Notes under the pieces: generated by a model
The model's database searches: none
Told to the model about the DNA's origin: nothing
Seen by the model: the letters and a program-made list of their open reading frames with translations, nothing else
From: Belnapia moabensis DSM 16746
GTDB lineage: Bacteria > Pseudomonadota > Alphaproteobacteria > Acetobacterales > Acetobacteraceae
Direction: 5' to 3'
NCBI RefSeq assembly: GCF_000745835.1
Contig: NZ_JQKB01000012.1
Location: 62,001-126,000 of the forward strand
Length of the DNA stretch: 64,000 nt
Part shown: piece by piece, positions 1 to 64,000 of the stretch
How the letters are laid out: each line of letters opens with the position of its first letter
How positions within the stretch are numbered: position 1 is the stretch's first letter
Made by a program: the position numbers and the translations under genes

Positions 1-42
1 CTGACCAGCATCTACCTGCACGACGCGGTGCACCTGCACTAA
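1..42 (+). CDS. atpB: ATP synthase F0 subunit a, C-terminal end (partial)
   Basis: The window opens inside a gene: 13 codons ending in ...YLHDAVHLH and a TAA stop at 40-42. This short tail and its place directly before atpE fit the C-terminus of subunit a, the membrane stator part that forms the proton half-channels against the c-ring. Order a, c, b', b is the usual alphaproteobacterial F0 operon. Only the last residues are visible, so the assignment rests mainly on context. Confidence 0.75.
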   Translation: MTSIYLHDAVHLH

Positions 43-95
43 GCCCCGCCGTCGTTCGGACCCTCCAACCACACCACCCCTGAAGGGACACTCAC

Positions 96-320
96 ATGGA
101 AGTCGCTGCCGCCAAGGCCCTCGGGGCCGGTATCGCCGTCATCGCGCTGTTCGGCGTCGGTCTCGGGATCGGCAACATCTTCTCCTCGCTGATCACCAGC
201 GTGGCCCGCAACCCGGCCGCCCGCGACGCCGTCTTCCCGATCGGCATCCTGGGCTTCGCCCTGACGGAAGCGGTGGCGCTCTTCGCCCTGCTCATCGCCT
301 TCCTCATCCTCTTCACCTGA
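96..320 (+). CDS. atpE: ATP synthase F0 subunit c
   Basis: A 74-residue hairpin membrane protein, the usual length for subunit c. Helix 1 carries the glycine-rich packing motif (GVGLGIG, about residues 20-26). The polar loop has the conserved RNP (38-40). Helix 2 contains the proton-carrying carboxylate, Glu58 in LTEAVAL. The protein forms the rotating c-ring in the inner membrane that turns proton flow into rotation of the F1 motor. A GAAGGGAC ribosome-binding site lies just upstream. It sits 53 bp after atpB and 59 bp before the b' gene, in one operon. Confidence 0.97.
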
Positions 321-379
321 GCATCGCTGAGGAGGGTGGCCGCCGGCCGCCCTTCTTCCGGCATGCAAGGGAGACGAGC

Positions 380-982
380 ATGAAGAAGACCATCCGGATC
401 GCGACCCTGCTCTCGCTCGCCACCCTGCCCGCCATGGCGCAGGTGGCGTCCGAGCATCCGGGCGCGACCAGCAGCGCCGGCATGCCGCAGCTGGATTTCG
501 GCAATCCCTGGACGATCGCTCAGGTCGTTTGGATGCTGATCATCTTCGGCGGCCTCTACTACGTGATGGCGCGCTACGCGCTGCCGCAGGTGGAGAGCGT
601 GCTGGAGGCGCGGCGGGCGCGGATCGAGGGCGACCTCGAGAGCGCGCAGGCGGCCAAGCAGCGGGCCGATGCGGCGATGGCCGACCATCAGGCCGCGACC
701 GCCAAGGCACGGGCCGAGGCTCAGGCCGCGGTCGGCGCCGCCACGCAGAAGGCGCAGGCCGAGGCCGCGCAGCGGGCCGAGGCGCTCAATGCCAGGCTCG
801 CGGCGCAGATCGAGGCGGCGGAGACGCAGATCGCCTCGGCGCGGGACAATGCCATGGGCGCGCTGCGCCAGGTGGCGACGGATACCGCGGATGCGCTGGT
901 CACCCGGCTCATCGGGCGGAGCGACAGCGCCGCGGTCGCCGCGGCGGTCGAGCATGAACTCGCGGCGCGGGGGCGGGCCTGA
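380..982 (+). CDS. atpF': ATP synthase F0 subunit b'
   Basis: A 200-residue peripheral-stalk subunit. It has a membrane segment around residues 50-70 (VVWMLIIFGGLYYVMARYAL) followed by a long charged, alanine-rich coiled coil (about 75-180), the classic b/b' form. An extra hydrophobic stretch (residues 5-21, ending AMA) at the N-terminus looks like a cleavable signal peptide. The stop overlaps the ATG of the following b subunit by one base, so the two halves of the stator stalk are probably translationally coupled and made in equal amounts. The b' rather than b assignment is by position in the operon and by the N-terminal extension. Confidence 0.9.
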   Translation: MKKTIRIATLLSLATLPAMAQVASEHPGATSSAGMPQLDFGNPWTIAQVVWMLIIFGGLYYVMARYALPQVESVLEARRARIEGDLESAQAAKQRADAAMADHQAATAKARAEAQAAVGAATQKAQAEAAQRAEALNARLAAQIEAAETQIASARDNAMGALRQVATDTADALVTRLIGRSDSAAVAAAVEHELAARGRA

Positions 983-1488
983 TGGAGCATCACTACGAAC
1001 ACTTCTGGCTCGACCCGAAATTCTGGGTCGCGGTTTCCTTCGTCATCTTCTTCCTGCTCGTCGGGCGGATGGCCTGGGCGCGCATCACCGCGATGCTGGA
1101 TGCGAAGGCGGACCGCGTGCGGGCCGAGCTCGCCGAGGCTTCCCGCCTGCGGGTGGAGGCGGAGGCGCTGCTGAAGCAGGCCGAGGCCGACCGGGCCGCG
1201 GCGCTGACCGAGGCGCAGGACCTGCTGGCGCGGGCCCAGGCCGAGGCGCAGCGCGTCGGCGAGGCGGCGGCGGCCGAGGCCGAAGCCTCGGCAAAGCGGC
1301 GCGAGCGGATGGCGCTCGACCGTATCGCGGCGGCGGAAGCCGGCGCGGTGGCCGAGGTGCGTGGGGCGGCGACGGATATCGCGGTGGCAGCGGCGCGCAG
1401 CGTCATCGCCGAGCGGATCGACGCCAAGGCCGATGCGGCACTGATCGACAGCGCGGTGGCGGGGCTTCCGGCCAAGCTGCGCGCCTGA
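982..1488 (+). CDS. atpF: ATP synthase F0 subunit b
   Basis: A 168-residue stator-stalk subunit with one N-terminal membrane helix (about residues 10-28, FWVAVSFVIFFLLVGRMAW) and a long alanine/glutamate/arginine-rich coiled coil to the end. It links the F0 a subunit to the F1 head and dimerises with b'. It is the last gene of this operon and is followed at once by a strong intrinsic terminator. The F1 genes are not here; in alphaproteobacteria they normally form a separate operon. Confidence 0.95.
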   Translation: MEHHYEHFWLDPKFWVAVSFVIFFLLVGRMAWARITAMLDAKADRVRAELAEASRLRVEAEALLKQAEADRAAALTEAQDLLARAQAEAQRVGEAAAAEAEASAKRRERMALDRIAAAEAGAVAEVRGAATDIAVAAARSVIAERIDAKADAALIDSAVAGLPAKLRA

Positions 1489-1514
1489 CGCTGGCTGCAT
1501 CGCGGTGGATCTGG

Positions 1515-1545
1515 AACGGGGATCGCTACGGCGGTCCCCGTTTTT
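1515..1545 (+). terminator. Rho-independent terminator of the F0 operon
   Basis: A perfect 8-bp stem AACGGGGA (1515-1522) / TCCCCGTT (1535-1542) is followed by a run of T (TTTTT from 1541). It lies 27 bp after the atpF stop, so it should end transcription of the F0 operon. Confidence 0.88.
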
Positions 1546-1725
1546 CGTTGTAGCGGCCCCAAAGGCGTGCTGGTTGCGGTTCCGCCCCAGCCAGGCCTCC
1601 GTTCACGAATCGGCAATGGCCGCGAGCGAAAAGCAGCTGGCATTCTGGGCTGTGCAACGCCAAGCCTTGGCACGCTGGGCGCGGTGCCATGACGATGGCC
1701 CACGAGCGGTAGCCTGGCCTGGAGA

Positions 1726-2811
1726 ATGATGGTGGGACTTGTTCACGAAATGGGAAACAGCCAGGCCCCTGTGGCTGAAGCGCCGGCGGCGCAAGGCGTC
1801 ACCGCCGAGGACATCGCCACCGCCTTCGAGGTGATGCTCCGGCGTCCGCCGACCGGGCCGGAGGACATCGCCTACCATCTCGACCTCGGTTTCAACGACC
1901 GCGACGAGTTGGGCGATTACCTCTGCGCCACCGACGAGTTCCAGCGCCGCCTGGACAGGCTGGCGGCGGCGGGACGGTTGCCGGCGCGGGCGCCGGCCGG
2001 GCCTTCCCTGCTGCGGACGGCGACCGTCTTCCTCGGCGACCGGGTGCTGACGCATACGCATCGAGGCTTCAAGATCTACTGCGCTCCGACGGATGTCGAC
2101 CTGAGCCCGCATCTGATGGCGCATGGGGTATGGGAGCCGCATGTGGAGAGCGTGCTTCAGCGCCTCCTGCGCCCTGGCCAGTGCGCCTTGGATATCGGTG
2201 CGAATATCGGCTACCACACCCTCACGCTCGGCGCGGCGGTGGGCGGCGCAGGCCAGGTCCATGCCTTCGAGGCAAGCCCGCGGCTGCACAGCCTGCTCTA
2301 TGCGAGCGTCTTCGTGAACGGCATGTCGTCCTTCGTGCGGGCGCACCCGCTTGCCGTCATGGACCGCCCGGGCTCCATCATGCTCGCCTCGCAGCCGCTG
2401 CATTTCGGCAGCGGCAATGTGGTGCCGGACCGGGAGATGGGCCGGCACTACGATGAGGATTACTCGGACCGGGTCGAGGTGCCGGCGATTGACCTCGACT
2501 CCTTCCTTCCCGCGAACCTGACCCTCGACCTGCTGCGCATCGACATCGAGGGCTCCGAACCTCAGGCTCTGCGCGGGGCGGAGGCGCTGATCCGCCGTTC
2601 ACCTAACCTCCGCATCCTGTCCGAATGGTCGGTCGGCATGATGGCGGTCCGTACCGATGTGGGCGCCTATGTAGACTGGCTGACGCAGCTCGGCTTCCGC
2701 TTCTGGCTGGTGACCGTGAGCGGCGGGCTGGAGCCGCTGCAGCCCGGCCAATTGCTCGACCTGCCGCATAGCGACGTGGTGATGAGCCGCCAGGATCCGG
2801 GCCTGGCATGA
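1726..2811 (+). CDS. FkbM family SAM-dependent methyltransferase with N-terminal DUF4214-like segment
   Basis: 361 residues. The C-terminal half is a Rossmann methyltransferase: the SAM-binding motif LDIGANIGYHT (about 157-167) is followed by an acidic strand end (VHAFEAS) and a later LRIDIEG motif, as in FkbM enzymes that O-methylate sugars or hydroxylated metabolites. The first ~90 residues (EVMLRRPPTGPEDIAYHL, YLCATDEFQRRL) resemble the short DUF4214 helical unit found on surface and glycosylation proteins. Two adjacent ATGs (1726, 1729) follow GGAG at 1721-1724; the second, or a downstream ATG at 1750, could be the true start. No glycan genes lie nearby, so the substrate is unknown. Confidence 0.85.
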   Translation: MMVGLVHEMGNSQAPVAEAPAAQGVTAEDIATAFEVMLRRPPTGPEDIAYHLDLGFNDRDELGDYLCATDEFQRRLDRLAAAGRLPARAPAGPSLLRTATVFLGDRVLTHTHRGFKIYCAPTDVDLSPHLMAHGVWEPHVESVLQRLLRPGQCALDIGANIGYHTLTLGAAVGGAGQVHAFEASPRLHSLLYASVFVNGMSSFVRAHPLAVMDRPGSIMLASQPLHFGSGNVVPDREMGRHYDEDYSDRVEVPAIDLDSFLPANLTLDLLRIDIEGSEPQALRGAEALIRRSPNLRILSEWSVGMMAVRTDVGAYVDWLTQLGFRFWLVTVSGGLEPLQPGQLLDLPHSDVVMSRQDPGLA

Positions 2812-2951
2812 GCCGGACAGGAGCGGGGCGGCAGAGGATGGCCGCTTCCGCCCGTTGTTGGAACGAGCCGATTACCTTTCCCGGGTGATTCCACCCGTCC
2901 GGGCTTTGCTCTAACGTCTCCCCGCTTCACGCGCTGGGAGACCAAGCAACA

Positions 2952-4526
2952 ATGCGTCGTTTCGCCCTGGCTGCCGCCCTGCTCTGCGGCACCGCCCTCT
3001 GCGCCCAGGCCCAGACCTTCCGCTGGGCCAATGACGGCGACGTCAACTCGATGGACCCCTATACCCGGCAGGAAACCTTCCTTCTGTCCTTCGGCTCCAA
3101 TTTCTACGAGCCGCTGGTGCGGCGGAATGCGCAGATGCAGCCGGAGCCGGCGCTGGCCGTCCGCTGGGAGCAGCCCTCGCCGACCGTCTGGCGCTTCCAT
3201 CTGCGCCAGGGGGTGAAGTTCAGCGACGGCACGCCCTTCACCGCCGATGACGTGGTCTTCAGCGCCCAGCGCGCCCGCGCCCCGGGCTCCAACATCCAGT
3301 CCGTGCTGGCCTCGGTGAAGGAGATCCGCAAGGTCGACGACCATACCGTCGACTTCGAGACGAATCAGCCGAACCCCATCCTGATCCAGGAGATCACCAA
3401 CTGGGGCATGTTCTCCCGCGCCTGGGCCGAGAAGAACAATTCGACCCGGCCGGCCGACCTCACCTCGCGCGAGGAGAATTTCGCGACGCGCAACGCGATG
3501 GGCACCGGCCCGTTCCTGCTGGTGAGCCGCGAGCCCGACCGCCGCACCGTGCTGCAGCCCAACCCCAATTGGTGGGACAAGCCGGTCCACAATCTCCAGC
3601 GCGTCGAGCTGAACATCATCGCCAATGATGCGACGCGCGTGGCGGCGCTGCTGTCGAACGAGGTGGACTTCCTCTACACCGTGCCGCCGCAGGACGTGAC
3701 GCGCATCTCCAACACCCAGGGCGTGCGCATCATCCAAGGGCCGGAGCTGCGGACCATCTATCTCGGCATGGACCAGTCGCGGCCGCAGCTGCTGAAATCC
3801 GACGTGCAGGGGCGCAACCCCTTCCAGGACGTGCGGGTGCGCCGGGCCATGCTGCTGGCGATCGATGTCAACGCCATCCAGCGCACGGTCATGCGCGGCC
3901 AGTCGCGGCCATCGAATCTGCTCTATGGGCCTGGGGTGAACGGCTTCGTCGAGGCCGATGACGTGCGGCCGGCGATCAACATCAACGAGGCGAAGAAGCT
4001 GCTGGCCGATGCCGGCTACCCGAACGGCTTCGGCGTGACGCTGGATTGCCCGAACGACCGCTACGTGAACGACGAGGCGATCTGCACGGCGACCGTTTCC
4101 ATGCTGGCCCGCATCGGCATCCGGGTGACGCTGAACGCACAGACCCGCGCCCGCTTCTTCGCCGAGGTGAACGCGCCGCGCTACAACACCAGCTTCTACA
4201 TGCTGGGCTGGACGCCTACGACCTCCGACGCGCACAACGCGCTGTTCAGCCTGGCCGGCACGCGGGACGGCACGCGGGGCGTCTTCAACAATGGCGGCTA
4301 CTCCAACCCGCGCTTCGACGCGCTGGTCGGCCAGATCGCGGTGGAGACGGACCCGGCGAAGCGCCAGGGCTTCATCAGCGAGGCGAGCAAGATCCTGCAG
4401 GAGGATGTCGCCTACATCCCGCTGCACCAGCAGCAGATCGTCTGGGCGGCGCGGCAGGGCGTCGAGGTGCCGCAGACGGCGGACAACTACATCCAGCTCC
4501 GCATGGTACGGATGCCGGCGCGATAG
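2952..4526 (+). CDS. ABC transporter substrate-binding protein, family 5 (peptide/nickel/glutathione type)
   Basis: 524 residues with a clear Sec signal peptide (residues 1-21, ending CAQAQ) and the whole family-5 solute-binding fold: RWANDGDVNSMDPY start, the FTADDVVFSAQR segment, and the C-terminal EDVAYIPLHQQQ region. It should catch oligopeptides or a similar solute in the periplasm and hand it to an ABC permease. No permease or ATPase gene is next to it, so it must work with components encoded elsewhere or be an orphan receptor. GGGAG lies 9 bp before the ATG. The ligand cannot be told from the sequence. Confidence 0.9.
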   Translation: MRRFALAAALLCGTALCAQAQTFRWANDGDVNSMDPYTRQETFLLSFGSNFYEPLVRRNAQMQPEPALAVRWEQPSPTVWRFHLRQGVKFSDGTPFTADDVVFSAQRARAPGSNIQSVLASVKEIRKVDDHTVDFETNQPNPILIQEITNWGMFSRAWAEKNNSTRPADLTSREENFATRNAMGTGPFLLVSREPDRRTVLQPNPNWWDKPVHNLQRVELNIIANDATRVAALLSNEVDFLYTVPPQDVTRISNTQGVRIIQGPELRTIYLGMDQSRPQLLKSDVQGRNPFQDVRVRRAMLLAIDVNAIQRTVMRGQSRPSNLLYGPGVNGFVEADDVRPAININEAKKLLADAGYPNGFGVTLDCPNDRYVNDEAICTATVSMLARIGIRVTLNAQTRARFFAEVNAPRYNTSFYMLGWTPTTSDAHNALFSLAGTRDGTRGVFNNGGYSNPRFDALVGQIAVETDPAKRQGFISEASKILQEDVAYIPLHQQQIVWAARQGVEVPQTADNYIQLRMVRMPAR

Positions 4527-4534
4527 GCAGAACA

Positions 4535-4571
4535 GGGGCCCGGGGGAGGCGGCGTCCTCCCCCCGGGCCCC
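4535..4571. terminator. Bidirectional hairpin between convergent genes
   Basis: A very strong GC-rich inverted repeat, GGGGCCCGGGGGAGG (4535-4549) and CCTCCCCCCGGGCCCC (4556-4571) with one bulged C. It lies between the stops of two convergent transport genes. It has no clear T-run in either direction, so termination efficiency is uncertain, but position and symmetry fit a shared terminator. Confidence 0.65.
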
Positions 4572-4577
4572 TCCCCT

Positions 4578-5654
4578 TCAGCTCCGCTCGGCGATGGCGA
4601 GGAAGTTGGCGCTGCTGTCCTCCGCCACGCGGAACCAGCCCTGCACGTCGCGGCGGAAGCGGTCCCAATGCGCATGCACGCGCTTGAAGCGCGGGTTGCG
4701 GTCGCCGATCTCGGCATAGGTGTCCTGCGTCGCCTTGTGGCAGGCGGCCAGCACCTCGCGCGGATAAGCGCGGAGCTGGGTGCCACCGGCGATCAGCCGC
4801 CGCAGCGCCTGCATGTTCAGCATGTCGTAGCGCGAGAGGCTCCAGATGGTGGTCTCGCCCGTCACTACCTCGAGCACCTGCTGGTACTGCTTCGGCAGCG
4901 CCTCCCAGGCGCGGGTGTTGACCATCAGCTCACCCTGCGAACAGGCCTCCCACCAGCCGGGGTAGTAGTAGTAGGGCGCGACGCGGGCGAGGCCGAGCTT
5001 CTCGTCATCATGTGGGCCGACCCATTCGGCGCCATCCACCACGCCGCGCTCGAGCGCCGGGTAGATATCCGCCGCGCCGAGCTGCTGCGCGACGACGCCG
5101 AGCTTGGTCAGCACCGTCCCGGCGATGCCAGCGATGCGGAATTTCAGGCCGTTCAAATCCTGCACGGTGCGGATTTCCTTCCGCAGCCAGCCGCCCATCT
5201 GCGCGCCGGTATTGCTGCAGGGAAGGGCCACGACGCCCTGGTCGCGGTAGACCTCCTGCATGATCTCGGCGCCGCCGCCGTGATGGATCCAGGCGAGGTG
5301 TTGGCGGGCGTTCAGGCCGAAGGGCATCACCGTGCCGAAGCCGAGCGTCGGGTCCTTGCCGATATAGTAGTAGGCGGCGGTGTAGCCGCACTCGACCGTG
5401 CCGCCGCCGACCGCATCCATCACCTGCAGGGCCGGCACCAGCTCGCCGGCGGCGAAGGGGCGGATCTGGAAGGCGCCGCCGGTCAGCTCGGCGACGCGGC
5501 GGGAGATCATCTCCTGCACGCCCCAGAGCACGTCGGTCGATTTCGGGAAGCTTCCGGCGGAGCGCCACAGGACCTGCGGCTGGGCGGAGGCGAGGTTCGG
5601 GGCGGCGAGCACCGGCGCGGCGGCGCCCGCCGCCAGAAGGCCACGGCGGTTCAT
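4578..5654 (-). CDS. TRAP transporter substrate-binding protein (DctP/TakP type)
   Basis: 358 residues with a twin-arginine-like signal (MNRRGLLAAG, then cleavage near ASAQ at about 25). Family signatures include GELVPALQVMDAVGGG, FRIAG, DGAEWVGP and YYYYPGWWE, which match the FcbT1/TakP branch of TRAP receptors that bind 2-oxo acids or aromatic carboxylates. It acts in the periplasm and would deliver ligand to a DctQM permease, but no permease gene is in the window. It is a close paralogue of the next gene (5798-6889), with the same motifs throughout, so the pair looks like a tandem duplication. A strong hairpin lies between the two genes. Confidence 0.92.
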   Translation of the reverse strand: MNRRGLLAAGAAAPVLAAPNLASAQPQVLWRSAGSFPKSTDVLWGVQEMISRRVAELTGGAFQIRPFAAGELVPALQVMDAVGGGTVECGYTAAYYYIGKDPTLGFGTVMPFGLNARQHLAWIHHGGGAEIMQEVYRDQGVVALPCSNTGAQMGGWLRKEIRTVQDLNGLKFRIAGIAGTVLTKLGVVAQQLGAADIYPALERGVVDGAEWVGPHDDEKLGLARVAPYYYYPGWWEACSQGELMVNTRAWEALPKQYQQVLEVVTGETTIWSLSRYDMLNMQALRRLIAGGTQLRAYPREVLAACHKATQDTYAEIGDRNPRFKRVHAHWDRFRRDVQGWFRVAEDSSANFLAIAERS

Positions 5655-5761
5655 GTTGGAGGTCTCCCCAGCGATTCTTGCTGGCCGCGCTCGGAGGGGC
5701 GGCCTGGGGCAAGTCTAGCCAGGGGAAGCGAGACCGGCGAAGACGAAATCGGCGGAGGTGG

Positions 5762-5792
5762 GCTCCGGCCGGGCAGGCCGCCCGGCCGGAGC
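5762..5792 (-). terminator. Perfect 13-bp hairpin between the two TRAP receptor genes
   Basis: Arms GCTCCGGCCGGGC (5762-5774) and GCCCGGCCGGAGC (5780-5792) with a 5-nt loop. It starts 5 bp past the stop of the upstream minus-strand gene. No T-run follows, so it may be a terminator, an attenuator or an mRNA 3'-end stabiliser. It suggests that the two paralogues are not made at equal level from one transcript. Confidence 0.65.
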
Positions 5793-5797
5793 TTGCT

Positions 5798-6889
5798 TCA
5801 ACGCTGCGCGGTCGCGGCGGCGAGGAAGTTGCCGAGCGAATCCTCGCCCACGCGCAGCCACTGCGTCTGCTCCAGCCGGAAGGCATCCCACTTCTCGTGG
5901 ATGCGCTTGAAGCGCGGATTCGTCGCGCCGATCTCGGCATAGAGATCCTGGCTCGCCTTGTAGCAGGCGGTCAGCACGTCGCGCGGGAAGCCGCGGAGCT
6001 GCGTGCCGGAGGCGATCAGGCGACGGAGCGCCGCCGGGTTCAGCACGTCGTAGCGCGCCGCCATCCAATGCCAGCTCTCGGTGCAGGCGGCGTTGAGCAC
6101 GGCCTTGTAATGCGCCGGCAGGTCATCATAGGCCTTGGCATTGACCATCAGGTCCACCGAGGGCGAGTACTCCCACCAGCCGGGGTAGTAGTAATACTGG
6201 GCGACGCGGTTGAAGCCGAGCTTCTCGTCGTCATAGGGCCCGACCCATTCGGCGCCGTCGATGACGCCGCGCTCCAGCGCCGGGTAGATGTCCGGCCCGC
6301 CGATTTGCTGCGTCACCACGCCGAGCTTGCCGAGGACGTTGCCGCCATAGCCGGCGATGCGGAATTTCAGCCCCTTCAGATCCTCGACCGACCTGATCTC
6401 CTTCCTGAACCAGCCGCCCATCTGCGCCGCGGTGTTGCCGGCCGGGATGCCGACGACACCCTGGTCGCGATAGACCTCGGCATAGAGGTCCCGCGCGCCG
6501 CCATGGGTCAGCCAAGCCCAGTGCTGGCGCGTCGAGAGGCCGAAGGGAAGGCAGGTGACGATCGCCAGCGAGGGGTCCTTGCCGAGATAGTAGTAACCGC
6601 TGGTGAAGCCGCACTCGACATTACCGTTGCCGGCGGCGTCGAGCACCTGCAGGGCCGGGACCAGCTCGCCCGGGCCGAAGACCTGGATCTGGAAGGCGCC
6701 GTCCGTCATCTCCGAGACGCGCCGCGCGATGAATTCCTGCGTGCCGTAGAGCGTGTCGAGGGATTTCGGGAAGCTGCCCGGGCAGCGCCAGCGGATGCGC
6801 GGCTGGGCGGAGGCGAGGTTCGGCGTGGCCAGCACAGCGGCGCCGGCCGTGCCGGCGGCACCCGTCGCGATGAAGCGGCGGCGATTCAT
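5798..6889 (-). CDS. TRAP transporter substrate-binding protein (DctP/TakP type), tandem paralogue
   Basis: 363 residues from the ATG at 6889. An open frame continues upstream, but the twin-arginine signal MNRRRFIATG fixes this start, with processing near ASAQ (~30). It carries the same signatures as its neighbour: GELVPALQVLDAAGNG, FRIAGYGGNVLGKLGV, DGAEWVGPYDDEKLG, YYYYPGWWE. The ligand-region differences suggest distinct 2-oxo or aromatic acid ligands. No DctQ/DctM genes are nearby. A divergent dehydrogenase gene starts 127 bp away. Confidence 0.92.
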   Translation of the reverse strand: MNRRRFIATGAAGTAGAAVLATPNLASAQPRIRWRCPGSFPKSLDTLYGTQEFIARRVSEMTDGAFQIQVFGPGELVPALQVLDAAGNGNVECGFTSGYYYLGKDPSLAIVTCLPFGLSTRQHWAWLTHGGARDLYAEVYRDQGVVGIPAGNTAAQMGGWFRKEIRSVEDLKGLKFRIAGYGGNVLGKLGVVTQQIGGPDIYPALERGVIDGAEWVGPYDDEKLGFNRVAQYYYYPGWWEYSPSVDLMVNAKAYDDLPAHYKAVLNAACTESWHWMAARYDVLNPAALRRLIASGTQLRGFPRDVLTACYKASQDLYAEIGATNPRFKRIHEKWDAFRLEQTQWLRVGEDSLGNFLAAATAQR

Positions 6890-7016
6890 GCAGGATGACT
6901 CCCTTGGTTCGGTTTCCTGGCGCCAGATTGCGCGGAATGCGCCCCTGGCGCAACGACCCGGTGGCTTCCGCGCCATGCAGCGGGATGCCAGTCTGCGCGC
7001 CTTCAAGGAGGGACGT

Positions 7017-7919
7017 ATGAGCGACAGGATCGGGTTCATCGGGCTGGGGCGGATGGGCCGGGGCATGGCCTCCAGCATCCGCCGCAAGCAACATCCGCTG
7101 ACGGTGCACGACATCGCGCCGGGGCCGGTGGCGGCGCTGGAGGAGCTGGGCGCGGCCTCGGCCGGCAGCGCGGCCGCCGTGGCGCAGGCGAGCGACGTTG
7201 TGCTGACCATGCTGCCGGGGCCGCGCGAGGTTCAGTCCTCGATCCTCGGCGCGGATGGCATCCTCGCCAACATCAAGCCGGGCGGGCTGGTGATGGACAT
7301 GTCGACGGTCGATCCGGAGACGACCGACGCGCTGGCCGCGGCCTGCGCCGCGCGCGGCATCGGCTTCGTCGATGCGCCGGTCGGGCGGCTGGCCTGGCAT
7401 GCGGACCGGGGCGAGTCGCTCTTCATGGTGGGCGCGAGCGATGCCGACTTCGCCCGGGTGAAGCCGCTGCTGGAGGCGATGGGCAGCACCATCCATCATT
7501 GCGGCGGGCCGGGCGCGGGGACGCGGACCAAGCTGGTCAACAACTACCTCGCCATCATCCTCTGCCAGCTGAATGCCGAGGCGCTGTCGCTCTCGGCGGC
7601 CTTCGGCCTCGACCTTGAGAAGACGCTCGAGGTGCTGCATGGGACGACGGCGACCAACGGGCAGCTCAAGGTGAACTGGCCGAACAAGGTGCTCGCGGGC
7701 GACACGGAGCCGGGCTTCGCCATCGACCTGGCGCACAAGGACCTGTCGCTGATCGTGCAGGCGGCGAATGCGGCGAAGGTGACGCTGCCGGTGGCGGCGA
7801 TCGCGCGCGAGGCCTTCAGCAGCGCGCGCGGCCGCGGCTGGGGGCAGAAGGACTTCTCGGCGATGCTCGACGCGCAGTGCGAGCTGGCGGGGATCAAGCC
7901 GCCGCGGCTGAAAGGCTAG
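7017..7919 (+). CDS. NAD(P)-dependent beta-hydroxyacid dehydrogenase (3-hydroxyisobutyrate dehydrogenase family)
   Basis: 300 residues. The N-terminal Rossmann motif IGFIGLGRMGRGMA (residues 5-18) binds the cofactor. The substrate motif is degenerate (VDAPVGRLAWHADRG). The catalytic-lysine region TKLVNNYL follows, and the all-helical C-terminal domain is present. The family oxidises 3-hydroxyacids or reduces semialdehydes. The start at 7017 is set by AAGGAGG at 7005-7011; the frame is open further upstream but lacks such a site. The stop shares the tetranucleotide CTAG (7916-7919) with the stop of the convergent small gene. It lies divergent to the TRAP receptor pair, so it may act on the imported acid. 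Confidence 0.88.
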   Translation: MSDRIGFIGLGRMGRGMASSIRRKQHPLTVHDIAPGPVAALEELGAASAGSAAAVAQASDVVLTMLPGPREVQSSILGADGILANIKPGGLVMDMSTVDPETTDALAAACAARGIGFVDAPVGRLAWHADRGESLFMVGASDADFARVKPLLEAMGSTIHHCGGPGAGTRTKLVNNYLAIILCQLNAEALSLSAAFGLDLEKTLEVLHGTTATNGQLKVNWPNKVLAGDTEPGFAIDLAHKDLSLIVQAANAAKVTLPVAAIAREAFSSARGRGWGQKDFSAMLDAQCELAGIKPPRLKG

Positions 7920-8101
7920 TCGTCGCGTCCGCCCGGTGTGCTGTCGGTGACGCCGGGCGGGTCGGGGTAGAGGTCGGAAGGCACCTTGGCCTTCGGGTTC
8001 GTGGTGGTGCCGCCCTGCTGGACCTTCTCGGCCGTCGTCTTCGATTTGGGGTCGGCGGAGTTCATCGTCTCCGAGGCCCCGGTCGGGGTCTTGTCCGTCA
8101 T
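7916..8101 (-). CDS. Small hydrophilic protein of unknown function, end of the gcv operon
   Basis: 61 residues rich in Thr, Pro, Lys, Asp and Gly with no hydrophobic segment; probably disordered. I recognise no family. It begins at an ATG that overlaps the stop of the upstream hydrolase gene (TGATG, one shared base), which supports translation by coupling. Its stop shares CTAG with the convergent dehydrogenase gene. It could be a small stress-linked or structural protein, but nothing shows this directly. Confidence 0.6.
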   Translation of the reverse strand: MTDKTPTGASETMNSADPKSKTTAEKVQQGGTTTNPKAKVPSDLYPDPPGVTDSTPGGRDD

Positions 8102-9039
8102 CAGCCGAAATCCTTGCAGGTGAGGCGGTCGCCCGGCGCGAGCAGGCCGGGCATGCCGGCGAGCAGCGCCGCGCGCGCGGCGGCATCGCCGAGCAGCGTG
8201 GCGCGCAGGAAGCCAACGGCGAGGCCAGCGGTGCGGGCGTGGAAGGTGGGGTCGGCCCAGCGCGGGCCGGCGGCGCGCTCATCGGCGAAGGCGGCATGGG
8301 TGGCGCCGGCCAGCACGGCCAGTGCCTGGGGCGGGCCGCTGATGGAGCGGAAGGGCAGTTCCCGGTCCTCCGCCGTGGCGCCGTCGATGAAGCCGGAATC
8401 GAGCGTGCCGGTGACATGCAGCATCGGCCGGGCAATGCGGCCGAAGGCGTAGCGGGGCGAAAGGCCGCGCGGCGGGATGGGCGAGAGGGCGACGCCGGCC
8501 TTCAGCCGCACATCCGGCAAGGAGAGGCCGTGGTCGCCGCCGGGCAGGCGCTGGCCCAGCAGGTGCTGCACCAGCCAGGCGCCGTAGGAATGGCCGGCGA
8601 TGGCGAGGCGGGAGGCATCCACCCGCTCCCGCAGGCCGGGGCGGCGGGTCAGCTCGTCCAGGGCGAAGATGCCGTCCTGCAACCGGGCGAAGGCCTGGCC
8701 GGCATCGAGCGCGGCGGCGGCCATGGTGGCGGAGATGTCGGCCCGGCCCTGCCAGATGCCGGCATCGGTGCCGGGATGCTGGATGTGGAGGACGAGGAAG
8801 CCGGCTTCGGCCAGCGCCTGGCCGAGATAGGCGAGCCCTTCGCGCGAGCCGCCGAGGCCGTGGGAGACCAGCACCGCGGGCGCTGGCGCCTCGGCATCGG
8901 GCAGGCGAATCAGCACCGGCAGGCGGCGGTTGCGGGCCGGGTCGGTCCAGTCCTCGCGGATCATGGGCGCGGGCACGGCGGCCAGGGGAGCAGGGATCGT
9001 GGCGAGGCCCGCGAGGGCGAGGAGGCGGCGGCGCTGCAT
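8101..9039 (-). CDS. Alpha/beta hydrolase, exported (dienelactone hydrolase / PAF-acetylhydrolase-like)
   Basis: 312 residues. The N-terminus (MQRRRLLALAGLATIP...) is a signal peptide, so the enzyme is probably periplasmic. The fold shows the oxyanion-side motif VSHGLGGSREG (~58-68) and the nucleophile elbow GHSYG with Ser151. The likely catalytic His follows late in the protein (GATHAAF). The family hydrolyses esters or lactones; the substrate is unknown. It follows the cupin gene after 50 bp and is coupled to the small gene downstream. Confidence 0.85.
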   Translation of the reverse strand: MQRRRLLALAGLATIPAPLAAVPAPMIREDWTDPARNRRLPVLIRLPDAEAPAPAVLVSHGLGGSREGLAYLGQALAEAGFLVLHIQHPGTDAGIWQGRADISATMAAAALDAGQAFARLQDGIFALDELTRRPGLRERVDASRLAIAGHSYGAWLVQHLLGQRLPGGDHGLSLPDVRLKAGVALSPIPPRGLSPRYAFGRIARPMLHVTGTLDSGFIDGATAEDRELPFRSISGPPQALAVLAGATHAAFADERAAGPRWADPTFHARTAGLAVGFLRATLLGDAAARAALLAGMPGLLAPGDRLTCKDFG

Positions 9040-9089
9040 CGGGTCCGGGAAGGGTTCACCCGGGCGGAACGCCGCGTGCCGCTGGCGGT

Positions 9090-9416
9090 TCAGGCGGCCT
9101 CGCCGCCCTTCGGTCCGTAGAACATCATCCAGGCGCCGAAATCGGCCGAGAAATCCTCAAACCGATGATCGCTGCCGACCGGAGCGAAGAGCAGGTCGCC
9201 GGCGCGGCAGGGGGTGGGGTCGCCGTCGCAGCGGAAATGCTCCTCGCCGGAGGCGATGACATAAACCTCGTCGTGGTCATGCGGCGTCTGGTTGCCCATG
9301 CCGAAGGGGGCATACCAGCGCATGTCGAGCGAGCCGTGGCGGAAGACATCGACGGAGATGCAGCCGGGCCGATTGGGCAGCCGCGCAGCGTGGGCGGCGG
9401 CGAAGACATGCGGCAT
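9090..9416 (-). CDS. Small cupin-domain protein
   Basis: 108 residues forming a single cupin barrel. The first motif has PHDHDEVYVIASGEEHF (about 45-61; His, His and Glu as metal ligands) and the second has GDLLFAPVGSDHRF with a further His. Such proteins are small metal-dependent sugar or organic-acid isomerases, dioxygenases or sensors; none can be chosen here. It sits 17 bp after the NUDIX gene in the same minus-strand operon as the glycine cleavage genes. Confidence 0.85.
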   Translation of the reverse strand: MPHVFAAAHAARLPNRPGCISVDVFRHGSLDMRWYAPFGMGNQTPHDHDEVYVIASGEEHFRCDGDPTPCRAGDLLFAPVGSDHRFEDFSADFGAWMMFYGPKGGEAA

Positions 9417-9433
9417 GGAGGCGTCCCTCCCCT

Positions 9434-9987
9434 TCAGGTGCCTATCCGAGCGCGTTCCTGCAGGGCGAGCAAGAGGCTACCCACATGGTTGGCATTGCCG
9501 ATCAATCCCTCGGCCAGGCCGGCGAGGACGGTGGCCAGGGGCAGCAGCTCGACGGTGATCTCCTCGCCATGGTCGAGGCGCTGGGCGGCGGTGGGGACGG
9601 CGCCCTCGGCGAGGACGACATGGACACGGTTGCCGGCATGGGCGGGGTCGTTCCGCAGGCTGGCGACGAGGTGGAAGGAGGGAGCATCGTAGCCCGTCTC
9701 CTCGGTGAATTCGCGGCGGGCGGCCTCGGTCGGGTCAGCCTCCTCCGCCTCGACCATGCCGCCGGGGAGTTCGAGCGCGATGGCGCCGAGGCCCGGACGG
9801 AACTGGCGCACCAGCACCAGCCGGTCATCCGGCGTCAGCGCCACGACATTCACCACATCGGGCCAGTCGAGCATGTACCAGGGGTCGAGGACCGCGCCGT
9901 CCCCGGTTTCCCAGGATTCGGCGCGGAGATGGACCCAGCGGTCGCGGTGGACGGTGCGGTTGGCCGTCCGCCGCCAGGGCCGCACCG

Positions 9988-9991
<4 letters not shown>
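9434..9991 (-). CDS. NUDIX hydrolase, ADP-ribose pyrophosphatase-like
   Basis: 185 residues. The Nudix box runs from [13 protein letters not shown] through REFTEETGY; it is one residue longer between the first Glu and the RE pair than the strict consensus, while the catalytic REFTEE core is intact. ADP-sugar or NAD-type nucleotides are likely substrates. The start is a GTG at 9991 whose last bases form the gcvP stop (GTGA overlap), so translation is coupled to gcvP. An open frame reaches further upstream only because it shadows gcvP. Confidence 0.87.
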
Positions 9992-12881
<2,890 letters not shown>

Positions 12882-12885
<4 letters not shown>

Positions 12886-13259
12886 GCCTGGCTGTCCACG
12901 AAGGCGGCGTAGGCCGACTCGTCCATCAGCGCGGCGATGGAAGAAGCGTCGGACGGCTCGATCTTGAAGAACCAGCCCTCGCCGGTCGGCTCGCGGTTGA
13001 TGAGGCCCGGGTCGTCGGTGAGGGCCGAATTCACCTCGACGATGCGGCCGGCGATCGGGGCGTAGACATCGGAGGCGGCCTTCACGCTCTCGACCACGGC
13101 GATGGCCTCGCCGGCCGCGACCTCGCGCCCGACCTCGGGCAGGTCGACGAAGACCACGTCGCCGAGGGCGTTCTGGGCATGGTCGGTGATGCCGATGGTG
13201 GCGGCATCGCCGTCGGCCCGCACCCACTCATGGTCCTGGGTGTATTTCAGCTCTGGCAT
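12882..13259 (-). CDS. gcvH: Glycine cleavage system H protein
   Basis: 125 residues, the normal length. It carries the aminomethyl group on a lipoyl arm attached to Lys60, seen in the motif [15 protein letters not shown]. The start [13 protein letters not shown] is typical. It lies 12 bp after gcvT and overlaps gcvP by 4 bp. It shuttles between P, T and L proteins; the L protein (dihydrolipoamide dehydrogenase) is not in the window. Confidence 0.98.
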
Positions 13260-13271
13260 GGGTCGATGTCC

Positions 13272-14378
13272 TCAGCGGGCGTAGCGGTGGGGAACGAAGG
13301 GCATGGGCGCGATGCGGGCCGCAAGCGGCCTGCCGCGCACGATCAGCTCGATGGGGGTGCCATCGGTGGCATGGGAGCGGGCGACGTAGCCCATGGCCAT
13401 CGGCCCGCCGAGCGAGGGGCCGAAGCCGCCGGAGGTGACGCTGCCGATGGTCTCGCCCCCGGGGGCGTGGATCATCGTCTCGCCGCGGGCGGGCTGGCGC
13501 CCTTCGGGGCGGAGGCCGACGCGCACACGCGCGGTGCCGTTGGCCAGTTCCTCGCGGACGCGCTCGGCGCCGGGGAAGTCCCACTCCATGCGGCGGCGCT
13601 TGCCGATGGACCAGGTAAGGGCGGCCTCGACCGGGCTCGTCGCCTCGTCGATATCGGTGCCGTAGAGGCAGAGCCCGGCCTCGAGCCGCAGCGAATCGCG
13701 GGCGCCGAGGCCGGCGGGCTGTACGCCGGGCAGGGCGAGCAGGAGCTTTGCCAAGGCTTCGGCCGATTCGGCGGGGGCGCTGATCTCCCAGCCATCCTCG
13801 CCGGTATAGCCGCTGCGGCTGGCGATGACGGGGATGCCCTCGATCTCCGTCTCGGCAATGCCCATGAAGGAGAGCGCTGTCAGCGCCGGGGCGAGCGGGC
13901 CGATGGCGGCCGCGGCGCCGGGCCCCTGGAGGGCGAGCAGGGCGCGGTCCGGGAGGCGGCGGAGGGTGACGCCCGCAGGCAGCACCGATTCGATCAGGGC
14001 GAAGTCGTCATGCTTGCGGCTGGCATTGACGACGAGGAAGAGGCGGTCGCCGCGATTGGCCACCATGAAGTCGTCGAAGATGCCGCCGTCCTGCGTCATC
14101 AGCAGGCCGTAGCGCTGGCGGCCGGGCTTCAGCGCCTGGATGTCGGCGGGGGTCACCCGCTCCAGCGCGGCCGCCGCGCCTTCGCCGACCAGTTCGGCTT
14201 GGCCCATATGGGAGACGTCGAACAGGCCGGCGGCACTGCGGACATGCAGGTGCTCGGCCATGATTCCGGCCGGGTATTGCACCGGCATGGCATAGCCGGC
14301 GAAGGCGACCATCCGGCCGCCGAGGGCGCGGTGCAGGCCGGCGAGCGGCGTCTCGAGCAGCGATTCGGTCTCGGCCAC
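13272..14378 (-). CDS. gcvT: Glycine cleavage system T protein (aminomethyltransferase)
   Basis: 368 residues from a GTG start at 14378 (VAETESLLETPL), preceded by a GGGGGA Shine-Dalgarno stretch. It transfers the methylene group from GcvH to tetrahydrofolate and releases ammonia. Seen: DVSHMGQ near residue 55, the SRSGYTGEDGWEI folate-site region, and the C-terminal GSVTSGGFGPSLG motif. First gene of the gcvT-gcvH-gcvP operon; about 43 bp separate it from the tandem glycine riboswitch. Confidence 0.97.
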   Translation of the reverse strand: MAETESLLETPLAGLHRALGGRMVAFAGYAMPVQYPAGIMAEHLHVRSAAGLFDVSHMGQAELVGEGAAAALERVTPADIQALKPGRQRYGLLMTQDGGIFDDFMVANRGDRLFLVVNASRKHDDFALIESVLPAGVTLRRLPDRALLALQGPGAAAAIGPLAPALTALSFMGIAETEIEGIPVIASRSGYTGEDGWEISAPAESAEALAKLLLALPGVQPAGLGARDSLRLEAGLCLYGTDIDEATSPVEAALTWSIGKRRRMEWDFPGAERVREELANGTARVRVGLRPEGRQPARGETMIHAPGGETIGSVTSGGFGPSLGGPMAMGYVARSHATDGTPIELIVRGRPLAARIAPMPFVPHRYAR

Positions 14379-14420
14379 GGGTCCCCCGGCCGCATCTGCG
14401 GCGTGAGTTGAAGTCCGTGG

Positions 14421-14618
14421 CCCCCCTCTGTCCGGGAACCTGAGAGATTCGGCTGGCGGCCTTGGGCCGGGCCTTACTCCTTCGGTGCCGGTGCCTCGCG
14501 GCACCAGGCTTTCCAGAGGTCCCTTCTCCGCGCGGCCCTTCTGCCTGAGCGTTTCCGGGGGCCGGTTGCGCCTTCGGCGGGGGTGTCGCCACCCCTCTCT
14601 CCCGCGCGGCATCTGCGG
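14421..14618 (-). ncRNA. Tandem glycine riboswitch
   Basis: Read on the minus strand, two aptamers occur in tandem. Aptamer 1 (about 14610 to 14540) has GCGGGAGAGA, then GCCGAAGGCGCAA, then AACGCTCAGGCAGAAGGG. Aptamer 2 (about 14535 to 14421) has GCGGAGAAGGGACC, a stem-loop, then ACCGAAGGAGTAAG, then AATCTCTCAGGTTCCCGGACAGAGG. These are the conserved core elements of the glycine riboswitch class, where two aptamers bind glycine and usually switch on the glycine cleavage operon. Position directly before gcvT fits. No clear terminator follows, so control may act on translation. Confidence 0.95.
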
Positions 14619-14630
14619 GTGCGACTGTCT

Positions 14631-14650
14631 AGCCCGGCCGGGGCCGGGCT
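14631..14650. terminator. Hairpin between the lipoprotein gene and the gcv leader
   Basis: Perfect 9-bp arms AGCCCGGCC (14631-14639) and GGCCGGGCT (14642-14650). It lies 13 bp past the stop of the minus-strand lipoprotein gene and just upstream of the riboswitch. No T-run follows on the minus strand, so termination of the lipoprotein transcript is only probable. Confidence 0.5.
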
Positions 14651-14662
14651 TTCAAGCGGCGA

Positions 14663-15190
14663 TCAGCGCGGCCCGCGGCGGCGGTTCAGCGCCAGGTCCT
14701 GCTCGGTGAGCTGGAAGGAGACGAGGATGCGGTAGTCGCCCGCACGCCGATTCGCGCCGACCGGCAGGGTGATGGAGACCGGCGCGCTGTCCACCGTGGT
14801 CCGCGTCTCGTTGCGGCCGAAGGCCACCCGGTCGGTGAAATTCTGCCGGCTGAGGATGGTGTCCGTCTGCCGGTCGAGCACGGCGACAAACCAGGGCAGA
14901 TCGACCGCCCGCCCCTCGGAGGCCGGGCCGCGCTCCACGCTGAAGCCGGCGGTCATCTGCATCTCTATGCTACGCTCGCCCCGCCCGGCCTTGCAGCTGC
15001 CGTTGATGCTGACCAGCTTCGCGTCATAATCGAGACCGGTGAGGTCCGGCGGTGCGCCGGGGCGGTAGCGGGTGAGGTCGGACCCCTCCCCCAGCAGCCC
15101 CGGATTCGGGCAGGCGATCGGCAATTGGGTACCGGTGCCGGCGCCACACCCGGCCAGAAGCAGCGCCAACAGGACAACTCTCGACCGCAT
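14663..15190 (-). CDS. Putative outer-membrane or periplasmic lipoprotein of unknown function
   Basis: 175 residues. The N-terminus MRSRVVLLALLLAGC is a lipoprotein signal with lipobox LAGC (Cys15). The rest has no domain I recognise: it includes CPNPGLLGEGSDLTRYRPG, a SINGSCKAGRG segment with two further cysteines that may pair, and a beta-rich C-terminal half. The ATG at 15190 has AAGGGGG at good distance; an ATG two codons upstream (15196) is too close to it. Divergent from ispH. Confidence 0.75.
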   Translation of the reverse strand: MRSRVVLLALLLAGCGAGTGTQLPIACPNPGLLGEGSDLTRYRPGAPPDLTGLDYDAKLVSINGSCKAGRGERSIEMQMTAGFSVERGPASEGRAVDLPWFVAVLDRQTDTILSRQNFTDRVAFGRNETRTTVDSAPVSITLPVGANRRAGDYRILVSFQLTEQDLALNRRRGPR

Positions 15191-15297
15191 CACCATATCC
15201 CCCTTGAGCCCGGACGGCGGGCCGCTAGTGTGCGCCCCGCCCACTGTGCCCGCCGGCCCTTCGGCACGGCAAATAGCGCCAGCGAGCGAGAGGCACC

Positions 15298-16281
15298 ATG
15301 GACCTGCACCCCCACGCGCCCGAGCGCAACCTGCCCCGGCTGAACGTCCTTCTCGCCGGCCCCCGCGGCTTCTGCGCCGGCGTGGACCGAGCGATCAAAA
15401 TTGTGGAGGAGGCGATCCGCCGCTACGGCGCCCCCGTCTATGTCCGGCACGAGATCGTCCACAACCGCTTCGTGGTGGAGAGCCTGGAGCGGCAGGGCGC
15501 CATTTTCGTCGAGGAGCTGGACGAGGTGCCGGATGATGCGCCGGTCGTCTTCTCCGCCCATGGCGTGCCGAAATCGGTTCCGGCCGAGGCCAGCCGCCGC
15601 AAGCTCTTCTACCTGGATGCGACCTGCCCGCTGGTCAGCAAGGTGCATCGCGAGGCGGAGCAGCACTTCACCCGCGGCCGGCACATCCTGCTGATCGGCC
15701 ATGCCGGGCACCCGGAGGTGGTCGGTACCATGGGGCAGCTGCCCGAGGGCACCGTCACCCTGATCGAGGATGCCGCCCAGGCCCGCACCGCGCCGGTGCC
15801 GGGCGACGTGCCGCTCGCCTTCATCACCCAGACCACCCTCTCGGTCGATGACACCACGGATATCGTGGCGGCGCTGCGCGAGCGCTTCCCCGAGATCCAC
15901 GCGCCGGCAAAGGAGGATATCTGCTACGCCACCACCAACCGCCAGGCGGCGGTGAAGGCGATCGCCGACCGGGCGGAGCTGATGGTGGTGGTGGGGGCGC
16001 CGAATTCCTCCAACTCGCTGCGGCTGGTCGAGGTCGCCGAGCGGGCCGGCTGCCCGAAGGCGGTGATGGTGCAGCGGGGGCGGGACCTCGACCTGTCGCT
16101 GGCCGAGGGGCTCACCACCATCGGCGTCACCGCCGGCGCCAGCGCGCCCGAGGTGCTGGTGGAGGAGGTGCTGACCCGGCTACGCGAGCGCTTCACCCTG
16201 GTCATCGAGGAGGTGGTGGTGGCGGAGGAGACCATCACCTTCAAGCTGCCGGGCGCGCTGCAGACCGAAGGCGCGCGCTGA
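15298..16281 (+). CDS. ispH: 4-hydroxy-3-methylbut-2-enyl diphosphate reductase
   Basis: 327 residues. Last enzyme of the MEP pathway: it reduces HMBPP to IPP and DMAPP with a [4Fe-4S] cluster in the cytoplasm. The three cluster cysteines are visible: Cys26 (PRGFCAGV), Cys110 (ATCPLVSK) and Cys209 ([10 protein letters not shown]). Substrate-binding motifs [19 protein letters not shown] and a late APNSSNS-type loop are present. A purine-rich GAGAGG precedes the ATG. It is followed after 7 bp by thrB, a common alphaproteobacterial arrangement. Confidence 0.98.
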
Positions 16282-16288
16282 CCCGTCG

Positions 16289-17269
16289 ATGGCCGTCTAT
16301 ACCGAAGTCACCGACGAGGCGCTGCGCGCGTTCCTCGCCGCTTATCCGCTCGGCGGGCTGCTCGCCTTCCGCGGCATCGCGGAAGGAGTGGAGAATTCCA
16401 ACTACGCGCTGAAGACCGAGGCCGGTGACTTCATCCTCACGCTTTACGAGAAGCGCGTCGATCCGGCGGAGCTGCCCTGGTTCCTCGGGCTGATGGAGCA
16501 TCTGGCGGGGCGCGGCATCCGCTGCCCGCAGCCGGTGCAGGCGCGGGACGGGGTGGCACTGCGCGAGCTGGCCGGGCGACCGGCGGCGATCTGCACCTTC
16601 CTCCCCGGCGTCTGGCCGCGGCGGGTGCGGCCTGAGCATGGCGCGCCGCTCGGCGAGGCCTTGGCGCGGCTGCATGCAGCGGGGGCCGACTTTGGGGCCG
16701 AGCGAGCGAACGGGTTGGGACCTGCGAGCTGGGGGCCGCTGCTGGACCGGTGCCGCGCAGGCGGCGATGCGGTGCAGCCGGGCCTCGTTGCCGAGCTGGA
16801 CGGGCGGCTGGCGGCGATCCTCGAGGCCTGGCCGGCGCCGGGGCTTCTACCGGTCGGGCAGATCCATGCCGACCTCTTCCCGGACAATGTCTTCTTCCTG
16901 CCGGGGGCGGGCGGGAAGCCCGAGGTATCCGGGCTGATCGACTTCTACTTCGCCTGTACCGACCTTCTCGCCTACGACATCGCCGTCTGCCTCAATGCCT
17001 GGTGCTTCGATGCGGACGGCGCCTACAACGTGACGCGGGCGCATGCGGTGCTCGCCGCCTACCAGCGCATCCGCCCGCTCATCGCCGAGGAGCGGGCGGC
17101 GCTGCCGGTGTTGTGCCGCGGGGCGGCCATCCGCTTCCTGCTGACGCGCCTCTACGACTGGACGGCGACGCCGGCCGGGGCGCTGGTGACGCGGAAGGAC
17201 CCGTTGGAATACCTGGCGAAGCTCCGCTTCTTCGCCGCTGCCGAAGGACCGGGCGCCCTTGGCCTCTGA
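16289..17269 (+). CDS. thrB: Homoserine kinase, APH-fold type
   Basis: 326 residues. This is the aminoglycoside-phosphotransferase-fold homoserine kinase of alphaproteobacteria, not the GHMP type. It phosphorylates homoserine in threonine synthesis. Seen: start [35 protein letters not shown] (nucleotide loop), the kinase catalytic motif [13 protein letters not shown] (~191-203), and the metal-binding LIDFYFAC. Between ispH and rnhA in a three-gene operon; its last bases overlap the rnhA start. Confidence 0.96.
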
Positions 17270-17711
17270 CGAGACGCAAGCACCGGTCGAGATCTGGACC
17301 GATGGCGGCTGCAAGCCCAACCCTGGCCCCGGCGGCTGGGCGGCGATCCTCCGCTATGGCGGGACGGAGCGGGAGCTCTCCGGCGGCGACGCGGCGACGA
17401 CCAACAACCGCATGGAGCTGATGGCGGCGATCAGCGCGCTCGAGGCGCTGAAGCGGCCGTGCCGCGTCGTGCTGCACACCGACAGCGAATATGTGCGGAA
17501 CGGCATCAGCCGCTGGATCAACGGCTGGGTTCGCAACAACTGGCGCAACTCGGCGAAGGAGCCGGTCGCCAACATGGCGCTATGGCAGCGGCTGCTGGCA
17601 GCGGCCAAGCCGCATGAGGTGGAGTGGCGCTGGGTGCGCGGCCATGCCGGCGACCCGATGAACGAGCGGGCGGACCGGCTGGCCACCGAGGCGCGGCTGC
17701 GGCTGGGCTGA
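17259..17711 (+). CDS. rnhA: Ribonuclease HI
   Basis: 150 residues, normal length. It cuts the RNA strand of RNA-DNA hybrids. The metal-binding acids are visible: Asp15 (IWTDGG), Glu53 (NNRMEL), Asp75 (LHTDSEYV) and Asp139 (NERADRLA). A TTG at 17259, inside the end of thrB, is the best start: no ATG or GTG lies between it and the catalytic Asp15. This overlap suggests coupled translation with thrB. Confidence 0.97.
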
Positions 17712-17733
17712 GGGCCGCCGCCGCCCGGCGCCG

Positions 17734-18132
17734 TCAGGCGGCCTGCGGGATGCGCGCGATGGCCTTGATCTCGAAGTCGAAGCCCGCAAGCCAGGTTACG
17801 CCGACTGCGGTCCAGTTCGGATAGGGCGGCGCACCAATGGCCTTGTCTCGGACGGCCATCACCGTCTCGAACTGCTCCTCCGGGTCGGTGTGGAAGGTGG
17901 TCACGTCAACCACGTCGTCGAAGCTGCACCCCGCCGCCTTCAGCACCGCATTGAGCCGATGGAAGGCCAGCTCGACCTGCTTCGCAAAATCCGGCTCCGG
18001 CGAGCCGTCCTCGCGGCTGCCGACCTGGCCGGAGACGAAGAGCAGGTCACCCGACCGGATCGCCGCGGAATAGCGGTGCTTCTCGTAAAGCGCTTCCCGT
18101 CCGGGCGGGAAGATCGCGTCGCGTTTGGCCAT
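17734..18132 (-). CDS. RidA family (YjgF/UK114) protein
   Basis: 132 residues. RidA-type trimeric proteins deaminate reactive enamine/imine intermediates or act on related compounds. Family features: RYSAAIRSGDLLFVSGQVG, the AKQVELAFHRLNAVLKAAG helix, and PPYPNWTAVGV at the end. The usual catalytic arginine region (…R.CVEV…) is replaced by PNWTAVGVTWL, so it is a RidA-subfamily member and enamine deaminase activity is uncertain. Start at 18132 (MAKRDAIF). Divergent from a TetR gene with two shared operator-like palindromes between them. Confidence 0.88.
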   Translation of the reverse strand: MAKRDAIFPPGREALYEKHRYSAAIRSGDLLFVSGQVGSREDGSPEPDFAKQVELAFHRLNAVLKAAGCSFDDVVDVTTFHTDPEEQFETVMAVRDKAIGAPPYPNWTAVGVTWLAGFDFEIKAIARIPQAA

Positions 18133-18191
18133 GTCCGGGCTCCTCATCTGGACGCGCCGGGACCCTTTCCCGGCGGCGAGGCAAGGTTCAT

Positions 18192-18234
18192 ATACGCCTC
18201 GTATGCGGAGACTTGAACACATACGCATTGTATG
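18192..18234. promoter_or_regulatory. Two matching operator palindromes between ridA-like and tetR genes
   Basis: The motif ATACGCCTCGTATG (18192-18205) recurs as ATACGCATTGTATG (18221-18234). Each is a near-palindrome with half sites ATAC/GTAT, and the two are 29 bp apart, close to three helical turns. They lie in the divergent intergenic region, 60-102 bp from the RidA start and 43-85 bp from the TetR start. This is the layout expected for a TetR-type repressor that controls both itself and its divergent target. Confidence 0.75.
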
Positions 18235-18276
18235 TCAACCGGCATGCATGGCGTATGCGGAATTCGGGAGATGCCG

Positions 18277-18873
18277 ATGGCGGCCGGACAGCGTGCGCGG
18301 ATGATGGAGGAGACCCGGGCCAAGCTCATCCGGGCCGCGCGGAGGGCCTTCGCCGAGCAGGGCTATGCCGCGGCCTCGATGGACGAGCTGACCGCGGCGG
18401 CCGGGCTGACCAGGGGCGCGCTCTACCATAATTTCGGCGACAAAAAGGGCCTGCTCCGCGCCGTGATCGAGCAGCTCGACGCGGAGATGGTGGCCAAGGC
18501 GCGCATCGCGCGGGAGCGGGAGGACACCCCCTGGCTCGGCTTCCTGGCGGAATGCATCGCCTATATCGAGCTGGCCCTGGAGCCGGAGATCCAACGGGTC
18601 GTGCTGCTGGATGGCCCGGCCGTGCTCGGCGACCCGTCGCAGTGGCCGGGCCAGAACGCCTGCCTCCAGGAGACCACGAGGGCGATCGAGGCGCTGATCG
18701 CGTCGGGCACGGTCCGGCCCGTGGATGCCGAGGCAGCGGCCCGGCTGGTCAACGGCGCCGCGCTCAACGCCGCGCTTTGGGTCGCCGCCGCGGAGGATCC
18801 GCCCGCTGTCCTCGCCAGCGCCGTGGATGCCTTCCGCTGCCTCGTCTCCGGCCTGCTGGCTGCCCGGGACTGA
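18277..18873 (+). CDS. TetR family transcriptional regulator
   Basis: 198 residues. N-terminal helix-turn-helix: AARRAFAEQGYAAASMDELTAAAGLTRGALYHNFGDKKGLL, residues ~22-62, the standard TetR DNA-binding domain. The C-terminal part is a ligand-sensing helical domain. Start at 18277 chosen because GGGAG at 18266-18270 is 6 bp upstream; in-frame ATGs at 18232, 18244 and 18271 lack this spacing or would cover the operator. Probably represses the divergent RidA-like gene and itself through the two palindromes. Confidence 0.92.
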   Translation: MAAGQRARMMEETRAKLIRAARRAFAEQGYAAASMDELTAAAGLTRGALYHNFGDKKGLLRAVIEQLDAEMVAKARIAREREDTPWLGFLAECIAYIELALEPEIQRVVLLDGPAVLGDPSQWPGQNACLQETTRAIEALIASGTVRPVDAEAAARLVNGAALNAALWVAAAEDPPAVLASAVDAFRCLVSGLLAARD

Positions 18874-19176
18874 CGCTGCCGATGCGGAACCGGTCGGGTC
18901 AAGCACGAGCTTATCCCCAATGCCGTGGAGAAAGCTGGGGATAAGCCTTGGGACAGGTGGTGAGACCGATGGCGCCGACACGCCGCGGAACGGCGTTCTC
19001 CAGCCGTTCGCCCCGGACGGCATCCGGATCGCGGCCGGCAGAGCGTGGCATCCGGGTCACATCGGTGCCGCCACGCCACGCGCCTTTTCAGCAAAAGACT
19101 GGTAAAGCACAGCAACTAGAAGGTGCTGGCCCCGCATCGCCCAGCCGCAGGGCCCGCCGAGAAGGAGTGACCCCCG
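18874..19176. other. Gene-free stretch before the HlyD gene
   Basis: About 300 bp with no convincing gene. It holds the 18909-18946 inverted repeat, a slightly AT-richer piece near 19090-19125 that may contain the HlyD-gene promoter, and the GAAGGAG ribosome site at 19161-19167. No tRNA or terminator with T-run is seen. Confidence 0.6.
18909..18946. repeat. Perfect 11-bp inverted repeat resembling paired DnaA boxes
   Basis: GCTTATCCCCA (18909-18919) and TGGGGATAAGC (18936-18946) are exact inverse copies, 16 bp apart. Each contains TTATCCCCA, one base from the DnaA-box consensus TTATCCACA. It lies 35 bp after the TetR stop. It may be a transcript-end hairpin or a protein-binding pair; the GC-rich spacer and lack of T-run argue against a plain terminator. 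Confidence 0.6.
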
Positions 19177-20550
19177 TTGCAGCTCATGGTCCCGCAAGGC
19201 TGGCCCACCGCCCTGCCCCCGGTGCCGCTCGAGGTGCTGCGCCAGCAGGTCGGGCTGTCGGTGCAGCGCCCGGGCCTCGGCCATATGCTGCGGCTGACCG
19301 CGCTGGGGCTCGGGCTGACGCTGATTCCCTTCCTCGGCTGGGCGACGATGACCCGGATGGAGCAGGCCGTGCCGGCAGCGGCACAGCTCGTCCCCGAAGG
19401 CCGGCGGAAGACGGTGAACCTGCTGGAGCCGGGCATCCTGCGGCGGATCATGGTGCAGGAGGGCAGCCTGGTGCAGGCCGGGCAGCCGCTGCTGCAGCTC
19501 GACGTCACCCAGGCTGAGGCCGATGCCATCCGGGCCCGCGCCGCCTATTGGAGCGGCCGCGCCCGCGCCGCCCGCCTGGCCGGCGAGCAGGCCGAGCAGC
19601 GGCAGCTCGCCGTCCCGGACGACCTCGTCGCCGAGGCGAAGGCGGATCCGGCCATCGCCATTTTCCTCCAGGCCGAGCAGGCGCTGTTCGCCGCCCGCTG
19701 GGCCGCCTTCGACGGGCAGGTGGCGGTGCAGCAGCGGGCCATTGGCCAGCTGCGTGAACAGGCCGCCGGCATCCGGGCGCAGCGCGAAGGCGCGGCGCGG
19801 CAGGTGCTGGCGGTGCGGGAGCAGATCGCCGGCTACAATCGGCTGCTGACCGAGGGCTTCGCCTCGCGCTTCCTGATCCTGAACCTGCAGCAGCAGGAGG
19901 CGAGCTTCGCCGCCGCCATCGGTCAGGCGGAGGCGCAGGAGGCGCGGCTGCGCGAAGGCATCCTCCAGGCGCAGCGGCAGCTGGACGGGCTGCGGCTGCA
20001 ACGCCTCGCCGACATCGCCGCCGCCATCCAGGCGAACGAGGCGGCCATCGCCGCCGCGCAGCAGCAGCTTCGCTCGACGCAGGATGTGCTGGACCGGCGC
20101 GAACTCCTGGCCTCGGAGGCAGGCCGCGTGACCAATATCCAGGCCTTCACCCCGGGCGCCAGCATCCTTCCGGGCCAGCCCATCCTCGATCTGGTCCCGG
20201 CCGCGGACCGGCTGGTGCTGGAAGGCAGGGTCATGCAGCAGGGCACGGAGCGGGTCACGGTCGGGCAGCGCGTCAACATCCGGCTGACGCCCTACAAGAT
20301 GCGCAGCGTGCCGATGGTGCATGGCCATGTCAGCACCGTCGGCGCCGATGCGATCACGCCCACGGGTGGCGGCGAGCCCTATGTCATGGTGCGCGTCGAA
20401 CTCGACCCGCATGCGCTGGCACTGGTGCCGGAGGTGCAGCTCGTCGCCGGCATGCCGGCGGAGCTCTACATCCTCGGCACGCCCCGCACGCCGATCAGCA
20501 TGGTGATGGCGCCGCTCCGCAGCTTCATCCGCCGCGCCTTCCGCGATTGA
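19177..20550 (+). CDS. HlyD family periplasmic adaptor (type I secretion membrane fusion protein)
   Basis: 457 residues. One inner-membrane segment near residues 45-63 (TALGLGLTLIPFLGWATM), a biotinyl-lipoyl-like piece (VNLLEPGILRRIMVQEGSLVQAG, ~85-107), a long coiled-coil hairpin (~115-310, many Gln/Ala/Glu), and a C-terminal beta domain (PGQPILDLVPAADRLVLEG onward). This is the PrtE/HlyD layout of adaptors linking an inner-membrane ABC exporter to TolC. No ABC exporter or outer-membrane gene is adjacent. A TTG at 19177, 9 bp after GAAGGAG, is the likely start; an ATG at 19186 is the alternative. Confidence 0.9.
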   Translation: MQLMVPQGWPTALPPVPLEVLRQQVGLSVQRPGLGHMLRLTALGLGLTLIPFLGWATMTRMEQAVPAAAQLVPEGRRKTVNLLEPGILRRIMVQEGSLVQAGQPLLQLDVTQAEADAIRARAAYWSGRARAARLAGEQAEQRQLAVPDDLVAEAKADPAIAIFLQAEQALFAARWAAFDGQVAVQQRAIGQLREQAAGIRAQREGAARQVLAVREQIAGYNRLLTEGFASRFLILNLQQQEASFAAAIGQAEAQEARLREGILQAQRQLDGLRLQRLADIAAAIQANEAAIAAAQQQLRSTQDVLDRRELLASEAGRVTNIQAFTPGASILPGQPILDLVPAADRLVLEGRVMQQGTERVTVGQRVNIRLTPYKMRSVPMVHGHVSTVGADAITPTGGGEPYVMVRVELDPHALALVPEVQLVAGMPAELYILGTPRTPISMVMAPLRSFIRRAFRD

Positions 20551-20552
20551 GC

Positions 20553-21434
20553 TCAGCTCGTAGGCGGGGCGCGGAAATCGGCCATGCGGGTGAAGTCGTC
20601 CGCATCGGCGATGCGGTCGCGCGCCTCCGCCCAGATGCGGGCGGCGGCGGCGTTGAGCGGCAGGGGGCAGCCGACCTCCTCGGCGAGCGCCATGGCGAGG
20701 CCGACATCTTTGCGCATCAGCCCGGCGGAGAAGCCGCTGTCGAAGCTGCCGGGCAGGACCCAGCGCGGGACCATTGCCTCGCTCACCGCGCTGCGGCCGG
20801 TCGCGGCATTGACGACGGGCAGGACGGCCTCGGCGGGGAGGCCGGCGGCTTCGGCCAGGCGCAGGGCCTCGCCGGTCGTCACCAGATGCGCGGCGACCAG
20901 CATGTTGTTGACGAGCTTGGCGATGTTGCCGGCGCCGGAGGGGCCGACATGCATCACCTTGCCCGACAGGGCGGCGAGGACGCCCTCGACCAGCGCGAGG
21001 TCCGCCGCCTCGCCGCCGATCATCATTGTGAGGGTGCCCGAGGCCGCACCGGAGGGGCCGCCGCTCACCGGCGCGTCGAGCAGGCCATGCCCGGCCTCGG
21101 CCAGCCGCGCGGCGAGGCGGCGGGAGGTGCCGGGGTCGGAGGTGGAGGTGTCGATCACCACCACCTTGCGGTCGCGCCGCTCCAGCAGCCCGCCGGGGGC
21201 GGTGACGACGGCCTCCACATCACGGGCATAGGGGAGCGAGAAAACCAGCGCATCGGCGGCGCCGAGCAGTTCGGCGAGGCCGGTCCGGAAGCGGATGCCG
21301 GCGGCCTCGGCGGCGTCCCGCCGGGCCGGGTCGATGTCGTAGCCTTCGACGGCGAAGCCGGCCCGGGCGAGGCTGGACGCCATTCCGAGGCCCATATTGC
21401 CGAGGCCGACCACGCCGAGGGTGCGGATGTCCAT
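20553..21434 (-). CDS. NAD(P)-dependent beta-hydroxyacid dehydrogenase (3-hydroxyisobutyrate dehydrogenase family)
   Basis: 293 residues. Rossmann motif VVGLGNMGLGMA (8-19). Substrate-binding DAPVSGGPSGAASGTL (~116-131), which is the full family consensus. Catalytic lysine region GNIAKLVNNMLV (Lys in AKLVNN). The family reduces or oxidises 3-hydroxyacids and semialdehydes. It is a distant homologue of the gene at 7017-7919, with a better conserved substrate motif. The start ATG at 21434 has AGGA 9 bp upstream; an ATG at 21443 is possible. Convergent with the HlyD gene, with 2 bp between stops. Confidence 0.9.
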   Translation of the reverse strand: MDIRTLGVVGLGNMGLGMASSLARAGFAVEGYDIDPARRDAAEAAGIRFRTGLAELLGAADALVFSLPYARDVEAVVTAPGGLLERRDRKVVVIDTSTSDPGTSRRLAARLAEAGHGLLDAPVSGGPSGAASGTLTMMIGGEAADLALVEGVLAALSGKVMHVGPSGAGNIAKLVNNMLVAAHLVTTGEALRLAEAAGLPAEAVLPVVNAATGRSAVSEAMVPRWVLPGSFDSGFSAGLMRKDVGLAMALAEEVGCPLPLNAAAARIWAEARDRIADADDFTRMADFRAPPTS

Positions 21435-21560
21435 GGCGGACATCCTATGGCCGGAAGGCGGCCGGCAGGCAAGCCAGGCAGCCGGGCGGCCGGACGATCG
21501 GGCCTGGAGCGGCGTCACCCATGCCATGCAAGGCGAAGCCGCTTCGGCTTGGTGTCTGTT

Positions 21561-22913
21561 CTAGCGGCAGGGTTGGTCGCGCACCCGCTCCGCCGGCAGC
21601 GTCACCCGCGCAGTGGTCCCCTCCCCCAGCACGCTCTCCAGCGTCAGGCTGCCGCCATGCGCCTCGGCCAGCCCCTTGGCGATCGGCAGGCCGAGGCCGA
21701 TGCCGCCGACCTTGCGCGTCTGGCCGCTGTCGAGCTGCTGGAAGGGCTCCAGCGCACGAGGGATGTCCTCCGGACGCATGCCGATGCCGTGGTCCCGCAC
21801 GCTGAAGACGACGCCAGCATCGGCTTCTCGCCCGACCGAAACCTCCACCACGCTGCCGGCCGGGGCAAATTTCACCGCGTTGCCGAGCAGGTTCTGCAGC
21901 ACCTGGCGGAAGCGCAGCGGATCGACGAAGACCGCGACCGGCTGCTCCGAGGGGAGAAGCTCGACCGCCACGTCCCGCGTCCGCGCCACGCCGCCGACCA
22001 GGCTCACCGTCTCCGCCAGCACCGAATCGGCCGGCAGCCATTGCGGGGAGAGCTGCGGCAGCGCCTGCTCCAGGCTGGAATAGTCGAGGATGCCGTCGAT
22101 CAGCGCCAGCAGGTGCCTGCCGGCATCCTGAATATGGCCGGAATAGCGCCCGACATCCCCTTGGCTCAGGTTGTAGCGCGAGCCGGGGAGCATCATTTCG
22201 GAGAAGCCGATGATGGCGGTCAGCGGCGTCCGCAGCTCATGCGTGAGGGTGGCGAGGAAGCGGGCGCGCGCCTCGCTCGCCCGCTCGGCCGCGGCCTTGG
22301 CGGCGCGCAATTCCGTCTCGCCCTGCTTGCGCAGCAGCACGTCGATATAGACCGAGAGCGCGCCCTCGATCAGCTCCTGGTCGCCCGGCTCGTAGGGCCG
22401 GCTGACATTGCTCTCGGACCGGTTGCCGAGGATGAGCGCATGGCCGGTGGAGCGGTCATGGGCCCAGAGGATGTAGGGCAGGCCGAGGATGCTGGTCAGC
22501 GCATAGGCCTGCGGCTCCAGCACGCTGCGGGAGGTGGTGAAGAAGAAGCCGGGCGGCATCGGCAGGCGGAGGGTCGGGACGGCGACCTGGCCGATGGCAT
22601 GGACGACGCGGAAGCAGCCATCGTCCGTTGGGTCCTGCTGCAGCAGGGCGGCGCCGTCGCAGAGCGCGTTCTCGACGATCACTTCGAGCAGCGAGGCGCC
22701 GATCTCCTCCGACGTCATGTGCATGTCGGCCAGGCGATAGGCCTCGCGGATGAGCTTCGCCACGGTGCGGCTGCGGCGTGCCTCGCGGAAGGCTTGGCTC
22801 TGCTCCTCCTGCAGGCGCAGCAGCCGGGCACCGAGGTCGTTGCACTCGCGCCGGTAGTAGGCGAGTTCGCGTTCGATCTGGCCGAGGGAGGCGAGCGGCG
22901 CGCTGGTTGCCAT
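21561..22913 (-). CDS. Soluble sensor histidine kinase with GAF-like input domain
   Basis: 450 residues with no membrane segment, so cytoplasmic. Residues ~1-60 are a coiled coil, ~60-190 a GAF-like sensory domain, followed by a HisKA dimerisation domain with phospho-acceptor His225 in LTHELRTPL and a C-terminal HATPase (N-box LLGNAVKFAP, G-boxes DHGIGMRPEDI and GGIGLGLPIAKGL). It starts at an ATG that overlaps the FIST gene stop (TGATG), so the FIST protein and the kinase are co-translated. That arrangement matches NosP-NahK-type pairs in which a FIST protein modulates the kinase. Confidence 0.93.
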   Translation of the reverse strand: MATSAPLASLGQIERELAYYRRECNDLGARLLRLQEEQSQAFREARRSRTVAKLIREAYRLADMHMTSEEIGASLLEVIVENALCDGAALLQQDPTDDGCFRVVHAIGQVAVPTLRLPMPPGFFFTTSRSVLEPQAYALTSILGLPYILWAHDRSTGHALILGNRSESNVSRPYEPGDQELIEGALSVYIDVLLRKQGETELRAAKAAAERASEARARFLATLTHELRTPLTAIIGFSEMMLPGSRYNLSQGDVGRYSGHIQDAGRHLLALIDGILDYSSLEQALPQLSPQWLPADSVLAETVSLVGGVARTRDVAVELLPSEQPVAVFVDPLRFRQVLQNLLGNAVKFAPAGSVVEVSVGREADAGVVFSVRDHGIGMRPEDIPRALEPFQQLDSGQTRKVGGIGLGLPIAKGLAEAHGGSLTLESVLGEGTTARVTLPAERVRDQPCR

Positions 22914-24154
22914 CAGGAGCGCCTCCGCAGCACGGCTAGGACGCCGGTCCAGTCGAGTGGTCGGCTCGGCTGGTTGGCGAAGGGCGCGATCTCCACGCCC
23001 GAATAGAAGCCGAGGAAGGGCAGGCTGGCATCGAGGCCATGGCGGATGACCTCCGCCTCCTCGATCGGCGCGCCGCTGCGCGCGCTGGCCCGTCCGGCGC
23101 AGTCGATGTAGAGGGCGAGCAGGCTGTCCGGCCCGACCAGGCGCCGGTTGGCATCGGCCACGCCGCGCTCGACGGAATCGAGCATCAGCCGGTTGTCGCG
23201 GCTCATGATCTGCACCCGGTCGCCCTCGGCAAAATCCGGCTCGAACAGTGTCACCGAGCCGGTCGCCGGGTTGGCGCGCAGGATGAGGCGGTTGACATAG
23301 GCATTCTCGTCATGCGGCGCGAAGGGGTCGCCCTGCTTCTGGCCGAGCGTCGCCACCAGGGATAGCTCCTGGCCGCGCGAGCCGCCGAGCGGCAGGCCGA
23401 GCATCGTCTCGATCACCTCGAGCGCCGGCCTGCCGTCGAGCTCATAGACCTCGGCGCCCTGGATCCGGGTGATCTCCATGAAGGAGCTGACCGGGCGGCA
23501 GCCGTGCATGATCACCGTCTCGGCCTCGACGGCGGGCGGGAAGACCAGGGCGATGGCGGCATGCTTGGCGATGCCGGCGCCGTCGAAGACCCAGCCGTCA
23601 GAGAGGTTCATGTCGGTCAGCAGCCCGCCGCCGAACAGGCAGACGGGCTTGTTCCGCGATCCGAGATGGAAGCCTTCGACGATGCGGCTGGCATGGTGCA
23701 GCCGGGGCGGGGAGCCGCTGGCGACGCTGTCGAACAGCAGGAGCACCGCGGCGCCGTCCGCCGCGTTGGCGGCGACGGCCTGGCCCAGTTCCTCGCCGGC
23801 GGCGCGCGCATCGGCCAGCAGGCTGCGGGTGATCACTGCCTGCGGGACCAGCGCCGGGTCCTCGAAGGCGATGAGTCCGATCTCGAAGCCGCCATAGCCG
23901 AAGCCGTCGCGGCCGATCGCCCCGGCGGCGGAACCGCCATAGACGGGCACCGGGCCGAATTCCTCCCGCAACGCCGCCTGCACCGCCTCGGGCCCATGCC
24001 GCCCGCCGCAAAAGGCCAGGATCAGCTGCGGGGTCACGGGACCCATGGCCGCGGCGCATTGCCGGATGGCGACATGCGGATCGACATGCTTGCCATAGCC
24101 GAGCCGGATGGTGCCGGCAGCCTGCCGCGGTGCCCCTGAATGGGCGTCAAACAT
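22913..24154 (-). CDS. FIST domain sensory protein (NosP-like candidate)
   Basis: 413 residues from the ATG at 24154. FIST N domain (~30-230): VYGGSAAGAIGRDGFGYGGFEIGLIAF is the typical core. FIST C domain (~240-385): ends LPFLGFYSGVEIAPF, a hallmark motif. FIST proteins are cytoplasmic ligand sensors; the NosP group binds haem and nitric oxide and is encoded with a histidine kinase, as here. A haem ligand cannot be assigned by eye. The 176 bp upstream contain a 12-bp palindrome CGTTCCGGAACG (24171-24182), 17 bp before the start codon. Confidence 0.9.
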   Translation of the reverse strand: MFDAHSGAPRQAAGTIRLGYGKHVDPHVAIRQCAAAMGPVTPQLILAFCGGRHGPEAVQAALREEFGPVPVYGGSAAGAIGRDGFGYGGFEIGLIAFEDPALVPQAVITRSLLADARAAGEELGQAVAANAADGAAVLLLFDSVASGSPPRLHHASRIVEGFHLGSRNKPVCLFGGGLLTDMNLSDGWVFDGAGIAKHAAIALVFPPAVEAETVIMHGCRPVSSFMEITRIQGAEVYELDGRPALEVIETMLGLPLGGSRGQELSLVATLGQKQGDPFAPHDENAYVNRLILRANPATGSVTLFEPDFAEGDRVQIMSRDNRLMLDSVERGVADANRRLVGPDSLLALYIDCAGRASARSGAPIEEAEVIRHGLDASLPFLGFYSGVEIAPFANQPSRPLDWTGVLAVLRRRS

Positions 24155-24330
24155 GGGATGACGCCTCGCTCGTTCCGGAACGGGTCTGCATCCTGCGATA
24201 CCCCTAAAGCGCGGCGGCAATACCGGTTGTGGTGTGAGGCGCCGGCGCCCCATAAGATTGCATTGGTCCTTAAGGCATACATCCCGGGTAGAGACAGATC
24301 ACAACTCTATCTGCCACGACCAACGTCTTC

Positions 24331-24732
24331 TCACGAGTTCGTCATCTCCGGTGCGGGGCGACGACGCTCTCGGCGACGGTCGATGGCTGCAAGGACGGCG
24401 GCGACCAGATCGTCTGGATTGAAAGGCTTCAGGAAAACCCGTTCTGTCGCCGGCGGGGGGCGCTTGATCAGCCGTTCGGGGCTCCCGGTCACGTAGAAGA
24501 TAGCAAGACCAGGTAAACGGTGCCGCGCTTCCGCGGCGAGCGTCAACCCGTCATCGCCCGGGCCGAGATTGATGTCGGTGACCATGACCGCGACCCGCTG
24601 CGCCGCGTCGGTCAGGATTCCCAGGGCCGCCAGCGCATTCTCCGCCTCCAGCAGGGTGCAGCCCGCGGCTTCGAGGAAATCCGCCAACGTCGAACGTACG
24701 ATCGGATCATCCTCGACCAGGAGCACGGTCAT
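24331..24732 (-). CDS. Single-domain response regulator
   Basis: 133 residues comprising only a receiver domain. Acidic pocket E7-D8-D9, phospho-acceptor Asp53 (VTDINLG), signalling Thr in YVTGS, and Lys in FLKPF. There is no output domain, so it acts by protein contact or as a phosphate shuttle, probably for one of the neighbouring kinases. The start at 24732 gives MTVLLVEDD; an upstream in-frame ATG lacks family similarity. Confidence 0.92.
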   Translation of the reverse strand: MTVLLVEDDPIVRSTLADFLEAAGCTLLEAENALAALGILTDAAQRVAVMVTDINLGPGDDGLTLAAEARHRLPGLAIFYVTGSPERLIKRPPPATERVFLKPFNPDDLVAAVLAAIDRRRERRRPAPEMTNS

Positions 24733-24997
24733 GAGACGTCTTTCAGTGGTTGCGACGGCCTTCTCTCGGATCAGAACGGATGACGGGCCAGCAGGTCCAG
24801 CAGCAAGCCAGCCTCGCACAGAGTGTTTACCCGTTTAGGTTGTGGGCCAATGAAGGATACAACTCAAAATTTAGCATTTGTCGCGGATTGGTTGAACACA
24901 TCGGCTCGACAGCAACACTGCTGCCCTGTCTTACAGGGGAGGTCTGTCGATCCGGGCCACGGGAGCGCAAGGTGGGTCGGCAATTACCTTGCCTGCC
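24733..24997. other. AT-rich intergenic stretch with a hairpin between two response regulator genes
   Basis: 265 bp with clearly lower GC than its surroundings at about 24820-24900 (GTTTACCCGTTTAGG, CAAAATTTAGCATTTG), likely the promoter of the downstream minus-strand regulator gene. A hairpin CCCTGT-CTT-ACAGGG lies at 24924-24938, near the end of the other regulator gene's transcript. No gene is supported here; short open frames in it lack ribosome sites and family similarity. Confidence 0.5.
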
Positions 24998-25483
24998 TCA
25001 GGGCAACAGCGCCTGACGCAGCGCCACATCCAAGGCCTCCAACTCGAAGGGCTTTCGCAGCGTAGGCCAGACGGTGCTGTGGTGCGTCGTGTAGCCGGTG
25101 ATGAAGATCACCTTCAGCGAAGGCCGCAGCACCAGCGCCCGCTCGACCAGCGCCGGGCCATCGAGACCCGGCATCCGCACATCGGTGACCAGCACCTCGA
25201 TCTCGGGATGCCGCTCGATCTCGCGCAAGGCCGGCTCGCCATCCGCCGCCTCGTAGACGGTGAGGCCGAGCGAGGCGCAATGATCGACCAGGATTTCGAG
25301 GATCATCGGCTCATCGTCGACGACCAGGACGCGGCGGCCGGCGAGCGAGACCTCGCCGGGCAGCCGGGAGGCGTAGACGCCCGGCGCCTCGCTCCGCCCG
25401 CCATGCGGCAGGTCGCCCTCGCCCGTCGCTAGGGCGGCGCTGGAGGTGAACCTGCGGAGCGCTCTCGAAGCAGTCATATTCAT
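24998..25483 (-). CDS. Single-domain response regulator with N-terminal extension
   Basis: 161 residues. A receiver domain spans ~50-160: acidic pocket D56-D57-E58, phospho-acceptor Asp101 (VTDVRMPGLDG), Thr in FITGYT, Lys in LRKPF. The first ~50 residues are low-complexity and may be partly untranslated. It lies 43 bp downstream of the MHYT sensor kinase on the same strand and is the likely partner of that kinase, of the type that pairs with HDFNN-class kinases. Confidence 0.9.
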   Translation of the reverse strand: MNMTASRALRRFTSSAALATGEGDLPHGGRSEAPGVYASRLPGEVSLAGRRVLVVDDEPMILEILVDHCASLGLTVYEAADGEPALREIERHPEIEVLVTDVRMPGLDGPALVERALVLRPSLKVIFITGYTTHHSTVWPTLRKPFELEALDVALRQALLP

Positions 25484-25526
25484 ACTCTAGGAACAGACAA
25501 CGTCAGCGACCAGGGCAGCATGAGCC

Positions 25527-27395
25527 TCATGCCACGCACTCGTCGGTCGGCACGGCCGCGGCGGCGGCATGCGTCGCGCGCGGCAGCCAGAGCGTTACCT
25601 GCGTCCCCTCGCCGGGGCGGCTGGCGAGCTGGGCCGTCCCGCCCGATTGCCGGGCGAAGCCATAGACCTGGGACAGGCCGAGGCCCGAGCCCCGCCCGAC
25701 CGGCTTGGTCGTGAAGAAGGGCTCGAAGGCGCGGGCCAGCACCTCCTCGCTCATCCCGGCCCCGCTATCGGTCAGGGTGAGGGCGACGTAATCCTGCGGC
25801 ACCAGCCCGCCGCGGAGCCGCTCCGGCAGCTCGGACAGCGGGACATTGGCGGCGGCGATGGCGAGCCGCCCACCCTCCGGCATGGCGTCGCGCGCATTGA
25901 TGCCGATGTTCAGCAGCGCCACCCCCAGCTCCGACTGGTCGGCGAGCACCGGCCAGAGCCCCGGCTCCAGCTGCGTCTCGATGCGGATGCGCCCGCCGAG
26001 GGTGCGCGCCAGCATGCTCTCGGCGATATCGGGCAGCAGCTCGGCGAGGGCCACCGGCTGCGGCTTCAGCGGCTGCTCGCGGGCGAAGGCGAGCAGCCGA
26101 CCGGTGATGTCGGCGCCACGCCGCACTGCCCCGGCGGCGCTGCGCGCCAGGCGCAGCAGCGCCTCGTCCGTGGTCCGGCGCATGAGGAGCTGGAGGTTGC
26201 CCGAGACGACCATCAGCAGGTTGTTGAAGTCATGCGCGACGCCGCCGGTGAGCTGGCCCATCGCCTCCAGCCGCTGCGCCCGGCGGAGCATCTGCTCGGC
26301 CTGCACCCGGGCGGTCACGTCCTGCAGGGTGGCGATGGCGAGCCCATCCCGCCCATCCCTGTCGGGCATCGGGACGAGGCTCAGCTCGAGATGCAGGGTG
26401 GTGCCGTCCGGGCGGCGATGGGTCACGGGCTCGCGCTCCAACGCCTCGCCGTGGCGAAGGGCGGCGGCGATCCGGTCGCCCGCCCAGTCCAACGCCTCGG
26501 GCATCGCCGCGTCCAGCCGGCGGTCAAGGATGCGCTCCGCCTCCGGATTGGCGAGGAGCACCCGGCCCGAGCCGGCCTCGGCGAGGAGGATGCCGACGGG
26601 CATGCGCTGCAACACGCTCCGCAGGCGCTCCTCGCTGTGGCGCAGTGCCTCGGCCTCACGCAGTGCCATCGCCTCGATACGGCGGTCAACCATGGCGGCG
26701 ACGAGCGCCAGGGTGAGCAGCAGCAGGGTGCAGGTTGCGATGCCGATGGCGAGCGCCTCGGCCGGAATCTCGGCCGGCCGGGCGGGCAGGCCGGGAACCG
26801 GCAGGAAGCTGACGGCCGCCATGCCGGTATAGTGCATCCCGGCGATCGCCAGGCCGAGGGCGAGGGCGCCCAGGGCCCGGGCCGGCGCGGACCGCTCGTC
26901 GAGGGCCAGCACCAGGGCAAGCGCCGAGGCGCCGATCGCTACCGCGGCGGAGGCCGTGACCAGCAGCGGGTCATAGGCCGGCATCGCCGCCAGGCGCATC
27001 GCCTCCATGCCGACGTAGTGCATGAGGCAGATGCCGAGGCCCATGGCGAGGGCGGCGGCGGCGATGCGCCCGCGGCGCGGCACCGCGCTCCGCCCGGCCG
27101 CCAGCGCAAAGCCGAGCCCGGTCGCGCCGATCGCCAGCAGCAGCGAGAGGATGGTCAGCCGCATCTCGTAGCGGATCGGGGTGCCGAGGTCGTAGGCCAG
27201 CATGGCGACGAAATGCATCGACCAGATGGAGCCGCCGGTCGCCGTCGCCGCCCCGGCCAGCCACCAGAGGCGGATGGCGTCCGCATTCGCCCGCACGCGA
27301 TGGAAGAGATCCAGCGCGGTCCAGGACCCGAGCACGGCGATGAGGACCGAGAGCGCCACGAGGACCGGTTCATGCGCGCTGTGCAGGTGATGCAT
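25527..27395 (-). CDS. MHYT-domain membrane sensor histidine kinase (MHYT-PAS-HisKA-HATPase)
   Basis: 622 residues. The first ~250 are an MHYT sensor: seven predicted membrane helices with three motif copies (SMHFVAM, LMHYVGM, GMHYTGM) whose His/Met are proposed to bind copper and sense O2, CO or NO. A PAS domain follows (~260-370). The kinase has His388 in the VAHDFNNLL box and an HATPase with [18 protein letters not shown] and GSGLGLSQVYGF. There is no receiver domain; the response regulator gene 43 bp downstream probably supplies it. First gene of the signalling cluster. Confidence 0.94.
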   Translation of the reverse strand: MHHLHSAHEPVLVALSVLIAVLGSWTALDLFHRVRANADAIRLWWLAGAATATGGSIWSMHFVAMLAYDLGTPIRYEMRLTILSLLLAIGATGLGFALAAGRSAVPRRGRIAAAALAMGLGICLMHYVGMEAMRLAAMPAYDPLLVTASAAVAIGASALALVLALDERSAPARALGALALGLAIAGMHYTGMAAVSFLPVPGLPARPAEIPAEALAIGIATCTLLLLTLALVAAMVDRRIEAMALREAEALRHSEERLRSVLQRMPVGILLAEAGSGRVLLANPEAERILDRRLDAAMPEALDWAGDRIAAALRHGEALEREPVTHRRPDGTTLHLELSLVPMPDRDGRDGLAIATLQDVTARVQAEQMLRRAQRLEAMGQLTGGVAHDFNNLLMVVSGNLQLLMRRTTDEALLRLARSAAGAVRRGADITGRLLAFAREQPLKPQPVALAELLPDIAESMLARTLGGRIRIETQLEPGLWPVLADQSELGVALLNIGINARDAMPEGGRLAIAAANVPLSELPERLRGGLVPQDYVALTLTDSGAGMSEEVLARAFEPFFTTKPVGRGSGLGLSQVYGFARQSGGTAQLASRPGEGTQVTLWLPRATHAAAAAVPTDECVA

Positions 27396-27474
27396 CGGCG
27401 GGGGCCGGACCCTTCAGTTGAAGCGCTTCCACCCTTTCATCACAGGCTGCGGCATGTATGCAAGCCGCGCCGCT

Positions 27475-28377
27475 TCAGACCTGCAACAGAGGGTTGGCGC
27501 GCAGTCGCTCCACGGCGAGGTCGACGAAGCTCCGCACCCGGGCCGCGGCGCGGCGACCTTCGGGGTGGATGACGTGGATGGGCAGCGGCGGCTCCTCGAA
27601 TTCGGCCAGGATCCGCTGCAGCCGGCCCTCGGCGAGCAGGCCGGCGACCTGGTAGCTCAGCAGCCGGGTGATGCCGAAGCCGGCCAGCGCCGCCGCGATC
27701 GCCGCCGCATTGGTGTTGCAGGAAAGTCGCGGCTGCACGGTCACGCCGCGCGGCGCCCCGGGGCCGAAGCGCCACTCCGGCGAGGCGGAGGCGCCGATCG
27801 GGGCGATGATCCGGTGCCGGACGAGCTCGCCGGGATGGGTCGGGATGCCGTGCCGGGCGAAATAGGCCGGCGCACCGCAGACCACCCGCCGCACCGTGCC
27901 GACCCGGAGCGCCGCCATGCCGGAATCCGGCAGGTGGCCGATGCGGATCGCCACGTCGATCCCCTCCTCGACGATGTTCACCACCCGGTCGAGGAAGAGG
28001 CCGCGGAGGCTGACCGCCGGGTGGCGGTCGAGATACTCGGTCAGGATCGGCAGGACGTAGATCTCGCCGAAGAGGACCGAGGCGGTGACGCTGAGCGTGC
28101 CGGTCGGGGTGGCATAGGCGCCGGCGGCGGCCGCCTCCGCTTCGTCGATATCGGCGAGGATGCGGCGGCAATCCTCGACATAGCGCCCCCCGGCCTCGGT
28201 GAGGCGCACGAGGCGGGTGGTGCGGGTGAGCAGGCGGGTGCCGGTCGTTGCCTCCAGCGCCGCGACGGCGCGGGTGACCGCGGGCGGGCTGAGGCCGAGC
28301 TGGCGGCCGGCGGCGGCGAAGCTGCCGGTCTCGGCGACCTTGGCGAAGATGCGCATCGCCTGCCAGCGGTCCATCAC
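27475..28377 (-). CDS. LysR family transcriptional regulator
   Basis: 300 residues. N-terminal winged helix (MRIFAKVAETGSFAAAGRQLGLSPPAVTRAV, residues ~8-38) and a LysR substrate-binding domain (~90-295). Close to the DsdA/CrgA-like group by the VTRAVAALEATTGTRLL segment. It is not divergent to a metabolic gene; the flavin-nucleotide-binding gene lies upstream on the same strand, 40 bp away. The inducer is unknown. Confidence 0.93.
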   Translation of the reverse strand: MMDRWQAMRIFAKVAETGSFAAAGRQLGLSPPAVTRAVAALEATTGTRLLTRTTRLVRLTEAGGRYVEDCRRILADIDEAEAAAAGAYATPTGTLSVTASVLFGEIYVLPILTEYLDRHPAVSLRGLFLDRVVNIVEEGIDVAIRIGHLPDSGMAALRVGTVRRVVCGAPAYFARHGIPTHPGELVRHRIIAPIGASASPEWRFGPGAPRGVTVQPRLSCNTNAAAIAAALAGFGITRLLSYQVAGLLAEGRLQRILAEFEEPPLPIHVIHPEGRRAAARVRSFVDLAVERLRANPLLQV

Positions 28378-28417
28378 GCCCCTCCCATTGGGCGGAGCCT
28401 AGCATGGCCGGGTCGTT

Positions 28418-29323
28418 TCAGGCCCAGCGCAGCGGCAGCGCGGCCTCGCGGCGGACGATCCGGCGCGGCGTCACGCGCCAGAGGCGCTCGGCGCCCTCGA
28501 ATGCGGCGAGGTCCGACCCCTGCGGCAGGATTTCCGCTGCGCCGCTGAGCTGCAGCAGGGTGCCCGTCGCCCCATCGACGAAGAGCAGCCCGGCCCGGCG
28601 CGTCACGAGGATGTTGCCGAGGGTGTTGAAGAACATGTTGCCGGCATAGTCGGGGATGGTCAGCGCGCCATCCGCCTCGACGCGGATGAAGCCCGGCCGG
28701 CCGCCGCGATGCGAGACATCGACCTGCCGGCCCGGCCCCGCCTCGCCGACATGGCTGGCGACGAAGACGGTGTCGGCGCGCCGGATCATCGCCAGGGCGG
28801 CGGGGTCGAGGCGCGGCAGGGCCTCGGTGGCGGCCGGGGCGGGCTCCGCCGGGTCGCGGGCGAAGGCGATGCCGCGCGGGGTGATGTAGCGCGGACAATT
28901 GCCGAAGCTCTGCTCGACCGCGACGGCGAAGCCCTCGGTGCCGGGCTGCCGGAGGATGCGGCCGTTCAGCCGGTTGCGCCGCCGCGTCGGCAGTTCGATG
29001 CCGAGCAGGCCGACCGCATCGCCCGCCTCCATGCCGCGATCGGCTGGGTCGGCGGCGTCGCGCCGGGCGGCAATGCGCAAGGTCCCGGCATCCGGCACGG
29101 AGAGGAAGCCGGGATGGCCGGCGAGGATCGTGGCCCAGGGATCGCCCTCGGGATCGACCGCGCCGAGGATGAGGAAGGGAAGCTGCGGGTAGAAGAACCG
29201 GTGCTGCTCGATCAGGTGGTCGCGGAGCACGTGCTGGCCGATGGCGGCCATGCGCTCGGCCATCCCAAGCGAGGATTGCAGGGCGATCTCACCGGCATGC
29301 CAGGGGGAAGGCTGAACGGTCAT
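28418..29323 (-). CDS. Pyridoxamine 5'-phosphate oxidase-fold flavin-nucleotide-binding protein
   Basis: 301 residues. The PNPOx-like split-barrel spans ~40-300 with FLILGAVDPEGDPWATILAG and a later ADTVFVASHVG...RGGRPGFIRV, the pattern of the COG3576 flavin-binding proteins. The function is unassigned; members bind FMN and may act on reactive species. The start ATG at 29323 is set by GGAGGA a few bases upstream. An open frame upstream of that is not supported. Divergent from the TRAP receptor at 29694, with 370 bp between. Confidence 0.88.
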   Translation of the reverse strand: MTVQPSPWHAGEIALQSSLGMAERMAAIGQHVLRDHLIEQHRFFYPQLPFLILGAVDPEGDPWATILAGHPGFLSVPDAGTLRIAARRDAADPADRGMEAGDAVGLLGIELPTRRRNRLNGRILRQPGTEGFAVAVEQSFGNCPRYITPRGIAFARDPAEPAPAATEALPRLDPAALAMIRRADTVFVASHVGEAGPGRQVDVSHRGGRPGFIRVEADGALTIPDYAGNMFFNTLGNILVTRRAGLLFVDGATGTLLQLSGAAEILPQGSDLAAFEGAERLWRVTPRRIVRREAALPLRWA

Positions 29324-29693
29324 GATGGGGTCCTCCGGTGCGGGCGGTGCGCCCTGCCTCGTCCTGGAATGTATTGATCCCGGCGGTGTGCTGAAGCTGC
29401 CCGACGGGGAAGGCACTGTTCCGCCACGAGGAATAATGCCCGCTCAATGGATCAGCTTGCTGAGCGCCACCTCGAGGACGATGACGAAGGCGCCGAATAG
29501 AGGCGGCGGCGTTGAGGTTGTGCAGCATGTCCGGCGTCCTGACCTCGGGCTGGCCCGACGGCCGGCCTTCCCTGACCCGAAGGATCGGCCCGCCCGCGGC
29601 GAAAGGCGAAGCGGAAGGCCGGATGCGGGTCATCCACACGGTGGAAGGCGGGCGGCGCTTGATCCGCCGGAGGAATGTCGGGAGATTGGCGCC
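29324..29693. other. Gene-free stretch between divergent genes
   Basis: 370 bp holding the divergent promoters of the flavin-binding and TRAP receptor genes. The only coding-like trace is a short broken minus-strand frame at 29444-29528. Near 29380-29445 the GC is lower (GTATTGATCC, GAATAATGCC), a plausible promoter area. No RNA gene or repeat is evident. Confidence 0.5.
29444..29528 (-). pseudogene. Possible broken small membrane protein gene
   Basis: On the minus strand an ATG at 29528 with AGGA 8 bp upstream begins MLHNLNAAAS. One base out of frame, the same stretch continues LFGAFVIVLEVALSKLIH and ends at a TGA (29446-29444). Joined, this would make a ~28-residue single-helix membrane peptide with one extra base in the middle. 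It may be a frameshifted small gene, a sequencing error or chance; confidence is low. Confidence 0.25.
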
Positions 29694-30683
29694 ATGCTGC
29701 ATCGCCGCCCCCTGCTTGCCTCCCTCCTCGCCTGCGGGGGCGCCGTCGCGCCGGGCCGCGCCTCCGCCGGTTGGCGGATCGCCACGGAGTATCCAGCGAC
29801 CGCCATCCCCGGCGAGGGCATTGCCCATTTCGCTGAGGTCGTGGGCCGGCTGGCAGGCGGCGGGTTGAGCGTGGAGCCGCGCTTCAACGCGCCCGACGGG
29901 CTGCGCTCCGCCGCCATGCCGCGCGCCGTCGCCGAGGGCCGGCTGGAGGCGGCGGATGCCTTCACTGGCGCGCTGGCGCGCGAGTCGCCCCTTTTCGAGC
30001 TCTCCGCCCTGCCATTCCTCACCGCCTCGGCCGCGGATACCGCGCGGCTGCTGCGCGTCGCCCGGCCGGCCTATGAGCGCGTGCTCGGGGCCGGCGGCCT
30101 CGTGCTGCTCTATGCGACGCCGTGGCCGGCGACCGGCCTCTGGTCGCGCCAGGCGCTGCCGGGGCCGGAGGCGCTGCGGGGCCTCCGGATCCGTACCTAT
30201 GATGCCGCCAGCACCGCCGTGCTGCGCGGCGCCGGCGCCGATGCGGTGCAAATCTCCTTCGCCGATGCGCTGCCGCGGCTACGGGCTGGGGAACTGGATG
30301 CGGTGCTCTCCTCGGGCGATGGCGGCGCGGGTGCTCGGCTGTGGGAGATCCTGCCGCATTTCACAGTGCTCGATTACGCCTCGCCGCTCAGCCTCGCCTT
30401 CTGCCAGGCGACAGCGCTTGCCGCCTTGCCGGCGCCGGTGCGGGAGGCGGTGGCCGAGGCCGGGCGGCTGACCGAGGCGCGGCAATTCGAGGCCATGGCA
30501 ACGCGCGGGGTGGAGAACACGGCGCGGATGCAGGCCAACGGCGTCGCCATCGCCGGCACGCCCGGCCTGCGCGCGGCGCTCGCCCAGGCCGCCACGCCCG
30601 TCATCGCCGATTGGTCGAAGCGCATGGGACCGGAGGGCGAGGCGATCCTCGCCGCCTATCGCCGTGGCGAAGCGGCTAAATAA
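29694..30683 (+). CDS. TRAP transporter substrate-binding protein (DctP family)
   Basis: 329 residues. Signal peptide MLHRRPLLASLLACGG…RASA (cleaved ~25). Typical DctP features: GPEALRGLRIRTYDAASTAVLRGAGADAVQISFADALPRL (the conserved arginine that binds the carboxylate is in LRIRTYD) and the ELDAVLSSG segment. Only distantly related to the pair at 4.6-6.9 kb. No DctQM permease is adjacent, so it is a further orphan receptor. GGAG at 29681-29684 fits the ATG at 29694. Confidence 0.9.
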   Translation: MLHRRPLLASLLACGGAVAPGRASAGWRIATEYPATAIPGEGIAHFAEVVGRLAGGGLSVEPRFNAPDGLRSAAMPRAVAEGRLEAADAFTGALARESPLFELSALPFLTASAADTARLLRVARPAYERVLGAGGLVLLYATPWPATGLWSRQALPGPEALRGLRIRTYDAASTAVLRGAGADAVQISFADALPRLRAGELDAVLSSGDGGAGARLWEILPHFTVLDYASPLSLAFCQATALAALPAPVREAVAEAGRLTEARQFEAMATRGVENTARMQANGVAIAGTPGLRAALAQAATPVIADWSKRMGPEGEAILAAYRRGEAAK

Positions 30684-30956
30684 TGATCCGGCGTCGCATC
30701 TCTTGGTTGGCCTGGAACTGCGCCCGGACCAGCGGCAACGGCAAATCCCACGATTTTGTTGATAATTTGTCGCAACTACGGGGGCTTACCGCCGCACAAG
30801 CCGTTCCGGTTCCAGTCAGCGCATTGCTGTTTCATTTTCCGTCCCGGTTTGCCATCCTGTGGCCTTGGTCGAAGCCTGCGGGACGCCAGACGATGCCGCC
30901 GCATCGCTTGCCCTTCGCATTCGGCGATAGGCATGGATGAATCGGAGGAGGCCCGA

Positions 30957-31256
30957 ATGACAACCTACTGGAACGGGGTTCCCTCGGACCCGGAATGCAG
31001 TGCCTGGCATTGGGTCGAGGACGCGTCCGGCCTCCGCCCCCTGCTCTGGCGCGGCGACGATTGGCCTGACGCCATGGACCGACGGGAATGGGAGGATGGC
31101 GTCGTGGTCTGCGCGCCGGAGGATATGCAGGAGGCAGCCTATTTCGGGCCGGTGGCGATGCCGCCCGCCGTGGCCCGCCGCTTCGCTTCCACCCGGCTGG
31201 CACCGGCCTTGTCGCAACCGTCTTTGTCCTGGGAGAAGCGGTTCGGCCTGTCCTGA
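30957..31256 (+). CDS. Hypothetical protein, 99 residues
   Basis: I recognise no family. The protein is rich in Trp (about seven), Pro and acidic residues: YWNGVPSDPECSAWHWVED, LLWRGDDWPD. It has no signal or membrane segment, so it is probably a small cytoplasmic protein. The start at 30957 has GGAGGAG 6 bp upstream; an ATG at 30933 is also in frame. 273 bp of non-coding DNA separate it from the TRAP receptor gene, with AT-rich promoter-like sequence at about 30755-30775. A perfect hairpin follows 13 bp after its stop. Confidence 0.6.
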   Translation: MTTYWNGVPSDPECSAWHWVEDASGLRPLLWRGDDWPDAMDRREWEDGVVVCAPEDMQEAAYFGPVAMPPAVARRFASTRLAPALSQPSLSWEKRFGLS

Positions 31257-31269
31257 GCGGCGTCCGGAG

Positions 31270-31293
31270 CCGCAACAACGCAGATTGTTGCGG
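31270..31293. terminator. Perfect 9-bp hairpin after the 99-residue gene
   Basis: CCGCAACAA (31270-31278) pairs with TTGTTGCGG (31285-31293) around a 6-nt loop. There is no T-run, so it may be a rho-type transcript end or a binding site for a regulator of the desaturase gene, whose start is 88 bp away. Confidence 0.5.
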
Positions 31294-31380
31294 CGCAGCG
31301 AACCAAGCAAAGCGAAATGGTTCGTGAAATGTATACCTCTGGTCGCGCTATAGCTCTCCGGTGGTCCCGGAGTGCCAAAG

Positions 31381-32574
31381 ATGACGTTTATCAGGTCCGT
31401 TTTTTCTGCGACTCAAGATCTCGTCTCGACGACAGGTGATATCAACCCAAGGTTGATTATGGCGAGGCGCATCCGCCCCTGGATGCAGCCATTCCTGACT
31501 TGGTTGACGGCGCGTCCGGCTCCAGGCGAAGCCGCGACCGAGCGGCCCGGCGAAACCTTCGTCGCCATCGCCCTGCTGTGGACGCTCGGCGGCATCGCCC
31601 TCTCGGCCGCGCCCTTCCTTTTCGCCGATGCACCCATTCTCCTCTGGTTGATGGTGCCGCTCGGCCTGCTGGCGACGAGCTGCGGCCTCGGCCTGTTCCA
31701 GGTGGTGGTCTTCCACCATTGCTCGCACGGCACCGTCTTCCGCAGCCGGGCGCGCAACCGCCAGGTCGGCCGCCTGATCTCGGCGCTGCTGCTGTTCAAG
31801 CGCTTCGACGACTACCAGCACGAGCACATGCTGCATCACAGCCCGAAGAAGCTGCTGACGGAGGAGGACGAGTTTGCCGATTTCGTCCTCGGCCTCTGCG
31901 GGCTGGAGCCGGGCCTGCCGAAGCGGGAGCTGTGGCGGCGGGTCTGCGTCAGCCTGGTCTCGCCGGCCTTCCATGCGCGCTTCCTGCGCCGGCGGATCGG
32001 CGCCAGCCTCTTCACCGGCGATGCGGCGCATGACCGTGTGGGGCGCATCGCCTGGGCGGGCGCGTTCCTCGCGGCGGCGGCGGGTGGCGTGCTGCCGGCC
32101 TTCCTCGTCGCCTGGGTGCTGCCGGTGACGGTGCTGCTGCAGGCGGCGACAGTGCTGCGCATCCTCTGCGAGCACCGCTTCCCGGAGCCGGAACTCATCG
32201 CCATGCGCAACCGCGACTTCGTCTGCCATGCGACGGCGGGCGTCTTCCCCGGGCGGGAGCCGCCGGCGGCGCGGGCCAATACGCCACGGGGCTTGCTGCT
32301 CTGGGCCGGCTGGTGGCTGGAGATGCTGACCGTGCATCTCTTCGTCCGACTCTTCGTGCTGGTCGGCGATGCGCCCTGCCACGACTTCCACCACCGCCGC
32401 CCGGCGACGCGGCGCTGGACGGACTACATCCATGCGCGCCAGCAGGATCTCGAGGCCGGCTCGCCCGGCTTCCCCTCCGGTTATATCGAGAACTGGGGGC
32501 TGATCAGCGCGATCGACGAGAATCTCGCCAGTCTGGCGGCGACCCGGCCGGAGACGATCGGCCGGGCGCCGTAA
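31381..32574 (+). CDS. Membrane fatty acid desaturase
   Basis: 397 residues. Three histidine boxes that bind the di-iron centre are visible: HHCSHG (~111), HEHMLHH (~142-148) and HDFHHRRP (~338-345). Hydrophobic stretches near 58-105 and 215-250 form the membrane part. The family inserts double bonds or hydroxyls into acyl chains or sterol/carotenoid-like lipids; regiochemistry cannot be told. The ATG at 31381 (MTFIRSVF) is 8 bp after GGAG; a GTG three codons upstream is less likely. Confidence 0.9.
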   Translation: MTFIRSVFSATQDLVSTTGDINPRLIMARRIRPWMQPFLTWLTARPAPGEAATERPGETFVAIALLWTLGGIALSAAPFLFADAPILLWLMVPLGLLATSCGLGLFQVVVFHHCSHGTVFRSRARNRQVGRLISALLLFKRFDDYQHEHMLHHSPKKLLTEEDEFADFVLGLCGLEPGLPKRELWRRVCVSLVSPAFHARFLRRRIGASLFTGDAAHDRVGRIAWAGAFLAAAAGGVLPAFLVAWVLPVTVLLQAATVLRILCEHRFPEPELIAMRNRDFVCHATAGVFPGREPPAARANTPRGLLLWAGWWLEMLTVHLFVRLFVLVGDAPCHDFHHRRPATRRWTDYIHARQQDLEAGSPGFPSGYIENWGLISAIDENLASLAATRPETIGRAP

Positions 32575-32591
32575 GCGCCCTCGGGAAATGC

Positions 32592-32612
32592 GCGGGGGCA
32601 GGCCGCCCCCGC
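32592..32612. terminator. Hairpin between convergent desaturase and MFS genes
   Basis: Perfect 8-bp arms GCGGGGGC (32592-32599) and GCCCCCGC (32605-32612) with a 5-nt loop, between the two stops. No T-run on either side, so efficiency is uncertain; the location fits a shared terminator. Confidence 0.55.
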
Positions 32613-32623
32613 CGCGATCTCCA

Positions 32624-33832
32624 TCAGGCGCGAGCCGGCCCGCGCCTGTGGACCAACAGGGCGGTCGCCGCCAGCGCCGCGCCGAAGGCCGAGACCGTGC
32701 CCCAGCCGCCAAGGCGCCAGGCCGCCATCGCCCCGGCCGAGCCGGCCGCGCCGCCGAGGAACATCCCCGTCATGAAGATCGTGTTGATGCGGCTGCGGGC
32801 CTCCGGCTGCAGCGCATAGATGACGTGCTGGTTGGAGACGAGCGTGCTCTGCACCCCGAAATCCAGGACGATGACGCCGAGCACCATGCCGGCGAGGCTC
32901 GGCCAGAGGCCGAAGACCATCCAGGCCGCCAGGGTGAGGGCGGCGCCGAACCCGATCACCAGCCGCGGCCCGCGCCGGTCGGCGAGGCGGCCGGCCAGCG
33001 GCGCCGCCGCGATCCCCACCGCGCCGACGATGCCGAACAGCCCCGCCACCTCGGCCCCGAGCCCGAAGGGCGGCTGCTCCAGCCGCAGGGCGAGGATGGT
33101 CCAGAAGGCCGAGAAGGCGCCGAACAGCGCCGCCTGCATCCATGTCGCCTGCCGCAGCGCCGGCTGGCCGCGCCAGAGATGCAGCAGGGAGCGCAGCGCC
33201 TCGCCATAGCCGATCGGCGCGGCGGCCGGGCGGCGCGGCAGCTTGGCGGCCATCAGCGCCGCGGCGCCGAGCGCCATCGGCACCGCCAGCCAGAACATGG
33301 CCCGCCAGCCGGCATGCGCGGCGACGAAGCCACCGAGGGTGCGGCTCAGCAGGATGCCGGCCAGGATTCCGCCGGTGACGATGCCGACCGTGGCCCCGCG
33401 GCGATCGGGCGGTGAGAGATGGGCGGCAAACGGGACGATCTGCTGTGCCACCGTCGCCGCCATTCCGACGAGGAAGGAGGCGGCCACCAGCACCACGGCC
33501 CCCGGCGACAGCGCTGCTAGCGCCAGGGCGGCGGCGAGCACCACGAATTGCAGGACGATCAGCCGCCGCTGGTCCAGCAGGTCGCCGAGCGGCAGCAACA
33601 GGAAGAGGCTCGCCGCATAGCCGAGCTGGGTCGCGGTCGGGATCAACGCGGTCGCATGGGTGCCGGCGAAATCCTGCTCGATGATCCCGAGCATGGGTTG
33701 GTTGTAGTAGATATTGGCCACTGCGATGCCGGCGGCGGCGGCCATGGCGAAGGTCGGGGCGGCACCGGGCGGGGCGGCATGGCCAAGCGTATCCGCCCGG
33801 CCAGGGGCGGCCTGCATGGGAGCATCGAGCAT
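32624..33832 (-). CDS. MFS transporter
   Basis: 402 residues with about 12 predicted membrane helices. Start [13 protein letters not shown] at 33832; the open frame upstream is not supported. The N-half has [19 protein letters not shown] and the intracellular loop [14 protein letters not shown]; the other half has [20 protein letters not shown]. The motifs resemble the DHA1/YtbD-like efflux family with NIYYNQPML near helix 1. The substrate is unknown. It is divergent from the large hybrid kinase with 279 bp between. Confidence 0.9.
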
Positions 33833-34111
33833 CGAGGGCTGGTCCTTCGGCGGGCCGGTTCGCGAAGAGAGAGTGAAGGGGGAAGCCCGGCCTGTTCCCC
33901 GCGCATATGGGCGTGGATGGGGCCGATTGCTGCCCATCGGCGCAAATGGACATAGCGGGGAATGGTCTGTAGTCACGCCCGCCCGGGCCGTCGACGACGC
34001 CTCGTCCTGCGGCGGGACGGGGGACACAGCGTCGTGCGCAATGCTGTTCTGTCGCTTCCGGTATAGGGCGCCGGTTTATTGTTGGCCGCCGCACGGGAGA
34101 GATTTGCATCT

Positions 34112-37100
34112 ATGCCAGTCGCACGCGACCCCTTTGCCGGCCAGGGCGAGATGGCGGAGCGCATGCGGCACACCGACTGGGCCGCCACCCCGGTCGGCCC
34201 GGTCGAGCGCTGGCCGCAGGGCCTCCGCGCCACCGTGCGGACCCTGCTCGGGTCGCGCTACCCCATGGTGCTGCTCTGGGGCGAGGCCGACCTGATCCAG
34301 ATCTACAACGACGCCTATACCGGCCTCATCGGCGCCAAGCACCCCTACGCCCTCGGCCGCTCCATCAAGGAGACCCAGGCGGAATCCTGGGACATCATCG
34401 GACCGATGATCCACGAGGTGATGGCGACGGGCACGCCCAATTGGGTCCCAGCCCAGTGCATGGCCGTCAACCGCGCGGGCTATGACGAGGAGGCCTATTT
34501 CTCCCTGTCCTATAGCGCGGTCGAGGATGACGAGGGCCGCATCCACGGCATGCTCTGCGTCTGCAGCGAGGTGACGGCGCAGATCCTCGTCGAGCGGCGG
34601 CTGAAGCTCCAACGCGACATCGCCGCCCGGGTGGGCGAGGCGCAGGACGCCGGGGCACTCTGCCGCGAGATCGGCGAGGCCATCGCCGGCTGTCCCTCCG
34701 ACATTCCCTTCGCCCTGCTCTACCTGCGCGAGGGGGAAGGGTTCCGCCTCGCGGCCGCGGTGGGGCTGCCGGCGGGCCATGCCGGGGCGGCGGAAGCGGC
34801 CTGGCCGCTCGGCCGCGCTGTGGCGGGCGAGGCCGTCCTCATCGAGGATGCCGCCGCCCGTATCGGCCCGCTGTCTGGCGGGCCCTTCGGCCAGCCGGTG
34901 CAGGCCGCCCTCGCCCTGCCGCTGGCCGGAAGCGGCGGCGCGGAAGCGCTTGGCGTGCTGGTCTGCGGGATCAACCCGGCCCGCGCGCTGGATGAGGGCT
35001 ATCGCGGCTTCTACGACCTGCTCGCCGGCCAAGTCGCTGCCGCCATCCGCAACGCGCAGGCCTATGAGGACGAGCGCCGCCGCGCCCAGGCGCTGGCCGA
35101 GCTGGACCGGGCGAAGACGCGCTTCTTCGCCAATGTCTCGCATGAGTTCCGCACGCCGCTGACCCTGCTGCTCGGGCCGGTGGAGGATCTGCTCGCCCGG
35201 CCGGGCCTCGGGCCGGAGCTGCGGGAGGAGCTGGCCATGGTCCGGCGCAACGCGCTGCGGCTGCTGCGGCTGGTGAACTCCCTGCTCGACTTCGCCCGCG
35301 TCGAGGCCGGCCGGGCCGAGGCCTGCTTCGTGCCGGTGGAGCTCGGCCAGGCCACCGCGGACCTCGCCGGGGCCTTCCGCTCCGCCATCGAGCGGGCCGG
35401 GCTGCGGCTCGAGGTGGATTGCCCGCCGCTCGCCGAGCCGGCCCATGTCGACCCCGACCTCTGGGAGAAGATCGTCCTCAACCTGCTCTCCAACGCCCTC
35501 AAGCACACCTTCGAGGGACGGATTGCGGTGCGCCTGCGCCAGGAGGGCGCGGCGATCCGGCTCACCGTGGCGGATACCGGCATCGGCATCCCGGCCGACC
35601 AGCGCGACCGCGTTTTCGAGCGCTTCCATCGGGTGGAGGGCGCCCGCAGCCGCACGCATGAGGGCTCCGGCATCGGCCTCTCCCTGGTGCGGGAGCTGGT
35701 CGGGTTGCATGGCGGACAGGTCTCGGTCGAGAGCGAGCCCGGGCGCGGCGCGACCTTCATCGTCGAGATCCCGGCCGGCCATGCGCATCTGCCGCCGGAG
35801 CGGATCGGCGCCGCGCCGCGGCTGTCCTCCACCGCCCTCGGCGCCGGGCCCTTCGTCGAGGAGGCCATGCGCTGGTTCGCCGATGCGCCGGCGCCCGACC
35901 CCAAGGTGGTGCCGATGCCGCCTCGGCGGGAGGCGCCGGCCCGTCGCCCCCGCCTGGTGCTGGCCGACGACAATGCGGATATGCGCGCCTATGTCGCCCG
36001 GCTGCTCGCGCCCGACTACGAGGTGGCGGCCGTGCCGGATGGCGCGGCGGCGCTCGCCGCCCTGCGTGCCGCCCCGGCCGAGCTGCTGCTAACTGACGTG
36101 ATGATGCCGGTGATGGACGGCCTCGCCCTGCTGCGGGCGGTGCGGGCGGACCCGGCGCTGCGCACCCTGCCGGTGGTCGTGCTCTCCGCCCGCGCGGGCG
36201 ACGAGGCGAGCAGCGAGGGGCTGGAGGCCGGCGCCGACGACTACCTCGCCAAGCCCTTCGCCGCCCGCGAGCTGCGCGCCCGCATCCGCACCCATCTGGA
36301 ACTCGCCCGTCTGCGGCGCGAGGCGGAGGAGCAGGCGCACCAAGCGCGCAAGATGGAAGCCGTGGGCCAGCTCACCGGCGGCGTGGCGCATGACTTCAAC
36401 AACCTGCTGGCGGCCATTCTCGGCTCGCTCGACCTGGCGGAGCGGCGCGTGGACGACGAGCGGGCGCTGCGGCTGCTGCGCAACGCCATGCAGGCCGCCC
36501 GCCGCGGCGCCGGGCTGACCGCGCAGCTCCTCGCCTTCGCCCGGCGGCAGCGGCTGGAGGCGCGGCCGACCGACCTGAACCGGGTGCTCTCCGGCATGGG
36601 CGACCTGCTGCACCGCACGCTGGGCGGCCGCATCGGCGTTTCGCTCCGCCTCGCCAAGGAGCTGTGGCCCGCCACGGCGGATGCCGGGCAGCTGGAACTC
36701 GCCGTGCTCAACCTCGCCATCAACGCCCGCGACGCCATGCCGGAGGGCGGCGAGCTGTCGATCGAGACGCGCAACCTGCCGGGCGCCCAGGGCCGCGGTG
36801 ACCGGGTCGCGGTGGAGGTGCGGGATACCGGCACGGGCATGCCGCCCGAAGTGCTGGCGCGGGTCTTCGAGCCCTTCTTCACCACCAAGGGCATCGGCAA
36901 GGGCACCGGGCTCGGCCTCGCCCAGGTGCATGGGACGATCGGCCAGCTCGGCGGCGAGGTCGCGGTCGAGAGCCGGGTCGGCGAGGGCACGCTGGTGCGG
37001 CTGGTGCTGCCGCGCGCGCAGGGCTGCCCGTCGCTGGAGCCGGAGCCCGGCCCGGGCGAGGAGCAGGCCGAGGCCGGCGGCCTGACGGTGCTGCTGGTGG

Positions 37101-37464
37101 ATGACGACCCGCATGTGCGCTCATCCGTCGTCGCCATGCTCCGGGAGCTCGGCCATCGCGTCGTCGATGCCGAGAGCGGCCGCGAGGCGCTGCGCCTGCT
37201 GCGCGGCGAGGCGGGCTTCGACCTGCTGCTGAGCGACCATGCCATGCCGGGCATGGCGGGCGGCGAGCTGACGCTGCGGGCGCGAGCCCTGCATCCGGGC
37301 CTGCGCGTGCTGATCATGACCGGCTATGCAGGGGGCGATTCCCAGCCGCCCCGCGACGGCGTGCTGCTGCGCAAGCCCTTCGACCTGGCCGAGCTGCGCG
37401 CCGCCCTGCGCCTCGTTTCGGAAAACCGGGCGCCGCGCGGCAAGGCCCGGCCGCAGCAGGCGGG

Positions 37465-37468
<4 letters not shown>
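34112..37468 (+). CDS. Double hybrid sensor histidine kinase (PAS-GAF-HK-REC-HK-REC)
   Basis: 1118 residues, soluble. Order: PAS (~10-150, starting [17 protein letters not shown]), GAF (~165-310), HisKA with His344 (VSHEFRTPL) and HATPase, receiver with Asp662 ([11 protein letters not shown]), a second kinase core with His760 (VAHDFNNLL) and HATPase (FEPFFTTKG), then a C-terminal receiver with Asp1042 ([11 protein letters not shown]). Two full kinase modules in one chain suggest an internal phosphorelay. ATG 34112 is chosen over a TTG at 34079 lacking a ribosome site. The stop shares CTAG with the convergent chvI stop. Confidence 0.95.
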
Positions 37469-38166
<698 letters not shown>

Positions 38167-38249
38167 GGTCGGGTCTCCGCCGGCTCGTCCGTAGGGTCAG
38201 ACGCTCCATATAGTGCGGCATTGTGGCACAACCCGGACGGGATCGCGTG

Positions 38250-38975
38250 ATGGGGACGGAAAACCTGGGCTTCGAGGCTCGCTGCCTGCTTCGCGGCGCC
38301 GCCGCGGCCACCCTGGCGACGGCGGCCGAGGGCCAGCCCTTCGCCAGCCTGGTGACGCCGGGGACGGCGCCGGACGGGGCGCCGCTGCTGCTGCTCTCCT
38401 CCCTCTCCGAGCATACCCGCCAGCTCCGGGCGGAGCCGCGCTGCGCCCTGCTGGTCAGCGGCGCTCCGGAGAGCGCGAACCCGCAGACCGCACCCAGGGT
38501 GACGTTGACCGGCCTCGCCGAGCCTGTGCCGGAGGCGGAAGCCCCGGCGTTGAAGGCACGCTGGCTGGCGAAGCACCCCTATGCGGCGATGTATGCCGAT
38601 TTCGGCGACTTCGCTCTCTGGCGCATCCGGCCGGGCGGGGCGCTGCTGGTCGGCGGCTTCGCCCGCGCACATCGCATCCGCCTTGCCGACCTCCGGCCGG
38701 CGCCCGAGGCTGTGGCGGCGATCGAAGCCGCGGCGGCCGACATCATCGGCCATGTGAATGCCGACCACGCCGATGCGGTCGTGGCGATCGCCACCGGCCT
38801 GCTCGGGGGCGCGCCTGGTGACTGGCGCATGGTGACGGTGGATGTAGACGGCGCCGACCTCGCCGCGGGCGAGGAGGTGCGCCGCCTCGCCTTTAGCGCC
38901 CCGGTGGCCGATCCGGGCGGGGTCAGGACAGAACTAATGCGCGCAGCCCGCGACGGCCGCTCGCGCATAGGTTAG
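38250..38975 (+). CDS. HugZ-like pyridoxamine 5'-phosphate oxidase-fold protein with DUF2470
   Basis: 241 residues. N-terminal PNPOx-like split barrel (~10-140: FASLVTPGTAPDGAPLLLLSSLSEHTRQL) and a C-terminal DUF2470 domain (~155-240: IIGHVNADHADAVVAIATG). This pair of domains is typical of HugZ-type haem-utilisation proteins and related flavin/haem binders. The HNADH-like GHVNADH His is visible. The start could also be a GTG at 38223. It lies divergent to chvI with a short promoter region between. Confidence 0.88.
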   Translation: MGTENLGFEARCLLRGAAAATLATAAEGQPFASLVTPGTAPDGAPLLLLSSLSEHTRQLRAEPRCALLVSGAPESANPQTAPRVTLTGLAEPVPEAEAPALKARWLAKHPYAAMYADFGDFALWRIRPGGALLVGGFARAHRIRLADLRPAPEAVAAIEAAAADIIGHVNADHADAVVAIATGLLGGAPGDWRMVTVDVDGADLAAGEEVRRLAFSAPVADPGGVRTELMRAARDGRSRIG

Positions 38976-39132
38976 GGGACCTGTCGTCAATGTGCGGCGG
39001 ATCGCGTTGACCGGATCTGTCATCGCGCCTTAATTTAAGCATAGACACGGCGGATAGGGGCCCCATGGCGGTGCCTCGTCCCAGAAGGGGCCCGGGTGCC
39101 TCTCGCCTGTAACGAACCGGAGAAGACACTGC

Positions 39133-40728
39133 ATGTCAGCGCCCGAGACCGCCCTTGCCGGGACCGGTGTGGCCAGCGCCACGACAGTTCATGCCAACCT
39201 GACCGCCGCCGGCCTCTATGCGCATGCGCTGCGGCGGGGCGAGGGCCGGCTTTCCGCCGAGGGCGCCTTCATGGCGGTGACCGGCGTGCATACCGGCCGC
39301 TCCGTGCAGGACAAGTTCGTTGTCGACGACCCCGAGGTGCATGACCAGATCTGGTGGGGCAAGATCAACCAGCCGATGGCCCCCGAGAAGTTCCGCGGCC
39401 TCGCCGGCAAGGTCCGCACCTGGCTCGGCGCCCGGCCGGAGCTCTTCACCGAGGACCTGTATGCCGGTGCCGACCCGGCGCACCGCATCAAGGTGCGGCT
39501 GGTGACGACCAATGCCTGGCACGCGCTCTTCGCCCGCAACATGTTCATCCGCCCGGAGCGGGCGGAGCTGGAGGGCTTCACGCCCGACTTCACCATCCTG
39601 CACGCGCCGGAATACGAGGCGAACCCGGCCGAGGATGGTTGCCGCACCAGCACCTGCATCGCCCTCTCCTTCGCGGCGAAGACCATCCTGATCGCGGGCA
39701 CCTCCTATGCCGGCGAGATCAAGAAATCGATCTTCACCGTCATGAACTGGCTGCTGCCCGAGAAGGGCGTGCTGCCGATGCATTGCAGCGCCAATCTCGG
39801 CAAGGGCGGCGACACGGCGCTGTTCTTCGGCCTCTCGGGCACCGGCAAGACGACGCTCTCCTCCGACCCGGAGCGCAGCCTGATCGGCGATGACGAGCAT
39901 GGCTGGTCGGATACCGGCGTCTTCAACTTTGAGGGCGGCTGCTACGCCAAGGTCATCCGCCTCTCGCGCGAGGCGGAGCCGCAGATCTGGGACGCCTCGC
40001 ACCGCTTCGGCGCCGTGCTCGAGAATGTCGTCGGCGACGAACTCGGCCGGCTCGACCTCGATGACGGCTCGCTGACCGAGAACACCCGCTCCTGCTACCC
40101 GCTCGACTTCATCCCGAACACGGTGAAGGCGGGCCGCGCGGGCCTGCCGAAGAACGTGGTGATGCTGACGGCGGATGCCTTCGGCGTGCTGCCGCCGATC
40201 TCGAAGCTCTCGGCGGCGCAGGCGATGTATCACTTCCTCTCCGGCTACACGGCGCGCGTCGCCGGCACGGAGAAGGGGCTCGGCAAGGAGCCGCAGGCGA
40301 CCTTCTCCACCTGCTTCGGCGCGCCCTTCCTGCCGCGGCACCCGGAGGTCTACGGCAAGCTGCTCGAGGACCTCATCAAGCGGCACGGCGCGGATTGCTG
40401 GCTGGTGAACACCGGCTGGTCGGGCGGCGCCTATGGTATCGGCAAGCGCATGTCGATCCAGCACACGCGGGCGCTGCTGCGCGCGGCGCTCGACGGCTCG
40501 CTGGCGCAGGTCGAGTACGTTGCCGACCCCTTCTTCGGCCTGCAGATCCCGAAGTCGGTGCCCGGCATCCCGGCCGAGGTGTTGAACCCGCGCGAGGCCT
40601 GGGCCGACAAGGCAGCCTACGACCGCACGGCGAAGGAGCTGGTCTCCCGCTTCGAGGCGAATTTCGAGACCTTCTCGGGCGGCGTCAGCGAGGCGGTGCT
40701 CGCCGCCGCCATCCGCGCGGCGGCCTGA
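39133..40728 (+). CDS. pckA: Phosphoenolpyruvate carboxykinase (ATP)
   Basis: 531 residues. It makes PEP from oxaloacetate using ATP, the first step of gluconeogenesis. The P-loop [11 protein letters not shown] has Lys239; the metal site [10 protein letters not shown] and the [12 protein letters not shown] region are present. GGAGAAG lies 7 bp before the ATG. A palindrome CTTAATTTAAG at 39029-39039 lies about 95 bp upstream in the promoter region. The gene ends with an intrinsic terminator. Its position close to chvI matches other alphaproteobacteria, where ChvGI influences central carbon metabolism. Confidence 0.98.
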
Positions 40729-40734
40729 CGCAGC

Positions 40735-40770
40735 GGGCGTCGCGGCGAAGGCTGCGGCGCCCACTTTTTT
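40735..40770 (+). terminator. Rho-independent terminator of pckA
   Basis: An 11-bp stem (40735-40745 with 40752-40762, two G-T pairs) followed by AC and six T (40765-40770). It starts 7 bp past the pckA stop. Confidence 0.88.
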
Positions 40771-40826
40771 CTGACCGGACCGCGTCTTGCCGCACCGCCA
40801 TCACCGACGGTTAAACCGTCCGGCGG

Positions 40827-43034
40827 ATGAGGAGCGCGAGGCCATTGCCCCAGTCAGGACAGGCGACCGAAGCGAAGCCTTCCTTCGTCCTGGCTGATGG
40901 CGTGAGACAAGCCCCGGCGGCGGTCCATGCCGACCGGTTGCCGGCCTGGCTTCAGGTGATCCTGGCGGGGCTGTTCGGCCTGGCCCATGCCGCGGTGCTG
41001 TTGCGCCTCTCCCTGGTGACGGCGGGCGACGCCTTCTGGCAAAGGCCGCCCGGCGACCTGGCGATGGCCACGATGGGCGCCGAGGCGCTGCTGCGCGATG
41101 GCTGGCACTTTCCCCTCTCGGCGACCGCGCTGCTCTCGGCCGGCGATCCCCTGCCCATCGTCTATACCGACAGCATGCCCTGGCTGGTGCTGCTGCTGAA
41201 GGCGCTCGGCCTCTCGGCGGAGCTGGTGGCGCCGATGGGCCTCTGCATCCTGCTCGGCTTCGTGCTGCAGCCGGTCGCGGCGCTGGCCCTGCTGCGGGCC
41301 GTGGGCATCCGGCGCTGGGAGGTGCTGCTGGCGGGCATCGCCTTCGCCTCCTTCCTGCCGGCCTGGATCCTGCGCCTGCACATGCATCACCTGGCACTGG
41401 CCTCGCACTGGACGCTGCTGCTGGCCCTGGCGCTGGCCGTACAGGCGGTGCGGCGGGGCGTCTCCGCGGCAGTCATCGCGGGTTTCGCGGCGCTCGGCGC
41501 CCTGGTGATCGGGTTGCACGCCTATCTCTGGGCCATGGTGGCGGGCATCGCTCTGGGCGGGCTCTTCGCCGATGCGGCGAGGCGGCCCGCCCTCGGCTCC
41601 GTGTTGCGCGGCGGGCTCGGCTTCGGCGCCCTTCTGGCGAGTTCCGTACTCGCGGCCTGGCTGCTCGGCTACCGAACGGAAAACGGAGCGCCGACCGGCT
41701 TCGGCTTCTTCTCGATGAACCTGCTGAGCCCCGTCGTGCCGCAACTCTCCGGCCTGTTCGGCACGCTATCGGCGGGGCCGGTGGCCGATGGCATCCTCGA
41801 CGCCACAGGCGGCCAGTATGAGGGCTTCAACTATCTCGGCCTCGGCATCCTGCTGCTGCTGGCCGCCGCGGCGCTGCATCTGGCGCGTCACGGGTTGCGG
41901 GCGGCGCCGGGCCTCTGGCGGGCTGCCCTGCCGCTCGGCCTGGTGCTGTTCGGCTGCCTGCTCTTCGCGCTGAGCAACCGCATCCTCATCGGCGGCTTCG
42001 CGCTGCCGACCATCCCCCTGCCCCGCAGCCTGGATGGGCTGGTGAACCAGTTGCGGGCCTCAGGGCGCTTCTTCTGGCCGCTGGCCTATCTCCTCCCCGT
42101 CCTGGCGCTGGCGGTGCTGGCGCGGGCACGGCACCGGCAGGCGGTGGGCGCCGTGCTGGCTGGGTTCGTCCTCCTGCAGGCGGGCGATATGGCGCGGCTG
42201 GACGGGATGCTGCGGACGACCTTCCGCGCGCCGATGCCGGCGGATGTCGACCCGGCACCGCTACGGCATGTCGGGCTGGATGGCCGCACCGTGACGCTGC
42301 ACCCGCCGCTGGCCTGTACGCGCCCGGGCGGCTGGCCGCTCGACTTCTCCCAATTCGCCATGGCGACGATGCGGGCCGGGATGCGCGTCGAGGGCGGGCC
42401 GGTCACGCGGCTGACCGGCGGGCGGAGCTGCGAGTCCGCCCGCCGGAACGCGCTGGCGGGGCTGCAGGACCGCGACGGGCTGCATGTCTTCCTCGCCGGC
42501 CAATGGCCGGAAGCCCTGCTGCTGCGCGCGGCCGCCCAAGGCTCGTGCCGCGGCTTCGAGATGGGGCTGGTCTGCGGGAACCCGGCCCTCATCGCCGGCT
42601 TCGCCCAGCCCCTGCCGGCCCCGCCGCCCCCGTTGCGGCCGGGGGTCGAGCTGTCCTTCGCCGCGGGCGAGGGCGGCATCAGGCTGCTGGGCGCCGGATG
42701 GTCGATGCCAGGGCCCTGGGGCGTGCGCTTCACGGCTGCCGAGGCGGAGCTGGTCCTGCCGATGCCGGCGGATCGGGAGGGGCCGGCGAGGCTGACGCTG
42801 CGGATGCGCGGACCTACGGCGCCCGGCCGGACGGTGATCGTCGAGGCGGGGGGAGGTGAGGTCGCCCGGCAGGCCATCGCCGCGAGCGACGCCATCACCC
42901 TCACCCTGCCGCCGGAGGTGGTGGAGGATGGCCTCCTCGCCCTACGCTTCGTGGTACCGCAGGCGGGTGGCGGCCCGATGGATGACCACCAGCGTGAGCT
43001 GGGCCTCGAGGCCATCAGGCTGGAGCCGCACTGA
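40827..43034 (+). CDS. Large multispanning membrane protein, DUF6311-like
   Basis: 735 residues. About ten predicted membrane helices in the first ~450 residues (for example ~42-62, ~120-150, ~180-210, ~330-350, ~370-390, ~415-440), then a ~280-residue soluble beta-rich tail with Cys pairs (SCRGFEMGLVCGN). This is the layout of DUF6311-type putative sugar or cell-envelope transferases: the GT-C-like first loop has DAFWQRPPGDLAMA and HMHHLALASHW. No enzyme activity is shown. It starts with ATG at 40827, or a TTG at 40845 behind an AGGAG. An inverted repeat GACGG/CCGTC lies just upstream. Confidence 0.75.
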   Translation: MRSARPLPQSGQATEAKPSFVLADGVRQAPAAVHADRLPAWLQVILAGLFGLAHAAVLLRLSLVTAGDAFWQRPPGDLAMATMGAEALLRDGWHFPLSATALLSAGDPLPIVYTDSMPWLVLLLKALGLSAELVAPMGLCILLGFVLQPVAALALLRAVGIRRWEVLLAGIAFASFLPAWILRLHMHHLALASHWTLLLALALAVQAVRRGVSAAVIAGFAALGALVIGLHAYLWAMVAGIALGGLFADAARRPALGSVLRGGLGFGALLASSVLAAWLLGYRTENGAPTGFGFFSMNLLSPVVPQLSGLFGTLSAGPVADGILDATGGQYEGFNYLGLGILLLLAAAALHLARHGLRAAPGLWRAALPLGLVLFGCLLFALSNRILIGGFALPTIPLPRSLDGLVNQLRASGRFFWPLAYLLPVLALAVLARARHRQAVGAVLAGFVLLQAGDMARLDGMLRTTFRAPMPADVDPAPLRHVGLDGRTVTLHPPLACTRPGGWPLDFSQFAMATMRAGMRVEGGPVTRLTGGRSCESARRNALAGLQDRDGLHVFLAGQWPEALLLRAAAQGSCRGFEMGLVCGNPALIAGFAQPLPAPPPPLRPGVELSFAAGEGGIRLLGAGWSMPGPWGVRFTAAEAELVLPMPADREGPARLTLRMRGPTAPGRTVIVEAGGGEVARQAIAASDAITLTLPPEVVEDGLLALRFVVPQAGGGPMDDHQRELGLEAIRLEPH

Positions 43035-43149
43035 GGCGCTCCGGCTTCACGCCCAAGCTTGTGGACGGCACCCGGCGATCCGGCGCAGATTGGCTCCATC
43101 CGGCACCGCTGCCGGCTGTTGACCACCCGTATTGCACGGAGGCCTGCCG

Positions 43150-43563
43150 ATGCCGGATGGCGGAATGGGACCGGGACGCTGGCCGCCCAAGGGCCAGCCT
43201 TCCGCGACCAATGTCCTGGGCGGCCCGCTGCTGCCATGCTCGGTCGCGCCGCTCACCGGCTTCTACCGCGACGGCTGCTGCAACACCGGCGTGGAGGATC
43301 GCGGCCTCCACACCGTCTGCGTGGAGGTGACGGCGGCGTTCCTCTCCTTTTCCCGGACCTGCGGCAACGACCTCTCGACGCCGGTGCCGCAATACGGCTT
43401 CCCCGGACTGAAGCCGGGTGACCGCTGGTGCCTTTGCGCCGCGCGCTGGGAACAGGCGCGGCAGGCGGGCGTCGCGCCGCGCGTGCTGCTGGAGGCGACG
43501 CATGTGGCGACGCTCGAGATCTGCGCGCTGGAGGACCTGAAGGCGCACGCCATCTCGGACTGA
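43150..43563 (+). CDS. DUF2237 family protein
   Basis: 137 residues. The DUF2237 core is plain: NVLGGPLLPCSVAPLTGFYRDGCC, HTVCVEVTAAFLSFSRTCGNDL, PGDRWCLCAARW, and a C-terminal LEATHVATLEIC. Six to seven conserved cysteines suggest metal or redox binding. The biochemical role is unknown. ATG 43150 is preceded by GGAGG at 43138-43142. Convergent with livF; the stops are 1 bp apart. Confidence 0.9.
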   Translation: MPDGGMGPGRWPPKGQPSATNVLGGPLLPCSVAPLTGFYRDGCCNTGVEDRGLHTVCVEVTAAFLSFSRTCGNDLSTPVPQYGFPGLKPGDRWCLCAARWEQARQAGVAPRVLLEATHVATLEICALEDLKAHAISD

Positions 43564-43564
43564 C

Positions 43565-44308
43565 CTACAGCCCGAGATAGACCTGCCGCACCAGGTCGTT
43601 GTCCTGCAGCGCCGCGGCGCTCTCGCCCTCGAACTCGATATGGCCATGGACGATGACATAGCCCCGGTCGGCGATGCGCACCGCCTGGTGGAAATTCTGC
43701 TCGGCCATCAGCACGGTGAGACCGAGCCGCGCCTTCATCTCGGCGATCATCTCCATGGTCCGCGCCACCAGGATCGGCGCCAGGCCGACCGAGGGCTCGT
43801 CCACCAGCAGGATGCGCGGCGCCGACATCAGCGCGCGGCCGAGCGCCACCATCTGCTGCTCGCCACCGCTCATGCTGCCGACGAGCTGTGCGCGGCGCTC
43901 CGCCAGCCTTGGGAAAAGCTCGTAGCAGAGGGCGAGGTTCTCCCCCATCGCCGCCCGCGCCGTCGCCCGGTAGGCGCCGAGCCGCAGGTTCTGCTCGACG
44001 CTGAGCCGGGGGAAGAGCCGCCGCCCCTCCGGCACCAGCACGATGCCGAGCTCCACCACCTGCTCGGGCGACAGGCCGACCAGCTCCGTCTCCTGCCCCT
44101 CGATGCTGGCGCGGATGCGGCCCGCCGTCGCGCGGATCTGGCCCATGATGCTGCGCATCAGCGTCGTCTTGCCGTTGCCGTTGGTGCCGAGCAGCACCAC
44201 CGTCTGTCCCGCCGGCACGCTGAGCGAGACGCCCTGAAGCACCCGCACCGCGCCGTAGCCGGCGTCCAGCCCCGCGATCTCGAGACTATTGCCGGCCAAG
44301 ATAGGCAT
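43565..44308 (-). CDS. livF: Branched-chain-type ABC transporter ATP-binding protein LivF
   Basis: 247 residues. Walker A GTNGNGKTT (~40-48), signature MSGGEQQMVALGRALM, Walker B ILLVDEPSVGLAP. LivF-type ATPase that drives uptake with LivG. The start overlaps livG by 23 bp. Last gene of the cupin-dioxygenase-ABC operon. The substrate is set by the binding protein, probably an aromatic or amino-acid-like compound rather than leucine itself. Confidence 0.95.
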   Translation of the reverse strand: MPILAGNSLEIAGLDAGYGAVRVLQGVSLSVPAGQTVVLLGTNGNGKTTLMRSIMGQIRATAGRIRASIEGQETELVGLSPEQVVELGIVLVPEGRRLFPRLSVEQNLRLGAYRATARAAMGENLALCYELFPRLAERRAQLVGSMSGGEQQMVALGRALMSAPRILLVDEPSVGLAPILVARTMEMIAEMKARLGLTVLMAEQNFHQAVRIADRGYVIVHGHIEFEGESAAALQDNDLVRQVYLGL

Positions 44309-45002
44309 CCTCTACCTCTTGCAGCGCCAGCACCTCGCGCGGTGCGCCATCGGCGATCTTGCGGCCGGCGACGAACACCACCAGCCGCTCGGCGAAGGCC
44401 GTCACCGCGCGCATGATGTGCTCGATCATGATGATGGCGGTGCCCGTCGCATTCAGCCGGAAGAGCAGGGTGAGGATCTGGTCGACCTCGGCATTGGAGA
44501 GGCCGGCCATCGCCTCGTCGGCGATGAGTAGCTTGGGATCGAGCGCGATGGCCCGCGCCAGCTCCAGCCGGCGCAGTTCTACCTGCGTCAACTCCTTCGG
44601 CAGGCACTCCGCCTTGCCGGCCATCTCCACCTGCTCCAGGCACTGCATCGCCCGCGCGGTCGCCGAGGCCGCCGGCCCGGCGAAAAGCACCGGCACCCGC
44701 ACATTCTCGAGCACGGAGAGGCTGCCGAAGGGCTGCGGCAGCTGGAAGGTCCGCGCCAGGCCGAGCCGCGCCCGCCGATGCGGCTTCAGCCCATCGAGCG
44801 CCTGGCCGCCCAGGCTCACCCGCCCGTCATGTGCGGCGAAGTCGCCCGAGATGCAGTTGACGAAGGTGGATTTGCCCGAGCCGTTCGGCCCAATCAGCCC
44901 CAGCCTCTCGCCTGGGCGCAATTCGAGGTCGACCGCATGCAGTGCGGTGAAGCCGCCGAAGCGCTTGCCGACGCCCTCGGCCTTGAGCAAAGCCTCGCTC
45001 AT
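44286..45002 (-). CDS. livG: Branched-chain-type ABC transporter ATP-binding protein LivG
   Basis: 238 residues. Walker A GPNGSGKST (~37-45), Q-loop LARTFQLPQPF, and Walker B LLIADEAMAGLS; the signature motif is diverged (LPKELTQVELRRLELARA instead of LSGGQ) which is seen in some LivG proteins but is unusual. LivG works with LivF. The start ATG overlaps the livM stop (ATGA), and it overlaps livF by 23 bp. Confidence 0.94.
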   Translation of the reverse strand: MSEALLKAEGVGKRFGGFTALHAVDLELRPGERLGLIGPNGSGKSTFVNCISGDFAAHDGRVSLGGQALDGLKPHRRARLGLARTFQLPQPFGSLSVLENVRVPVLFAGPAASATARAMQCLEQVEMAGKAECLPKELTQVELRRLELARAIALDPKLLIADEAMAGLSNAEVDQILTLLFRLNATGTAIIMIEHIMRAVTAFAERLVVFVAGRKIADGAPREVLALQEVEDAYLGRQ

Positions 45003-45982
45003 CGCCGTTTCCGGAACCAGCCGAGGATGCCGCGCGGCGCCACGGCGACGAAGATCACCAGCATCCAGCCGACAATGAAGAGGTTGAGCGCCGAGGAAAT
45101 CGTCACCGTCGCTGCCTGTTGCAGGCTGCCGAGCAGCACCGCGCCGATCACCGGCCCGGCCCAGGTGCCCGCGCCGCCGATCAGCGGCATGGCGATGGCA
45201 TTCACCGCATAGGCCAGGCTGAAGGCGCCCTCCGGGTTGAGATAGCCGCTGTAATAGGGCAGCGGCGCACCGGCCACCGCCATCAGCGCGCCGCAGAGCG
45301 CCGTGGCGATCAGCTTCAGCCGCAAGGTCGGCACGCCCACCGCCTCGGCCGCTCGCTCATTGTCGCGGATGGCCTGGAGGCCGCGCCCGAGCCGCGTCAC
45401 CTCCACCGTGCGGGCGATGCCGACGGCCAGCACCGCCAGCACCAACATGACGAGGAAGAGGTATTCGCCATAGCTGGTGAAGGGCGCCACCTCGCGCGGC
45501 CGGACGATGTAGGCGCCGCGCGAGCCGCCGACATAATCCCAGTTCACCACCAGGGTTTGCAGCACGACGGCGAGGCAGAGCGTGGCGATGGAGAAGTAGA
45601 CCCCGCGCAGGCGCAGCGTGAGATAGCCCGTCCCCAGCCCGAGCAGCGCGCCCACGGAGGCCGCCGCCGCGATGCCCGGCAGCAGGTCGAGCCCCGTCGC
45701 CTTGCGCAGCGCGATCGCCGTATAGGCCCCGGCCGCCATGAAGCCGGCCGCGCCGAAATTCACATAGCCCGCATAGCCGCCGAGGATGTTCCAGGCCGTC
45801 GCCAGCACGACATATTGCAGGATGAAGTAGCCGGCGAAGTAGCCGTAGTCGTTGCCGATCGCCCGCAAGGCGACGAAGAGCAGCACGGCGACGCCGACCG
45901 CGCCGAGCCAGAAAGGCAGGTGCCGCCGCCCGCCTGCGGCCATCGCCGGCGCCGGCGCGAGGGGCAGCGAGGCGCCGCTCAT
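44999..45982 (-). CDS. livM: Branched-chain-type ABC permease LivM
   Basis: 327 residues with about 9-10 membrane helices and the LivM signatures NILGGYAGYVNFGAAGFMAAGAY (~65-90) and the EAA-like loop GRGLQAIRDNERAAEAVGV (~205-225). It forms the channel with LivH. The ATG at 45982 overlaps the livH stop (ATGA). An open frame continuing upstream is livH shadow. Confidence 0.95.
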   Translation of the reverse strand: MSGASLPLAPAPAMAAGGRRHLPFWLGAVGVAVLLFVALRAIGNDYGYFAGYFILQYVVLATAWNILGGYAGYVNFGAAGFMAAGAYTAIALRKATGLDLLPGIAAAASVGALLGLGTGYLTLRLRGVYFSIATLCLAVVLQTLVVNWDYVGGSRGAYIVRPREVAPFTSYGEYLFLVMLVLAVLAVGIARTVEVTRLGRGLQAIRDNERAAEAVGVPTLRLKLIATALCGALMAVAGAPLPYYSGYLNPEGAFSLAYAVNAIAMPLIGGAGTWAGPVIGAVLLGSLQQAATVTISSALNLFIVGWMLVIFVAVAPRGILGWFRKRR

Positions 45983-46860
45983 GCCAGCTTTCCGAACAGG
46001 CCCTGCGGGCGCACCGCCAGCACCACCAGCAGCCATCCGAAGGCGACCGCCGGCGACCAGGAGGGGCCATAGAAGCTCGCCGTCACGTTCTCGACCACGC
46101 CGAAGAGGAAGGCGGCGAGGATGCAGCCCGGCAGGCTCCCCATCCCGCCCATGATGCAAACGGCGAAGACGCGGCCGATGAAGACCTGGCCGGAGGATGG
46201 CTCCACAGGCTGCACCACCACCAGCGCCCCGCCGGCAATGGCCGCCAGCGCGACCGACAGGCCGAAGGCCAGACGCTTGATCCGCACTGGATTCACCGCC
46301 ATCAGCCTGAGCGCCTCGGCATCCTGCGCCACGGCGGAGATGGCGAGGCCGGTGAAGCTGCGGCGGAGGAAGACCCACAGCGCGCCGATCGCCGCCATCG
46401 CCAGCAGCGCCGGCGCCAGCATCCGGAGCGGGATGTCGATCTCGCCGATGCGCCAGGTGATGAAGGCGTAGGGCGGGTCGAGGAAGCGCTGCTCCGGCCC
46501 GAAACTCATCACCAACCCGACTTCGATGATGAACATCACCCCGAAGAAGAAGGCGAGGCCCTGAAGCGCCTCGTCACCGCGCCGCTCGAAGAAATGGTGG
46601 TAGAAGGTGTAGATGGCGACGCCCAGGAAGTAGAAGGGCACCGCCAGCAGCACGGCCACCAGCAGCGGGTCGAGCCCGAGCGCGGTGCCGACCAGCACGA
46701 CGAGGAAGCCACCCGCCACCATCAGCGCCGGATGCGCGATGTTGACGATGTCGAGCATGCCGAAGGACACCGCGAGCCCCGCCGCCGCCGCGGCATAGAG
46801 GCCGCCCAGCAGCAGGCCGGAGACGATGCCGTTCAGCAGGAGGGCAAGATCGCCGTCCAT
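45979..46860 (-). CDS. livH: Branched-chain-type ABC permease LivH
   Basis: 293 residues, about 8 membrane helices. Signatures: GLLLGGLYAAAAAGLAVSFGMLDIVNIAHPALM (~14-46), and the EAA loop RSFTGLAISAVAQDAEALRLMAVN (~165-188). It pairs with LivM. It follows the binding-protein gene after 6 bp. Confidence 0.95.
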   Translation of the reverse strand: MDGDLALLLNGIVSGLLLGGLYAAAAAGLAVSFGMLDIVNIAHPALMVAGGFLVVLVGTALGLDPLLVAVLLAVPFYFLGVAIYTFYHHFFERRGDEALQGLAFFFGVMFIIEVGLVMSFGPEQRFLDPPYAFITWRIGEIDIPLRMLAPALLAMAAIGALWVFLRRSFTGLAISAVAQDAEALRLMAVNPVRIKRLAFGLSVALAAIAGGALVVVQPVEPSSGQVFIGRVFAVCIMGGMGSLPGCILAAFLFGVVENVTASFYGPSWSPAVAFGWLLVVLAVRPQGLFGKLA

Positions 46861-46866
46861 ACCGGG

Positions 46867-48129
46867 TCAGGCCGGGGCGCCGTAGGGGATCCGCGGCTCG
46901 CCGGATTTCAGGTTCTCCGGGAAGAGGATCACCTTGGCGCCGGGCCTCTTGTACTTTTCGAGGTCGCCGTCGCGGATGCCCTGGAATTGCACCAGCAGGT
47001 TGCGCGGCTCCGCCCATTCGCCGTGGGCGCCGAAGCGGATGTCGCCGACGACGGTGTTGAAGGTGCTGGCGTGCATGTCCTTGGCCAGCGCCGCCTGGTC
47101 CAGCTTGCCGACGCGGTTCAGCGCCTGCTCCACCACCTGCATCTGCGCATAGGCATAGGGTTGCAGGTAATTGCCGAGCACATCCACCTGCTCCTGCACG
47201 GCGCGCGCCCGGTACTTCTCCTGGAAGGCGCGGATGCCGGGGAAGTCCATCGTCGGCTCCGGCGAATAGATGTCCCAGGTCACCAGATTGTTCAGGATGG
47301 GGCCGAGCTGCGCCTGCACCGCCGCGATCTGCGGCCCGATCATGCCGCCGCCGAACATCTGCGCGGTGATCCGCAACTCGCTGGCCGCGCGCAGGATGCC
47401 GTTGGAATCCGGAGGGTAGGAGCCGATGAAGATCAGGTCCGGCCGCGCCGACTGGATGGAGCGCAGGGTCGGCGTGAAATCGACCGTCGTCGGCGGGTAG
47501 GAGCGGTCATAGACGATGCGCAGCCCACGCTGCTTCGACAGGTAGCGCGCGCTCTCGGCCGCTTTCTGGGCGAACTCATTGTCCACGGCGAGGATGGCGA
47601 TGGTCCGCGGCGGGGTCGGCAGCTTGGCCGCGACGTCGAGGAAGCCCTTGGCATAGTTGGCGCGGATGTCGTCGCCCGTGACATTCATGTTGAAGTAGCG
47701 GTCGTATTTGAACGCTTCGTTCACTCCGGCCCCGAGCAAGGTGACGTAGCACATGTTGCGCTGCATGATGACCGGCATGGAGGGCGCGATCATCACCGTC
47801 GCATAGGATGACGTGACCATGTCGACCCGATCGACATCGAGCAGCTTCGTGTAGAGGCCGGGAACATTCGCCGGGCTGCTCTGGTCGTCGTAGTAGACCA
47901 GCTCGACGGGGCGGCCGAGGATGCCGCCACGAGCATTCACATCCTCCTGCCAGATCTTGTGCGCGAGGAGGGAAGATCGTCCGTTCGGCGCCAGCCCGCC
48001 CGAGAGCGACATGGAATAGCCGATGCGGAGCGGGTTGGAGCCCTGGGCGAAGGAGAGGCCCGGCGCCGCCGCCAGCACGGTCGCCCCGGCCGCAAGCCGG
48101 CCGAGCGTCCGCCTCGTCATCCTGGTCAT
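46867..48129 (-). CDS. ABC transporter substrate-binding protein (Peripla_BP_6, LivJ-type)
   Basis: 420 residues. Twin-arginine-like signal (TRRTLGRLAAG, cleaved near FAQ ~29). The family core starts NPLRIGYSMSLSGGLAPNG and has DVNARGGILGRPVELVYYDDQSSP. LivJ-like proteins bind amino acids, amides or aromatic acids in the periplasm. It is in the same operon as an intradiol dioxygenase, so an aromatic ligand is the favoured guess. Start at 48129; a downstream ATG (MTRRTL) 9 bp later is possible. Confidence 0.93.
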   Translation of the reverse strand: MTRMTRRTLGRLAAGATVLAAAPGLSFAQGSNPLRIGYSMSLSGGLAPNGRSSLLAHKIWQEDVNARGGILGRPVELVYYDDQSSPANVPGLYTKLLDVDRVDMVTSSYATVMIAPSMPVIMQRNMCYVTLLGAGVNEAFKYDRYFNMNVTGDDIRANYAKGFLDVAAKLPTPPRTIAILAVDNEFAQKAAESARYLSKQRGLRIVYDRSYPPTTVDFTPTLRSIQSARPDLIFIGSYPPDSNGILRAASELRITAQMFGGGMIGPQIAAVQAQLGPILNNLVTWDIYSPEPTMDFPGIRAFQEKYRARAVQEQVDVLGNYLQPYAYAQMQVVEQALNRVGKLDQAALAKDMHASTFNTVVGDIRFGAHGEWAEPRNLLVQFQGIRDGDLEKYKRPGAKVILFPENLKSGEPRIPYGAPA

Positions 48130-48162
48130 TGTTGTTGTCCCTCCCCGAAACCCCTGCCGCGG

Positions 48163-49077
48163 CTATCCTGCCGCTGGCATCAGCTTTGATGGATCAGAGC
48201 CTACCCTCCCGCCGCCATCCCCGGCGCCGAGGCGCGAGAGGCGGAAATCGTATTGCACGGCCGGCAGGTCCGCCCGCGGCGCGCCGGGCAGGCCCATCGC
48301 CTCCCGCACCACCAGCGAGCGGGAGACGCCGAAGACGGTGTCGCTGTCGATATTGGGGTCGTCGCCAAAATAGAGCGCCGTCACCAGCTCCCGGTGCCCT
48401 GGCGCGGCGACGAGGATGTGGATATGCGCCGGCCGCATCCCGTGGCGCTTCTGCTGATGGACGAACTTGCCGACCGGCCCGTCCATCGGGATGCTGTAGC
48501 CGATCGGCTTCACCGTGCGCATATGGAAGCGCCCCTCGGCATCGGCGCGGAAGCGGCCGCGCATGTCCATCACCGTGGCGTCACCCGCCTGCAGGTCGTA
48601 GAGCCCCGCGGCATTGGTCTGCCAGATGTCGATCTCCGCGCCCGGCAGCGGCCGGCCCTCGCTATCCGTCACCTGGCCGAAGATGACGATCTCTGTCCCC
48701 CCCGTGTCGTGCACGGCGATGCTCTCGCCGAGCGCGAATTCCGGCGCCTGCTCGCGGAAGAAGGGACCGAGCAGGCTGGTCTCCGTCCCCGCCGCCTCAC
48801 GTCCCTCGGCGTCATGCATGAGGTTGACGAGGCGCGAGAGGCCGAGCACGTCGGAGAGCAGGATGTATTCCTGCCGGTAGGGCGTGCAGGCCTGGCCGAC
48901 CGCAGTGAGGAAGGCGATGCCGGCCAGCCATTCGTCCGGCTTGAGGTTCACCTCCTGCGCGAAGGCATGCAGGTGGCGGGTCGCCGCCGCCATGATCTCC
49001 CGCAGCCTGGGATCGGGCGTCGCCGCCATCTGGGCGATCGCCTCTCGGGTGACGCTCTCGCGGTCGAGATCGGCCAT
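48163..49077 (-). CDS. Intradiol ring-cleavage dioxygenase (hydroxyquinol/catechol 1,2-dioxygenase type)
   Basis: 304 residues from ATG 49077, with GGGAGGAAGG upstream. It splits a catechol-like ring between the two hydroxyls with O2. The four iron(III) ligands are visible: Tyr160 (AAGLYDL), Tyr194 (PIGYSIP), His218 and His220 (RPAHIHIL). An N-terminal dimerisation domain (~20-110) and GQVTDSEGRPLPGAEIDIWQ are typical. Length and PSLYDLQ-like features favour hydroxyquinol 1,2-dioxygenase over catechol, but chlorocatechol cannot be excluded. It is followed by a LivJ-type binding protein and ABC permease, and preceded by a cupin gene. Confidence 0.92.
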   Translation of the reverse strand: MADLDRESVTREAIAQMAATPDPRLREIMAAATRHLHAFAQEVNLKPDEWLAGIAFLTAVGQACTPYRQEYILLSDVLGLSRLVNLMHDAEGREAAGTETSLLGPFFREQAPEFALGESIAVHDTGGTEIVIFGQVTDSEGRPLPGAEIDIWQTNAAGLYDLQAGDATVMDMRGRFRADAEGRFHMRTVKPIGYSIPMDGPVGKFVHQQKRHGMRPAHIHILVAAPGHRELVTALYFGDDPNIDSDTVFGVSRSLVVREAMGLPGAPRADLPAVQYDFRLSRLGAGDGGGRVGSDPSKLMPAAG

Positions 49078-49145
49078 GATGCCTTCCTCCCTTGTCCCTG
49101 GCGGCGAGGATTCTCCTTCCGCCTTGCGACGGTCAATCCTTGGGT

Positions 49146-49565
49146 TCACTCCCTCTGAGGCGGGTCGCAGGCCCGGGTCGCCATGTCGCCGGGGATGGAG
49201 AGTTCGAGGATCTCCACATCATCGGAGGTGGCGATCTCGTTATGCTTCATTCCGCCGGGAATGAGGATGGCGTCGCCCACGCCGGAGCGGGTGCGGGTGC
49301 CGTCCTCGAATTCCAGCTCCACCCAGCCCTTCAGGATGTAGATGAACTGCGCCTCGCATTCATGGGTGTGCCAGCCGGTCGGCTCGGTCATGCCGGTGAT
49401 GGCCTCCATCACCTGGGCGCGGAGCTTGCCTCCCGTCGCCGCCTGCACGCCAAGGTCGCGGTAGCGGAAGAATTTGCGGCGCCCCTTCACGAAAGGCTGT
49501 TCGTCCTTCTTCGCCACGATGAGCTTGATCTCGGGGCGCGAGGCGCCCGCGACGATGCCGTCCAT
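49146..49565 (-). CDS. Cupin-domain protein, first gene of the aromatic uptake operon
   Basis: 139 residues. A single cupin: HTHECEAQFIYILKGWVELEF (~66-86; His-His-Glu metal ligands) and GDAILIPGGMKHNEI with a fourth His. It may be a metal-dependent oxygenase, decarboxylase or ligand sensor of the pathway; the activity is not shown. It lies 68 bp upstream of the dioxygenase gene and 71 bp downstream of hflX, on the same strand. Confidence 0.85.
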   Translation of the reverse strand: MDGIVAGASRPEIKLIVAKKDEQPFVKGRRKFFRYRDLGVQAATGGKLRAQVMEAITGMTEPTGWHTHECEAQFIYILKGWVELEFEDGTRTRSGVGDAILIPGGMKHNEIATSDDVEILELSIPGDMATRACDPPQRE

Positions 49566-49636
49566 GGACCTTCTCCTCCGGTGTTTGAAGGGAAGGCTAC
49601 ACCCGGAAGGCTCCGCCGCAAGAAGGATATTGGGCG

Positions 49637-50941
49637 CTAGCGCTCCGCCCCCGTCTGCTGCTGCCGCTCGAAGCGGGCGCGGTCGTCGGGGGCAAGGCGC
49701 ACGGTCACGTGAATGGCATCATCGCTGTCCTGCCGCCCGATCACCTCGCCATGGCCGTAGAGCCAAGCGAGCTGCGCCCCGTCCGAGGCGGGTATGTCGT
49801 AGCCGACCGTCACCATCCCCTCGGAGAGCCGCGCGTCGATCGCGCCGAAGAGGTCCGGCAAGCCCTCCCCCGTCCGCGCCGAGATGGCGATGTTGCCCGG
49901 CCGGGTCGGCACCTGGGCCGTGCCGCCGAGCAGGTCGGCCTTGTTCAGCACCTCGATGCTGCGGCGCTGCCAGTCCTCGCGCAGCGTGCCGTCCCGCACC
50001 ATGCCATCGAGCACGCCGATGACATCCTCGCGCTGCGCTTGGCTGTCGGGATGGGCGGCATCACGCACATGGAGGATGAGGTCCGCCTCCGCCACCTCCT
50101 CGAGCGTAGCGCGGAAGGCCGCGACCAGCTGCGTCGGCAGCTCGGAGATGAAGCCGACCGTGTCAGAAAGGATCACCCGCCGCCCGGAGGGCAGTTGCGC
50201 GCCCCGCAGCGTCGGGTCGAGCGTGGCAAAGAGCTGGTTCTCCGCCAGCACGCCGGCGCCCGTCAGCGCGTTGAACAGCGTCGACTTGCCTGCATTGGTG
50301 TAGCCGACCAGTGCGACCACGGGGAAGGGCACGCGCCGCCGCGCCTCGCGGTGCAGGCCGCGGGTGCGGCGCACCTCCTCCAGCTCGTGCCGCAGCCGGG
50401 CAAGACGCTCGCCGATCATGCGGCGGTCCGCCTCGATCTGCGTCTCGCCCGGGCCGCCGAGGAAGCCGAAGCCGCCGCGCTGCCGGCCGAGATGGGTCCA
50501 GGACCGCACCAGCCGGCTGCGCTGGTACTGCAGATGCGCCAGCTCCACCTGGAGCGATCCCTCCCGCGTCCGCGCCCGCTCGCCGAAGATGTCGAGGATG
50601 AGGCCGGTTCGGTCGATGACCTTGCAGCCCCATTCCTGCTCGAGGTTGCGCTGCTGCACCGGGCTTAGCGCCGCATCCACCACGGCGAGGCCGATATGCT
50701 CGGCGCGGACCCGCTCGCCGAGGCTCGCCACCTGGCCGGAGCCGAGCAGCGTCGCTGGCCGCGGGTTGCGGAGGGGCAGCGCGGTACAGAACCGCACATC
50801 CAATCCTATAGAGCGCGCCAGCTCCTCCGCTTCGGCCAGTCGCGCCTCGGCGCTGCGGGCCTCCACGGCGGCATCGGCGAGGGGCAGGATCACCGCGCTC
50901 CGCATCGGCGCGGCTTCGGTGGGATGCAGGGAATCGCTCAT
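49637..50941 (-). CDS. hflX: GTPase HflX
   Basis: 434 residues. Ribosome-associated GTPase that splits stalled ribosomes. Seen: N-terminal domain with DAALSPVQQRNLEQEWGCKVIDRTGLILDIF (~88-118), the linker QRGGFGFLGGPGETQIEADRR, G1 GYTNAGKST (~210-218), G3 DTVGFI, G4 NKAD. In alphaproteobacteria hflX usually follows hfq; here hfq is not upstream. A 25-bp inverted repeat lies 29 bp before the start. Confidence 0.97.
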   Translation of the reverse strand: MSDSLHPTEAAPMRSAVILPLADAAVEARSAEARLAEAEELARSIGLDVRFCTALPLRNPRPATLLGSGQVASLGERVRAEHIGLAVVDAALSPVQQRNLEQEWGCKVIDRTGLILDIFGERARTREGSLQVELAHLQYQRSRLVRSWTHLGRQRGGFGFLGGPGETQIEADRRMIGERLARLRHELEEVRRTRGLHREARRRVPFPVVALVGYTNAGKSTLFNALTGAGVLAENQLFATLDPTLRGAQLPSGRRVILSDTVGFISELPTQLVAAFRATLEEVAEADLILHVRDAAHPDSQAQREDVIGVLDGMVRDGTLREDWQRRSIEVLNKADLLGGTAQVPTRPGNIAISARTGEGLPDLFGAIDARLSEGMVTVGYDIPASDGAQLAWLYGHGEVIGRQDSDDAIHVTVRLAPDDRARFERQQQTGAER

Positions 50942-50969
50942 GGTGCCGTCCGCGTCATGGATCGGGCCG

Positions 50970-50994
50970 TAACGCGGCGGCGTGGCCCGCGTTA
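50970..50994. repeat. Inverted repeat in the hflX / glycoside hydrolase divergent region
   Basis: TAACGCGG (50970-50977) and CCGCGTTA (50987-50994) are perfect inverse copies 9 bp apart. They lie upstream of both divergent genes, 29 bp before the hflX start and 127 bp before the GTG of the hydrolase gene. This could be an operator for a dimeric regulator; no regulator can be named. Confidence 0.5.
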
Positions 50995-51120
50995 ACGGCG
51001 CAGCACACGAAAACGCCCCGTCCTGCCTTAGGAACTCTATCTTGCCGAATCGCGCTTAAAGGAAACTAGAGTGGAGCGGCTAGGCATGGCAGCAGATGGG
51101 ATTGGACAGGGGCGCCTCGC

Positions 51121-52419
51121 GTGAGGCCGGCGCTCTGGGGTGGCCTCGAATGCAGCGTCCTTCGCTCCGCTTGTGGCTGGCGTGATCAGTACCGGGAAAC
51201 CGGGCACCATGACCGTATCGCCGATCTCGAGGCGGTTGCCGCGCTCGGCATCCGCAGGCTGCGCTACACCGTCTCCTGGGAGCGGGTGGCGCCGGACAGC
51301 CCGCTGGAGTGCGACTGGGCCTGGCATGACGAGCGCCTGGCGGAGCTGCGCCGCCTCGGCATCGCGCCCATCCTCGGCCTTGTCCACCATGGCAGCGGGC
51401 CGGCCCGGACTGGGCTCGACGATCCGCGCTTCCCCACGCTGCTTGCGGAATTCGCCGGTCAGGTCGCGCGCCGCTACCCTTGGGTCACCGACTGGACGCC
51501 GGTGAACGAGCCGCTGACCACGGCGCGCTTCTCCGGCCTCTACGGCCACTGGTCGCCCTTCGGCACCGGCGAGGCGAGCTTCCTCCGCATCCTCGCCCAT
51601 GAATGCCATGGCGTGCTGCTGGCGATGCAGGCGATCCGCGATGCCGTCCCCGGCGCGCGGCTCGTGCAGACCGAGGATATCGGCCACACCTTCTCGACCC
51701 CGCCCCTGGCCTACCAGGCGCGCTATGAAAACAGCCGGCGCTGGCTCAGCCTCGACCTGCTTTGCGGCCGGGTCGGGCGCGAACATCCCTGGCATGGCCG
51801 GATGCTCGCCGCCGGCGTGCCGGAGGCGCTGCTGGAGGATCTCGCGGCCGGCATCCCCGGCCCCATGCTGCTCGGCCTGAACTACTACGTGACCAGCGAG
51901 CGCTTCCTCGACCACCGGCCCGGCCTCTATCCGCCTGCGACCCATGGCGGGAACGGCCGCCACGCCTATGCCGATACCGAGGCGGTGCGGGTGCCGGTGC
52001 CGCTCGCCAGCACCGGCTGGCTGCCGCGGCTGCGCGACGCCTGGCAGCGCTACCCGGGCCTGCCGCTCGCCGTTACCGAGGCGCATATCGGCTGCACGGA
52101 GGATGAGCAGCTCCGTTGGCTCGCCGGATGCTGGTCGGCGGTGGAAACGTTGCGCGCCGAGGGCGCTCCCTTCGAGGCAGTGACGCCCTGGGCCTTGTTC
52201 GGTGCCGTCGACTGGTCCAGCCTGCTCACCCGTCGTGGCGGGGATTACGAGCCGGGCGCCTTCGACATCCGCGCCCCGGGTCGCCCCCGCCCGACGCTGC
52301 TGGCCGAAGGCATCGCCGCCCTCGGCCGGCATGGCCGCATCGACCATCCCTTGCTGGAGACGCCTGGCTGGTGGGCGCTGGAGGACCGCGTGCATCCCGA
52401 ATTGCGGCAGACCGGTTGA
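51121..52419 (+). CDS. Family 1-type glycoside hydrolase
   Basis: 432 residues from a GTG start. A TIM-barrel retaining glycosidase. Catalytic residues fit clan A: acid/base Glu130 in TPVNEPL and nucleophile Glu320 in VTEAHIG. Motifs RYTVSWERVAP and WGGLECSV near the start are as in the GH1-like domain often found with dTDP-rhamnose-type reductases. No signal peptide, so cytoplasmic. The stop overlaps the TTG start of an MFS gene (TTGA). The substrate is unknown. Confidence 0.85.
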   Translation: MRPALWGGLECSVLRSACGWRDQYRETGHHDRIADLEAVAALGIRRLRYTVSWERVAPDSPLECDWAWHDERLAELRRLGIAPILGLVHHGSGPARTGLDDPRFPTLLAEFAGQVARRYPWVTDWTPVNEPLTTARFSGLYGHWSPFGTGEASFLRILAHECHGVLLAMQAIRDAVPGARLVQTEDIGHTFSTPPLAYQARYENSRRWLSLDLLCGRVGREHPWHGRMLAAGVPEALLEDLAAGIPGPMLLGLNYYVTSERFLDHRPGLYPPATHGGNGRHAYADTEAVRVPVPLASTGWLPRLRDAWQRYPGLPLAVTEAHIGCTEDEQLRWLAGCWSAVETLRAEGAPFEAVTPWALFGAVDWSSLLTRRGGDYEPGAFDIRAPGRPRPTLLAEGIAALGRHGRIDHPLLETPGWWALEDRVHPELRQTG

Positions 52420-53642
52420 GCCCCACCCGGGCACTCGACCTCCTCAACATCCTGCTCTCCGACGTCCGCTACGGGCTCGGGGCCTATCTCGGCGTCTACC
52501 TGCTGACCGAGCACCATTGGGATGCGGGCGAGATCGGCCTCGCGCTCTCCATCGGCGGGCTGGCCGGGCTGCTGGCGCAGACGCCGATCGGCCTCCTAGT
52601 CGATGCCATCCGGGCGAAGCGCGCCCTGCTCGCCGGCGCCGTGCTGGTGGTGATGACGAGTTGCCTCGTCATCCCGTTGGCACCGCAATTCTGGCCCGTC
52701 GTCCTGGCCGGCGTCGTCGGCGGGCTGGCCGGCACCTCCATCGCCCCAACGCTGGCCGCCATCTCCCTCGGCATGGTCGGGCCCGCCGCCTTCGCCCGCC
52801 GGGCCTGCCGGAACGAGGCGCTGTTCCATGCCGGCAACGGCGGAGTGAACCTGCTGATCCTGGCGATGGCGCCCCTCTTCGGCACGCCGGTGCTGTTCTG
52901 GGTGATGGCGGGGACCGGCCTTGCCAGCGCCGCGGCGGCGCTCGCCATCCCGGCCCGTTCCATCGACCATGCGGTGGCGCGGGGCCTGCTGCCGGGGGAA
53001 GCAGGCGTTGCGCCGCGCCAGGGCTGGCAGGTGCTGGCGCGCAGCCGGCCGCTGCTCGCCTTCGCCCTCACCGGCGCGCTCTTTCACATGGCGAACGGCT
53101 CCATGCTGGCCCTGGTCGCCCAGAAGCTCGCCCTGCAGAATATCGGCTGGGGCGTGGCGCTCACCGCCATCTGCGCCATCGCTGCGCAATCGGTGATGGT
53201 GCCGACCGCCGCCCTGGCCGGAGCGCGGGCCGAGACCTGGGGGCGGCGGCCGCTGCTGCTCGCCGCCTTCCTCGCGCTGGCGCTGCGCGGCCTGCTCTAT
53301 ACCGCCTCGGACCATCCGGCCTGGCTGATCGGCGTGCAGCTGCTCGATGGCGTCGGCGCCGGGCTGATCGGCGCGCTCTTCCCCGTCGTCATCGCCGACC
53401 TGACGCGCGGCACCGGGCATTTCGCCGCGGCGCAGGGCGCGGTCGGCACCGTGCACGGCCTCGGCGGGGTGGTGAGTGGGGCACTCTCCGGGCTCGTCGT
53501 CGTCCGCTACGGCTACGACGCCGCCTTCCTGGCGCTGGCGGCGACCGCCGGCCTCGGCGCGGCGTTGTTCTGGCTCACCATGCCGGAAACCCGGCCCCTG
53601 CCCTTCGAGAAGGACCTCGCCCATGACCATCCCGCTGCTTGA
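52416..53642 (+). CDS. MFS transporter, translationally coupled to the glycoside hydrolase
   Basis: 408 residues with about 12 membrane helices. A TTG at 52416 sharing bases with the hydrolase stop is the best start: no ATG or GTG lies between it and the first helix (LNILLSDVRYGLGAYLGVYLLTEHHW). Motifs include LVDAIRAKRALLAGAVLVVM and GRRPLLLAAFLALALRGLLYTA. Family members carry small molecules or sugars; direction unknown. The aldo/keto reductase gene begins inside its 3' end. Confidence 0.88.
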   Translation: MSPTRALDLLNILLSDVRYGLGAYLGVYLLTEHHWDAGEIGLALSIGGLAGLLAQTPIGLLVDAIRAKRALLAGAVLVVMTSCLVIPLAPQFWPVVLAGVVGGLAGTSIAPTLAAISLGMVGPAAFARRACRNEALFHAGNGGVNLLILAMAPLFGTPVLFWVMAGTGLASAAAALAIPARSIDHAVARGLLPGEAGVAPRQGWQVLARSRPLLAFALTGALFHMANGSMLALVAQKLALQNIGWGVALTAICAIAAQSVMVPTAALAGARAETWGRRPLLLAAFLALALRGLLYTASDHPAWLIGVQLLDGVGAGLIGALFPVVIADLTRGTGHFAAAQGAVGTVHGLGGVVSGALSGLVVVRYGYDAAFLALAATAGLGAALFWLTMPETRPLPFEKDLAHDHPAA

Positions 53643-54450
53643 GACGGCGCTGACCCGCATGCCGGCGCTCGGCTTCGGCACCTGGCCGATGCGTGGGGCG
53701 GAATGCCAGGCGGCGGTGGAGTCCGCCCTCGGCCTCGGCTACCGCCATGTCGACACCGCCGAGATGTACGGCAACGAGGAGGCCGTTGGTGCCGGCATCG
53801 CCGGCTCCGGCCTGCCGCGCGAGCAGATCTACCTCACCACCAAGGTCTGGAACGACAAGCCAAAGGGTGCCGAGATCCGCCGCGCCGCGGAAGCCAGCCT
53901 GGAACGCCTGCGCCAGCCCTATGTCGACCTGCTGCTGATCCATTGGCCGAGCCCGCAGCTCGACCTGCCGGATGCGCTCGCCTCCCTCGCCCGGATGCGG
54001 GAGGAAGGCTTGGCGCGCGCGGTGGGCGTGGCGAATTTCCCCCTCGGCCTGCTGCGCCGCGCGGTGGAGTTGGGCATCGCCCCGCTCGCCTGCCTTCAGG
54101 TCGAGCACCATGTCTATCTCGACCAGTCCCGCCTGCTCGCCTATTGCCGCGAGCAGGGGATGGTGCTCACCAGCTACACCCCGGTCGCCAAGGGCGAGGT
54201 GTTGAAGGACGAGGCGATCGCCCGCATCGCCCGCAAGCACGGCGCGACCGCCGGGCAGGTGGCGCTGGCCTGGCTGCTCGGGATGGAGGGGGTGGCGGCC
54301 ATCCCCAAGGCGGCCTCGCCGGAGCGGCAGCGGGAGAACATGGAGGCGGTGTCGCTCCGCCTCGATGCCGAGGACCGGGCGGCGCTTGCCGCGCTGCCCA
54401 AGGACCGGCGCATGGTGAATCCCGGCATCGCACCGGACTGGGATGCCTGA
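53623..54450 (+). CDS. Aldo/keto reductase
   Basis: 275 residues. TIM-barrel NADPH oxidoreductase. Tetrad visible: Asp in HVDTAEMYG with Tyr, Lys in TTKVWN, His in LIHWPSP. NADPH-binding segment IPKAASPERQREN near the C-terminus. It resembles 2,5-diketo-D-gluconate reductase-type enzymes that act on sugar-like aldehydes or ketones. It overlaps the MFS gene by 20 bp. Confidence 0.93.
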   Translation: MTIPLLETALTRMPALGFGTWPMRGAECQAAVESALGLGYRHVDTAEMYGNEEAVGAGIAGSGLPREQIYLTTKVWNDKPKGAEIRRAAEASLERLRQPYVDLLLIHWPSPQLDLPDALASLARMREEGLARAVGVANFPLGLLRRAVELGIAPLACLQVEHHVYLDQSRLLAYCREQGMVLTSYTPVAKGEVLKDEAIARIARKHGATAGQVALAWLLGMEGVAAIPKAASPERQRENMEAVSLRLDAEDRAALAALPKDRRMVNPGIAPDWDA

Positions 54451-54532
54451 ACCCGCCAGCCGCATCCCTCCAGCGGCTGGTGCGTTGCTGCCCTTCGGGC
54501 GACCGGAACCGCCGCCGACCAGGAGCGCCATC

Positions 54533-55270
54533 GTGCTGTCCAGCGACACCTGCGAAGCGGGAATTCGGAACCGGTTGCTCGCCGCCCTGCCGGAGGATGA
54601 ATTCGCCCGGCTGAAGCCCAGGTTGAAGCTGGTGGAGCTGGAGCCTCGCCAGATTCTGGCGGTGCCCGAGCGGCGTATCGAGCATGTGCATTTCATCGAA
54701 AGCGGCTGGGTCTCCGTTCTCGTTCCTCTCGATGAGGGCGAGAGCGCTGAGGTCGGCCTCACCGGCGCCGAGGGCATGACCAACTGGCAGGTCGCGCTTG
54801 GCGAGGAGACCGCCGATTTCGAGACGATGGTGCAGGCCTCCGGCACCGCCTGGCACCTCGCCGTCACCGATGTCCACGACGCGCTGCAGGCGGCCCCGGT
54901 GCTGCGCAGCCTCATGATGCGCTTCGCTCTGGCGCAGCATGGCCAGCTCGCCTGGATTGCAGTTTGCAACGGTCAGCACACGATCGAACAGCGGCTCGCC
55001 CGCTGGCTGCTGATGGCGCATGACCGCAGCGAGGACGACACCATCTTCGTCACTCACGAATTCCTGTCGATGATGCTCGGCGTACGCCGGGCCGGCGTGA
55101 CCATCGCCGCCGGCGGCCTGCAACGGGCCGGGCTGATCCGCTACGGCAGCGGGCGGGTCACCATCGCCGACCGCGGCGGGCTCGAAGCCACCTGCTGCGA
55201 ATGCTACACCGCAGCCCGGCGCGTGCAGGAACGGCAACTCCCACGCGCCGGCATTCTCGGCTGCCGCTGA
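54533..55270 (+). CDS. Crp/Fnr family transcriptional regulator
   Basis: 245 residues from a GTG at 54533, with AGGAG 7 bp upstream (an ATG at 54443 gives a 30-residue longer form of low complexity). A cyclic-nucleotide-binding-like domain (~25-140) and a C-terminal winged helix (~165-225, FVTHEFLSMMLGVRRAGVTIAAGGLQRAGLIRY). No FNR-type N-terminal cysteine cluster, but CCECY occurs near the end. Downstream of the hydrolase-MFS-reductase run; it may regulate that unit. Confidence 0.9.
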   Translation: MLSSDTCEAGIRNRLLAALPEDEFARLKPRLKLVELEPRQILAVPERRIEHVHFIESGWVSVLVPLDEGESAEVGLTGAEGMTNWQVALGEETADFETMVQASGTAWHLAVTDVHDALQAAPVLRSLMMRFALAQHGQLAWIAVCNGQHTIEQRLARWLLMAHDRSEDDTIFVTHEFLSMMLGVRRAGVTIAAGGLQRAGLIRYGSGRVTIADRGGLEATCCECYTAARRVQERQLPRAGILGCR

Positions 55271-55278
55271 CCCACCGG

Positions 55279-56436
55279 TCAGCCGGGCGCGGAGCGCGCC
55301 TCCACCTCATGCAGCAGCAGGCCGGGCGCCAGTACCTGCGCCGCTTCCGGCCGCGCCAGGCGGTTCAGCGCCTCCTCCATGCCGCGCTCACCCGCCGCCC
55401 AGCGGTCGGCAAGGGTGGCGCGGGAGAAGTCAAAGACCTTGCCCGCACCCGCCTCATCCTCCGCGGCGTGGTAGTTCAGCAAGACCACTGCCGCCTCGGC
55501 ATGGGCGAGCAAGGCGGCCAGCTCCGCCTCCCGCTCCCGCTCCGGCGGCAGCTCGGCGGCGAGGCGGCCAACCAGCGCGCGCATGCGGTACTCGCGGATG
55601 CGGGCATTGAGCGCCTGCCGCGTCTGGTTGCCGAAGGCGAGGTCGCCCGCCCGCGCCACCGCCGCGCTGAGCGAGGCCGGCCGGCGCCCCGAGCGGGCGA
55701 AGAGCTCCACCACCAGGCATTGCAGCGGCCCTGCCCCAGGCGCATCGAGCACGATGTCGACCGGCGCATTGGTGGAGATGCCCCCGTCGGCCAGCAGCCG
55801 CCCCTCGACCTCGACCGGGGTGAAGAGCGGCAGCAGGGCGGAGGAGGCCGTGATGTGCTCCGGCCCGATCCGCGCGCCTTCGGCGGTGTCGAAGACCACG
55901 CGCTCGCCGGTTTCCACATCCGTCGCGGTGATGGTGAGGCGCGTGTCGCCGCCGTTCAGTCGCTCGAAATCGATGAATTCCGGCAGCATCCGCATCAACG
56001 GGTCGAGCTCGTAGAGTGAGGGAGCCGGTCCGAGTTCCGGCATCAGCCGCGGCCGGAACAGCGCCGGATTGCCCAGGAGCAAGGTCTGCATCGCGCTCAG
56101 CTGGTTGTACCCACGGCGCCAGAGCCCGGCCTCCGGCGGCGGGCCGAAGAACGCGCCGGTGAGCGGCATCGGCTCGGTCGCCGCCCGCTCCCAGAAGCGG
56201 CGCAGCGCGGCGACGCGCTGCCCCGGTGCGTTGCCGGCGATGATCGCCGCGTTCAGCGCCCCGGCCGAGGCGCCGAGCAGCCAGGGTGGCGCCCCGCCTT
56301 CCGCTGCTTCATAGGCGGCATAGGCCCCGGCCTCGAAGGCGCCGAGGGCGATGCCGCCCGAGAGGACAAGGGCGCGACGCGGGTCGGCAGGGACCGGGGC
56401 GGCTTCGGCTGACGGGTTCGGATGATGCATGTCCAT
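55279..56436 (-). CDS. Patatin-like phospholipase
   Basis: 385 residues. Catalytic dyad visible: Ser57 in GASAG and Asp in LADGGIS (~214). The oxyanion Gly-rich motif LSGGIALGAFEAGAYAAY lies before the nucleophile. Patatins are lipid acyl hydrolases; members of this size may be cytosolic or membrane-associated. The downstream arm (~310-385) is helical and charged. It follows the SDR gene after 6 bp on the same strand, suggesting one lipid-related operon. Confidence 0.92.
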   Translation of the reverse strand: MDMHHPNPSAEAAPVPADPRRALVLSGGIALGAFEAGAYAAYEAAEGGAPPWLLGASAGALNAAIIAGNAPGQRVAALRRFWERAATEPMPLTGAFFGPPPEAGLWRRGYNQLSAMQTLLLGNPALFRPRLMPELGPAPSLYELDPLMRMLPEFIDFERLNGGDTRLTITATDVETGERVVFDTAEGARIGPEHITASSALLPLFTPVEVEGRLLADGGISTNAPVDIVLDAPGAGPLQCLVVELFARSGRRPASLSAAVARAGDLAFGNQTRQALNARIREYRMRALVGRLAAELPPEREREAELAALLAHAEAAVVLLNYHAAEDEAGAGKVFDFSRATLADRWAAGERGMEEALNRLARPEAAQVLAPGLLLHEVEARSAPG

Positions 56437-56442
56437 GACGGC

Positions 56443-57483
56443 TTACCTCGAAACCGGGCCAGGCTTGGCCGAAGGCGCCATCGCCTCCAGCAGCCGCGCA
56501 CCGGCGGTCAGGCCGAGATCGGCCATATGCATCGGCAGCGCCGCCCAGGCGAGCGGCAGCGCGGCGAGGCTGGTCGCGGTGGCGAGCGGCGCCCCGCCGG
56601 CGCCGGCCCGCTTCCGCCAGCCGCCATCGACGGCCATGCCGTCCTCGGATGGAGCGAAGAGGATGCCCGGGCTGTCGCCGCTCGGCTCGTCGGCGAGGAA
56701 GCCGCGATGCAGGCTTCGCCCCGTGAACCAGGTGGCAAGGGTCGGCGCCAGCCGCTCCTGCGCCGCGGCGATCTGGCCGAAGCCGCCGATGATCACCTCC
56801 GCCTCCGGTCGTTCGACCAGGCGCAACACGGCGTCCGCCACCTCCTCGGCGGCATAGACGGGCGGCGCCGCCTGCACGCGGCGGCCGCTGTAATTGGCGG
56901 CATGCTGGAAGAAGGGCGTGTCGACCACCGAAGGCAGCAGGGTGCAGATCTGGATGCCGGGCTGGTCCAGCACTTCCTGACGCAGCGCCTCGGACAGGCC
57001 GCGGATGGCGAATTTGCTGGCGGCATAGGCGGTGCCGTCCGGCTTCGCCGTGCGGCCGACGATCGAGGCGTTCTGCACCAGCATGCCACGGCCCTGCGTG
57101 CGGAACTGCCGCATGGCGACCTTGGCGCCGTGGACATAGCCGAAGAGGTTGATCTCGATCAGCCGCCGCCAGGCCTCCATCGGGATGGATTCCAACCGGC
57201 CGAAGGCGGCGACGCCGGCATTGTTGAACCAGACGTCGATGCGGCCGAAGCGGGCAAGGGCCCGGCGGCCAAGCTCCTCAACCTGCGCCTCCTCGGTCAC
57301 GTCGGTGGGCACGGCCAGCGCCTCGCCACCCGCGGCGATGCACTCCCACGCTGCCTCCTCCAGCATGGCGGCGCGGCGGGCGGCAAGCACCACCCGGTCG
57401 CCGCGCCGGGCGAAAGCGAGGGCGGTGGCGCGGCCAATGCCGCTGGAGGCGCCGGTGATGACGATGGTGCGAGGCTCGGGCAT
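56443..57483 (-). CDS. Short-chain dehydrogenase/reductase
   Basis: 346 residues. SDR signatures: VITGASSGIGRATAL (~9-23; NAD(P)-binding TGxxxGIG), NNAGVA (~92), and the catalytic YAASKFA (Tyr and Lys ~161-165). The C-terminal ~100 residues extend beyond the classic 250-residue SDR core and contain hydrophobic pieces (ALPLAWAALPMHMADLGL). Start ATG 57483 has AGGA 6 bp upstream; ATG 57504 is possible. A palindrome TTGCA-A-TGCAA (57506-57516) sits just upstream. Coupled to the patatin gene. Confidence 0.9.
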   Translation of the reverse strand: MPEPRTIVITGASSGIGRATALAFARRGDRVVLAARRAAMLEEAAWECIAAGGEALAVPTDVTEEAQVEELGRRALARFGRIDVWFNNAGVAAFGRLESIPMEAWRRLIEINLFGYVHGAKVAMRQFRTQGRGMLVQNASIVGRTAKPDGTAYAASKFAIRGLSEALRQEVLDQPGIQICTLLPSVVDTPFFQHAANYSGRRVQAAPPVYAAEEVADAVLRLVERPEAEVIIGGFGQIAAAQERLAPTLATWFTGRSLHRGFLADEPSGDSPGILFAPSEDGMAVDGGWRKRAGAGGAPLATATSLAALPLAWAALPMHMADLGLTAGARLLEAMAPSAKPGPVSR

Positions 57484-57562
57484 CGGGAATCCTGTGGCTG
57501 TCATGTTGCAATGCAATATGACCAAGGGAACGAGCCGCCCCGCGTTGGGGTTCCTTCCACCC

Positions 57563-58063
57563 TCAACCCATGCCGGGCCGCAGCCGCATACTGTGGACCA
57601 TGTAGGGCAGCAGCAGCGGCGGCGGGTCGCCGCAGGCCTCGAGAAGCTGGAGGTAGGTCTCATCCGGCAGATGCTCGAGCGTGACGACCAGCGCCTCGGC
57701 CTCGACATCACCGGGTTCGCCGGCGGACTGGATCACCGGGTTCCGCTCCAGGGCTTGCATGCAATGGCCTAGCATCGCCTGTTCCGCCGCGCTGTCGTGG
57801 CCGCGCACCGTCAGCAGGTAGCGCAGCCGCATCCCCACGCCTTCCGGCGGATCGGCCCTGGAAGCGGTCCGCAACGGCGGGGTGTTGCCAGCACTTTCCT
57901 CCGGCTGGACGCGCCAGAGAATCAGGGCGATGCCATGGCCCGGATTGGTTCGTGCCTGGGAGAGGGTCATCGCCTCCACCTCCATCCCGTGCAATTCGCC
58001 GTCGCGCTCCAGGCTGGCGCGGAGATGGCGGGTGAGGGCGGCGCTGGCGGCTGCGATGGGCAT
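57563..58063 (-). CDS. DUF4255 / Pvc16-like protein (contractile injection system type), orphan
   Basis: 166 residues from ATG 58063, which has GGAG 6 bp upstream. Pattern of the DUF4255 (Pvc16 N-terminal) family: start IAAASAALTRHLRASL, strand ALILWRVQPEESAGNTPPLRT, core RLRYLLTVRGHDSAAEQAMLGHCMQALERNPVI, and a late LPDETYLQLLEACG…PYMVHSMRL. In contractile injection systems and tailocins this protein sits at the tail terminus/cap. No other sheath, tube or baseplate gene is in the window, so it is an orphan here. An open frame extends further upstream and its limit is unsure. Confidence 0.75.
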   Translation of the reverse strand: MPIAAASAALTRHLRASLERDGELHGMEVEAMTLSQARTNPGHGIALILWRVQPEESAGNTPPLRTASRADPPEGVGMRLRYLLTVRGHDSAAEQAMLGHCMQALERNPVIQSAGEPGDVEAEALVVTLEHLPDETYLQLLEACGDPPPLLLPYMVHSMRLRPGMG

Positions 58064-58270
58064 GGCGGACTCCGACGCTGTGCCGGCGCCAACGAGCAGG
58101 GCGAAGCCGGGGTTTCCGGACGGTGGTGCCGGAGGGGGTGCAGCAGGATCACCGTTCTCTCCACCGGGAGCCGGCAAGCCGCGACCGTCATCCACGAAAG
58201 TGGTATGGAGCCGGTCCATGCCGCGGCCCGTAATTGAGCTGCGGCCACACGAGGCAGAGCGGAGCCCCCC

Positions 58271-59320
58271 ATGGGTGCACAAGAGACGAGCGGCAGCATC
58301 CCGGCGACCCTGATCCCGGGCGACGGCATCGGCCCGGAGATCACCCGGGCCGTGGTCGCGGTGCTGGAGGCGCTGGGCTCGCCCTTCGCCTGGGACGTGC
58401 AGCAGGGCGGCCTCGCCGGCATCGAGGCGCATGGCGACCCGCTGCCCGGCGTCACGCTCGATTCCATCCGCCGCACCAAGCTGGCATTGAAGGGGCCGCT
58501 GACCACGCCGGTCGGCGGCGGCTTCCGCTCCGTCAATGTCCGGCTGCGCGAGGAATTCGGCCTCTACGCCAATGTCCGCCCGGCGAAGACCATGCTGCCC
58601 GGCGGCCGCTACGAGGATATCGACCTCGTCATCGTGCGGGAGAACATCGAAGGACTCTATGTCGCCTTCGAGCACTACATCCCGATCGACGGCGACGCGC
58701 ATGCCGTCGCCATCTCCTCCGGCGTCAACACCCGCGCCGGCTCGCGCCGCATCCTGGAATACGCCTTCGACTACGCAGTGAGGAACGGCCGCAAGAAGGT
58801 GACGGTGGTCCACAAGGCGAATGTGCTGAAGGCGCTGACCGGCATCTTTCTGGAGACGGCGAAGGAGGTGGCGGCCCGCTATGCGGGCCAGGTCGAGTGG
58901 GATGACCGCATCGTCGATGCCTGCGCCATGCAACTGGTGCTCGATCCCTGGCGCTTCGATGTCATCGTCACCACCAACCTCTTCGGCGACATCCTCTCCG
59001 ACCTGGCGGCCGGGCTGATCGGCGGGCTCGGCACCGCGCCGGGCGCCAATATCGGCGCCAATGCCGCGATCTTCGAGGCGGTGCACGGCTCGGCGCCCGA
59101 TATCGCCGGCAAGGGCATCGCCAACCCGCTGGCGATGCTGCTCGCCGCGGCGCTGATGCTGGAGCATGTCGGCCGCGGCGACCTGGCCACGCGCCTGCGC
59201 GCGGCGGCGGACGCCACGCTGACCACGGATGGCATCCGCACCCGCGACCTCGGCGGCAGCGCCTCCACCATGGAATTCGCCGAGGTCGTCATCCGCCGCC
59301 TGCGGGAGAACGGCGCATGA
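58271..59320 (+). CDS. Isocitrate/isopropylmalate dehydrogenase family protein (NAD-type)
   Basis: 349 residues. Beta-decarboxylating dehydrogenase fold: IPGDGIGPEI (~15-24), the Lys in VVHKANVLK, the Tyr in RENIEGLYVAFEH, and the metal-binding NLFGDILSDLAAGLIGGLG. NAD-binding GSAPDIAGKGIANP. The protein could be NAD-dependent isocitrate dehydrogenase, tartrate dehydrogenase or a homoisocitrate-type enzyme; the exact substrate is not clear. Its stop overlaps the ATG of the acetolactate synthase-like gene (ATGA). Confidence 0.88.
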   Translation: MGAQETSGSIPATLIPGDGIGPEITRAVVAVLEALGSPFAWDVQQGGLAGIEAHGDPLPGVTLDSIRRTKLALKGPLTTPVGGGFRSVNVRLREEFGLYANVRPAKTMLPGGRYEDIDLVIVRENIEGLYVAFEHYIPIDGDAHAVAISSGVNTRAGSRRILEYAFDYAVRNGRKKVTVVHKANVLKALTGIFLETAKEVAARYAGQVEWDDRIVDACAMQLVLDPWRFDVIVTTNLFGDILSDLAAGLIGGLGTAPGANIGANAAIFEAVHGSAPDIAGKGIANPLAMLLAAALMLEHVGRGDLATRLRAAADATLTTDGIRTRDLGGSASTMEFAEVVIRRLRENGA

Positions 59321-60963
59321 CCAAGGGATCGGACCTGCTGGTCGCCGCCCTCGAGAACGAGGGCGTCGACCGCATCTTCGGCGTGCCCGGCGAGGAGAAT
59401 CTCGACGTCGTGGAGGCGCTCCGCACCTCCTCCATCCAGCTCGTGCTGACCCGGCACGAGCAGTCCGCTGCCTTCATGGCCGCGACCTATGGCCGCCTCA
59501 CCGGCAAGCCGGGCGTCTGCCTCTCGACCCTCGGGCCGGGCGCGCTGAATCTCGTCACCGGCGCGGCCTATGCGCAGCTCGGCGCCATGCCGATGGTCAT
59601 GATCACCGGCCAGAAGGGGATCATGAGCAGCCGTCAGGCGAAGTTCCAGATCGTCGACACCATCGCCACGATGAAGCCGCTGACCAAGCTCAGCCGGCAG
59701 ATCGTCAGCCCGGCCACCATCCCGACCCTGGTGCGGGACGCCTTCCGCGTCGCGCAGGAGGAGCGGCCGGGCCCGGTCCACTTGGAACTGCCGGAGGACA
59801 TCGCGGCCGAGCGGGTGGCGAATCCGCCGCCGATGGTGCCGCCGCATCCGATCGAGATTCCGGTGGCGCATCGCGCCGCCCTCGACCGCGCGGCGGAGAT
59901 GCTGCTCGCCGCCGAGCGCCCGCTGATCATGCTCGGCGCCGCCGCCAGCCGGCCGCGCGCCACCGCCGGGCTGCAGGGCTTCGTCCGCCGCACCGGCATC
60001 CCCTTCTTCACCACGCAGATGGGCAAGGGGACGGTCGCCGGCGGCACCAACCTCTACATGGGCACGGCGGCGCTCTCGGAGCGCGACTACGTGCATGAAG
60101 CGATCGAGCGGGCCGACCTCATCCTGGCCATCGGCAATGACACGATCGAGAAGCCGCCCTTCATCATGGGGCCGGGCGGGCCGAAGGTGATCCACCTCAG
60201 CTACACCGCGGCCAATGTCGAGCAGGTCTACTTCCCGCATGCCGAGGTCATCGGCGATGTCGGCCCGAGCCTCGAACTGCTCGCCGACCGCGTCGAGGGC
60301 CGCTTGCACCGGGCCGGCGCCCTGCTCGCGTTGCGCGAGGGCATCCTCGCCCGCATCGCCGACCGCGCGGAGGAGGCTCGCTTCCCGCCGACGCCGCAGC
60401 GGCTGGTGCATGACATCCGCCAGGTGATCCCGCCGAACGGCATCGTCGCGCTCGACAACGGCATGTACAAGATCTGGTTCGCGCGCAACTACCGCACCCA
60501 GGTGGCGAACACGCTGCTGCTCGACAACGCCCTCGCCACCATGGGCGCCGGCCTGCCCTCGGCGATGATGGCCTCCATGCTCCACCCGGAGCGGCGGGTG
60601 CTCGCCGTCTGCGGCGATGGCGGCTTCATGATGAACAGCCAGGAGATGGAGACGGCGGTCCGCTTCAGGCTGAACCTCGTCGTGCTGGTCCTCGTGGACA
60701 ACGCCTACGGCATGATCCGCTGGAAGCAGTCGGTCGACGACTTCGCCGATTTCGGCATGACCTTCGGCAACCCGGACTTCGTGAAATACGCCGAGGCCTA
60801 TGGCGCGCAGGGCCATCGCGTCGAGGCGACCGAGGCGCTGATCCCGACGTTGGAGGCCGCCTTCAAGGCCGGCGGCGTGCATCTCGTCGCGGTGCCGATC
60901 GACTATTCCGAGAACAAGCGCGTGCTGGTCGATGAGTTGAAGGCTCGGCTGCCGGTCACCTGA
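59317..60963 (+). CDS. Acetolactate synthase-like TPP-dependent enzyme
   Basis: 548 residues. Three domains: TPP pyrimidine-binding (~1-165) with catalytic Glu48 in TRHEQSAAFMA, a central domain (~195-325), and PP-binding (~375-530) with GDGGFMMNSQEMETAVRFRLNLVVLVLVDNAYG. It lacks a regulatory-subunit gene next to it, so it is more like catabolic acetolactate synthase or another 2-oxoacid decarboxylase/ligase than the biosynthetic IlvB. Coupled to the isocitrate-dehydrogenase-like gene by a 4-bp overlap, suggesting a shared 2-oxoacid pathway. Confidence 0.88.
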   Translation: MTKGSDLLVAALENEGVDRIFGVPGEENLDVVEALRTSSIQLVLTRHEQSAAFMAATYGRLTGKPGVCLSTLGPGALNLVTGAAYAQLGAMPMVMITGQKGIMSSRQAKFQIVDTIATMKPLTKLSRQIVSPATIPTLVRDAFRVAQEERPGPVHLELPEDIAAERVANPPPMVPPHPIEIPVAHRAALDRAAEMLLAAERPLIMLGAAASRPRATAGLQGFVRRTGIPFFTTQMGKGTVAGGTNLYMGTAALSERDYVHEAIERADLILAIGNDTIEKPPFIMGPGGPKVIHLSYTAANVEQVYFPHAEVIGDVGPSLELLADRVEGRLHRAGALLALREGILARIADRAEEARFPPTPQRLVHDIRQVIPPNGIVALDNGMYKIWFARNYRTQVANTLLLDNALATMGAGLPSAMMASMLHPERRVLAVCGDGGFMMNSQEMETAVRFRLNLVVLVLVDNAYGMIRWKQSVDDFADFGMTFGNPDFVKYAEAYGAQGHRVEATEALIPTLEAAFKAGGVHLVAVPIDYSENKRVLVDELKARLPVT

Positions 60964-60978
60964 GGCGCTATCGCGCCT
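60963..60978. terminator. Short hairpin between convergent genes
   Basis: Arms AGGCGC (60963-60968) and GCGCCT (60973-60978) with a TATC loop, overlapping the stop of the CoA-transferase gene and ending the acetolactate-synthase-like gene. Weak, but symmetric in both directions. Confidence 0.35.
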
Positions 60979-62101
60979 TCGGCACCGGCGCGCCGAACTC
61001 GGCATTCGCCTCGCCGAGCGCCGGGGCGCCGCGCTCCACCGGCGGCCTCGCCCGGTCGAAGGAGACCGGCAGGCCGATGCCCTTCGGCGCATCCGGCGCG
61101 GCGACAACCATCCCCAGCGCCTCGGTCTGCGGATGCGCCGCGACCGCCGCCAGGTCATGGATCGGCGAGCACGGCACGCCCGCCGCCTCCAACGCCGCCG
61201 CCCAGTCCTCGCTGCCCCGCGTTAGCATGGCCGCCTCCAGCAGCGGCAGCAGGATCTCGCGGTGCGCGATGCGGTCCTTGTTGGTTCGGAAGCGCGGGTC
61301 GGCGCCCCATTCCGGGCGGCCGAGCACGGCGGCGAATTTGGCGAAGAGCCGGTCGTTCGCCGCCGCCACCACGATCTCGCCGTCGGCCGTGTCGAAGGCC
61401 TGGAAGACGATCAGCTTCGGGTTGCCGCTGCGGTGCCGCGGCGGCTGCCGCCCCGTCTCGAAATAGCCCGCAAAATGCTGGCCCATCCAACCGAGCCCGG
61501 TCTCGAAGAGCGAGGTGTCGACCGTCGCCCCTTCCCCCGTCAGGTGCCGCCGCTGCAGGGCGGCAAGGCAGCCGAGCGCCGCCCAGACCCCGGTGCCGAG
61601 GTCCAGCACCTGCATTCCGACCCGCGCCGGCGGTGCCTCCATGCTGCCATTCACGCTGAACATGCCGGCGAAGGCCTGCACAATCGGCTCGTAGCCCGGC
61701 TTCAGCGCCAGCGGCCCGGCGGCACCGAAGGCGTGCAGCGAGCAGTAGATCAGCCGCGGGTTCAGCGCCCGCACCGCTTCCGCCCCGAGGCCCATCGCCT
61801 CCAGCGAGCCCGGCCGCATGTTCTGGACGAAGATGTCGGCGCCTTTCAGGAAGCCGCGCAGCCATTCGACCGCCGCCCTGTCCTTCAGGTCGAGCGCGAT
61901 GCTGCGCTTGTTGCGGTTGATCGCGTGGAAGGTCGTCGCCGTGCCGGCATGGAAGGGCGGCCCCCAGCCGCGCGCGTCATCGCCCTCCGGCCGCTCGATC
62001 TTCACCACCTGAGCGCCGAGCAGGCCGAGGATCTCGCTGGCATAAGGGCCGGCCAGGTTCTGCCCGAGCTCGACCACGGTGATCCCCTGCAAGGGCAGCA
62101 T
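60968..62101 (-). CDS. Class III CoA-transferase (CaiB/BaiF family)
   Basis: 377 residues. N-terminal LPLQGITVVELGQNLAGPYASEILGLLGAQVVKIERP and the catalytic Asp167 in QVLDLGTGVWAALG are the family hallmarks. It moves CoA between carboxylic acids; members handle carnitine, formyl, succinyl or aromatic acyl groups. The substrate is unknown. It follows a small cupin gene (74 bp) on the same strand, and converges with the 2-oxoacid gene pair. Confidence 0.93.
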   Translation of the reverse strand: MLPLQGITVVELGQNLAGPYASEILGLLGAQVVKIERPEGDDARGWGPPFHAGTATTFHAINRNKRSIALDLKDRAAVEWLRGFLKGADIFVQNMRPGSLEAMGLGAEAVRALNPRLIYCSLHAFGAAGPLALKPGYEPIVQAFAGMFSVNGSMEAPPARVGMQVLDLGTGVWAALGCLAALQRRHLTGEGATVDTSLFETGLGWMGQHFAGYFETGRQPPRHRSGNPKLIVFQAFDTADGEIVVAAANDRLFAKFAAVLGRPEWGADPRFRTNKDRIAHREILLPLLEAAMLTRGSEDWAAALEAAGVPCSPIHDLAAVAAHPQTEALGMVVAAPDAPKGIGLPVSFDRARPPVERGAPALGEANAEFGAPVPKAR

Positions 62102-62175
62102 GGCGGCGCATTCCTTCCGCGGAGGTTCCGCAGAAAGTCTGGGCGCCGCCGCCGCCCACGGTCAAGCCAAGGCGG

Positions 62176-62541
62176 TCAGGCCGGCTGGAAGTCGAACTCC
62201 CCATCATGCGACTGCCACTGCTGCACGGTCAGCACCTGCGCCCCGCTCTCGCTCTCATGCGGCCCGTGCACCTGTCCGGCCGGATGGGTGAGGAACCCGC
62301 CCGGCCCCAGCCGCTGCCCGCCATCGATCAGCTCGCCGCTGAGCACGTAATGCATCTCCGAGCCCTTGGTATGCGAATGCGCCGGGATGAAGCCGCCCGG
62401 CGGGATGTGGACGATGCTCGTCACCACGCCCCGCTCGGCATCCTCGTTCAGCACCTGGATGCGGAACTCGCCGCGTGCCCCTGGAATGACGAAGGGCGTC
62501 GCCGCCACCTCCGCCGCCGCCTGCCTGATCCCGTCCGCCAT
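62176..62541 (-). CDS. Small cupin-domain protein
   Basis: 121 residues. Cupin motifs: PAHSHTKGSEMHYVLSGELIDGG (~54-76; His-His-Glu/His) and GGFLTHPAGQVHGPHE. Metal-binding barrel of unknown activity. Start ATG 62541 (MADGIRQAAAEV); the open frame upstream is not supported. Upstream of the CoA-transferase gene and divergent from the sensor kinase at the window end. Confidence 0.83.
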   Translation of the reverse strand: MADGIRQAAAEVAATPFVIPGARGEFRIQVLNEDAERGVVTSIVHIPPGGFIPAHSHTKGSEMHYVLSGELIDGGQRLGPGGFLTHPAGQVHGPHESESGAQVLTVQQWQSHDGEFDFQPA

Positions 62542-62711
62542 GCCTGTCGCTCCCCGGATTGTCGCCGGGCCAACGCCTGCCCGCCGCACCGGGTTGCCGC
62601 CCCGCTCCCGATCTGTTGACCGCCCGATCATGGCCTGACGGGTTCCGCAGCACACGCGATGCAGCATTGTGCCCACCGCTTCCCTCAACCCTGGCGCGTC
62701 AAACGGCATTG

Positions 62712-64000
62712 GTGACACTCCGCTTCATCGGCCTGCGCGCGTTGCCGCCTCTGCTGCTGGCTCCGGCGGCGCTTGTCCTGGCGGCGCTCGCCCTGTGGCA
62801 GGCGGATGCTGCGAGCCGCGCCCGGATCGCCCTGCCCGTCTTCCTGCTCTTCGCCCTCGCCCTCGTCATCGCCATCCGCCTCGCCCGCCGTACGGCCGAG
62901 CGCGACCGCGCCCGCGCCGGCGAGGCGGATGGCGAGCGCCGCTTCCGTGCCCTGGCCCGCGCCGGCGCCCTGGTGCTGTGGCGCGGCGATGCCGAGGGCG
63001 CCATCATCGAGGCCGAGGGCTGGACGGAACTCACCGGCCAGAGCCTGGAGGCGCTGCGCGGCACCGGCTGGCTGGAGATGCTGCACCCCGCCGACCGCGC
63101 CCCGACCATCGCCGCCTGGGCTGCCGCCCGCGCCGCCCGGGAGCCGGTCGATATCGAGTACCGCATCTGGATACGGGCCGGCGCCTGGCACTGGGTCCGC
63201 GCCCGCGCCGTGCCGACCGGGGAGGAATGGGTCGGCCTCATCGAGGATGTGCATGAGCGTCGCCAAGCCGCCCTCGACCTTGCCGAACGGCAGGAGAAGC
63301 TCCGCCTCGCCCTCGATGCCGCCCGGCTGGTGAGCTGGGAATACGATGTGAACGCCGATCGCGGCCGCCGCATCAGCCGCCTCGACGAGGTGGTGGACGC
63401 ACCCGTGCTGCCAAGCTTCACCCTGGCCGACTGGGCGGCAGCCGTGCATCCCGAGGACCGGCCGGTGGCACTGGCCCGGCTGCAGGCCGCCATCGCCGGT
63501 GAGGCCGCCGAATTCACCGCCGAATTCCGCGTCGCCCGCCGCCCGCCGGCCGAGGGCTGGGCCTGGGTCTCCTCCCAGGGCGCGGTGACGGAGCGGGACC
63601 CGACGACCGGGCGGGCGCTGCGCCTCTCCGGCATCTCGCGCGATGTCAGCGAGCGGCGCGAGGCGGAGCAGCGTCGCCTCCTGCTGATGCGTGAGGTCGA
63701 CCATCGCGCCAAGAACGTGCTGGCCGTGGTGCAATCCGTCCTTCGCCTCACCCGGCGCGACCGGCCTGAATCCTACATGGCGACCGTGGAGGCCCGGGTC
63801 GCCGCCCTCGCCCGCGCCCATACGCTGCTGGCGGAGAAGGGCTGGGTCGGCGCCGATCTCCGCCTCCTCGCCGAGCGCGAGCTTGCCGGCTGCCCACCGG
63901 ACGCGGTGCGGCTGGAGGGGCCGTCGCTCGCCATCGGCGCCGGCGCGGTGCAGCCGCTGGCGATGGTGCTGCACGAACTGGCGACCAATGCGGTGAAGCA
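62712..64000 (+). CDS. HWE-type sensor histidine kinase (partial, runs off the window)
   Basis: 429 codons with no stop before the window end. Start is GTG 62712 (or TTG 62709): VTLRFIGLRALPPLLLAPAALVLAALALW is a membrane segment followed by a second (LPVFLLFALALVIAI). Two PAS domains follow (~70-195 and ~200-320). The HWE/HisKA_2 dimerisation region starts at ~330 with EVDHRAKNVLAVVQSVLRL, and the last visible part is an HATPase N-box (LHELATNAVK). The kinase is divergent from the cupin gene. Confidence 0.9.
   Translation, partial: MTLRFIGLRALPPLLLAPAALVLAALALWQADAASRARIALPVFLLFALALVIAIRLARRTAERDRARAGEADGERRFRALARAGALVLWRGDAEGAIIEAEGWTELTGQSLEALRGTGWLEMLHPADRAPTIAAWAAARAAREPVDIEYRIWIRAGAWHWVRARAVPTGEEWVGLIEDVHERRQAALDLAERQEKLRLALDAARLVSWEYDVNADRGRRISRLDEVVDAPVLPSFTLADWAAAVHPEDRPVALARLQAAIAGEAAEFTAEFRVARRPPAEGWAWVSSQGAVTERDPTTGRALRLSGISRDVSERREAEQRRLLLMREVDHRAKNVLAVVQSVLRLTRRDRPESYMATVEARVAALARAHTLLAEKGWVGADLRLLAERELAGCPPDAVRLEGPSLAIGAGAVQPLAMVLHELATNAVK

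Follow-up and report, generated by a model that had tools for sequence, protein, structure and literature searches.

The strongest link of the FIST protein encoded in the window (the whole 64,000-nucleotide stretch of Belnapia moabensis DSM 16746 DNA analyzed here) is to a desaturase-family gene, which lies outside the range originally delimited for this cluster. We propose, at a probability of roughly 45%, that the functional unit is not the five-gene cluster but the FIST protein, the soluble histidine kinase HK2, and the desaturase-family enzyme, with HK2 signaling to a DivK/PleD-class receiver. The five genes themselves look like two separate modules that adjoin each other within a single bacterial genus.

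Gene Organization of the Signaling Cluster

The five signaling genes that the first-pass annotation placed at 21561–27395 are all present there on the minus strand (Table 1), and the translational coupling it described between the FIST gene and the soluble kinase gene holds, the FIST stop codon and the HK2 start codon overlapping as TGATG. The MHYT kinase is intact, with three MH[YF] motifs. The start of FIST was corrected to an ATG conserved in relatives, and that of RR1, whose frame is open from 24819, to an ATG conserved in L002, L003, and L005. With these starts, 43 bp separate MHYT from RR2, 265 bp RR2 from RR1, and 176 bp RR1 from FIST, and it is therefore not obvious that the five genes form one operon.

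All five genes are kept in the four closest named relatives (L002–L005; FIST identity 86–91%), and in L005 a desaturase gene lies between RR2 and RR1. Among Belnapia-type loci, upstream stretches of both RR1 and FIST are conserved; the block listed in Table 1 is a possible promoter or operator. As a regulon motif it was rejected because it occurs at a single genomic place, even with up to three mismatches allowed. A dehydrogenase gene downstream of HK2 (20553–21527) was likewise rejected as a partner because it lies near FIST only in Belnapia-type loci; distant homologues occur at two other loci.

Table 1. Features of the FIST-HK2 region (window coordinates)
Feature	Position	Strand	Supporting matches or conservation
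HK2, soluble histidine kinase, 450 aa	21561–22913	−	HisKA + HATPase_c
FIST_N-FIST_C protein, 413 aa, divergent non-NosP type	22913–24154	−	PF08495 90.9 bits, PF10442 74.6 bits
Conserved block upstream of FIST	24255–24279	−	kept in window and L002–L005
RR1, single receiver domain, 133 aa	24331–24732	−	PF00072
RR2, single receiver domain, 161 aa	24998–25483	−	PF00072
MHYT-PAS histidine kinase (MHYT-HK), 622 aa (3xMHYT-PAS-HisKA-HATPase)	25527–27395	−	PF03707 147 bits, three stretches
FA_desaturase-superfamily membrane enzyme, 400 aa	31372–32574	+	PF00487

A Desaturase-Family Gene as Constant Partner

HK2 adjoins FIST in all 26 genome loci examined, and the desaturase gene is near FIST in 24 of them; in the two exceptions, the contig stops directly behind HK2. 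Each of the 16 groups of loci contains FIST, HK2, and the desaturase, and no other gene is common to all of them; the pairwise distances of the three correlate (r 0.79–0.90, 21 loci). Among genomes of the family, the desaturase gene occurs in 17 of 17 with the window-type FIST versus 1 of 133 without it, in a comparison that ignores kinship and genome size. In the window, the desaturase gene is 7.2 kb from FIST, a separation that, together with its opposite strand, was counted against a three-part unit. No paper in the open-access library searched combined “FIST domain” and “desaturase” (other wording and subscription papers lay outside the scope of this search), and literature searches for FIST with DivK/PleD or Acetobacteraceae names gave nothing on a FIST-HK2 system among the matches listed.

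The desaturase exceeds the PF00487 cut-off (58 versus 29.7 bits), and its histidine boxes (FHHC.HGT, EHM.HH, and HD.HH) are conserved in at least 95% of 21 rows. Its NCBIfam matches are weak (DesA, 36.9 of 500 bits; arginine hydroxylase, 25.5 of 380 bits) and too low to assign a substrate. One alternative reading dispenses with cyclic-di-GMP; in it, FIST-HK2 would sense the membrane or fatty-acid state and adjust the desaturase gene or enzyme, serving a DesK-like purpose with other parts. The constancy of the desaturase linkage agrees with such membrane homeostasis, and the linkage is kept even in loci with a decayed kinase and a visible flank (L006, L008, L052, and L057), which suggests control without need of phosphotransfer. 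However, besides the weakness of any substrate assignment, a DNA-binding regulator was not found as a constant neighbor of the FIST loci, and a simple hydropathy scan predicted no membrane segment in FIST or HK2. We regard membrane homeostasis of this kind as possible, though unlikely.

A Divergent, Non-NosP FIST Protein

Both FIST domains of the window protein (PF08495 and PF10442) exceed their cut-offs, and no second FIST match was found in the genome. The first-pass annotation suggested a NosP-type sensor, which would bind haem, sense NO, and control HK2. As in NosP-NosK, according to the accessible text of PMC12570481, FIST_N and FIST_C are combined in one protein, and the soluble kinase encoded with it has no recognized sensor domain; invariant His and Cys residues peculiar to the window FIST type could bind a metal. 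The score against the NCBIfam NosP model is, however, 40.1 bits versus a cut-off of 450, a threshold that four other genomes of the family pass, and NosP-like genes occur separately from the window type; two genomes (G024 and G112) encode a NosP-like protein besides the window-type FIST. Two motifs that NosP-like proteins share with other FIST proteins are also replaced in all 24 relatives of the window FIST: the Cys of GC-T, present in 10 of 10 NosP-like proteins, is Gly in 24 of 24, and the MHxNQT near the C-terminus (the His-x-NQT motif) is LDWT in 24 of 24; the literature text covered does not say which NosP residue is the haem ligand. With a partner kinase that is not NahK-like either (see below), NosP-type sensing appears very improbable. 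The general FIST comparison started from 30 loci; 29 remained after removal of one that was too short, and 7 of these look NosP-like. Weak matches in G080, G099, and G132 (20–26 bits), two of them NosP-like loci, were excluded from the window-type counts.

A Foldseek search with the FIST model (mean pLDDT 76) matched FBXO22 at E 5e-10 and, less strongly, chorismatases but gave no lead to a ligand; the matches agree with the available portion of PMC11185555, where the authors report no obvious ligand pocket in the FBXO22 FIST domain. A sequence search of solved structures gave no match for the FIST protein or the desaturase.

The HK2 Kinase and Its Putative Target

HK2 has a phosphoacceptor histidine (H225) with N, G1, and G2 boxes. 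Its model comprises an N-terminal helix and an alpha/beta region (about residues 10–170) followed by the DHp and ATPase domains; structural matches cover residues 205–446 almost exclusively, and the fold of the N-terminus is therefore a predicted one. The expected NahK-like partner was not found, as the phosphoacceptor domain scores 63.7 bits with DivJ, 61.7 with TorS, and 19.5 with NahK. The best DHp match is DivJ or PdhS in four of the six HK2 proteins tested (window, L009, L140, and L141) and TorS in L050 and L056. Over the full length, the window HK2 stays below the equivalog cut-offs (PdhS, 140.7 of 2000 bits; DivJ, 137.5 of 1000 bits), and is matched better by the TorS, PnpS, and PhoR models than by those of PdhS and DivJ. 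By its DHp scores, HK2 appears to lean towards DivJ/PdhS, narrowly so in this genome.

The neighborhoods of related loci hint at the same in 5 of 26 cases: L009, L050, and L056 each have a PleD-like gene immediately upstream, and L140 and L141 have a DivK-like receiver next to HK2. Of the sampled genomes with an intact HK2, all 14 encode a PleD-type protein, compared with 63 of 133 without the window-type FIST; two genomes of genus g18 with a decayed core and no PleD match (G017 and G108) represent one lineage and were not counted independently. In the present genome, the PleD-type protein (REC-REC-GGDEF) is unlinked, being encoded on contig C55.

In the proposed mechanism, the divergent FIST protein would act as a small-molecule sensor that binds the N-terminal region of HK2 and thereby determines whether the DivJ/PdhS-like core acts as kinase or phosphatase; HK2 would in turn exchange phosphate with a DivK/PleD-class receiver. 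The likely target here would be the C55 protein, with cyclic-di-GMP as the resulting output. The signal itself probably relates to the desaturase, be it the enzyme's product, the substrate, or the state of the membrane that it creates.

The kinase core is decayed in 6 of the 26 loci (23–34% identity), where the HK2 N-terminus is kept (57–67%) and FIST persists. Since these six kinases look dead, phosphotransfer cannot account for everything, and the retained N-terminus suggests a possible docking site for FIST. Two transitions between intact and decayed cores are compatible with the tree, but at bootstrap values of 1–3 it does not establish repeated loss. In two plasmid loci examined among 12 plasmid records, neither a kinase domain nor a desaturase was found near FIST. 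A more specific version of the mechanism would be a synthase-receptor circuit, in which the desaturase produces a small signal, lipid-derived or otherwise, FIST is the receptor of that signal, and HK2 feeds DivK/PleD; in decayed-core lineages, FIST and the HK2 N-terminus would target some other protein directly, possibly the desaturase itself. We consider this circuit a long shot, but if true, the cell would couple a self-made signal to cyclic-di-GMP and cell-cycle control.

The MHYT Kinase and Receivers as a Probable Second Module

The MHYT-HK carries MHYT repeats (MHF, MHY, and MHY at 60, 125, and 187) fused to a kinase with the motifs AHDFNN, NIGINARD, DSGAGM, and GRGSGLGL, and profiles identify PF03707, PAS, HisKA, and HATPase_c domains. 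Its core scores 264.7 bits with PRK13557 and 236.9 bits with CckA, both below the full-length cut-offs. RR1 and RR2 each have the acidic cluster and the phospho-Asp, Thr, and Lys motifs.

The five genes might still form one integrated network, with RR1 and RR2 common to HK2 and the MHYT-HK or with HK2 acting on the MHYT-HK as DivL does on CckA. Consistent with this, a CckA-like kinase and a receiver lie upstream in 10 of the 26 loci (five Belnapia-type loci, L043–L046, and L008), a degenerate HK2 stands beside the CckA-like kinase in L008, and structural comparison of the HK2 model ranks DivL first by Z, although level with ordinary kinases. The idea of two shared receivers nevertheless loses ground, as RR1 and RR2 group with hybrid-kinase receivers apart from DivK/PleD (support 99/98, with some long branches) and the MHYT kinase is likewise followed by RR2 in G036 and G088, two genomes in which the window-type FIST was not found. 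Moreover, 11 of the 26 loci showed no two-component gene upstream, which also weighs against the mechanism proposed above. A single five-gene network is quite unlikely, and the MHYT-HK with RR2, and probably RR1, looks like a second, CckA-like module beside FIST-HK2 in Belnapia. By the refuting conditions that the first-pass annotation itself named, the original picture of one five-gene sensing system largely falls away: the FIST protein stands apart from NosP, and the five genes are neighbors, in an order proposed as a unit, only in Belnapia-type loci.

Comparison With Known Systems

FIST domains are widespread, occurring in 121 of the 249 genomes sampled in the phylum. In the accessible text of the surveyed literature, signals are assigned only to NosP (NO) and CdpA (haem), so other FIST proteins are liable to receive a default NO-sensor label. 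The FIST-HK2 clade falls outside NosP by score and motifs and brings a concrete enzyme partner, which makes the question of the FIST ligand testable.

As in the NosP systems (NosP-NosK-NosR and NosP-NahK-NarR), the FIST protein is encoded beside a kinase, and some window-type relatives are linked to a cyclic-di-GMP enzyme; HK2 also resembles Burkholderia pseudomallei NosK in having no recognized sensor domain, as far as the available text of PMC12570481 describes it. Unlike NosP, the window FIST is far below the model cut-off and without the two conserved motifs, the HK2 core is not NahK-like, and a desaturase is the constant neighbor. HK2 shares with DivJ/PleC/PdhS its DHp similarity (only 2 bits above TorS in the window) and, in the five loci above, nearby DivK/PleD-like genes, but it is soluble, coupled to FIST, and equipped with its own N-terminal region.

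With its three MHYT repeats and CckA/PRK13557-like core, the MHYT-HK resembles CckA/PRK13557 kinases and MHYT sensors such as CoxC, the one MHYT protein for which the available text of PMC11347149 describes copper-dependent sensing, in its case of CO. Unlike these, its receiver is a separate protein, RR2, and it is tied to FIST by position alone, in Belnapia-type genomes. In DesK-DesR, a kinase is genetically tied to a desaturase. FIST-HK2 differs from that system in having FIST as its putative sensor instead of a membrane-embedded one, and in lacking a DNA-binding regulator among the constant neighbors found, but HK2 is, like DesK, a kinase genetically tied to a desaturase-family gene.

The FIST-kinase pair is not of the NosP type

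The five signalling genes of the first-pass annotation were confirmed on the minus strand of the window, and the suggested translational coupling is seen as a TGATG overlap of FIST and the soluble kinase HK2. All four two-component proteins (HK2, MHYT-HK, RR1, and RR2) retain their active-site motifs. The genome, which among named relatives is closest to Belnapia species and one genome labelled Craurococcus, has no FIST match besides the cluster's gene. Non-coding blocks kept among the Belnapia-type loci (the window and L002-L005) suggest separate promoters for FIST and RR1; the FIST-upstream block occurs once in the genome. The LysR gene adjoining the cluster has no match in two Belnapia-type loci (L002 and L005) and appears decayed in Belnapia arida.

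Coordinates of the features discussed
Feature	Location	Position	Strand	Remarks
HK2	window	21561-22913	-	soluble kinase
FIST	window	22913-24154	-	start judged from relatives; not first start codon of the frame
FIST-upstream block	window	24255-24279	-	non-coding
RR1	window	start 24732	-	start judged from relatives; not first start codon of the frame
RR1-upstream block	window	~24820-24850		non-coding
MHYT-HK	window	25527-27395	-	
FA_desaturase-superfamily protein	window	31372-32574	+	PF00487, 58 bits; three conserved histidine boxes
Hybrid kinase, 1129 aa	window	34079-37468	+	1.5 kb beyond desaturase; two HisKA, two HATPase, two receiver stretches, GAF
LysR remnants	L004 (B. arida)	4380-4812		short scattered pieces
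FIST partner	L159 (Roseomonas plasmid)	8161-9189		HK2-like N-terminus
FIST partner	L160 (Roseomonas plasmid)	8188-9225		HK2-like N-terminus
Second desaturase-type copy (L210)	Belnapia genome G121:C1	2348383-2349543		71% identity; away from FIST

The proposed NosP identity of the FIST protein was rejected, as it scores 40.1 bits with the NCBIfam NosP model against a cut-off of 450 and the Cys and His-NQT motifs are replaced in 24/24 proteins of its type. These 24 proteins were aligned with 10 NosP-like and 29 general FIST proteins. The GC-T motif has its Cys in 10/10 NosP-like and 29/29 general proteins, and in 24/24 of the window's type this residue is Gly. Near the C-terminus, 28/29 general proteins have the Asn and Gln of the His-NQT motif and the NosP-like proteins have MHxNQT or MHxNHT, where all 24 of the window's type have LDWT. 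The window's type has invariant residues of its own (H153, H198, H217, and C219). NosP-like proteins (402-478 bits, four above cut-off) occur in 10 of the 150 family genomes, two of which (G024 and G112) also carry the window's type. The FIST structure model matches the FBXO22 FIST domain and, more weakly, chorismatases; the same fold likenesses are reported for FBXO22, for which the authors saw no obvious ligand pocket (PMC11185555).

A desaturase is the most constant neighbour

FIST adjoins HK2 in 26/26 genome loci examined, on draft contigs mostly not assigned to plasmid or chromosome. Two loci belong to other alphaproteobacterial families, in which a class-wide search found the window's FIST type in 2/384 genomes, the window's own excluded. 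The most constant neighbour of the pair is a desaturase-family gene outside the originally annotated cluster, found nearby in 24/26 loci and missed in two whose contigs both end <100 bp past HK2. It lies within 0.5 kb in 19 loci, at 0.8 kb in the Belnapia-type L005, and at 6-8 kb in four Belnapia-type loci including the window (two visible only partly, at the stretch edge). The gene is downstream and convergent in 16 loci; in the others it lies upstream, on the same strand in four and on the opposite one in four, so its proximity outlasted rearrangement. Among clustered neighbouring open frames (25 loci), FIST, HK2, and the desaturase alone are present in all 16 groups; other clusters in at least four groups are read as shadows overlapping these genes by coordinates.

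Across the 150 genomes, the desaturase type occurs in 17/17 with the window's FIST type versus 1/133 without (Fisher p 1.7e-21, uncorrected for kinship or physical linkage). The single exception, G074, has neither FIST nor HK2 on its 8.5-kb contig. The desaturase is absent from 40/40 other FIST loci, 30 of which have only ~1.5 kb of flank. In NCBIfam the protein has weak matches to DesA and to an arginine hydroxylase, which assign no substrate.

HK2, its decay, and its receivers

The phosphoacceptor domain of the window's HK2 matches DivJ best (63.7 bits; TorS 61.7; NahK 19.5), and among other loci the best model is PdhS in L140 (104 bits) and L141 (93 bits), DivJ in L009, and TorS in L050 and L056. 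Because TorS, PnpS, and PhoR outscore PdhS and DivJ over the whole kinase, placement in the DivJ/PdhS family is a lean rather than a proof. DivK and PleD are described as targets of DivJ, PleC, and PdhS (PMC7003649). In line with such targets, a PleD-like REC-REC-GGDEF gene lies directly upstream in L009, L050, and L056, and the single receiver upstream in L140 and L141 groups with DivK in the tree. With the L141 receiver as query, the next-best match in its own genome is a receiver that precedes a longer frame, a pair read as divK-pleD. Upstream two-component genes occur in 15/26 loci (five Belnapia-type, five hybrid kinase, three PleD-like, and two DivK-like); none was found in 11, including L010, whose contig holds only 0.7 kb upstream.

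PleD-type proteins occur in 14/14 sampled genomes with intact HK2 versus 63/133 without the window's FIST type (Fisher p 8e-5, uncorrected for kinship or genome size), and in 1/3 with a decayed core. The FIST-linked protein is the only one in two of the 14; that of the window's genome is on another contig (C55), unlinked to FIST-HK2. Two genomes of one genus, G108 and G017 (L051/L006, L052), combine a decayed core with no PleD-type match.

The usual H-box and G-box motifs are lost from HK2 in 6/26 loci (L006, L007, L008, L010, L052, and L057), where core identity is 23-34% versus 57-67% for the N-terminus; the tree of intact and decayed cores requires as few as two changes. On two Roseomonas plasmids the FIST partner has 342-345 aa with an N-terminus similar to that of HK2, and no kinase domain was found in it. 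Retention of the N-terminus where the core is decayed or the kinase domain absent suggests that this region is the part that FIST needs. Roseomonas plasmid records with matches number 11, and L160 has a DotA/TraY family gene <7 kb away.

The MHYT kinase is a separable module

The receivers had been proposed as shared between the two kinases. Two genomes outside the set with the window's FIST type also have MHYT-HK followed by RR2: G036, of the same genus, at 72% identity, and G088, at 65%. The five-gene arrangement was seen in Belnapia-type genomes only: the genes are uninterrupted in L002, L003, L004, and the window, and L005 has a desaturase gene between RR2 and RR1. At the corresponding position, L008 and the four sister loci L043-L046 carry a PAS-kinase-REC hybrid. 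The core of MHYT-HK most resembles PRK13557 and CckA, and RR1 and RR2 group with hybrid-kinase receivers, separately from DivK and the two PleD receivers (support 99/98, several branches long). By analogy with the MHYT domain of CoxC, which senses CO with copper (PMC11347149), MHYT-HK may well be a gas sensor, but the analysis gave no tie to FIST other than position in one genus.

Most likely, FIST would bind a desaturase-related small molecule and control HK2 via the N-terminal region of the kinase, and HK2 would in turn signal to a DivK/PleD-class receiver and through it to cyclic-di-GMP. The analysis shows which genes are present, how they are linked, and where the motifs differ; FIST-HK2 binding, phosphotransfer, and the ligand are what we infer. 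The five genes are real but reinterpreted: beside a separable MHYT module stands a FIST-kinase pair that is distinct from NosP and has a new genomic partner.
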